A DNA stretch of 29,993 bases from a virus, in the IMG/VR virus record IMGVR_UViG_3300049596_000081, positions 1 to 29,993 of that record. One strand, written 5' to 3'. Numbering within the stretch: the first letter of the stretch is position 1; each line of letters starts with the position of its first letter. Under the pieces are notes generated by a model. That model ran no database searches. It saw nothing but the letters and a program-made list of their open reading frames with translations, and was not told where the DNA came from. Of the stretch, positions 1 through 29,993 are shown piece by piece. The translations under genes were made by a program, and so were the position numbers.

Positions 1-56
1 GGGACAACCCCACAGGACACATACGATAGCCTTATTAAGGTTACGGACAACGGGCC
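1..56. repeat. Direct repeat of 28626-28681 (56 bp identical)
   Basis: Bases 1-56 equal 28626-28681 exactly, and the copies diverge at base 57 (A versus G). This is the conserved 5' end of the fibre gene, present at both ends of the window. Confidence 0.95.
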
Positions 57-1059
57 ATTAAGCGGTACGGCTAAATACCTATCTGATGGATTGGGTAATG
101 ATTCGGTTCTTGCTTTGTCAAACGCACGGGTAGGTGTGGCAAGCACTTCGCCTCTTGCTCCACTTCACATTGGAAATACAACCATCAATAATGCTGCAAT
201 CGGCAGTTCTTTAGTTCGTCTTTTATCTCGTTCTACTGCAAACGATGTACAAGAGATAGGCTTGGGTGGCGAGGGAAGTATTACAATGTCTGCGATTGGC
301 AACCTTGTAACCGATGGCGGTAATTTTGCAAAAGGGGCGATTTACTTTGCAACGAGAGATGTTACTACGAATACTGCTCCAACCGAGCGTATGCGAATCA
401 CCGCAGCAGGCAACGTAGGCATCGGCACGGATGCGCCTGATACTTTGGTTACTTTGGGTAGTGCGGCTCGTACTGATAACACCGCAGGAATTAAAATCTT
501 TAGAGGTGGCGGCACTGCCTCTTACGCTACTTATGGATTTTCGGGTAACGCAGTTATCAATTCAGTAGGTGGTGACCTTGTTATTCAGCGTGAAAGCTCG
601 GAGCGTGCCCGTTTCACTACCGCAGGTCTTTGCTTTAATGGTGACTTCGCAGCAGCCAACGCCCTTGATGACTACGAAGAAGGCACTTTTACTCCGACTG
701 TTGAAGGAAGCAGCACCGCAGGTACTGCTACTTATTCTTTTCAAGAAGGCAAATACACTAAAATAGGAAGGCAAGTGTCTTGTCAAATAGATTTGGGATA
801 TTCAAGCGGAACGGGAACGGGAAACTTAAGAATCTCAGGACTTCCATTTGCTGATGCTACTTTAGCTAATCCCGCAGTAACCATTGGCTATTTAGACGGA
901 ATCACGTTGACCGCACTTAACTATGCTATGGCTTACATTGCAAGTGCTCAAACAAGAATTGATATTGTTCAAATACCCACAGGCGGTGGTGCTTTAACAA
1001 GCGTTGCATACGATGCCGCAGGTCGCATAATTCTAAACGTAACATACCCAACCGCTTAA
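1..1059 (+). CDS. Tail fibre / receptor-binding-like protein, allele A (5' partial)
   Basis: The reading frame is open from base 1. Position 1 aligns in frame with codon 7 of the second fibre copy (start 28608), so only about six residues are missing and the full protein would be about 358 aa. The first roughly 25 encoded residues are near identical to the second copy. The middle contains a GNVGIGT motif, and a hinge-like stretch NALDDYEEGTFTPTVEG is shared with the second copy, while the sequences between and after these diverge. GNVGIGT-type repeats and EEGTFTPT segments are familiar from phage tail fibres and other virion appendages. The likely role is a trimeric host-contact fibre. The function comes from motif and context, and no receptor can be inferred. 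See the finding on terminal alleles. Confidence 0.7.
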   Translation, partial: GTTPQDTYDSLIKVTDNGPLSGTAKYLSDGLGNDSVLALSNARVGVASTSPLAPLHIGNTTINNAAIGSSLVRLLSRSTANDVQEIGLGGEGSITMSAIGNLVTDGGNFAKGAIYFATRDVTTNTAPTERMRITAAGNVGIGTDAPDTLVTLGSAARTDNTAGIKIFRGGGTASYATYGFSGNAVINSVGGDLVIQRESSERARFTTAGLCFNGDFAAANALDDYEEGTFTPTVEGSSTAGTATYSFQEGKYTKIGRQVSCQIDLGYSSGTGTGNLRISGLPFADATLANPAVTIGYLDGITLTALNYAMAYIASAQTRIDIVQIPTGGGALTSVAYDAAGRIILNVTYPTA

Positions 1060-1071
1060 TAACTAAACAAA

Positions 1072-1329
1072 ATGATTGAAGAAGTAATCTACATCAGCGC
1101 ATTCAACGTCAAATTAGACGGACAAATTGAAGTACGCAAAACCACCGATGTAACCAAAGACGGAGCCGTTATCGCTTCCTCTTATTGGCGCGTGGTGCTT
1201 GCAGTTAACGACCCTGCTGCCGATGAGGTATTGGGAGTTAATGGCTACTACCGCACCCTTGCCAACGATGCTTGGGCAATGATTCCTGCACCTGTTGCAG
1301 AAGTTGTAGCAGAAGGCGAAGAAGCGTAA
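1072..1329 (+). CDS. Small conserved protein following the fibre, allele A
   Basis: This 85-aa protein begins MIEEVIYISAFNVKLDG. I do not recognise a named domain. It is predicted soluble with mixed alpha/beta character and ends in an Ala/Val/Glu-rich tail. A second copy at 29566 is almost identical, differing mainly at scattered positions and in lacking the last four residues (GEEA). It lies 12 bp after the fibre gene in both copies, so it probably works with the fibre, for example as a fibre chaperone or small tail protein. That role is inferred from position only. Confidence 0.75.
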   Translation: MIEEVIYISAFNVKLDGQIEVRKTTDVTKDGAVIASSYWRVVLAVNDPAADEVLGVNGYYRTLANDAWAMIPAPVAEVVAEGEEA

Positions 1330-1357
1330 ATTAGCAGGGAATTAAAACCCCCTACTG

Positions 1358-1492
1358 ATGGAACACCTACAACAACGGCTTGATGCATTAAAGCAGCAAG
1401 AGGCGAATCTAATAATGCAATTAGATGAGGTTCGTGTCTTGGTATCTGCATACGAGAACACCCTAAACAAAGATGACAAAGGAGTCGGCTGA
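1358..1492 (+). CDS. Short coiled-coil protein (44 aa), copy A
   Basis: The ORF encodes a 44-aa, Gln/Leu-rich peptide starting MEHLQQRLDALKQQEANL. Hydrophobics recur in a heptad-like pattern over residues 4-36, so a single coiled-coil helix is likely. Its 3' end overlaps the next ORF by 20 bp in another frame, which suggests translational coupling. The same gene recurs at 29812, with one base change in the overlapping part (A1412 versus C29866). A comparable small coiled-coil peptide often sits before the holin in phages of this group; this is a recollection, not a search result. The function is unknown. Confidence 0.6.
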   Translation: MEHLQQRLDALKQQEANLIMQLDEVRVLVSAYENTLNKDDKGVG

Positions 1493-1539
1493 TAGCGTAA
1501 TCACGTCTTGGTCTTTAACGGGAGCAGGACTTCTCGTAA
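1413..1539. repeat. 127-bp exact repeat of the window's 3' end (29867-29993)
   Basis: Bases 1413-1539 match 29867-29993 without a mismatch, and the base just upstream differs (A1412/C29866). The match runs to the last base of the window. This is the natural circularisation overlap. Confidence 0.95.
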
Positions 1540-1643
1540 GCTACGCCCATCAAATGTTGGGTTTAGCCGTACTTGTAACCTCACTTGCGTACACTCTTTG
1601 GAAGTGGCGAAGGGACTACAAGAAGGACAAAGGTGCTAATTGA
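1473..1643 (+). CDS. Small membrane protein, holin candidate
   Basis: This 56-aa protein has a short polar N-terminus (MTKESADSVITSW), a hydrophobic stretch over about residues 13-43 long enough for one or two short transmembrane segments, and a strongly basic C-terminus (KWRRDYKKDKGAN). That is the usual layout of a small phage holin. It lies four genes upstream of the M15 peptidase and overlaps both its neighbours. Holins share little sequence, so the call rests on topology and position. Which of this and the next membrane protein is the true holin cannot be decided here. Confidence 0.6.
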   Translation: MTKESADSVITSWSLTGAGLLVSYAHQMLGLAVLVTSLAYTLWKWRRDYKKDKGAN

Positions 1644-1824
1644 GCGCATCTTCGGTAATCCGAAGACTACTCTACTTGGGCTGATTATTATCGGCCTTTG
1701 TTTTGTTTTGGTGTTTTACGAGAAAGCAACGCTCACGGAGATGAGTGCATTTATGGTAGGTGCATTTGCACTTATGTTTTTGAAAGACCCAAAAGACGAT
1801 GGCAAAGCAACAGGCGGTAAGTAG
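1633..1824 (+). CDS. Two-helix small membrane protein, holin or antiholin candidate
   Basis: From a GTG start at 1633 this encodes 63 aa. There is no ATG in frame near the start. A TTG at 1585 is possible, but GTG follows an A/G-rich stretch and gives a compact protein overlapping the previous stop by 11 bp. Residues about 12-30 (TTLLGLIIIGLCFVLVFY) and 38-52 (SAFMVGAFALMFL) are hydrophobic, separated by a short charged loop (EKATLTE), and the tail is charged. Two adjacent small membrane proteins before a peptidase fit a holin plus partner arrangement. Confidence 0.6.
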   Translation: MLIERIFGNPKTTLLGLIIIGLCFVLVFYEKATLTEMSAFMVGAFALMFLKDPKDDGKATGGK

Positions 1825-1927
1825 GCATATCAGCAAAAGCAAGAAGCGAGGCAAGCATTCCAAGAGTGCAAGCAGCAATAAGGCGAGCAAGAACTACTCC
1901 AAGCCCTACAAGTCGCAAGGGCGATGA
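1799..1927 (+). CDS. Lys/Ser-rich basic peptide of the lysis cassette (42 aa)
   Basis: The ORF encodes 42 aa with about a dozen lysines, several arginines and many serines, ending KPYKSQGR. It overlaps the preceding gene by 26 bp, and its stop overlaps the peptidase start (ATGA at 1924-1927). No hydrophobic segment is present. Tiny basic peptides of this kind with a similar C-terminus are, from memory, common just before the endolysin in Bacteroidetes phages. They could bind nucleic acid or anionic lipid, but no function is established from this sequence. Confidence 0.6.
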   Translation: MAKQQAVSRHISKSKKRGKHSKSASSNKASKNYSKPYKSQGR

Positions 1928-2349
1928 CCAAGAACTTCACCCTCGCAGAACTGACTGCTACAAAAACAGGGCTTCCTAACGCTTTACCCAAGCACTTGGA
2001 ACCTAACCTCCGTGCGCTTGCAGAAAACGTCTTACAACCCACGAGAGATGCATTAGGTGCGGTGAAAGTAACGAGTGCATACCGCAGCCCTGCGGTGAAT
2101 AGCAAAGTAGGGGGAGCAAAGACCTCGCAGCACGTACAAGGCCAAGCTGCGGACTTGAAATGCGAAGCAGGCAATGATGTTTTATTTTATTGGATTAAGG
2201 ACAATTTAGACTTTGACCAACTCATTTGGGAATTTGGCTCTGATACTGCGCCATCGTGGGTTCACGTTAGTTACTCAAGTAGCAAGAACCGAAAACAAAT
2301 CCTAAAAGCAGTCAAACACAATGGCAAAACTAAATACCTCCTCTTTTGA
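1924..2349 (+). CDS. M15-family peptidase, endolysin
   Basis: This 141-aa protein matches the Peptidase_M15_3 type (D-Ala-D-Ala carboxypeptidase / L-Ala-D-Glu endopeptidase fold) over nearly its whole length. The SAYRSP motif (residues 51-56) precedes the zinc-binding signature SxHxxGxAxD, giving H70 and D77, and a downstream WVHVS gives H114 as the third zinc ligand. It has no signal peptide, so it needs a holin to reach the peptidoglycan. It sits between small membrane proteins and a spanin-like gene, completing a lysis cassette. Its start overlaps the preceding stop. Confidence 0.9.
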   Translation: MTKNFTLAELTATKTGLPNALPKHLEPNLRALAENVLQPTRDALGAVKVTSAYRSPAVNSKVGGAKTSQHVQGQAADLKCEAGNDVLFYWIKDNLDFDQLIWEFGSDTAPSWVHVSYSSSKNRKQILKAVKHNGKTKYLLF

Positions 2350-2768
2350 TGAATGGCTTGACTCCCTTGAAACTAAACCCCAACCGACTTGCAATGTGGC
2401 CAATCCTGCTGACTGCGACTCTTGCGGTAGTTAGCAGTTGCGCTACTGTGAAACCAGTCCTCGAGAGTGTGATTGTAAGGGACACGGTAATTGTCACGCA
2501 GACAAAGTACCTGACCGACACGCTCGAACTGTTCAAGGACACGACAATTTACCAAGACAAGGTACGCCTTCAGCTTCAGTACATAGACCGAAAGGTGTAC
2601 GTTGAGGCTACTTGCTTGCCCGACACGATCAGAGTTACACAAACCAAGATCCTCACGAAGGAGAAGAAGCAGAGGGGATGGACTTTGGAAGGTGCAGCAG
2701 TTACGCTTGGGCTTATCCTTGTCGTTGCGTACTTCATCAAGAAGTGGATAGATAAGCTCGTAGAGTAG
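2349..2768 (+). CDS. Probable unimolecular spanin (lipobox plus C-terminal TM)
   Basis: The ATG overlaps the endolysin stop (TGATG) and encodes 139 aa. A hydrophobic N-terminal segment (about residues 16-30) ends in VSSC, a plausible signal-peptidase-II lipobox with C31 as the lipidated residue. The middle is polar and rich in beta-branched residues. The C-terminus has one clear hydrophobic segment (about residues 115-130, LGLILVVAYF) followed by KKWIDKLVE. An outer-membrane lipoprotein anchor plus an inner-membrane segment in one chain is the architecture of u-spanins such as T1 gp11, which fuse the two membranes in the last step of Gram-negative lysis. An internal ATG at 2394 would also keep the lipobox. 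The call is from architecture and context, not family similarity. Confidence 0.7.
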   Translation: MNGLTPLKLNPNRLAMWPILLTATLAVVSSCATVKPVLESVIVRDTVIVTQTKYLTDTLELFKDTTIYQDKVRLQLQYIDRKVYVEATCLPDTIRVTQTKILTKEKKQRGWTLEGAAVTLGLILVVAYFIKKWIDKLVE

Positions 2769-2955
2769 GTTTATTTGGCTTCTGCTGCACTTAAATACTA
2801 AAATGGTATAAGTGTATGCCTTGAGGTATTTGGACGCGTTAGAACGCAACTTCTTTCTTTTTCTTTGTTAAGTTTCTTTTTCTTTAAGTTGTTTGGTAAA
2901 GTTAAGAGTTGACTTACTCAGCTAATTAGTAAAGTTATAAGTTTACTAAGTAGTT

Positions 2956-2973
2956 AAGTTAACTAATTAACTT
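2956..2973. repeat. Palindrome AAGTTAA-CTAA-TTAACTT
   Basis: The two 7-base arms are perfectly complementary around CTAA. It is too AT-rich and lacks the downstream T-run of a strong intrinsic terminator, so it is more likely a protein-binding site or part of an origin. Confidence 0.6.
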
Positions 2974-2993
2974 TTAGAAAAAACAAAATAAAA

Positions 2994-3023
2994 TTGACAT
3001 AGCAAAGTCTTTATGCTAATTTG
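2994..3023 (+). promoter_or_regulatory. Candidate early promoter
   Basis: TTGACA begins at 2994, and 20 bases after the TTG comes TAATTTG at 3017-3023. This is one base short of the Bacteroidetes -7 consensus TAnnTTTG, with the normal -33/-7 spacing. It lies about 20 bp before the first early gene. Confidence 0.5.
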
Positions 3024-3042
3024 TAATGATTATAAATAATGA

Positions 3043-3345
3043 ATGATCATATTTTCATTTATTGGGATGATGTACCTTTGGCTAATGACACCAAAGTACT
3101 ACATCGGCAAGACGTTGAAGATAGAGGCGAAGGATGTGGTGATGGACTTCCAACCAGATAATTACAATCTTGGAACTGCCCTCACCTACATAATGCGTGC
3201 AGGCAAGAAACCGCACAACCCGATCTGTGACGATATCCGCAAGGCTATCGCACATCTTCAATTTGAACTTGAACGACAGAATGAGCAACGATCAGAAAGC
3301 GAAGGAAGCCAAACAACAACAGGAAAATATGCAGTACTATACTAA
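3043..3345 (+). CDS. DUF3310-like protein (putative nucleotide-kinase-related)
   Basis: The conserved part starts around residue 15 with PKYYIG and runs through DFQPDNYNLGTALTYIMRAGKK to DDIRKAIAHLQFELE. This is the DUF3310 pattern (NLGxALKYIxRAGKK...DLxKAxxYLxxE). DUF3310 occurs in many phages and is often annotated as nucleotide kinase after T7 gp1.7, although catalysis is not proven for most members. The start is uncertain: ATG at 3043 adds a hydrophobic leader, while ATG at 3085 (MTPKYYIG) gives a protein closer to the domain boundary. It is the first early gene after the control region, and its end overlaps the next ORF by 65 bp. Confidence 0.7.
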   Translation: MIIFSFIGMMYLWLMTPKYYIGKTLKIEAKDVVMDFQPDNYNLGTALTYIMRAGKKPHNPICDDIRKAIAHLQFELERQNEQRSESEGSQTTTGKYAVLY

Positions 3346-3529
3346 CCCCGCGAAACGTAGGAAGATTGACTTTATCCTTGAGGAGTGTGCTACGCTGATG
3401 GCTAACTGCGAATCCGATTACAACTCTCGCCAACAGGCGAAGTACAAAGAACAAGAGTTACTCGGTGAGATTGCCAAGATAGACCTGCACTTCGCCATCC
3501 AATGTGGATATCTGATCCCGGACAATTGA
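3281..3529 (+). CDS. Small hypothetical early protein
   Basis: This ORF encodes 82 aa starting MSNDQKAKEAKQQQENMQ. It is charged, probably mostly helical, and contains ECATLMANCESDYNSRQQAKYKEQELL in its centre with no recognisable motif. It overlaps the DUF3310 gene by 65 bp and the RusA-like gene by 28 bp, so it is embedded in a tightly packed early operon. I do not recognise a family. The frame is supported by its fit between two recognised genes. Confidence 0.6.
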   Translation: MSNDQKAKEAKQQQENMQYYTNPAKRRKIDFILEECATLMANCESDYNSRQQAKYKEQELLGEIAKIDLHFAIQCGYLIPDN

Positions 3530-3885
3530 AATCGTACAAGGTGGTTGTTGGCAAAGTGCCGAGTCTAAATGCCTTCTACTCATCTAAGCATTGGACAGTT
3601 CGTGCCAAAGCAAAGACTAAACACTGCGAAGAAGTAACGCTACAGCTTTTACAGTATGACCGCGAGCAGATCACGGATGTGCAAATCCTTTGCAGGGTAA
3701 ATTACCGATACGATATTGACAATGCGATAATGGCGGTGAAGTTTGCGCTTGACGCATTCAAGACTTGGGGTGGCGTAAAGGATGACTCACGTACCTATGT
3801 GCAGTCGCTGAAGATGGTTCACGATACAACAATTGCCAAAGACACGGCAGAAATAACTTTCACAGGTTTGTTGGTAACAGAATAA
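3502..3885 (+). CDS. rusA: RusA-like Holliday junction resolvase
   Basis: The 127-aa product carries the RusA signature. An N-terminal VPSLNAFY strand is followed by RYDIDNAIMAVKFALDAF (D71 and D73) and then GGVKDDSR (D94/D95). These acidic residues correspond to the metal-binding aspartates of the RusA family, which resolves four-way junctions and other branched DNA as a dimer. The length fits the family (about 120 aa). It probably processes replication or recombination intermediates before packaging. The gene ends just upstream of a promoter. Confidence 0.85.
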   Translation: MWISDPGQLKSYKVVVGKVPSLNAFYSSKHWTVRAKAKTKHCEEVTLQLLQYDREQITDVQILCRVNYRYDIDNAIMAVKFALDAFKTWGGVKDDSRTYVQSLKMVHDTTIAKDTAEITFTGLLVTE

Positions 3886-3916
3886 GTTGTATATTTGCAT
3901 AACTTAAAACCAATCA
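3868..3916 (+). promoter_or_regulatory. Promoter with AAAACCAATC leader
   Basis: TTG at 3868-3870 is followed after 19 bases by TATATTTG at 3890-3897, a perfect match to TAnnTTTG. The recurring leader motif AAAACCAATCA lies at 3906-3916, five bases before the ATG at 3921. Confidence 0.75.
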
Positions 3917-3920
3917 GTAT

Positions 3921-4061
3921 ATGACTTTATCATTTTCTCAAGACGTTTACACCGAGATGGTGCAAGTGCAACAAGCACAAATCCAAGCACTACAAAACAA
4001 GATACAAGAGCTTGAAGCTCGTATTGAGGTTTTGCAGCAGCAATCAATTCTATTTATCTAA
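3921..4061 (+). CDS. Small coiled-coil protein (46 aa)
   Basis: The ORF encodes a Gln/Glu-rich peptide (MTLSFSQDVYTEMVQVQQ...) with continuous heptad-like hydrophobics from about residue 13 to 44, consistent with one long coiled-coil helix. It follows a strong promoter-like site and the AAAACCAATC leader. Its TAA overlaps the next copy of that leader, which precedes the SSB-like gene. The function is unknown, perhaps a small oligomerising regulator. The evidence is its placement, its own leader and its compact composition. Confidence 0.6.
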   Translation: MTLSFSQDVYTEMVQVQQAQIQALQNKIQELEARIEVLQQQSILFI

Positions 4062-4069
4062 AACCAATC
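4060..4069 (+). promoter_or_regulatory. AAAACCAATC leader motif
   Basis: This exact copy of the motif ends six bases before the ATG at 4076 and starts at the stop codon of the preceding gene. No separate promoter precedes it, so the motif does not depend on a nearby -7 box. Confidence 0.6.
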
Positions 4070-4075
4070 TATACT

Positions 4076-4513
4076 ATGCCTAAAATTATTTCTATCACCC
4101 CTACCGGCCAATGGCAGGATTTGTACAAACTTGAGGTTCGCTTCGATTCAGGGGATTTCGGTACTGCTTTTGCTAAATCACAGACTCCTCCCTACGCAGT
4201 AGGCGAAGACGTTGAGTATACTAAGAACGAAAAGGGTACAATCAAGATCCAACGTGCAAATGCTTTTGGTGCATCTACAGGTGGAGCTTATACCCCATCA
4301 GCTCCTTCATTTGCCGCTAAGCAAGATGACCGCTCGGCTTCTATCATCCGACAGGTTGCTCTGAAGTCGGCGGTTGAATACGCTTGTGCTGCGCAACACG
4401 ATATAAACACCATTCTTGCCAATGCAGAGACCTTCAATGCTTGGATGACTGGCGCAAGTTCAGCTCCTGCCTCACACACGGAGCATTTCGCAAATCGCAA
4501 CGACCCTTTCTGA
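4076..4513 (+). CDS. Probable single-stranded-DNA-binding protein
   Basis: This 145-aa protein has an N-terminal beta-rich segment (about residues 1-60: ISITPTGQWQDLYKLEVRFDSGDFG... and GEDVEYTKNEKGTIKIQ) consistent with an OB-type fold. A low-complexity Gly/Ser/Ala/Pro linker follows, then a helical segment with RQVALKSAVEYACA, and the tail ends NRNDPF. The last residues resemble the SSB tip (DDIPF) that recruits partner proteins. Similar proteins sit beside helicase or primase genes in Bacteroidetes phages, and the next gene here is a RecA-fold ATPase. The OB fold is inferred by eye, so the SSB function is likely but not certain. Confidence 0.6.
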   Translation: MPKIISITPTGQWQDLYKLEVRFDSGDFGTAFAKSQTPPYAVGEDVEYTKNEKGTIKIQRANAFGASTGGAYTPSAPSFAAKQDDRSASIIRQVALKSAVEYACAAQHDINTILANAETFNAWMTGASSAPASHTEHFANRNDPF

Positions 4514-4540
4514 TTGGTTTTTAAATAGGTCGTCGCGTGA

Positions 4541-4566
4541 AGCCCCTCTACGGAGGGGTTTTTTTA
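4541..4566 (+). terminator. Rho-independent terminator
   Basis: CCCCTC (4543-4548), loop TACG and GAGGGG (4553-4558) form a 6-bp GC-rich hairpin followed by seven Ts (4559-4565). It closes the transcription unit that ends with the SSB-like gene. Confidence 0.85.
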
Positions 4567-4581
4567 TGTCAATTATTTTGC

Positions 4582-4600
4582 TATATTTGTAAAACCAATT
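4582..4600 (+). promoter_or_regulatory. Promoter -7 box with AAAACCAATT leader
   Basis: TATATTTG (4582-4589) is a perfect TAnnTTTG and is followed immediately by AAAACCAATT (4591-4600), 7 bases before the ATG at 4608. The -33 region overlaps the T-run of the preceding terminator and has no clear TTG. Confidence 0.65.
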
Positions 4601-4607
4601 AGAAACA

Positions 4608-5540
4608 ATGATACATCCTGATCTTCTGAGTAACGAATCATCGTTACCATATTTACAACGCGCACTCAAAGGCAAATACTATGACACGGGCAAGCTCGGT
4701 GTTTATGAAGTAGATGAATGGCTGAGGTTAAAAGATGGTGAATTTGTTGTAGTGGTCGGCCACGCCAACGTGGGCAAGACACATACTCTGCTTTACCTTA
4801 TGCTGCTTCAGTCGTATAACTTCGGCAAGAAGTGGTTGATCTACTCCGCAGAGAACGAAGTACCAAGTCTGAAGAGAAAGCTCATTGAGTTCTTGGTGTG
4901 CAAACCTATCCAAGGGATTGACGAGGGGATGATGTTCCGCAAGCTTGACTTCATAAACGAGTACTTTCAATTTGTAGACGGCAACAGGCTATTCACTGCA
5001 TTCGAACTTCTTGAGATAATGAATTCAATTAAAAACGAATGGAATTACACCGGTGCTCTTATTGATCCGTATAACTCTTTATCTACTGATCAAAAGAAAT
5101 TAGGTAAAACAGGAATGCACGAATACCACTACGAGGTAGCCTCAGCGCTTAGGGTATTCGCTCACAAGAATAATGTAACGACAATCGTAAACGCTCACCC
5201 TGTAACAGAGGCGATGCGGAAGACCTTTTACAAAGGACACAAGTACGAAGGGATGGCGATGCCTCCCAATACCTCAGATATTGAAGGAGGCGGTAAGTGG
5301 GGTAATAGATCAGACTGCGTGATCGTTATACATCGTTTTGCCGCGCACGAAACTGATTGGATTTACACGCACATTCACGTTCGTAAGGTTAAAGAGATGG
5401 AAAGTGGCGGCCGCATAACTCCTCTTGAAACTCCCTTAATCTTACAAAGCCTATTAGGTAATGTTGGTTTTATGATAAATGGTCGTAACTTGCTGCCAAT
5501 TAAAACAGATGAAACCCCTGCGACTGATGTACCCTTCTGA
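4608..5540 (+). CDS. RecA/DnaB-fold ATPase (helicase-like)
   Basis: The 310-aa product has Walker A GHANVGKT (residues 51-58), a likely catalytic glutamate in YSAENE (E82), and a Walker B strand GALIDPYN (D153). Further down, VTTIVNAHP and the glycine-rich GGGKWGNRSDCVIVIHR resemble the H3/H4 region of DnaB/Twinkle-type ATPases. There is no N-terminal primase or DnaB-N domain, so it is a bare motor of about 35 kDa. It could be a replicative helicase, a helicase loader or a recombination ATPase. The C-terminus ends TDVPF, an SSB-tip-like tail. It follows its own promoter after a terminator. Confidence 0.75.
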   Translation: MIHPDLLSNESSLPYLQRALKGKYYDTGKLGVYEVDEWLRLKDGEFVVVVGHANVGKTHTLLYLMLLQSYNFGKKWLIYSAENEVPSLKRKLIEFLVCKPIQGIDEGMMFRKLDFINEYFQFVDGNRLFTAFELLEIMNSIKNEWNYTGALIDPYNSLSTDQKKLGKTGMHEYHYEVASALRVFAHKNNVTTIVNAHPVTEAMRKTFYKGHKYEGMAMPPNTSDIEGGGKWGNRSDCVIVIHRFAAHETDWIYTHIHVRKVKEMESGGRITPLETPLILQSLLGNVGFMINGRNLLPIKTDETPATDVPF

Positions 5541-5838
5541 CGACACCCACGATCTATACATAAGGGAGAAGCAGCTAATGCTTGCCGGTACTGCGATGTG
5601 GTTAGCGAAGCAAGCAGCAGACAAAGCAAAAGGCAGAGAGGTACAAGATGACATCCTGCACCACGTTATGTCTTGCCATTACGCAGACCTACTCTTGCAG
5701 CAGTTTATTGACTACCGCCAATTCACCGAAGGCAAGATGAACGAGATGTACTTGGCGAACGCCAAGCTGCGGATTGATAGCGAGCAGATGATATACGAGA
5801 TACAACGCCTGCAGGGCATAATTGAAGATCAGCTATGA
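5527..5838 (+). CDS. Hypothetical helical protein
   Basis: From ATG 5527 this encodes 103 aa. An ATG at 5509 is also possible. The start overlaps the end of the ATPase gene by 14 bp. The sequence is almost entirely helical in character, with a hydrophobic MLAGTAMWLAKQAADKA segment, several His residues in the middle (DDILHHVMSCHYADLL) and a coiled-coil-like C-terminus (AKLRIDSEQMIYEIQRLQ). No family is recognised. Its coupling to the ATPase gene suggests a role in replication. Confidence 0.6.
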   Translation: MYPSDDTHDLYIREKQLMLAGTAMWLAKQAADKAKGREVQDDILHHVMSCHYADLLLQQFIDYRQFTEGKMNEMYLANAKLRIDSEQMIYEIQRLQGIIEDQL

Positions 5839-6062
5839 AGCAGATTCTATCACCATTTCAGAAGTACGAATGCTTTTCAGTAGATGGGGTGGACTACCTT
5901 GTTACCGATGTTACAATAATCCAAGACAAGGATGACAATTTAGTGGAATGGGCAAGTGAGATGAAGTTTAAAAGACTGAAAGACCACAAGCACTACACTA
6001 TGCCAATCACCAAGATATTAACCAATTATAAAGAGGGCAGGGCTAAACACTGCAAATGCTAA
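5835..6062 (+). CDS. Small hypothetical protein
   Basis: The 75-aa product starts with an ATGA overlap on the previous stop. The sequence is beta-rich and charged (YECFSVDGVDYLVTDVTIIQ) with a basic C-terminus ending in HCKC. No motif is recognised. Tight overlaps on both sides support it as a translated member of the replication operon. Confidence 0.55.
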   Translation: MKQILSPFQKYECFSVDGVDYLVTDVTIIQDKDDNLVEWASEMKFKRLKDHKHYTMPITKILTNYKEGRAKHCKC

Positions 6063-6475
6063 TGAGACCTTTTGAAATACGCCAATTAAAAGTTAGTAAA
6101 GAACAATACTATGCACGTTTGGGGTTCCAAGACAATGGAAGCCGTGCACATAAAGAAAGCACTGCAAGAGCAGCATTTGTATCAGCATTCAGAAACCACG
6201 CAACGCTTCACGAACTTGGTGAGGCCATAGACAAAGACCATAGCAGCGTAGCGTATGCCGTAAGGATGCATAAAGATCGCCTTATCTATGGCGATTATCA
6301 GCATTACTACAAGGTAGCCTGTTGCGTTCTTGAGGAAAACCCGATGGCATGTATTGATAAACCCGACTTTCAATCTTTGGAATTGGAACTAAATAAACTC
6401 AACGAGGTTGTGTGTGAGTTATCTAAGTATAAAGAACTATATTTAACGCTAAAGAAAACATTCGATGAATTTTAA
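6056..6475 (+). CDS. DnaA domain-IV-like DNA-binding protein
   Basis: Residues about 36-78 contain TARAAFVSAFRNHATLHELG followed by EAIDKDHSSVAYAVRMHKDRL. This matches the C-terminal DNA-binding domain of DnaA (helix-turn-helix followed by the GRDHSTV-like signature, here DKDHSSV). The AAA+ domain of DnaA is absent and a coiled-coil-like C-terminus follows (residues about 100-139). Such stand-alone domains could recognise DnaA-box-like sites at a phage origin or act as a repressor. ATG at 6056 or 6062 may be the start. It overlaps both neighbours. Confidence 0.65.
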   Translation: MLMRPFEIRQLKVSKEQYYARLGFQDNGSRAHKESTARAAFVSAFRNHATLHELGEAIDKDHSSVAYAVRMHKDRLIYGDYQHYYKVACCVLEENPMACIDKPDFQSLELELNKLNEVVCELSKYKELYLTLKKTFDEF

Positions 6476-6623
6476 CGTAGGCTTTTATCCCATCTATGGG
6501 CTTATCGTAGGAGCAAATTGGTCAAAGACTGATTACCTTGAAGAGGATATTGTGATGCATACAGTTCAGTTTGCATTGTTTGTGATAATTGTAGAAATTA
6601 CTTGGAACTCCTCTCATTATTAG
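6465..6623 (+). CDS. Small membrane-associated protein (52 aa)
   Basis: The ORF encodes MNFNVGFYPIYGLIVGANWS, then an acidic loop (DYLEEDI) and a hydrophobic segment QFALFVIIVEITW near the C-terminus (about residues 35-47). It overlaps the preceding gene by 11 bp and the sigma-like gene by 22 bp. Short proteins beginning FYPxYG with one C-terminal hydrophobic segment seem familiar from Bacteroidetes phages, but no function is known to me. Confidence 0.6.
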   Translation: MNFNVGFYPIYGLIVGANWSKTDYLEEDIVMHTVQFALFVIIVEITWNSSHY

Positions 6624-7138
6624 CCAAGCGCCAGACCGATTGGATTCGGATGTGCAAGAGCTTTGGTGCAAGCGATGACCTTGCGCAGGAGCTTGTTCAG
6701 GAGATGTATGTCCGGCTTTATAAGTATGTGGCTGATGCTGAGAAGATAATGTACAACGAGACCGATGTCAATACTTTTTTTGTATATGTTACGCTCAGGA
6801 ATATGTATGGGAACTTAATGCGAGCGCGATCTAAATTTGAGTTTGTAGATGTAAACATCCTTGAAGAATATATCTTTGAAGATACGAACGAAGATGCAGA
6901 AATGCAACTCATAGCACTATATGACAAGGTGTGGTCAACACAGGATGATTGGCATTGGTATGACAAAAAGATATTTGCACTATACCACAACACCGACATG
7001 AGCATTCGCACATTAGCTGGCGAAACAAAAATTTCAGCACGTTCCATATTCAACACACTAAAAAATGCAAGAGAGCGAATCCAAGAAGACTGTGAAGACT
7101 CCTACAAAGCGTACAAAGAAGCAAAGCGGCTTGGGTGA
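6602..7138 (+). CDS. Sigma-70-family-like RNA polymerase sigma factor
   Basis: Starting from TTG 6602 (no ATG before the conserved part; the next is at 6649), the product is 178 aa. The N-terminal half has a region-2-like helix pattern (SFGASDDLAQELVQEMYVRLYKY, then TFFVYVTLRNMYGNLMRARS). The C-terminal half has a region-4-like helix-turn-helix (SIRTLAGETKISARSIFNTLKNARERI). The layout and size match ECF-like sigma factors. In a phage this would redirect host RNA polymerase to phage promoters, probably a later class. Sequence similarity to canonical sigma factors is weak by eye, but the order of features is right. Confidence 0.7.
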   Translation: MELLSLLAKRQTDWIRMCKSFGASDDLAQELVQEMYVRLYKYVADAEKIMYNETDVNTFFVYVTLRNMYGNLMRARSKFEFVDVNILEEYIFEDTNEDAEMQLIALYDKVWSTQDDWHWYDKKIFALYHNTDMSIRTLAGETKISARSIFNTLKNARERIQEDCEDSYKAYKEAKRLG

Positions 7139-7469
7139 TACCATAGAGGCTATCACAACTACCACAGGTATTAAAGCCGCGGTAGATTGGTTTAGTGAAG
7201 CAACAGGCATTGACTGCGGCTGCGCTGCCCGTAAAGAAAAACTCAACAAGTTATTTCGGTACAGGAAACCCGAGTGCTTAACCAAAGAAGAATACGAGTT
7301 TGTTGGCAAGATGCGAGGCAGGAACACTGTAACTGCAATCGAGCAAACCGAAGTCAATAAAATCTACAATCGCGTATTCAAAGATTCTGTGCAACCTACA
7401 ACTTGCGGTTCTTGCCTGCGCGGTAGGTTACAAGAACTTGAGACATTATACAATGCTTATGGTCAGTAA
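7065..7469 (+). CDS. Conserved Cys-containing protein of unknown function
   Basis: The 134-aa product has a basic N-terminus (about residues 7-20, many Lys/Thr), then GLGDTIEAITTTTGIK, a CGC pair (C51, C53), the segment ARKEKLNKLFRYRKPECL, and a C-terminal CGSC (C114, C117). The CxC plus CxxC arrangement suggests a zinc site. The overall pattern strongly resembles a protein widely found in Bacteroidetes phages, with no assigned function known to me. It overlaps the sigma-like gene by 74 bp, which is long, yet both frames carry recognisable sequence. Confidence 0.7.
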   Translation: MQESESKKTVKTPTKRTKKQSGLGDTIEAITTTTGIKAAVDWFSEATGIDCGCAARKEKLNKLFRYRKPECLTKEEYEFVGKMRGRNTVTAIEQTEVNKIYNRVFKDSVQPTTCGSCLRGRLQELETLYNAYGQ

Positions 7470-7962
7470 TGAGCGCAGACAGTACTCCAACCAAGTTGGT
7501 GATTTAACTGCAAATAGATTTGTAGAAGCTTGTGAGGCCATAGGCTACTCTTGTGAGAAGTCAGATCGAAACACTGACATCTACGATCACATAGACTATT
7601 TTGTTACACGCCTTAATGGAACAACATCTGTAGACGTAAAAGGAGGTAACCATCCCAATACTATTTGGGTAGAGTTTAAAAATGTAAAAGGTAACAACGG
7701 GTGGATGTATGGCAAAGCCGAGTACATTGCATTTGATATGCCTGAGCTTGGTGGGTTTGTAATGGTGAGAACACAAGAACTTGCACGGCTATGTGAAGAC
7801 ATTGTAGAACCTGTATTTGTGACAAAGCAAGAAGCCACAAGAAAATACTACCAAAGAGAAGGCAGACAAGACATAATAAGCAGACTTGAGTTGCCAGACA
7901 TCCAAAGATTAGTTTCATTTAAAGTTTTAACCTATGCCAATCCCTCAACCCAAAAGTGGTGA
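7459..7962 (+). CDS. Putative PD-(D/E)XK nuclease
   Basis: From ATG 7459 (ATG 7453 is also possible) this encodes 167 aa. An N-terminal helix (residues about 14-28) is followed by HIDYF (D46) and SVDVKGG (D59, K61), giving the D...D-x-K core of PD-(D/E)XK nucleases. A second strand, TIWVEFKNVKGNNGW, is typical of the fold in restriction-like and resolvase-like members. It overlaps the upstream gene by 11 bp and the downstream one by 29 bp. It could act in recombination, DNA degradation or packaging. The specific substrate is not evident. Confidence 0.6.
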   Translation: MVSNERRQYSNQVGDLTANRFVEACEAIGYSCEKSDRNTDIYDHIDYFVTRLNGTTSVDVKGGNHPNTIWVEFKNVKGNNGWMYGKAEYIAFDMPELGGFVMVRTQELARLCEDIVEPVFVTKQEATRKYYQREGRQDIISRLELPDIQRLVSFKVLTYANPSTQKW

Positions 7963-8071
7963 AAAGCAATCCGAATACATCCAACGTTGCTTGGAAGCTA
8001 TCGGAAGCGAATACCAAGATAAAGACCAAGCGGTAGCAATTTGCTACACGCAATGGAAGGAGGACAAGTAG
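7934..8071 (+). CDS. Small conserved phage protein (45 aa)
   Basis: The ORF reads MPIPQPKSGEKQSEYIQRCL, then EAIGSEYQDKDQAVAICYTQW and a charged end. This short module (PxPxxGExxxxFIxRC...Y.D..QAxAICYxQW) is common in phages, often near or within capsid-assembly genes. Here it stands alone in the early region. Its 3' end forms the left arm of a terminator, so the last codons and the hairpin share sequence. The function is unknown. Confidence 0.65.
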   Translation: MPIPQPKSGEKQSEYIQRCLEAIGSEYQDKDQAVAICYTQWKEDK

Positions 8072-8086
8072 TCCTCTTTTTTTTTG
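8060..8086 (+). terminator. Rho-independent terminator
   Basis: GAGGAC (8060-8065), loop AAGTA and GTCCTC (8071-8076) form a 6-bp stem followed by nine Ts (8077-8085). The left arm lies inside the last codons of the preceding gene. Confidence 0.85.
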
Positions 8087-8091
8087 TCGTG

Positions 8092-8145
8092 TTGTTAGTA
8101 ATTAAATAATTTGTTATATATTTGTAGAACATTTAATACCAATCA
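8092..8145 (+). promoter_or_regulatory. Promoter with ACCAATCA leader
   Basis: TTG at 8092-8094 is followed after 22 bases by TATATTTG (8117-8124), a perfect TAnnTTTG. ATACCAATCA (8136-8145), a variant of the leader motif, ends one base before the ATG at 8147. Confidence 0.75.
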
Positions 8146-8146
8146 G

Positions 8147-8239
8147 ATGAAAACACTACTTAAAAACACGGCCTACTTCTGCGCTCTTGCGTTGACGTTT
8201 TGGGCTTATCTATGGACTCTTGAACTTCTTGGAATATGA
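8147..8239 (+). CDS. Tiny membrane protein (30 aa)
   Basis: MKTLLKNTAYFCALALTFWA begins a single hydrophobic helix flanked by lysines on the N side, with a short C-terminus ending LELLGI. It has the strongest promoter/leader arrangement of the window directly upstream, and its TGA overlaps the next ATG (ATGA). It could be an inner-membrane peptide, for example for superinfection exclusion. That is a guess from topology. Confidence 0.55.
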   Translation: MKTLLKNTAYFCALALTFWAYLWTLELLGI

Positions 8240-8562
8240 TATTTACTTATAATGACCTAAAGTTTTGGCTCGAAGATGCCGACCTTTTGCCACAGTCTTA
8301 TTGGGATGCCCTTGAGGATTACGATCCCGACAATAAGAATAGCGATGAGATTCTTGCTAAGTTTCTCGGCTACGTTCACGTCGCTGACTTCTACAACTAC
8401 GAGATGGACATAACCTACGTTGAAGAGACCTACAATGAGGATGGCTACACCAACACCGTAGCCTACCCCACCACATCTATTTATGGAGAAGCCCCAAAGC
8501 TTGCCGATGACATTTACACCAAGTGGTTGAATTGGGCAACAACTGTAGCATCAGAAGAATAA
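8236..8562 (+). CDS. Acidic hypothetical protein
   Basis: The 108-aa product is very acidic and rich in Tyr, Trp and Asp (for example LEDYDPDNKNSDEI and YEMDITYVEETYNEDGY), with only a few lysines. No family is recognised. A small, strongly acidic, aromatic-rich phage protein could be a DNA mimic or an inhibitor of a host or defence protein, but nothing beyond composition supports this. It starts within the ATGA overlap with the tiny membrane protein, so the two are co-translated. Confidence 0.65.
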   Translation: MIFTYNDLKFWLEDADLLPQSYWDALEDYDPDNKNSDEILAKFLGYVHVADFYNYEMDITYVEETYNEDGYTNTVAYPTTSIYGEAPKLADDIYTKWLNWATTVASEE

Positions 8563-8564
8563 TT

Positions 8565-8575
8565 AAAACCAATCA
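8565..8575 (+). promoter_or_regulatory. AAAACCAATCA leader motif
   Basis: An exact copy ends one base before the ATG at 8577. It begins just after the previous stop, without its own -7 box. Confidence 0.6.
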
Positions 8576-8576
8576 A

Positions 8577-8750
8577 ATGAAATATCAAACTATATCACAA
8601 CTGCTCCGAGAGCTGAAGTCAGTAGACATATCTGAATCAATCCTCAAAGACATTGAAACCATTGAGAAGGTTACCTTGCGTATTGCCTACCATGATGCCT
8701 TGCTTCGCGTGCCCTTTGAGCAATGGTACCAATCGACATTTGAAAAGTAA
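8577..8750 (+). CDS. Small hypothetical protein (57 aa)
   Basis: The product MKYQTISQLLRELKSVDISE... is probably all helical, with a conserved-looking C-terminal FEQWYQSTFEK. It begins directly after a copy of the AAAACCAATCA leader, which supports the ATG at 8577 over upstream alternatives. No family is recognised. Confidence 0.6.
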   Translation: MKYQTISQLLRELKSVDISESILKDIETIEKVTLRIAYHDALLRVPFEQWYQSTFEK

Positions 8751-8782
8751 ACATTTTTGCTTACATTTACTAAAACCAATCA
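8739..8782 (+). promoter_or_regulatory. Weak promoter with AAAACCAATCA leader
   Basis: TTTG at 8739-8742 is followed after 19 bases by TACATTTA (8762-8769), one mismatch from TAnnTTTG. The leader motif is at 8772-8782, six bases before the ATG at 8789. Confidence 0.5.
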
Positions 8783-8788
8783 GATACA

Positions 8789-9061
8789 ATGACAATTTTT
8801 GATCAAGCCAATGAGATCATATTTGAGCGCAATGAAGAAAAGGAGCGCCAATATGGTCCAATAATTAAATCAATGAGCTCGGCTGCTGTAATAGCATCAG
8901 AACTTTGCGGTAAAGAAATCACCACAGAAGATTTTTACAAGTGTATGATGGCGCTTAAGCTATCAAGACTTGGGTACAGCAGTAAGAGAGACACCATATT
9001 AGACCTTATTGCTTACGCAGGATCGTTTGATAATTTTAAAAATGGTGATTATGAAAAATAA
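8789..9061 (+). CDS. DUF6378-like phage protein
   Basis: The 90-aa product contains ERNEEKERQYGPIIKSM, then ASELCGKEITTEDFYKCMMA followed by LKLSRLGYSSKRDTILDLIAYAG. The R-QYG, GKEIT-EDF--CM-ALK-SR and D-LDL-AYAG positions match a small all-helical phage family known as DUF6378. Its biochemical role is unknown. The last 11 bp overlap the start of the thymidylate-synthase-like gene, placing it in the nucleotide-metabolism operon. Confidence 0.65.
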   Translation: MTIFDQANEIIFERNEEKERQYGPIIKSMSSAAVIASELCGKEITTEDFYKCMMALKLSRLGYSSKRDTILDLIAYAGSFDNFKNGDYEK

Positions 9062-9752
9062 AACACAGCTTGTTAGTGTACTTAAAAAGCTAAAGTATAA
9101 TCTTGATCATAACATTTTTGTTATAGATGGCGCTACAAAGATGGTTGAGGTGCTAAATGCCAATATGATACTTGATCCAACAGACAAGATCATTAAACTT
9201 AAGGGCAGGCAAACGCCAACTAAGTACGTAGAGCAAGAGCTAAAATGGTACGATTCTCAAGACTTAAGTGTTAGCGAGATTGGCAAGCACGCAGCACTAT
9301 GGCTTAAGATCTGTGGTGTTGACAGTAAGATCAATTCTAACTATGGTCACCTTGTTTACTCTGATTATAATCACAATCAGTACGAAAATGCTTTGATGCA
9401 ACTAAAGCAGAGCAAGCATTCACGTAGAGCAATAATGATTTACAACAGACCGTCAATGCACGGTGATAGTGTTGAAAACAGTAAGAATGATTTTATTTGC
9501 ACGCTAGCGCATCATTTCTTTATAAGAGATAACAAACTACACAGCGTTGTTAATATGCGATCTAATGACGCGATATATGGCTTCTTCAATGACTTTTATT
9601 GGTTTGCCACCGTCCAAGAACGTTTCTTGCAAGACGTGAAGAAATTATACAAGGAAGTAGAAATTGGACACATGTACTATAATGCCAACAGTTTCCACGT
9701 TTATGAAAAGCACTTTGATATGTTAAACCTAATTTTTAAGAAAAATGATTAA
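9051..9752 (+). CDS. Thymidylate-synthase-superfamily enzyme, probable dCMP hydroxymethylase
   Basis: From ATG 9051 (ATG 9042 is possible) this encodes 233 aa. SRRAIMIYNRP supplies the phosphate-binding Arg pair (R125, R126). C150 is in the position of the catalytic Cys, exactly 20 residues before R170 of MRSND, as between Cys146 and Arg166 of E. coli TS. GHMYYN supplies the His-x-Tyr of the nucleotide pocket. Counting without gaps, D181 falls where TS has Asn177 and T4 dCMP hydroxymethylase has Asp179, the residue that sets cytosine preference. A dCMP hydroxymethylase or methylase is therefore more likely than a true TS. It overlaps the MazG-like gene by 8 bp. The fold is confident; substrate and product are inferred. 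Confidence 0.75.
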   Translation: MKNKTQLVSVLKKLKYNLDHNIFVIDGATKMVEVLNANMILDPTDKIIKLKGRQTPTKYVEQELKWYDSQDLSVSEIGKHAALWLKICGVDSKINSNYGHLVYSDYNHNQYENALMQLKQSKHSRRAIMIYNRPSMHGDSVENSKNDFICTLAHHFFIRDNKLHSVVNMRSNDAIYGFFNDFYWFATVQERFLQDVKKLYKEVEIGHMYYNANSFHVYEKHFDMLNLIFKKND

Positions 9753-10302
9753 AAACCTAAAACACAGACTATCTTCTAACCACGACAAAAAACCAACTAT
9801 ATCAAATGCTGATGTTGTTGAAATGTTTGGCACTGGCGTGAATGACAATATAAAATTGTTGTATATAGATCATTCCATTGTATTAGAATATAAAGAAAAT
9901 AGACAGTCGTTAACCTGGCAGTGCACCTCTCAGCTGCCTAATAATTTAGAAGTTCCAACTGTTGGCCATCCTGTTTTTTACAACGTCACACAATACACTG
10001 AGCTGCTTACTGATGAACTTCAAGCAATTAGAGATTGGGCTAACGATAGAAATTTAATATCTCAAGGCGATACAAAAACACAATATCTAAAACTATTAGA
10101 AGAATGTGGCGAACTATCGCAGGCTATTTTAAAGTCTAACAAAGTTGAGTTGATCGACGCCATTGGTGACATCATTGTTGTTCTAACGAATCTTGCTGCA
10201 ATAGAGGAAGTTAAGATCGAAGACTGTTTAAACTCAGCTTATAATGTTATAAAAAACAGAAAAGGTAAAATGATTAACGGTACATTTGTAAAGAACATTT
10301 AA
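9745..10302 (+). CDS. MazG-like nucleoside triphosphate pyrophosphohydrolase
   Basis: The 185-aa product has a C-terminal MazG-type domain: LLEECGELSQAI (E119, E120, E123) followed by ELIDAIGDIIVVLTNLA (D138, D142), the metal-binding EExxE...DxxGD pattern. The N-terminal 105 residues have no recognised domain. MazG-like enzymes cleave NTPs or dNTPs to the monophosphate. T4 gp56, the dCTPase that works with dCMP hydroxymethylase, has the same kind of fold. The 8-bp overlap with the upstream TS-family gene suggests it removes dCTP and supplies dCMP. That pairing is inference. Confidence 0.75.
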   Translation: MIKNLKHRLSSNHDKKPTISNADVVEMFGTGVNDNIKLLYIDHSIVLEYKENRQSLTWQCTSQLPNNLEVPTVGHPVFYNVTQYTELLTDELQAIRDWANDRNLISQGDTKTQYLKLLEECGELSQAILKSNKVELIDAIGDIIVVLTNLAAIEEVKIEDCLNSAYNVIKNRKGKMINGTFVKNI

Positions 10303-10316
10303 TATCAAAACCAATC
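10281..10316 (+). promoter_or_regulatory. Candidate promoter with AAAACCAATC leader
   Basis: TACATTTG (10281-10288) matches TAnnTTTG but lies inside the end of the MazG-like gene and has no clear -33 TTG. The leader motif at 10307-10316 ends two bases before the ATG at 10319. Confidence 0.5.
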
Positions 10317-10318
10317 TT

Positions 10319-11089
10319 ATGAAAATTATAGAACTTTTAGACGGCAGCACTTGGGATATGGAGACAGTCCTTGAAAAGATGCACGATGATGAATTTTACT
10401 ACGGCGTACTTGGTAAGAACGCTCTGTCTTCATCTGCTTGCAAGCTGCTACTTACCTCGCCAAAGACGTACTACTACGTTACAAAGTATGGCAACGATGA
10501 TTCTGATGCGTTTGCAGTAGGTCGCTTAGTACACTTAATGGCCCTTGAGCCGCACAAAGTGGCTGACTACGAAGTGATTGAGGTGCAGAGCAAGTCGGCT
10601 AAGGCTTGGCAAGATGCAAAAGGAAAGCGTAACCTATGTACCCGCAAAGAGTACAACGAGGCTCAGAGAATATCTGATGCACTGCTTCGCAATGAGAACG
10701 TGCTTGGCTTGCTCACAGGCTGCGAGTTTGAAGTACCAAAGATTGGTATGATTGGCGGGCTGCCCTTTAGGGCGAAGGCTGACATCTACGCTGATGGTTT
10801 CTTGGCTGATTTGAAGACGACAACCGACCTACGAGCATTCCCTTACTCTGCTAAGAAGTATGGTTACGACGTACAAGCGTTCATCTACACCAGATTGTTT
10901 GGAGTGCCGATTGACAAGTTCTTCTTTATCGCTATTGATAAGGCAAGTTTAGACATAGGTATTTATGGAGTTAGCCCTGAGTTTGTAGCAGAAGGTGAGC
11001 GCAAGACTTTAGAAGCGATCGAGACTTACAAGAAGTTTTTTATCTTAGGTGAAGACTTAGACTCATACACAGTTGTAGGTACGTTATGA
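10319..11089 (+). CDS. RecE/Cas4-like PD-(D/E)XK exonuclease (DUF3799 type)
   Basis: The 256-aa product shows the motif series of RecE-like nucleases: LSSSACKLLLTSP near the N-terminus, GRLVHLMALEP (H72), RAKADIYADG (D155), LADLKTT (D164 and K166) and DVQAFIYTRLFG (Q186, Y190). This is a 5'-3' exonuclease fold used in phage single-strand-annealing recombination or DNA processing. No annealase (RecT, Erf) is evident, but the SSB-like protein could be a partner. It follows its own leader motif. Confidence 0.8.
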   Translation: MKIIELLDGSTWDMETVLEKMHDDEFYYGVLGKNALSSSACKLLLTSPKTYYYVTKYGNDDSDAFAVGRLVHLMALEPHKVADYEVIEVQSKSAKAWQDAKGKRNLCTRKEYNEAQRISDALLRNENVLGLLTGCEFEVPKIGMIGGLPFRAKADIYADGFLADLKTTTDLRAFPYSAKKYGYDVQAFIYTRLFGVPIDKFFFIAIDKASLDIGIYGVSPEFVAEGERKTLEAIETYKKFFILGEDLDSYTVVGTL

Positions 11090-11283
11090 CTGACATCACC
11101 AAATGCAGCGGAACTGACTGCCCACTAAAAGAATCCTGCTATCGTTACACCGCACCAACGGGGATGTATCAATCTTTTTTTGTTGGCGTACCTATCAAGA
11201 ACGGTCAATGCGAATACTATTGGGGTGAAGCCTCACAATCAACATACGAGCAATTAAAAGAAATCTTTAAAACCAACGAGTAA
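11086..11283 (+). CDS. Small four-cysteine protein
   Basis: The 65-aa product starts MTDITKCSGTDCPLKESCYR and contains Cys at 7, 12, 18 and 42, the last in GQCEYYW. The spacing suggests a small metal-binding or disulphide-stabilised fold. This pattern (KCSGxxCPLKxxCYR...P) seems familiar as a common small protein of Bacteroidetes phages, of unknown function. The ATG overlaps the exonuclease stop (ATGA). Confidence 0.65.
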   Translation: MTDITKCSGTDCPLKESCYRYTAPTGMYQSFFVGVPIKNGQCEYYWGEASQSTYEQLKEIFKTNE

Positions 11284-11405
11284 TGCGAGACCAATTCATG
11301 AGGATAGCTATGGCGCAGCTCCGTAGCACCTACCCCTTCAAGCCCCAACGCAGAGCAATAGCTGCTCGGATGTGGGTAAAGTACTTAGAGCGTAAGAATG
11401 GATAG
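11283..11405 (+). CDS. Small basic protein (40 aa)
   Basis: MRDQFMRIAMAQLRSTYPFK starts a 40-aa Arg-rich peptide ending WVKYLERKNG. Its ATG follows the previous stop directly (the stop and start share the A at 11283), and its stop overlaps the first glycosyltransferase. It is probably helical. No function is recognised. The tight stop/start overlaps are the main support. Confidence 0.5.
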   Translation: MRDQFMRIAMAQLRSTYPFKPQRRAIAARMWVKYLERKNG

Positions 11406-12336
11406 ACCATTCGTTCTCGCGTTCCACAAGCAGAACTCGGGTGTTTCACACCATAGGACATTTGCCCCTTTGATATGTCACAAAGGAGTAGATGTCTTTT
11501 TCATTGAGAAAATAACCGACATTGACCCTGAGATATGGCCTAAGGTTACTCACGTCTTTACCTCAAGGGTTTTCCCCGTTGAGCCGTTTGATGACTTTGT
11601 AAAGCTCTGCCGAAAGGAAGGCATTAAGTTAATTGTTGACAATGACGATTGGTGGGTGCTGCCTCCGACCCATCCTTTGCTTGGTGTCTATTCTGATCAG
11701 ATGAAGATGAAGATTATTCGCTCTATGAAAGCAGCGGATGAGGTATGGGTGACTAACAAACACCTTGCCTCAAAGGTCAAGAAGTACAATACCAACATCC
11801 GAATCATCCCCAATGCAATCAGCGTAGCTACGTGGCAGGTAGAACGTAAACCAAGCGATGAAGTGCGCTTCGGGTATATAGGGGGCAACCACCACTTAAT
11901 AGACGTAAGGGAGTCTACAATCAATCTTGAAGGCTATCAAGGGTATGTTGCGGAGGTAGATGGCTACCCAGATATTATGAGGGCAAGCCATAGGCTTCCT
12001 ACGATGCCACCAACACACTACCATAAACTCTACGAGTTCTTTGACGTTAGCCTCGTACCGCTTACGACATCCGAGTTCGCCAAGTGCAAGTCGCACCTAA
12101 AGATGCTTGAGGCAGGCTTTAGCAAATGTGCTTTGATAGTAAGCAACACGCAACCCTATTCACCCTATATCACCAAAGAGAACTGCATTGCTATCAAGCA
12201 CCCAAGCGAATGGGCAGGTGCAATCAAGAGGCTAAAAGAAAACCCAAATCAAGTGGCTGATATAACAGAATCGTTATACGAGTATGTGCAGGACTTCACG
12301 ATGGATAAGATAAACGAACTACGATGCTTTACATAG
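11398..12336 (+). CDS. GT-B-type glycosyltransferase
   Basis: The 312-aa product has the outline of a GT4-like glycosyltransferase. It has an N-terminal Rossmann half (FVLAFHKQNSGVSHHRTFAP ... VTHVFTSRVFP ... LIVDNDDWW), then AADEVWVTNKHLASKVKKY and IRIIPNAIS at the domain junction. The C-terminal half has VRFGYIGGNHH and SHLKMLEAGFSKCALIVSN, corresponding to the nucleotide-sugar-binding helix region. It would transfer a sugar from an activated donor. The acceptor could be a virion protein, phage DNA or a host surface glycan. It begins a three-gene cassette. Confidence 0.7.
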   Translation: MDRPFVLAFHKQNSGVSHHRTFAPLICHKGVDVFFIEKITDIDPEIWPKVTHVFTSRVFPVEPFDDFVKLCRKEGIKLIVDNDDWWVLPPTHPLLGVYSDQMKMKIIRSMKAADEVWVTNKHLASKVKKYNTNIRIIPNAISVATWQVERKPSDEVRFGYIGGNHHLIDVRESTINLEGYQGYVAEVDGYPDIMRASHRLPTMPPTHYHKLYEFFDVSLVPLTTSEFAKCKSHLKMLEAGFSKCALIVSNTQPYSPYITKENCIAIKHPSEWAGAIKRLKENPNQVADITESLYEYVQDFTMDKINELRCFT

Positions 12337-12851
12337 TCACCCCCTGCTCACGCCCTCATAACCTTGTAAGGCTAAAACAACATATCCCTGCCTATGCAAC
12401 GTGGGTGGTAATGATGGATTCATCCACCAATTACAAGGAAGCAACAGGCGCATCAATCACACATTACTCCACACGCACGGGGGATATGGGCAACCCCCTC
12501 CGTAATGAGTTCCTTGATCTTTATGCTGATTCCTTTACCAAAGAGGATTGGGTGTACTTCTTGGATGATGACAATATCCTGCATCCAAAATTCCTTGAGG
12601 AGTGGAACAACATAAACGGACTTGACTGCTCAATCGTAACGTGGGGGCAGATAGGCAGGCTCCGTCCTACTGACCAACCAAGAGTCGGCAATATAGATAC
12701 GGCCTGTTATATGTTCAAGCCTCACGACCTTCCTAAGCTACGCTTTGAAATGGCCTACGATGCAGATGGCACCTTTGCTCAAGCAGCATCCGAACAGGGA
12801 ACACTTATCTGCGTAGAGCAGTACCTTTGTTATTACAACGCCCTAAAATGA
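12324..12851 (+). CDS. GT-A-type glycosyltransferase
   Basis: The 175-aa product begins MLYIVTPCSRPHNL, the nucleotide-binding strand of GT-A enzymes, and has a metal-binding DxD-type motif in VYFLDDDNILHPKF (D81-D83). A later strand reads SIVTWGQIGRLRP. It is shorter than typical GT2 enzymes, essentially the catalytic core. It overlaps the GT-B gene by 13 bp and the methyltransferase by 4 bp. The donor and acceptor are unknown. GT2-like and GT43-like folds are both possible. Confidence 0.7.
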   Translation: MLYIVTPCSRPHNLVRLKQHIPAYATWVVMMDSSTNYKEATGASITHYSTRTGDMGNPLRNEFLDLYADSFTKEDWVYFLDDDNILHPKFLEEWNNINGLDCSIVTWGQIGRLRPTDQPRVGNIDTACYMFKPHDLPKLRFEMAYDADGTFAQAASEQGTLICVEQYLCYYNALK

Positions 12852-13375
12852 AAACGAGCAAACAAATAGACGGGTGGTTCAACCACCAAGCAGCATACGA
12901 CTACCTCCTTGCCAATATGCCGGAAGACGGCACATTCGTAGAACTGGGTGCGTGGCTCGGTAAGTCATCGGCCTACCTATGTGACAAAGCAACATCCCAA
13001 GAAATCACAATCGTTGACACTTGGAAGGGTTCGCCGAACGAACTCACGACCACACATAAACTTGCAACGGAACAGAATATCTATAATCTCTTTGTGGAGA
13101 ATATGGGAGACCGCAAGTACAAGGCAATCAAAGCAACATCCAAAGTAGCATCAAAGAAGTTTGCCAACGAATCCCTTGACGTGGTATTCATAGACCTTAC
13201 CCATACCTATGAAGCGGTAAAGGAAGACATCCAGTTATGGCTACCCAAAGTCAAGAAGGGAGGCTTCATCGCAGGAGATGACTACCACGAGAATTGGAAG
13301 GGAGTGATACAAGCCGTTGATGAACTGCTGCCACACGCTACGTTCATAGATGACTGTTGGATTTACCAAAGGTGA
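12848..13375 (+). CDS. Class I SAM-dependent methyltransferase
   Basis: The start is ATG 12848, overlapping the previous stop as ATGA, and gives 175 aa. FVELGAWLGKSS (residues 30-41) is the SAM-binding motif I. ITIVDTWKG follows as motif II. LDVVFIDLTHTYEAVKEDI and KKGGFIAGDDYH match the Methyltransf_24 pattern (FIDxxHxYexvkxDlxxW...GGxixGxDY). Such enzymes usually methylate small molecules or sugars. Next to two glycosyltransferases it may methylate the added glycan. A DNA or protein target cannot be excluded. Confidence 0.75.
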   Translation: MKTSKQIDGWFNHQAAYDYLLANMPEDGTFVELGAWLGKSSAYLCDKATSQEITIVDTWKGSPNELTTTHKLATEQNIYNLFVENMGDRKYKAIKATSKVASKKFANESLDVVFIDLTHTYEAVKEDIQLWLPKVKKGGFIAGDDYHENWKGVIQAVDELLPHATFIDDCWIYQR

Positions 13376-13632
13376 AGAACCACACAAAGGTCTATCTCAA
13401 AGGGATGGGCTACTCCACAACTGATTTCATCCCCTGCGAGGTGTGTCAAGGCCAAGCCGTGGACATTCACCACATCGAATCTCGTGGGATGGGTGGAAGC
13501 AAAATTGCTGATACGATAGAAAACCTAATGGCTCTATGCCGGGCTTGCCACGTTGCCTATGGTGATATTAAGCAATGGAAGGAGCGACTTCAAGCAACAC
13601 ACAATCACCACCTTGCTAAAAGGGTTATTTAG
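13372..13632 (+). CDS. HNH endonuclease
   Basis: The start is GTG 13372, overlapping the previous TGA, and gives 86 aa. Two zinc knuckles (C22-x2-C25 and C56-x2-C59) frame the HNH core DIHHIESRG (H33, H34), N51 in IENLMALC, and H60 in CRACH. Small HNH proteins next to terminase genes assist cleavage at cos ends in HK97-like phages. This position, directly before the terminase pair, supports that role. A free-standing homing-like endonuclease is the alternative. Confidence 0.8.
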   Translation: MKNHTKVYLKGMGYSTTDFIPCEVCQGQAVDIHHIESRGMGGSKIADTIENLMALCRACHVAYGDIKQWKERLQATHNHHLAKRVI

Positions 13633-13663
13633 ATAGAACCGATAATAACGGAACTAAACGGAT

Positions 13664-13963
13664 ATGAAAGACGATAAAGGAAGATTCATCGCAGGCAACA
13701 CAGGTCGCCCAAGCGGAACACCAAACAAGACCACCAATAAAATACGAGAGGCATTCCAAACCCTTATCGAAGCCAACCTTGAGAATATGACCCTATGGCT
13801 CACACAAGTAGCAGCAGATGATCCAAAGGGCGCACTTGATCTATTGAACAAGATGGCAGAGTATACAACTCCCAAACTTGCAAGGGTTGAAAACTCACAC
13901 GAGGTATCCGATGAGCTAACTAAAATCAAAGTAGAGATTGTCCGAACTAAACCTAAAGAGTAG
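13664..13963 (+). CDS. Putative small terminase subunit (DUF5681-like)
   Basis: The 99-aa product begins MKDDKGRFIAGNTGRPSGTP followed by NKTTNKIREAFQTLIE. The GRFxxGNxGRPxGxxNK start is typical of DUF5681-like proteins found just upstream of large terminases, often annotated as small terminase. The remainder is helical. Its last 26 bp overlap the large terminase gene, so the two are probably translationally coupled. Confidence 0.65.
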   Translation: MKDDKGRFIAGNTGRPSGTPNKTTNKIREAFQTLIEANLENMTLWLTQVAADDPKGALDLLNKMAEYTTPKLARVENSHEVSDELTKIKVEIVRTKPKE

Positions 13964-15098
13964 CGAACTCTTTGAGAAGAACTACACCGCATCAACTCGG
14001 ATAGTAGTCAATCAAGGCGGCAGCCGTTCTGGCAAGACCTACTCGCTTTTGCAGATGCTCATCGTGATGGCAATGGAGGATAGAGGCAAGGTGTACTCAA
14101 TCGTGCGCAAGTCTCTGCCGTCTCTGAAGATGACGGCCTATCGTGACTTCTTCGAGATACTAAATGCCAATGGCCTATACGATGAAGCGCGGCACAACAA
14201 GAGCGATTACACCTACGAGTTGAATGGCAACCTATTTGAGTTCATTAGCCTTGACCAACCGCAGAAGAAACGGGGAGCAAGACGTGATTACCTATTCTGC
14301 AATGAGGCAAACGAACTCACTTGGGAGGATTTCTTTCAGCTCTTGATTCGTACTACAGGTAAGATATGGGTTGACTACAACCCTTCAGACGCGTTCCATT
14401 GGATCTATGACAAGTTGCTGACTCGTGATGACGTAACGTACATCCAATCCACCTACCTTGACAATCCGTTCTTGGATGCAAGTATCGTTGAGGAGATAGA
14501 AAGGCTGCAACATACGGACAATGACTATTGGAGAATCTACGGACTCGGAGAACGTGGGATGAGCAGAGCTACCATCTTCCAATACGGGCAAGCCGAGATA
14601 CCAACAGAGGCCACGCTCTTATGTCACGGAATGGACTTTGGGTACACTAATGATCCTACTGCACTCGTGGCAGTCTATAAGTCAGGAGACAATCTCTATG
14701 TAGATGAGTTGATTTACCGAACGGGTATGACCAACCCCGACATCAGCAACGTACTTGCCTCACTTGGTCTTGACAGACGTACTGAAGTATTCGCTGACTC
14801 TGCGGAACCTAAAAGTATTGAAGAGTTGCATCGGATGGGATGGAATGTAAAACCCACTCAGAAGGGTTCAGATAGCATCATAGTAGGTATTGACGTACTG
14901 AAGCGGCACAAACTATTCGTAACACCACGAAGCAGCAACCTAATTAAAGAATTGCAGAACTACAAATGGGTGGAGGATAAAAACGGAAACCTCTTGAATA
15001 AGCCTATCGATGCATTCAACCACGCGATCGATGCTCTTCGCTATGCCACCTATAACAAACTCAGCAGACCTAACTTCGGCAGGTATGCCATACGCTAA
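13938..15098 (+). CDS. terL: Terminase large subunit
   Basis: The product has 386 aa from TTG 13938. No ATG exists before the ATPase motif and an in-frame stop (13932-13934) lies just upstream, so a non-ATG start is required. Walker A is GGSRSGKT (residues 27-34) and the Walker B region is YLFCNEAN (E123). The nuclease domain shows GMDFGY (D233), EVFADSAEP (D287) and NHAIDALRY (D365), the three acidic residues of the RNase H-like fold. This is a Terminase_3-type packaging motor that translocates and cuts DNA at the portal. Confidence 0.93.
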   Translation: MSELNLKSSELFEKNYTASTRIVVNQGGSRSGKTYSLLQMLIVMAMEDRGKVYSIVRKSLPSLKMTAYRDFFEILNANGLYDEARHNKSDYTYELNGNLFEFISLDQPQKKRGARRDYLFCNEANELTWEDFFQLLIRTTGKIWVDYNPSDAFHWIYDKLLTRDDVTYIQSTYLDNPFLDASIVEEIERLQHTDNDYWRIYGLGERGMSRATIFQYGQAEIPTEATLLCHGMDFGYTNDPTALVAVYKSGDNLYVDELIYRTGMTNPDISNVLASLGLDRRTEVFADSAEPKSIEELHRMGWNVKPTQKGSDSIIVGIDVLKRHKLFVTPRSSNLIKELQNYKWVEDKNGNLLNKPIDAFNHAIDALRYATYNKLSRPNFGRYAIR

Positions 15099-15104
15099 AA
15101 AACT

Positions 15105-15122
15105 AAAAGGTTATTTTAATAG
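15105..15122 (+). promoter_or_regulatory. AAAAGGTTATTTTAATAG element before the tail chaperone gene
   Basis: This stretch ends one base before the ATG at 15124. The same core AAAAGGTTATTT occurs at 25451, and close variants occur at 13618 and 28379. No -7 box accompanies it. Confidence 0.4.
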
Positions 15123-15123
15123 A

Positions 15124-15741
15124 ATGAAATTCTTTGTACCCAATCAAATGAACGAGATAAAACTCGTTGACTACCAAAAGTTCATAAGGCTTGAGGGAGA
15201 TGATGAGTTTCTTGCTCGCAAGTCATTAGAGATTTTCTGTGGCCTAAAGATGGATGTCATCCTTCAGATGAAAGCATCAAGTCTCACTAAGGTGAATAGC
15301 ATACTGATGAAAGCCTTTAACGAACGTCCTGCTCTAAAGCAGCGTTTTTTTATTGGTAAACAGGAGTTTGGCTTCATCCCATCACTTGAGGAGATCACTG
15401 TTGGCGAACTAAACGATGTTGATCAATACATTTCTGACTGGTCGCAGATGCATAAGGCAATGGCTGTTCTGTTTCGCCCTGTCGTTTCTACCTTTGGTCA
15501 GCGCTATGACATAGAAAAATATGAAGGTTCTGCCAAGTACGCAGGCAAAATGTTAGACATGCCCCTTGATATTGCAATAGGTGCAATGTTTTTTTTTTGG
15601 ACTTTAGGAAGCGATTTGTCGAAAGCTTCCCAGCAATCTTTAGCGATGCAGAATCAGATGAATTTAGCCCAGCTGCCCAATTTTCCAAACGATGGAATTG
15701 GCTCCCTATCTTCTACCAACTCTCAGGAGGAGACCCTTTGA
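15124..15741 (+). CDS. Tail assembly chaperone, G-like (zero-frame product)
   Basis: From ATG 15124 (ATG 15085, inside terL, is also possible) this encodes 205 aa. It begins MKFFVPNQMNEIKLVDYQKF and includes DEFLARKSLEIFCGLK, FGFIPSLEEITVGELNDVDQYISDW and AMAVLFRP. This order recalls the first tail-chaperone ORF of Flavobacterium-type phages. In the zero frame it continues past a run of ten Ts (FFFWTLGSDLSKAS...). These proteins coat the tape measure during tail assembly. An overlapping ORF in the -1 frame continues the protein, as in lambda G/GT. Assignment rests on arrangement and remembered family patterns. Confidence 0.65.
   Translation: MKFFVPNQMNEIKLVDYQKFIRLEGDDEFLARKSLEIFCGLKMDVILQMKASSLTKVNSILMKAFNERPALKQRFFIGKQEFGFIPSLEEITVGELNDVDQYISDWSQMHKAMAVLFRPVVSTFGQRYDIEKYEGSAKYAGKMLDMPLDIAIGAMFFFWTLGSDLSKASQQSLAMQNQMNLAQLPNFPNDGIGSLSSTNSQEETL
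15589..15599 (+). other. Putative -1 programmed frameshift site (T10 G)
   Basis: Ten consecutive Ts follow the ATG codon at 15586. Zero frame reads TTT TTT TTT TGG. A -1 slip gives TTT TTG GAC and enters the ORF ending at 15854. The run contains the X-XXY-YYZ heptamer T-TTT-TTT. Confidence 0.7.
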
Positions 15742-15854
15742 AGTTCGACCAAGTATCACAGATGTCAGCCTCATTCGCATTCACCTACCTCACCTTTGAC
15801 AAAGATCGCCTTGAAACAGAGAATAAGATTCTGCAAAAACAACTAAAACGATGA
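15597..15854 (+). CDS. Tail chaperone GT extension (-1 frame)
   Basis: This frame has no good start codon of its own; it opens at the T-run and runs 85 codons. The fusion with the upstream product by a -1 shift would be about 243 aa. The extension reads DFRKRFVESFPAIFSDAESD, then FSKRWNWLPIFYQLSGGDPLKF and FTYLTFDKDRLETENKIL, a compact domain resembling the T part of Flavobacterium-type tail chaperones. It overlaps the zero-frame ORF by 145 bp. Its stop overlaps the next ATG (ATGA, 15851-15854), so translation through this frame couples to the tail completion gene. Confidence 0.7.
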   Translation: MDFRKRFVESFPAIFSDAESDEFSPAAQFSKRWNWLPIFYQLSGGDPLKFDQVSQMSASFAFTYLTFDKDRLETENKILQKQLKR

Positions 15855-16318
15855 GACAATTTTACGATATCACCACCAAGTTAAAGGATACCCTTGAGGC
15901 TAATAGCCAAGTCAACGTGGTAACAACAGGCGATATATTCGACATCGACCTAAACAAGCAGACGATCTTTCCCTTGTCGCACATCATTATCAACCAAGCA
16001 ACATTCGAAGGACAGATAGTCCGTATGAACGTGAGCATTGTTTGTATGGACTTAGTGGATGAAACAAAAGAGAATCCAAGACTGCAGGCAGAACCGTTCT
16101 ACGGGATCAGCAACGAGCAAAATATACTGAATACCCAACTTGCGGTAATCAACGATGTAGTTACAGAATTACGCAGAGGTACTCTGTATACCGATCTTTA
16201 TCAGTTGGATGGTACTGCTTCTTGCGTTCCATTTAGTGAGAGGTTTGAGAACCTGCTTGCTGGTTGGACCGCTACGTTTGATGTACTGCTTGCAAACACC
16301 GAGATAAGCGTTTGCTAA
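15851..16318 (+). CDS. Probable tail completion / terminator protein
   Basis: The 155-aa product includes GDIFDIDLNKQTIFPLSHII, NQATFEGQIVRMNVSIVCMD, LNTQLAVINDVVTELRRG and FENLLAGWTATFDV. Alternating strands and helices fit the alpha/beta fold of tail terminators (gpU-like), and its place among tail genes agrees. The pattern recalls a conserved protein of Bacteroidetes siphophages. The specific role is inferred. Confidence 0.55.
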   Translation: MRQFYDITTKLKDTLEANSQVNVVTTGDIFDIDLNKQTIFPLSHIIINQATFEGQIVRMNVSIVCMDLVDETKENPRLQAEPFYGISNEQNILNTQLAVINDVVTELRRGTLYTDLYQLDGTASCVPFSERFENLLAGWTATFDVLLANTEISVC

Positions 16319-16319
16319 A

Positions 16320-16817
16320 ATGGCACGGGAGGACTTGATTGCTGCGGTACTTATTAAGTTTGGCAAATATGTCATTCAACAGGCGAGAAGTAACCTCACC
16401 AAAGGCAAGCACAACTTTGACAAGACCCTTTACAATTCACTTAAATACAACATAACATACACTAAAACTAATTTCTCTTTGAGTTTTTCAATGGAGGATT
16501 ATGGTGTGTATCAAGACAAAGGGGTAAGAGGAGCAGGAGGCACGAGAAAGACTACAAGCGCCTTTAAGAGAACAAATAACAAGGGCAAGATTTGGAAGCA
16601 GAAAGCGCCTAACAGTCCATTTCAATATAGAGATAAAAAACCCCCTGTATCTGCATTTAAAGTTTGGGCAGAGAGCAAAGGTCTAAATCCTTATGCAGTC
16701 CGTGAGTCGGTATATCGACAGGGTATTCCTGCAACAAAGTTCTTTAGCACCCCATTTAATATCGCAATCAACAAACTGCCACCTGAAATTGCTACCGCAA
16801 TAAAAAATAGTTTCTAA
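16320..16817 (+). CDS. HK97 gp10-like head-tail connector (putative)
   Basis: The 165-aa product is basic. The first 30 residues form a helix (LIAAVLIKFGKYVIQQARSNL), followed by FDKTLYNSL and MEDYGVYQDKGVRG. A PPVSAFKVWAESKG helix follows later, and KFFSTPFNIAI lies near the end. The pattern (YGxYxDxGxxG...PP...L..W...G) is shared by HK97-gp10-like connectors, which join head and tail. It lies one base after the previous stop. The assignment is by remembered pattern, not alignment. Confidence 0.5.
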   Translation: MAREDLIAAVLIKFGKYVIQQARSNLTKGKHNFDKTLYNSLKYNITYTKTNFSLSFSMEDYGVYQDKGVRGAGGTRKTTSAFKRTNNKGKIWKQKAPNSPFQYRDKKPPVSAFKVWAESKGLNPYAVRESVYRQGIPATKFFSTPFNIAINKLPPEIATAIKNSF

Positions 16818-16820
16818 AAA

Positions 16821-18050
16821 ATGAGTACACCTGTATTTTCCACACCGAGCAGCCTTGCTATGGCAAGAAGCCCACAATTTATTACGGCAAAGAATAACGC
16901 TCTTGCGCTTGACACGCTCACAGAGATGGACTTAAACCTCCGCATTCGTACGGGGGTGCTTGCTGCATCGGGTTCGTTTAACTACTCGTTGAGCAAAGAC
17001 TATTCAATAAACCAAGTCATCAACTTTGAAATCAGCGACCTAGTTCGCTCGGAGTTTTACCATGACTTCAGCGTATGGAATGACATAGGCTACACGCAAA
17101 GCCCACAGGGTGAGGCGTTGTGGATAGTACCCGAAGGCTCTGTGACATTCTCTAATAACGGAGCAGCATCCGCCAACGCAATCTTCCCCGATGAATCAGA
17201 CACCGCGTACGCATATCTAACTACCGATGGATGGGCAACCCGTGATAACATCGCCCCTGTTGCGGTATCTCAACCCGTGCTTGCAACAAGCAGAGACAGG
17301 CAGGTACTTGTAGGCAACTATGAATCCCTTGCGATTAACAATAGCGTAAATAATGGGCTTGCTTATATTGTCATCAGTTGGCAGAGTGGTGATTCCGATG
17401 ATTTTTATGTGAGTGCCGTAAGCACCGCACCGCCAACACGCGCAACCAACAACTCACAAAACCTTGTGATTTACGCAGGCGTTGGCCCTGCAAACCTTGA
17501 GAACAATTCTTTTTTACCTTCCGAGATAAAGCCAAGCGCACAACCCGATGGGGGCGTAGGGCAGTACTACGATGTGATTCTAAAGAATGCATCAAATACC
17601 ACGATTGGAACGGTGAGGTACTATGTTCAATGTGAGGCAAAGTACACGCCTGTGCAGGTGGCGTTCATCAATCGCTTTGGCGTTGCTGACTTCATCACGT
17701 TCTTCAAGCGCAGCGATGAGCGTGGTAACTTCACGCAGGACTCCTACCAAAAGAGCATCTACAACGATGGCTTCACCACCCCTTCATTGGAGATAGGCAA
17801 GTACCAATCCTTCAACGTGAACTCTCGCAACACCCTAACTCTAAACACAGGGTTCGTTGACCAAGACTACGATGAGACTATTGAGGACATTCTGATGAGC
17901 GAGTATGTTGCGGTATATACCAATAGCAACTGGGTAAGCGTTGTTCCGAATCGTGGAAGCATAGAGTACCAAAAAAGCATAAACACAAAGCTTATCAATT
18001 ATACAATGTCCTTTGACTTCGGATTTGATGAGCGCAGTTTGGTACGATGA
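16821..18050 (+). CDS. Tail structural protein (unknown)
   Basis: The 409-aa product is beta-rich, with many Ser, Asn and Thr and few charged helices. It opens MSTPVFSTPSSLAMARSPQF and includes LRIRTGVLAASGSFNYSLSK and the repeated aromatic-turn pattern of virion beta-domains. No catalytic motif is seen. Position between a connector-like gene and the 714-aa protein, with a 4-bp stop/start overlap to the latter, points to a tail-tip or baseplate component. Confidence 0.55.
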   Translation: MSTPVFSTPSSLAMARSPQFITAKNNALALDTLTEMDLNLRIRTGVLAASGSFNYSLSKDYSINQVINFEISDLVRSEFYHDFSVWNDIGYTQSPQGEALWIVPEGSVTFSNNGAASANAIFPDESDTAYAYLTTDGWATRDNIAPVAVSQPVLATSRDRQVLVGNYESLAINNSVNNGLAYIVISWQSGDSDDFYVSAVSTAPPTRATNNSQNLVIYAGVGPANLENNSFLPSEIKPSAQPDGGVGQYYDVILKNASNTTIGTVRYYVQCEAKYTPVQVAFINRFGVADFITFFKRSDERGNFTQDSYQKSIYNDGFTTPSLEIGKYQSFNVNSRNTLTLNTGFVDQDYDETIEDILMSEYVAVYTNSNWVSVVPNRGSIEYQKSINTKLINYTMSFDFGFDERSLVR

Positions 18051-20191
18051 ACAAGGTTGATATTTACGTCAATGGCTTTCGCCTTGACATCTTTGATGAT
18101 GAGGAGATCAGCATCAACCTATCGGTGCAGAACGTGCAGGACATCTCAAAGGTGTTTACGGACTTCACGCAGGGATTCACTATTCCTGCAAGCCCACGCA
18201 ATAACGAGATACTTCAGCACTATTACAACGCCAATATCACGGAGTCGCTAATCACTACCGAGACGGGCGGCAGCCCTGTATGGAATAGCATAGGCATCAC
18301 TTGGAATACTTTTAACACGACTTGGAACTCTGGTGCAACTACGACAAGCACCGTCAATACTTTTGATGCCCGGCTACGACAGGAAGCAAGAATTGAAATA
18401 AACTCCCTACCATTCCGCACAGGTGTGATTGAGGTAGAGAATGTGCAGTTGAAAGGCACGGAGCCTTATGCGTACACGCTGACGTTCTATGGAGATGTAG
18501 TAACGCTTACTGATTTATTTGGCGAGGACTATTTGTATGACGTTGACTTCAGCTCATACAACCACGAATACACCGATACAGTGGTATTTAACAAGTTAAC
18601 AACTGATGATGACACGGGTTTGTTTTATCCGTTATGCAGCCCTGTAAAGAATTGGTTTTACCAAAGCGGTAGTAACGCAGCTGCTGACAATGAGAACAAC
18701 ATTGCTCACAAAACAGGAGGCGTGGGATCGCGTGGCATCCGCTACTATGAGTTAAAGCCCGCACTAAAGGTTACGAATATCCTTACCGCAATAGGAGCAA
18801 AATACGGAATCACGTTTACAGGAGCATTCTTGTCTGCTACTCCGTTTGTTGATTTGTCGCTATGGTTACATAGATACGAGGGATATCTCTTTAGCGGAGG
18901 CAATGATATTGCTTATCAGTTAATAAATATGAACCGCAATACGGGAAGCGGTACGCAGTTTAATTTAACTACTGATACTTGGAATGTTCCTGCGGGACTT
19001 TCGACAGGAAGACCATATAGCCTTTCTATCACAATTCAAAATGCATCAGAGAAGTATGAATTGACCGCTTTCTCCAATGGCATACAAATAGGAACTATTT
19101 TAGTAAATGCACATCCTTCCACAAGTGTTACGACACTGATGCAGCCCGTATTTGCTGCGGATGGCGCACCCGTACAATTATTTATCAGACCGCAGCAAGC
19201 GACTGCAATGACGTACCAATGCACGGACTACACCGCTACGAACTTACTTACCTCTGTTGTAAACTTTTCAGTAGACCAAACCTTATCTGCCTCCTACTCC
19301 TTTCAAGTGGTAGTGCAAGACATAATGCCCGAAATAAAGGTCAAAGACTTCTTGGCAGGTATTCTGAAGATGTACAATATGGTGATTGTGCCGACTACAT
19401 CTACGAGCTTCTTGTTTCAGCCGTTGCAGGATTGGTACGCAGCAGGAACCGACCAAAACTATCAGACCTATCTTGACATCACAGAGTATGTCGTGAACCG
19501 CCCGCCCCTTTACAGGGAGATAGAATTTAAGTATCAAGAGACACAAGCAATACTTGGCTTTCAATATCTGCAAACAAACAACATCGGCTTTGGGGATTTG
19601 AACAACACCTTCACTTTTGATGGCGATGAGTTCCTAATTGAGGTGCCGTTTGAATGCCCTTTGTTTGAAAGGCTAACCAATCAAGCAAACGGAGTTCTCA
19701 CCAACGTACTCGTGTACAAAAGCATCACAAGCGAGGCAAACGAAGACGGCATATTCAATCCATACTTGGGTGCGCCCATCTTATTCTACGGCTACTTTGA
19801 TGACTATGACTTGTCAACAAACTCTTTGACATTTGTAAACGCAGATGATACTCACGAACAAGTGAATATCGCTTGGTATGCCAATACATCTAACCGCTAC
19901 TCAAGCGCGGCAGACTCGCATTCTATTTGCTTTGGCGCAGACATAGACCCATACCACCTGCAATCGGTAAACCAAAGCCTTTACTTTAATGAGTATAGCG
20001 ACTACATCACCGACCTGTATGCCAAGAGCCGCAGGTTGTACAACGTAGAAGCGGTGTTGCCTATCGGCAAAATCATCACGCTGAACCTTCAGAATGCAAT
20101 AATCTGGAACAACACTAAGTACATCATTAACAACGTGAGCCTAAATATGACCACAGGCAAAGCAACATTCGAACTCCTTAACGTAGTATGA
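18047..20191 (+). CDS. Large tail / baseplate-like structural protein
   Basis: The 714-aa product starts MNKVDIYVNGFRLDIFDDEE and contains QNVQDISKVFTDFTQGFTIP close to the N-terminus, a signature I associate with large tail proteins of Bacteroidetes phages. It is beta-rich throughout. Residues about 78-96 carry the Trp-rich stretch VWNSIGITWNTFNTTWNS, resembling motifs in two other virion proteins of this window. The 3' part has YNMVIVPTTSTSFLF and later strands. It probably forms the tail tip or hub upstream of the tape measure. No enzymatic motif is visible. Confidence 0.65.
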   Translation: MNKVDIYVNGFRLDIFDDEEISINLSVQNVQDISKVFTDFTQGFTIPASPRNNEILQHYYNANITESLITTETGGSPVWNSIGITWNTFNTTWNSGATTTSTVNTFDARLRQEARIEINSLPFRTGVIEVENVQLKGTEPYAYTLTFYGDVVTLTDLFGEDYLYDVDFSSYNHEYTDTVVFNKLTTDDDTGLFYPLCSPVKNWFYQSGSNAAADNENNIAHKTGGVGSRGIRYYELKPALKVTNILTAIGAKYGITFTGAFLSATPFVDLSLWLHRYEGYLFSGGNDIAYQLINMNRNTGSGTQFNLTTDTWNVPAGLSTGRPYSLSITIQNASEKYELTAFSNGIQIGTILVNAHPSTSVTTLMQPVFAADGAPVQLFIRPQQATAMTYQCTDYTATNLLTSVVNFSVDQTLSASYSFQVVVQDIMPEIKVKDFLAGILKMYNMVIVPTTSTSFLFQPLQDWYAAGTDQNYQTYLDITEYVVNRPPLYREIEFKYQETQAILGFQYLQTNNIGFGDLNNTFTFDGDEFLIEVPFECPLFERLTNQANGVLTNVLVYKSITSEANEDGIFNPYLGAPILFYGYFDDYDLSTNSLTFVNADDTHEQVNIAWYANTSNRYSSAADSHSICFGADIDPYHLQSVNQSLYFNEYSDYITDLYAKSRRLYNVEAVLPIGKIITLNLQNAIIWNNTKYIINNVSLNMTTGKATFELLNVV

Positions 20192-20346
20192 CAAAAGGAT
20201 ATATAGGTTATTTAGTAGATCTACTTCAGTCGAAGGACTGGATTGGCGTAAGTGACAACGTAGAAATAGCAAAGGGCAAACACCATATACCAAGCAATTG
20301 GCAAGACGTTAAAAAGATAATAAGAAGGTTATGGCTGAAGAAGTAA
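20188..20346 (+). CDS. Small protein before the tape measure (52 aa)
   Basis: MTKGYIGYLVDLLQSKDWIG starts a 52-aa product ending in a basic helix (VKKIIRRLWLKK). Its ATG overlaps the previous stop, and its 3' end overlaps the tape measure start by 16 bp. No family is recognised. Overlaps on both sides support translation. It could be a chaperone or tail-tip peptide. Confidence 0.55.
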   Translation: MTKGYIGYLVDLLQSKDWIGVSDNVEIAKGKHHIPSNWQDVKKIIRRLWLKK

Positions 20347-21911
20347 TTATTGATATAAAAGTAACGACCAACGCTGAACCTGCTGCTGCTAAAATCAATA
20401 AGGAGCTCGATAGTGTAAAGCGTAAGGCTAAAGAGGTCAAGGATGATTTAGACGCAGCCTTTGAGGATACGGGCAAGGGTGATGGCAAGATTAAGAAGGG
20501 GACACAGGATGTTGAGACCCTAAAGAATGCATTGTCTCCTATCAAGGGACTTATTAACGATCTTACTGGCGGAATGTCCGATGCATTCTTCCAAGCATTT
20601 CAATCGGTAAAAGCAACAACCACAGCAATAAAAGGTCTCGACCTTGCGTTGAAGACTGCTTCGTTTGGTATTTTTATCTTGGTGGTTCAAGAAGCGATTA
20701 AGTTATATGATCAACTCGTTATTAGTGAAGAAGAAGAAGCGGAGGCGTTAGCGGCCTCTGAAGCGGCAAGAAAAAAATATAACGATGAGCTTCGTGCTAC
20801 GGCAGATGCTCTTGTTAAAGAGAGACAAGCCCGCAAAGGCGCGACTAACGAGATAAGGCGTGAGGTAGCGGAGCTTGAAGCATCGGGCGCAACGGCAGAA
20901 CAAATCCTTCAAAAGAAAAAAGACCTAAACTTTCAAGAGAAGTTAGACCTTGTTGCAAAGCAAGCATTTTTGTATGATGATGCCCAAGCCCAAAAGGATA
21001 TAGCGCAAGCCTTACTTGACAATGCCTCTGCCCTGCGGGTGCTTGAATTAGCAGATGACAAGCGTGTTGCGGATATAAAAGCAGCAAACGCAGCCAAAGC
21101 CAAAGCCGACTTAGAAAAAAAGAAAGCAGAGGATAAAGCACAATTTGAAAAAGAAGCCCAAGAGAGATTTGATAGATTAAACAAAGAGCAACAAGATATA
21201 ATCCTTCAAAGGATTGCAGTTGAAGACGCCGAAGAAGCAAGGCGTGTAGCTCGATTAGCAAAAGAAAAGCAAGACAGAATAGACATAAATCAGTTTAACC
21301 TAGATGCCGATGAGGAGGCGTTCAACAATGAAATTGCGCTTCAAGAAAAGCGAAAGGCATTAGGCGAGAAGCGTGTTGCGGATGAGAAAGCTATACAAGA
21401 CGCGATAGCGTTTGCCCAATCTGCCAACTTGGCAAATGTGCAAAACACCATTGGGGCTTTGGGTTCATTGTTTGAAGAAGGTACTGCCGCGAGTAAGGCA
21501 GCTGCAATCGCTCAGATAGCCATTGGTACGGGTGTGGGATTTGTAAATGGTTTGGATATTGCTCAAAAGTCAGCAAAGGGAACAGGCGCTGCAGCCGCTT
21601 TTGCATTCCCTTTGTTTTACGCAGCTCAAATAGCAGCGGTGCTTGCAGCAGCAGGCCAAGCAAAAAAGATTCTTTCAACTGTTAAAGGTGGCGGGTCTAT
21701 GTCGACACCTACTGCCCCATCTGTAGGAGGGACACCTTCTGCGCCATCTGCACCTCAATTTAACATTGTAGGTCAAAGCGGTACTAACCAACTCGCACAG
21801 GGTATCGGTAGTCAATTTAATCAACCAGTTCGTGCATACGTTGTAGGGCAGGATGTAACGACCTCACAACAACTACAACGCCAAAGAGTAAGAACCGCAA
21901 CATTCGGATAA
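20331..21911 (+). CDS. Tail tape measure protein
   Basis: The 526-aa product has a charged helical N-terminus (MAEEVIIDIKVTTNAEPAAA ... ELDSVKRKAKEVKDDLDAAF), a hydrophobic segment near residues 108-127 (TASFGIFILVVQEAIKLY), and long Ala/Lys/Glu-rich coiled coil (about residues 130-360). A C-terminal Ala/Gly-rich hydrophobic region (AAFAFPLFYAAQIAAVLAAA) is followed by a Pro/Ser/Gln-rich end. This is the usual composition of tape measures. At about 1.5 angstrom per residue the tail would be roughly 80 nm, short for a siphovirus. The tail chaperone pair lies upstream. Confidence 0.8.
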   Translation: MAEEVIIDIKVTTNAEPAAAKINKELDSVKRKAKEVKDDLDAAFEDTGKGDGKIKKGTQDVETLKNALSPIKGLINDLTGGMSDAFFQAFQSVKATTTAIKGLDLALKTASFGIFILVVQEAIKLYDQLVISEEEEAEALAASEAARKKYNDELRATADALVKERQARKGATNEIRREVAELEASGATAEQILQKKKDLNFQEKLDLVAKQAFLYDDAQAQKDIAQALLDNASALRVLELADDKRVADIKAANAAKAKADLEKKKAEDKAQFEKEAQERFDRLNKEQQDIILQRIAVEDAEEARRVARLAKEKQDRIDINQFNLDADEEAFNNEIALQEKRKALGEKRVADEKAIQDAIAFAQSANLANVQNTIGALGSLFEEGTAASKAAAIAQIAIGTGVGFVNGLDIAQKSAKGTGAAAAFAFPLFYAAQIAAVLAAAGQAKKILSTVKGGGSMSTPTAPSVGGTPSAPSAPQFNIVGQSGTNQLAQGIGSQFNQPVRAYVVGQDVTTSQQLQRQRVRTATFG

Positions 21912-21912
21912 T

Positions 21913-22995
21913 ATGAAACTAATTGAACTTATACTTGATGAAACGATGCTGCTTACAGGCATCGATGCAATTAGCCTCGTAGAGCATCCAGCTATTGAGG
22001 AGGACTTTATCGCGCTAAACTCGCAGAAGCGTGAGGTCTTTGCAATGCAAAACCAAGAGAAGCAGTTGCTGATGGGCGCAGCCCTTATCCCTGACAAGCC
22101 AATCTACCGCACCGATGGTGAGAACGAGTACTATGTGTACTTTTCAAAAGACACAATCCGTAAGGCGATGGAGTTGTTCTTTAAGAACGGTTACCAAAAC
22201 AACGCTACCATTGAACACGACTACGATGTCAAGGGTACTACGATTGTAGAATCTTGGATTATCGAAGACGCAACGCTCGACAAGAGCAGGGCTTATGGTC
22301 TTGATCTGCCAGTAGGAACTTGGATGGTATCTATGAAGATCGAAAACGAAAGTTTATGGCAGCGTGTCAAAGGCGGTGAGTTTCGTGGATTCTCCATTGA
22401 AGGATACTTTGTTGACAAGATAAACCTATCTAAGCAGGAGTTAGAGATTATAGAAGAGCAAGAAGCGGCGTTGATGCTATCACAGATTATTGCCATCATA
22501 AAAAGAGATGGTCGTAAAAAGTCAGGTACCCGTACTGAGTTGGAGGCATACTCTGACTACCCTGATGCGGTAAAGAACAACGCTAAGCGTGGCATCGAGC
22601 TAAATGAAAAGAATAATAACAAGTGTGCTACTGCGGTAGGTAAAGTCCGTGCTCAGCAGTTAGCGCAAGGCAGGGCATTGTCTTTAGAGACCATCACGCG
22701 GATGTACTCGTATCTATCAAGAGCCGAGACATACTACGATGAAAACAATAGCGAAGCCTGCGGCACAATATCATTTCTGCTATGGGGTGGCCTTGCAGGT
22801 AAGCGTTGGGCAGAATCCAAACTCAAAGAACTCGGCAAACTTGAACTCGCAGTTGGCGTACCACATTACACCGCCGACGGAGAACTTTACACAGGCCCAA
22901 CGCATAAGGATGCTGATGGCAGACTGATGACAGGCGCAGAGCATACGGAAGAAAGCGAATACCTATACCATAAAGAAGACCTAAAGAATGTATAG
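21913..22995 (+). CDS. Prohead protease-like protein (XkdF type) with C-terminal domain
   Basis: The 360-aa product has a protease-like N-terminal domain: LLMGAALIPDKPIYR, EYYVYFSKDTIRKAMELFF, TIEHDYD (H102) and GGEFRGFSIEGYF (S161). This matches the His and Ser of XkdF/prohead serine proteases. After a linker, residues about 215-310 (YPDAVKNNAKRGIELNEKN ... RAQQLAQGRALSLETITRMY, TISFLLWGGLAGKRWAESKL) form a second conserved domain seen in several phage head proteins. It would cut the scaffold and capsid N-termini during maturation. It lies upstream of scaffold and capsid genes, as expected. Confidence 0.75.
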   Translation: MKLIELILDETMLLTGIDAISLVEHPAIEEDFIALNSQKREVFAMQNQEKQLLMGAALIPDKPIYRTDGENEYYVYFSKDTIRKAMELFFKNGYQNNATIEHDYDVKGTTIVESWIIEDATLDKSRAYGLDLPVGTWMVSMKIENESLWQRVKGGEFRGFSIEGYFVDKINLSKQELEIIEEQEAALMLSQIIAIIKRDGRKKSGTRTELEAYSDYPDAVKNNAKRGIELNEKNNNKCATAVGKVRAQQLAQGRALSLETITRMYSYLSRAETYYDENNSEACGTISFLLWGGLAGKRWAESKLKELGKLELAVGVPHYTADGELYTGPTHKDADGRLMTGAEHTEESEYLYHKEDLKNV

Positions 22996-23212
22996 ACCAA
23001 TGAAACTCCCCGTTGCGTCACCGAGAGGTGGCAGGCGTGGATGCTTATGCAAAGACAACACCTACAAGTCCAACTGCTGCGATGGTTCATTGCAAGCACA
23101 GGGCGTTGGCTCGTTAGTAGATCAAGGCATAAGCATTAGGATACGAGGCGAGGAGTGGCAGACCATCAATACCCTTTGGGAGTCTACAAATACTCTATGG
23201 CAGGATCTTTAA
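22988..23212 (+). CDS. Small Cys-rich protein between protease and scaffold
   Basis: The 74-aa product begins MYRPMKLPVASPRGGRRGCL with CLCKDNTYKSNCCDGSLQAQG (CxC...CC). It overlaps the protease gene by 8 bp. Similar short CxC-x8-CC proteins seem common in head regions of Bacteroidetes phages. The C-terminus, TINTLWESTNTLW, resembles Trp-Asn-Thr motifs elsewhere in the window. The role is unknown. Metal binding or disulphides are possible. Confidence 0.6.
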   Translation: MYRPMKLPVASPRGGRRGCLCKDNTYKSNCCDGSLQAQGVGSLVDQGISIRIRGEEWQTINTLWESTNTLWQDL

Positions 23213-23251
23213 AAATGTTACAAATAACCAAAACCCTTTTAATTACTTAGT

Positions 23252-23818
23252 ATGAAAGCAAATTCCATTCTGAATAGAATCCTTGCCGAACTTGCATCCG
23301 TAAGGAACGTAAGTTTAGCAACAATGAACCTTGAGAACGGTGCCGTTCTTGAGGCTGAAGCCTTTGAAGCAGGCAATGAAGTATTCGTCCTTAGCGGCGA
23401 AGATCGTGTTGCAGCTCCAGTTGGCGAGCACCTCCTTGAGGATGGCCGTATTTTGGTCATCACCGAAGAAGGCGTAATCGCTGAAATTAAAGAAGCCACT
23501 GCTGCTGAAGTAGTAGAGGTTGAAGTACCTACTGAACTTGCCGATATGGAAGTAGTAGAGGAAGCTCCCGCTGTAGTTGCAATTATCGAGAAGGTTCTCG
23601 AAGAAATTGCAATGATGCGCGAAGAAATGAAGGGAATGCGTGAGGAGATGGGCGGATATGCCAAGAAGGAGGAGATGGCTGCGGTTAAAGCAGAACTATC
23701 TGCCGCCCCTGCTGCGAAAGCCATCAAGCACAACCCCGAAACAAAGCAAGTCCAAAAGATGAGTTCTAACCGTCCAGAACGGACGATTGACCGAGTCCTT
23801 GCACGAATCAATAAATAA
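23252..23818 (+). CDS. Putative capsid scaffold protein
   Basis: The 188-aa product is acidic and low complexity. Residues about 90-125 are Glu/Val/Ala rich, then comes a Met/Glu/Lys coiled coil (MREEMKGMREEMGGYAKKEE), an Ala-rich linker and a basic C-terminus (SSNRPERTIDRVLARINK). Acidic coiled coil with a basic end is typical of scaffold or capsid-delta proteins. It lies between the protease and the major capsid gene. No motif proves it. Confidence 0.6.
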   Translation: MKANSILNRILAELASVRNVSLATMNLENGAVLEAEAFEAGNEVFVLSGEDRVAAPVGEHLLEDGRILVITEEGVIAEIKEATAAEVVEVEVPTELADMEVVEEAPAVVAIIEKVLEEIAMMREEMKGMREEMGGYAKKEEMAAVKAELSAAPAAKAIKHNPETKQVQKMSSNRPERTIDRVLARINK

Positions 23819-23830
23819 TAAATATAAAAA

Positions 23831-24757
23831 ATGGCTACGACCACTTCAATCACTACAAACTACGCCGGAGCGTTCGCAAGCAAGTATATTTCTGCTGCGC
23901 TTCTTTCTGCTGATACGCTTGACAAAGGTCTCATCGAGATCCTTCCAAACGTAAACTATCGCACTACCCTTCAGAAGGTTAACACTAACGATGTAGTCAA
24001 AGACGCTACTTGCGATTTTGATGCAACTTCTACCTTGACTTTGACCGACCGCATCCTTGAGGTTGAGCCGTTTCAAGTGAACTTGCAGCTTTGTAAGAAG
24101 GACTACTACGATTCTTGGATCGGTGGTCAAATGGGTTTCTCTGCTTATGATAGCATCCCCGCTTCTTTTGCTGATTTCTTGATTGCACACGTTGCTTCAA
24201 AGACTGCACAAAAGATTGAGCAAAACATTTGGAACGGTAACGCAGCAAGCGCAGGCGAGTTTAGCGGATTCCTTTCTTTGATGACTGCTGACTCTGACGT
24301 TATTGACGTAACTGCTACCACCGTGACTGCTTCGAACGTCATTACTGAGCTCGGAAAAATTGTAGACGCCATCCCTTCAGCACTTTACGGTAAAGAAGAT
24401 TTGACTATCTACGTTCCACAAAACGTAGCTAAGGCTTACGTCCGCGCATTGGGCGGATTCGGAACTTCAGGTCTTGGAGCAAATGGTCTTGATAACAAGG
24501 GCACAATGTGGTATGGCAACGGAGATTTGTTCTTTGATGGTATCCGCGTTGCTATGGCAAACGGTCTTGCTTCAAACAAGATGGTTGCTGCTCAATCTTC
24601 AAACTTGTTTTTTGGAACAGGCCTCATAAACGAGCGAAACGAAGTGCGCGTGTTGGACATGGCCGACCTTGACGGTTCAGGCAATATCCGCGTGATCCTA
24701 CGTTTCTTCGCAGGTGTTCAGTACGGAATCGGTTCAGACGTCGTTCTTTACTCATAA
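23831..24757 (+). CDS. Major capsid protein (HK97-like fold)
   Basis: The 308-aa product follows the scaffold gene at a 12-bp gap and is closed by a terminator. It contains the mixed alpha/beta pattern of HK97-like capsids: an N-terminal arm, a spine-helix-like ASFADFLIAHVASKTAQKIE, ITELGKIVDAIPSALY, LTIYVPQNVAKAYVRAL, and a C-terminal strand region FFGTGLINERNEVRVLDMAD leading to VQYGIGSDVVLYS. Its size is typical. Codon-rich expression context (own terminator, dense upstream head genes) supports it. Confidence 0.8.
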   Translation: MATTTSITTNYAGAFASKYISAALLSADTLDKGLIEILPNVNYRTTLQKVNTNDVVKDATCDFDATSTLTLTDRILEVEPFQVNLQLCKKDYYDSWIGGQMGFSAYDSIPASFADFLIAHVASKTAQKIEQNIWNGNAASAGEFSGFLSLMTADSDVIDVTATTVTASNVITELGKIVDAIPSALYGKEDLTIYVPQNVAKAYVRALGGFGTSGLGANGLDNKGTMWYGNGDLFFDGIRVAMANGLASNKMVAAQSSNLFFGTGLINERNEVRVLDMADLDGSGNIRVILRFFAGVQYGIGSDVVLYS

Positions 24758-24777
24758 TACGAACTAACGTAAATCAA

Positions 24778-24812
24778 GAGGGGGCTTGGGCTATGTCCTC
24801 GCCCCCTTTTTT
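24778..24812 (+). terminator. Rho-independent terminator after the capsid gene
   Basis: GGGGGC (24780-24785) pairs with GCCCCC (24801-24806) around a 15-base loop, followed by Ts (24807-24812). The long loop weakens it slightly. It lies between the capsid and the next structural gene. Confidence 0.75.
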
Positions 24813-24835
24813 AATTCTAATAAAACAAAGAAACA

Positions 24836-25384
24836 ATGGCTTGTGATTTAACAAAAGGCAGGGCAGTACCCTGTAAAGACGTAACAGGTGGAATCCGTGC
24901 GGTATATTTCGTAGATTTCGGTGACTTAGGTACTATTACCTTGACCAACGATGAGATTACCAACATCAGCGGTACATTCTCTGCTTACCAATACTTAGTA
25001 AAGGGCAATAGTTCTTTTGATCAAACCTTCAATTCAAGCCGTGAGAATGGAACTACGTTCTTTACGCAGACCTTAAATCTTACGTTGACCAAACTTACAA
25101 AAGAGGACAACAAAGAATTGAAGTTGCTTGCTTATGGTCGGCCTTATGTTGTGGTACAAGATTACAACGGCAACGCATTCCTTATGGGTATGGTTAACGG
25201 TGCTGAAGTAACCGGTGGGACGATTGTTACAGGTGCTGCAATGGGCGATCTATCTGGCTACACTTTAACGATGGAAGGCCAAGAGGCTATGCCTGCTAAC
25301 TTTATCGCTGGTGCTACTATTGCGAATCCATTCGCTGGACTTGCGGGTGCTAACGACACGATTGTTGTAGGTTCAAACTCGTAA
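24836..25384 (+). CDS. Probable major tail (tube) protein
   Basis: The 182-aa product starts MACDLTKGRAVPCKDVTGGI and contains YFVDFGDLGTITLTND, NSSRENGTTFFTQTLNLTLT, LKLLAYGRPYVVVQDYNGNA and GAAMGDLSGYTLTMEGQEAM. The beta-rich sequence and its place next to the capsid gene fit a tube-forming or decoration protein. A terminator on each side implies abundant, separately controlled expression. I recall close relatives annotated as structural proteins of Bacteroidetes phages. A capsid decoration protein is the alternative. Confidence 0.6.
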   Translation: MACDLTKGRAVPCKDVTGGIRAVYFVDFGDLGTITLTNDEITNISGTFSAYQYLVKGNSSFDQTFNSSRENGTTFFTQTLNLTLTKLTKEDNKELKLLAYGRPYVVVQDYNGNAFLMGMVNGAEVTGGTIVTGAAMGDLSGYTLTMEGQEAMPANFIAGATIANPFAGLAGANDTIVVGSNS

Positions 25385-25406
25385 TCTACCGCAAGGTAAA
25401 ATAGTT

Positions 25407-25431
25407 AAAGGGGCTTCGGCCCCTTTTCTAT
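25407..25431 (+). terminator. Rho-independent terminator with UUCG loop
   Basis: AAAGGGGC (25407-25414), loop TTCG and GCCCCTTT (25419-25426) form a perfect 8-bp stem followed by a T-rich tail. It is the strongest terminator in the window. Confidence 0.9.
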
Positions 25432-25450
25432 TTTTAAACAAATTCAAAGT

Positions 25451-25469
25451 AAAAGGTTATTTATTTAAG
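25451..25469 (+). promoter_or_regulatory. AAAAGGTTATTTATTTAAG element
   Basis: The element lies between the UUCG terminator and the ATG at 25470, in noncoding DNA. It shares the AAAAGGTTATTT core with 15105. A promoter or leader is expected here because a terminator precedes, but no TAnnTTTG is visible. Confidence 0.45.
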
Positions 25470-25805
25470 ATGCATATCCTTCAAGTATCAGCTTCGCCAC
25501 AAGCGATAGTAATCATACCACGCACATTCCCTGCGAGCGTTACGATTGCGCTAATTGATGAATCAACAAACACCACCGCAACACCTGCGGTTACGGCTGC
25601 CTCTGCTAATGGTTTTATGACCCTTACAGGCACGTTCAGCCTTGTCAACAATAGATTCTATGGCTTGAAGGTATTTGCATCGGGAGATTTAATATATAGG
25701 GATAGGGTCTTTGTAACTTCGCAAACAGACTACGAGAAATTTACGGTGAACCAAAACGTCTACACCGAAGAAACAAGCTACAATAATGAGTACATCATCA
25801 TCTAA
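25470..25805 (+). CDS. Small beta-rich structural protein (111 aa)
   Basis: The product starts MHILQVSASPQAIVIIPRTF and contains TIALIDESTNTTATPAV, FMTLTGTFSLVNNRFYGLKV and DLIYRDRVFVTSQTDYEKF. It has the character of a single immunoglobulin-like or beta-sandwich domain ending in an FVTSQTD-type motif remembered from Bacteroidetes phages. Its 3' end overlaps the portal gene by 20 bp. The function is probably structural. It is not identified further. Confidence 0.6.
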   Translation: MHILQVSASPQAIVIIPRTFPASVTIALIDESTNTTATPAVTAASANGFMTLTGTFSLVNNRFYGLKVFASGDLIYRDRVFVTSQTDYEKFTVNQNVYTEETSYNNEYIII

Positions 25806-27825
25806 AGGAAGCAAAGTCCACGTTGTGAACTTCAGTTCCTATACCACACCTGTTGTTACAGAGGTACAGGGAAAGGACTATGTAGAATACGGCGAGGATA
25901 ACGACTATTTCGGCTACCTAATCGACCGATACAACGGATCACCCACCAATAACGCAATCCTAAACTCTTTGATGGATTTGACCTTTGGTAAGGGCTTGGA
26001 TGCAACGGACTCTGCCAAGAAGCCGAGCGAATACGCAGCGATGCGTGGCCTGTTTACCAAGTCTTGCTTGCAGAAGGTAGTGAGCGATTACGTTATGATG
26101 GGACAATGCTCTTTTCAGGTGGTATACTCGCAAGATCACAACACCATCGTCGAGGTGCAGCACATCCCCGTAGAGACGTTACGAGCAGCAAGGTGCAACG
26201 AAGACGGAGAGATTGAGGCTTACTACTACGCAAAGGATTGGACAGACGTAAAAGGAAGAAAAGAAACTGCGGTACGCATCCCTGCATTTGGCAAGAGCCG
26301 TGAAGGTTTAGAGATCCTATACATCAAACCATACCGAGCAGGATTCTACTACTACTCACCGGTAGATTATCAGGGGGGCCTTCCTTACGCGGAGCTCGAG
26401 GAGGAAATTGCGAACTACCATATCAACAATGTCCAAAATTCGTTGAGTCCGTCACTTTTAATTAACTTCAACAACGGTGTTCCAAGTGAGGAGGAGCGTA
26501 GGCAAATAGAGCAGCAGATTGCCCAAAAATATAGTGGGTCATCTAATTCGGGCAAGTTCATCCTTGCCTTCAATGACAACAAAGATCTTGCTGCAACTAT
26601 CGACACGGTTCAGTTATCAGATGCCGCTGCACAATATCAGTTCTTATCTGATGAGGCTGCGCAGAAGATAATGGTGTCGCACCGTATTGTAAGCCCTATG
26701 CTTTTGGGTATCAAGGACAATACGGGTCTTGGCAACAACGCGGATGAACTCAAGACCGCTTCTATGCTTTTGGACAACCTTGTTATTCGCCCCAAGCAGG
26801 AGATTATCCTTGACGGCATAGACCAAATCTTGGCCTACAACGACATCAGCCTAAACCTTTACTTCAAGACCCTTCAGCCTTTGGAGTTTACCGAAACTGA
26901 GGTACAAGACGCAGAGGTTGTAGAAGAAGCAACAGGCGTTAAAACAGATTCTATTGCCCCTATGCAGGTAAGTGAAGCCAACGAGGAGCTAATCCAAAAA
27001 GAGGCATCATACAACGGAGCACAGATCGCAAGTTCTTTGCAGATTATGCAGAGCGTAAAGGATGGCGTTCTAACGGTTGACCAAGCGATCACGTTCTTGG
27101 TACAGATGCTTCAATTTGATCCACAGGTTGCCAATGCTCTATTTAAGGGTAACTCTTCTGCTATTATTTCGCAGATGAAGTCGCACAAGTTTAAGAGCGA
27201 GGTACCCGAATTTTCCAAAGAAGATGAGCATAAGTGGATAGATGCTCTGCGGGGAAAGGGTGAGGTCGTTGATTTAGAAGAATGGGAACTCATCAGCGAT
27301 GAGGTAGTCAACGACCCTGATAATGAGGATACCCACCTCGCTACGCAGTACAACTTTGCCGTAGAGGACTTTAGCAATGCTGATGAAAAAAGCAATTCTG
27401 ATAGTGGACTTTACAAAATACGTTATGCGTACACCCGAAACATCAGCAGCAACTCCCGCGAGTTTTGCCGTGAGATGGTCGGAGCAGCAAATGGAGGAAC
27501 CGTATTCCGCAAAGAGGACATCGACATGATGAGCTTCAGCGGTGTCAATGGTCAGTTCGCTCCCGAAGGTCAGAGCGTGTACTCGATCTGGAAGTGGAAA
27601 GGCGGAGCATTCTGCCACCACGCTTGGAGACGTATGGTTTACTTCCGCAAGAAGCAGGGTGGTAAGTTCTTACCCAATGAAGGTCTTGACAACGACAAAC
27701 TCGTATCAACGGAAGCTGCAATCAAAGAAGGAGTACCAACGAGCAAGCTCGTTCCAAACGGATGGGATGCTGCTCAAACACGACCCATTGACACATCATC
27801 AAGAGGATCATTAAAATACAGATAA
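25786..27825 (+). CDS. Portal protein with C-terminal minor-head-like domain
   Basis: The 679-aa product has portal character in its first about 400 residues (DNDYFGYLIDRYNGSPTNNA, LTFGKGLDA, YVMMGQCSFQVVYS, HIPVETLRAARC). It has SHRIVSPMLLGIKDNTGLGN near the clip region and ILDGIDQILAYNDISLNLYF late in that part. A Glu-rich linker follows. The last about 130 residues (KIRYAYTRN ... REFCREMVGAANGG ... WKWKGGAFCHHAWRRMVYF) look like a separate minor head (MuF-related) domain. The portal forms the dodecameric DNA gateway for the terminase. A fused minor head domain is uncommon but known. The N-terminal assignment is more certain than the C-terminal one. Confidence 0.72.
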   Translation: MSTSSSKGSKVHVVNFSSYTTPVVTEVQGKDYVEYGEDNDYFGYLIDRYNGSPTNNAILNSLMDLTFGKGLDATDSAKKPSEYAAMRGLFTKSCLQKVVSDYVMMGQCSFQVVYSQDHNTIVEVQHIPVETLRAARCNEDGEIEAYYYAKDWTDVKGRKETAVRIPAFGKSREGLEILYIKPYRAGFYYYSPVDYQGGLPYAELEEEIANYHINNVQNSLSPSLLINFNNGVPSEEERRQIEQQIAQKYSGSSNSGKFILAFNDNKDLAATIDTVQLSDAAAQYQFLSDEAAQKIMVSHRIVSPMLLGIKDNTGLGNNADELKTASMLLDNLVIRPKQEIILDGIDQILAYNDISLNLYFKTLQPLEFTETEVQDAEVVEEATGVKTDSIAPMQVSEANEELIQKEASYNGAQIASSLQIMQSVKDGVLTVDQAITFLVQMLQFDPQVANALFKGNSSAIISQMKSHKFKSEVPEFSKEDEHKWIDALRGKGEVVDLEEWELISDEVVNDPDNEDTHLATQYNFAVEDFSNADEKSNSDSGLYKIRYAYTRNISSNSREFCREMVGAANGGTVFRKEDIDMMSFSGVNGQFAPEGQSVYSIWKWKGGAFCHHAWRRMVYFRKKQGGKFLPNEGLDNDKLVSTEAAIKEGVPTSKLVPNGWDAAQTRPIDTSSRGSLKYR

Positions 27826-27828
27826 GAA

Positions 27829-28329
27829 ATGGCAACGGCATTATGGATTAAACGAGAGGACTTGGTTCGCAACACCGCGATTGGCGGTAACGTGGACACG
27901 GACAAGTTTATTCAGTTCATTAAGATAGCACAGGAGATACACATCCAAAACTACACAGGCACGAAGTTGTATGATAAAATCAGCAACGACATCATCGCCA
28001 ATACTCTTGCCAATCCTTACTTGGCGTTGGTGAACGACTACCTTCAGCCGATGCTTATCCATTGGGCTATGGTGGAGTACTTGCCTTTTGCTGCTTATAC
28101 GATTGGCAATGGTGGTGTGTTCAAGCACAACTCGGAGAATAGCACTACCGCTGAAAAGATTGAGGTTGACTATTTGGTAGGCAAGGCTCGTGACTTGGCG
28201 CAGTATTATACTGACCGCTTTATCACTTATATGAGCTACAACCAAGCCTCATTCCCCGAGTACAACGCCAACAACAACGCTGACGTTTACCCTGATACTG
28301 ACGCAAACTTTGCCTCTTGGGTGTTATGA
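27829..28329 (+). CDS. Head-tail adaptor (DUF6712-like)
   Basis: The 166-aa product begins MATALWIKREDLVRNTAIGG and contains NVDTDKFIQFIKIAQEIHIQ, TGTKLYDKI and LQPMLIHWAMVEYLPFAAY. This helical pattern matches DUF6712-type adaptors (gp6-like) that bind below the portal. It starts 3 bp after the portal stop. Its stop overlaps the next start (ATGA). Confidence 0.65.
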   Translation: MATALWIKREDLVRNTAIGGNVDTDKFIQFIKIAQEIHIQNYTGTKLYDKISNDIIANTLANPYLALVNDYLQPMLIHWAMVEYLPFAAYTIGNGGVFKHNSENSTTAEKIEVDYLVGKARDLAQYYTDRFITYMSYNQASFPEYNANNNADVYPDTDANFASWVL

Positions 28330-28439
28330 GTGGCAAGAAACAGACCTACACTCCGAAGCGTAGCAACATTGTGAAGTTAAAGAGTTATTTAGACAATGGG
28401 AGTTCAAGGCGATTGGGGACAAGGAGCAGCAAACAATGA
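28326..28439 (+). CDS. Small basic protein (37 aa)
   Basis: MSGKKQTYTPKRSNIVKLKS begins a 37-aa basic peptide ending in RSSKQ. It overlaps the adaptor by 4 bp and the following ORF by 44 bp in another frame. Short Lys-rich ORFs at this place occur in related phages as I recall. No function can be given. Confidence 0.45.
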   Translation: MSGKKQTYTPKRSNIVKLKSYLDNGSSRRLGTRSSKQ

Positions 28440-28605
28440 CATCTATTGGGGTCAAGCTGCTGCAACGAACAGTATCTCTTGGGGTATGGTTCAGCCATTG
28501 TCTTATGGTCATCCTACTACTAACCTCTTTGGAGGTTCGGGACAAACTGCTTGGCAGTTGATAGAAGAAATTTGGAACACTTGGGATACAACTTGGAATA
28601 ATTAG
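28396..28605 (+). CDS. Small virion protein with WG repeats and Trp-Asn-Thr tail
   Basis: The 69-aa product has three spaced (I/D)WG units: GDWGQG, DIYWGQ and SISWGM, each about 10-11 residues apart. It ends EIWNTWDTTWNN. This repeat pattern (NxIxWG) seems familiar from short proteins directly upstream of tail fibres in Bacteroidetes phages. It is likely a small structural adaptor. It lies 2 bp before the fibre gene and follows an AAGAGTTATTTAGAC element. Confidence 0.6.
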   Translation: MGVQGDWGQGAANNDIYWGQAAATNSISWGMVQPLSYGHPTTNLFGGSGQTAWQLIEEIWNTWDTTWNN

Positions 28606-28607
28606 AA

Positions 28608-29546
28608 ATGGGAACAACACTTACGGGGACAACCCCACAGGACACATACGATAGCCTTATTAAGGTTACGGACAACGGGCCGATTAGCGGTACGCTAAAG
28701 GCGTTAAGCGATGGTTTGGGTAATGACTCAACCTTGTCTTTGTCAACGACTGCTGCTTCTATCGCAGGAACTTTGGCAGTAACGGGTGATTTCTCTATCG
28801 CGGACAAGATTGTCCACATAGGCGATACCAACACCGCTATCCGCTTCCCTGCTGCTGATACAATCACTTTTGAAACTTCGGGAGCAGAAGCAGCGCGCAT
28901 CAACTCATCAGGCAACGTAGGCATCGGCACGAGTTCGCCTAACAGAAAATTAGTCGTTGTATCTGCTGAATCCGAACAAGTTATTTTAACAAGCACTGCT
29001 GCATCTAATTTGTGCGGTATGTTTATTAATCCTGCGAACACCACTTTCAGTTCATTTATTGGAGGTACGGGAAATGATGCAGTAGTGCGAATTGAAGCTT
29101 CGGAGCGCTTCCGAGTAACTGCCAACGGAGTAACCTTCAACGGGGACACCGCAGCAGCCAACGCCCTTGATGACTACGAAGAAGGCACTTTTACTGCGAC
29201 TGTTGCTCCGCTTACTTCGGGAACTATTACTTTGACAACTGACCAACGCACTTGTAAATATACTAAGATTGGAAATCAAGTTTCAATAACGGGGTATTTG
29301 GTTGTGGCAAGTGTTTCTTCGCCTGTTGGTGGTGAAGTCTTCATTCAAGGTTTGCCATTTACTATTGCAAATGGTTTTGCAGCAGCAGGCTCAGGAAGCG
29401 TTACGTTCTTTGATTTCCCCACATACGCAGCGGAATCAGCGCCTTCTATTTTTAGCCCAAACGCAACAAGGGTAAGTGTCATTAAGAATGCATCTCTTAT
29501 TGGCGTAAGTGATGAATTCTACATTTCAGCAACATACTTCGTATAA
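28608..29546 (+). CDS. Tail fibre / receptor-binding-like protein, allele B
   Basis: The 312-aa product starts MGTTLTGTTPQDTYDSLIKV. It contains GNVGIGTSSPNRKLVV and the NALDDYEEGTFTATV hinge shared with the partial copy at 1-1059. The N-terminal segment and hinge are nearly identical, while the central and C-terminal parts differ and this copy is 46 residues shorter. The layout, conserved anchor and variable distal part, is typical of a host-range determinant. It belongs to the virion tail and probably forms a trimer. Details of receptor binding are not visible. Confidence 0.7.
   Translation: MGTTLTGTTPQDTYDSLIKVTDNGPISGTLKALSDGLGNDSTLSLSTTAASIAGTLAVTGDFSIADKIVHIGDTNTAIRFPAADTITFETSGAEAARINSSGNVGIGTSSPNRKLVVVSAESEQVILTSTAASNLCGMFINPANTTFSSFIGGTGNDAVVRIEASERFRVTANGVTFNGDTAAANALDDYEEGTFTATVAPLTSGTITLTTDQRTCKYTKIGNQVSITGYLVVASVSSPVGGEVFIQGLPFTIANGFAAAGSGSVTFFDFPTYAAESAPSIFSPNATRVSVIKNASLIGVSDEFYISATYFV
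28626..28681. repeat. Direct repeat of 1-56
   Basis: This exact copy of the first 56 bases of the window lies within the fibre N-terminal coding region. Confidence 0.95.
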
Positions 29547-29565
29547 TAAATAAACAACAAACAAA

Positions 29566-29811
29566 ATGATTGAAGAAGTAATCTACATCAGCGCATTTAA
29601 CGTCAAATTAGACGGAACCATTGAAGTCCGCAAAACCACAGACGTTACCAAAGACGGAGCCGTAATCGCTTCATCTTATTGGCGCACCGTGCTTGCAGTT
29701 AACGACCCTGCTGCCGATGAGGTATTGGGAGTTGATGGCTACTACCGCACCCTTGCCAACGATGCTTGGGCAATGATTCCTGCACCCGTTGCAGAAGTTG
29801 TAGCCGAGTAA
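29566..29811 (+). CDS. Small conserved protein following the fibre, allele B
   Basis: The 81-aa product is the counterpart of 1072-1329, beginning MIEEVIYISAFNVKLDGTIE. It lacks the four C-terminal residues, and its stop overlaps the next gene's region directly, whereas copy A has a 28-bp spacer. Synonymous and a few nonsynonymous differences show that the copies are diverged alleles, not a recent identical duplication. Confidence 0.75.
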   Translation: MIEEVIYISAFNVKLDGTIEVRKTTDVTKDGAVIASSYWRTVLAVNDPAADEVLGVDGYYRTLANDAWAMIPAPVAEVVAE

Positions 29812-29946
29812 ATGGAACACCTACAACAACGGCTTGATGCATTAAAGCAGCAAGAGGCGAATCTACTAATGCAATTAGATGAGGTTCGTGTCTTGGTATC
29901 TGCATACGAGAACACCCTAAACAAAGATGACAAAGGAGTCGGCTGA
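29812..29946 (+). CDS. Short coiled-coil protein, copy B
   Basis: This 44-aa ORF is the counterpart of 1358-1492, with a single base difference at 29866 (C for A). That change replaces residue I19 of copy A with leucine. It begins directly after the stop of the preceding gene. Confidence 0.6.
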   Translation: MEHLQQRLDALKQQEANLLMQLDEVRVLVSAYENTLNKDDKGVG

Positions 29947-29993
29947 TAGCGTAATCACGTCTTGGTCTTTAACGGGAGCAGGACTTCTCGTAA
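29867..29993. repeat. 127-bp exact repeat of 1413-1539, window end
   Basis: Identical to 1413-1539 to the last base. Joining the two copies gives a closed unit of 28,454 bp (1413-29866). Confidence 0.95.
29927..29993 (+). CDS. Small membrane protein, holin candidate (3' truncated copy)
   Basis: The first 22 codons are identical to 1473-1643. The gene is cut by the window end and would continue as the copy at 1473 if the ends are joined. Confidence 0.55.
   Translation, partial: MTKESADSVITSWSLTGAGLLV

Follow-up and report, generated by a model that had tools for sequence, protein, structure and literature searches.

The locus described here lies in a stretch of 29,993 nucleotides (hereafter the window) that makes up the whole of an IMG/VR record of an uncultured Bacteroidota phage. 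A gap of 274 bases (2769-3042) separates a gene at 2346-2768, itself downstream of an M15 endolysin gene, from the early genes, which are encoded on the + strand. The early block opens with a small ORF of 40 amino acids (MNDHIFIYWDDVPLAND..., 3039-3161) that is probably the first early gene; its start is kept in relatives, the differences among them look synonymous by eye, and on its account the noncoding part of the gap stops at 3038. This ORF overlaps, in another frame, a DUF3310-like gene (3043-3345, likely start 3085), which matches PHROG 236 at E 9.1e-11 and the Pfam family at E 0.006, below the cut-off. Further downstream are a phage DnaB-type helicase gene (4608-5540; PHROG 18375 DNA primase/helicase, E 1.6e-35; PHROG 19 DnaB-like, E 9.9e-12; a weak match to Pfam DnaB_C at E 0.0068, below the cut-off) and an ORF (6056-6475) for a small protein related to the DNA-binding domain of DnaA. 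A DNA polymerase gene was not found among the 20 window proteins scanned with PHROGs. The last residues are NDPF in the product of the ORF between the DUF3310-like and helicase genes (4076-4513) and TDVPF in the helicase; both ends resemble the acidic C-terminal tip of SSB proteins, and the product of ORF 4076-4513 may be a phage SSB.

The gap at 2769-3042 has a GC content of 0.27, the lowest among the gaps listed. A preliminary description of this DNA had placed a candidate origin here on the strength of six AAGTT copies in 91 bp, an exact 13-bp pyrimidine repeat and a palindrome with 7-bp arms, and all three of these elements are indeed present. AAGTT occurs at 2870, 2886, 2899, 2932, 2939 and 2956 (2870-2960), a count equalled in none of 1000 dinucleotide shuffles of the 274-bp gap; six copies of any 5-mer appeared in two of 1000 such shuffles, and elsewhere in the window AAGTT reaches at most two copies per 120-bp stretch. 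When both strands are counted, 5-mer repetition in the window core is not unusual (z 1.3). The pyrimidine repeat TTTCTTTTTCTTT is found at 2854 and 2873 only, and the palindrome is formed by AAGTTAA (2956-2962) and TTAACTT (2967-2973). The same description called this the only long noncoding region, which is not exact: 7963-8235 (273 bases) and 3886-4075 (190 bases) are also without + strand ORFs of at least 60 amino acids, both containing shorter ones (fewer than 60). Its choice of AAGTT as the repeat unit has given way to a longer element, a 20-bp site repeated at a distance of 33 bp.

Relatives were assembled along several routes. A query with the helicase ORF (4608-5537) returned 300 relatives, and the best 80 of these 300 were kept; 15 of the 80 loci were left out for want of both flanks, and the resulting 66 intergenic regions, window included, were reduced to 59 distinct ones by removal of identical sequences. 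Viral contigs were also scanned for the 33-bp-spaced pair itself, with at least 120 stretches found and 80 loci among those listed, 65 of them new. All but two of the new loci (63/65) are members of the window's phage group; the two set aside are L133, which looks like a chance match, and L157, which looks like an unrelated prophage operator. Genome contigs scanned with the phage exonuclease gave 38 pattern stretches, with no relatives among them. Searches found no near match for the phage among 50,697 phage records, no DNA matches in cultured phages and plasmids, and no Rfam matches in the window. At the protein level the terminase is nearest to those of a faecal phage and Parabacteroides phages (about 42%), and the portal to its counterpart in Nonlabens phage P12024S, at 41.5% across 70% of the query; the gene order of P12024S looks similar to that of the window.

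The repeat unit can be written T.AA.TT...AGTTGAYTAA, and the window copies, both on the + strand, occupy 2897-2916 and 2930-2949, so that their starts are 33 bp apart; the second copy carries an AGTTTAC variant. A third element is the dyad AAGTTAA-CTAA-TTAACTT at 2956-2973. The 33-bp pair is kept in 59 of the 59 distinct homologous intergenic regions of the helicase-seeded set, in 55 by the pattern and in four (the window, L002, L003 and L025) with an altered copy at the same distance, which was confirmed separately for the window. In site 2, bases not covered by the search word (T at -10, AA at -8/-7, TT at -5/-4 and A at +8) show no variation among the 55. The two window copies are the only matches on either strand, with the site pair absent outside the array; among 13 genomes, the 20-bp pattern has exactly two matches, both within the array, in 11, one match each in G010 and G014, and none on the opposite strand of any. 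Its AGTTGAYTAA half is found twice, in the array only, in 11 of the 13 genomes; G014 has a single copy and the window none. Among 70 main-clade cores the word [GC]TTGA recurs chiefly at spacings of 33 (direct), 22 (convergent) and 11 (divergent), a distribution to be read with the proviso that part of the loci were retrieved by the 33-bp pattern itself; smaller peaks, at 26, 7, 35 and 4, fall outside an 11-bp phase.

Dyad structure is frequent among the array cores. Of 99 distinct cores, 64 fold better than their own shuffles (z < -2) against 8 of 75 control windows, although the sequences are related rather than independent. The A-tract served to find these 99 cores, which therefore provide no independent count of it, and P12024S (L213), in which no A-tract was found, was left out of the core counts. 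The array is not alone in folding strongly, as a hairpin at 7963-8072 in the window reaches z -4.2.

Around the sites lie further elements, all on the + strand, of which the pyrimidine tract, the A-tract and the promoter-like element make up the frame. At the end of the lysis block is an imperfect hairpin, GGTATA-AGTG-TATGCC (2805-2820), to which stems in other members, e.g. GGTATAG-TT-CTATACC, are related. It is followed by the hairpin GCGTT-AG-AACGC (2836-2847), placed ahead of a T-rich stretch and present as GCGTT-n1-4-AACGC in 45 of 59 distinct intergenic regions; this second hairpin is a possible terminator of the lysis/structural transcript, and a terminator scan of 2300-3600 returned no terminators. 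The pyrimidine tract (2854-2885), made up of the two exact TTTCTTTTTCTTT copies at 2854-2866 and 2873-2885, is a candidate unwinding element. It is found in 52 of 59 main-clade intergenic regions and 22 of 29 sister-clade cores, and is missing from seven of each set. Downstream of the sites, an A-rich tract (AAAAAACAAAATAAAA, 2978-2993) has a counterpart in all 59 intergenic regions, and a putative promoter-like element, TTGACA ... TAATTTG (2994-3023), precedes the early genes, with a TTGACAT-like element in 56 of 59. A promoter consensus scan did not flag 2994-3023 and gave three matches in total against 2.1 expected from shuffles. In all 13 genomes that hold the region, the 150 bp of lowest stability in the genome overlap the array, a count from which G004, G008 and G015, which are without it, are excluded.

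The DnaA-like protein of L261, which is 49% identical to that of the window, gave access to a sister clade. A low-stability gap is kept about 1.7-2.2 kb upstream of the helicase gene in the sister clade, and the repeated words differ, being ACTTGA in 23 of 29 cores and AGTTGA in 16 of 29; most members keep the frame while the array words change. One array core is common to L040 (main clade) and L305 (sister clade), whose DnaA-like proteins are 49% identical. The changing words, the fixed frame and this common core together indicate that the array behaves like an exchangeable cassette. A GGTGACGTCAACG-type hairpin replaces the pyrimidine tract in some cassettes, and L324 carries both. The loci with this alternative cassette are L040, L305, L307, L308, L324, L332 and L340, in which a hairpin of the type ACCATTTTGGTGACGTCAACGAAATGGT stands instead of the tract (in L324, beside it). 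In the arrays of L300, L302, L304 and L309, a hairpin with 8-bp arms, ATATACCT-TC-AGGTATAT, lies inside the site cluster.

The protein encoded at 6056-6475, whose gene starts 3.1 kb downstream of the intergenic array and shares a gene block with the helicase gene and the array locus, is the candidate binder of the sites. The preliminary description had likened it to DnaA domain IV, and the fold is borne out by its relatives and its model. Every one of 30 aligned DnaA-like relatives matches Bac_DnaA_C at E 0.01 or better (best E 7.9e-7), the window protein itself reaching E 0.0019, below the gathering score, while a profile of the family has, at E <= 0.1, a single match to PDB sequences, a weak one (0.045) to the DnaA chain 1j1v. 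In the AlphaFold model (mean pLDDT 90.3), residues 9-97 align with two DnaA DNA-binding domains, 3pvp (Z 10.3) and 1j1v (Z 10.1). Behind these come four further replication initiators (Z 8.8 to 7.8), among which 2hcb and 3r8f are titled DnaA and 1l8q and 8btg are DnaA as well, and the first unrelated structure appears at Z 6.2. Foldseek likewise places 3pvp at the top (probability 1.00, E 0.045), with no PDB match reaching E 0.001. Since such Z values are middling for helical proteins, it is the sequence signal and the order of the structure rows that carry the case that the predicted structure is a DnaA domain IV fold. AAA+ domain III was not found, as the 139 amino acids leave no room for it and the remainder is mainly one helix (105-138); lacking this domain, the protein is not a DnaA.

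The long C-terminal helix ends in KELYLTLKKTFDEF. Across 44 complete DnaA-like genes that neighbour a helicase gene, all 44 encode [RK]DH[ST] together with the tail KELYL[TN]LKKTFDEF, the ends being exact in 38, extended by two residues in five and altered by a T to N change in one. Part of this tail, TLKKTFDE, had been the seed of an earlier search; the counts given here come from a repeat seeded with the helicase, which still finds the tail in 44 of 44 and so removes the doubt that it was an artefact of the seed. The input was 52 of 80 loci, those nearest the sister-clade query; of the other eight, three gave no match (524 bases or less of downstream DNA), three were cut short and two did not count as complete genes. 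The 44 include at least one gene (L371) that is on a contig with a main-clade DnaA-like type. Since the tail is constant and the DNA-binding half varies more, the tail may serve to contact a protein partner that is itself constant, for which the phage helicase would be the natural candidate.

We put at about 0.5 the probability that 2854-2993 is an iteron-type origin beside the early promoter, at which the DnaA-IV protein binds and recruits the helicase. Supporting this reading are the structure of the sites, their conservation and uniqueness, the low stability of the DNA, the DnaA-IV fold, and the co-occurrence of the array with the helicase/DnaA-IV block. We infer from them a sequence of events that would begin with the DnaA-IV protein binding the two 20-bp sites side by side, and probably the third dyad too. 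The complex would then open the adjoining low-stability pyrimidine- and A-rich DNA, helped by early-gene transcription from this place; the C-terminal tail would recruit the helicase (ORF 4608-5540) and, with replication thus started at the array, a host polymerase would copy the circular genome. A broader proposal, which we advance tentatively and at less than even odds, is that the motor-less DnaA-IV protein serves as an initiator-adaptor for an abundant group of uncultured phages: its N-terminal half would read the spaced sites, its near-invariant tail would hand over the phage hexameric helicase, and the array would be a swappable cassette within the frame of pyrimidine tract and A-tract.

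Several lines of analysis bear on the origin reading, and they do not all favour it. What stands of the candidate origin first described is a conserved, unique and AT-rich repeat locus; GC skew and DnaA boxes lend it no support. The detrended GC skew minimum falls at 18-21 kb in five of five genomes rather than at 2.9 kb, a position confounded by the placement of nearly all larger genes on one strand, and at four-fold sites the minima are inconsistent, scattering over 1.3, 28.8, 25.7, 13.1 and 28.5 kb, and only two of the five genomes show a range larger than permutation gives. Raw cumulative skew minima (at 3-5207) were not used, as the net skew is positive and the circle was opened there; nor were keto skew maxima, found at 2.9 kb in G002, 1.8 kb in G010 and 1.6 kb in G012 but at 6.9 kb in G001 and 11.8 kb in the window. 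The strict DnaA box TTATNCACA is absent from the window, the looser TTWTNCACA occurring at 16836 and 21437 only, and the arrays show no box enrichment, equalled as they are by 499 (main clade) and 773 (sister clade) of 1000 permuted boxes; a likeness of TTATCAACT to TTATCCACA was dropped for the same lack of enrichment. Array similarity over 54 loci does not single out one protein. Spearman coefficients are 0.62 for the DnaA-like protein, 0.66 for the helicase, 0.65 for DUF3310, 0.63 for ORF 4076, 0.61 for ORF 2346, 0.58 for ORF 5479 and 0.41 for the RusA-like protein, so that the DnaA-like protein does no better than its neighbours, and in 50 of 1431 pairs near-identical DnaA-like proteins accompany very different arrays.

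The main alternative, possible if somewhat doubtful, is that the sites form an operator array through which a phage regulator, possibly the DnaA-IV protein itself, switches the promoter at 2994-3023, replication starting elsewhere. The array does lie directly upstream of both the TTGACAT-like element (56/59) and the first early gene, spaced dyads suit cooperative regulators, and array cassettes are exchanged between phages. However, three of the 59 intergenic regions (L011, L014 and L029) retain the array without the TTGACAT-like element, an observation that speaks against a mere operator; none of the 13 genomes tested has the 20-bp site at a second location, neither an integrase nor a repressor was found among the 20 window proteins scanned, and a regulator leaves unexplained why the array falls in the least stable DNA of each genome. 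The two functions could also be joined in one control region of the lambda type, with the DnaA-IV protein in addition repressing its own operon. The arrangement of sites, A-tract, promoter-like element and a co-directional block with the helicase and DnaA-IV genes agrees with such a combination, which we nevertheless regard as rather unlikely, the promoter at 2994-3023 being only putative.

The records of relatives do not all open at the same point of the map, and in four of them the ends overlap briefly, a picture that fits permuted or circular genomes; these openings could also be taken to favour a packaging (pac) site, which, together with a target of the sigma-like protein described below, is a highly improbable reading of the array. 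In G009 and G010 the terminase and sigma-like genes have been replaced (terL 67% and 64%, terS not detected, sigma-like 36%, ORF 7065 49%), yet both 33-bp-spaced sites remain, alongside a retained helicase (96%), DnaA-like protein (89% and 88%) and exonuclease (95% and 94%). The persistence of the array despite these replacements argues against both a packaging site and a sigma-like target. Functionless, low-complexity filler is more improbable still: it would accord with AT-rich DNA in which short repeated words differ between clades, but not with a fixed 33-bp spacing, with bases beyond the search word that are the same in all 55 regions, or with a frame kept in most sister-clade members.

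Taken as an origin, the locus invites comparison with known systems. The lambda origin (ori-lambda, with its O iterons), as described in PMC7466680, has several repeats to which the initiator binds, an AT-rich tract next to them, transcription through the origin and replication genes close by. The mechanism proposed for the window array would work in a similar way, and the array is like ori-lambda in its repeats, AT-rich tract, presumed transcription and nearby phage replication genes. The iterons of ori-lambda lie inside the initiator gene, whereas the window array lies between genes, some 3 kb (about 3) ahead of the gene for the putative initiator; because its sites are not in the initiator gene, the array is not of the lambda-origin family. 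The candidate initiator is also different, being DnaA-IV-like, as are the site sequence and the 33-bp spacing. Bacterial oriC and DnaA share with the window the domain IV fold of the candidate binder and low-stability DNA next to a site array, but differ in that the window protein has 139 amino acids, without room for AAA+, and the arrays are without DnaA-box enrichment. Iteron plasmid origins, e.g. of the RSF1010 type, combine iterons, an AT-rich stretch and a hexameric helicase, and use a different initiator.

Proteins named for the DnaA C-terminal domain are common in phages, and among the Foldseek matches listed 19 of 50 carry this name. One, the stand-alone I6RTB7 of Nonlabens phage P12024L, has the same domain as the window protein (Foldseek probability 1.00) with just 14% identity (E 8.9e-3). 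Its likely counterpart in P12024S, paired with it by length, is gp17 (11277-11738) of the early block. In P12024S, which is almost equal in size to P12024L and is the nearest cultured relative by portal, the two early gaps examined contained no array of this kind. In the openly licensed literature searched we found nothing on the function of motor-less phage DnaA C-terminal-domain proteins and no DnaA-domain-IV phage protein acting at an iteron array. The window locus pairs one such protein with a defined candidate binding array. If the initiator reading is true, this would be a natural system in which the reading of sites and the opening of strands, both tasks of DnaA, are separated.

Other features of the window merit description in their own right. 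An ORF at 6602-7138 resembles ECF-type sigma factors (TIGR02937, E 1.2e-7, below its cut-off) and is a possible late-gene sigma factor; the version in G009 and G010 is 36% identical to it. Farther along, a small ORF (MPIPQPKSGEKQSEYIQRCLEAIGSEYQDKDQAVAICYTQWKEDK, 7934-8071) lies just ahead of an intrinsic-terminator-like sequence, GAGGAC-AAGTA-GTCCTC (8060-8085), which is followed by nine T and, at 8117-8124, by a TATATTTG box, both recognized by eye; the stretch 8060-8124 could end the early operon and start another. Finally, a stretch common to positions 1065-1539 and 29559-29993, near the two ends of the window, is 88% identical between its copies and seemingly single in relatives such as G001, so that the record may be a closed circle in which two strain versions of the stretch meet, or a tail-fibre block may have been duplicated.
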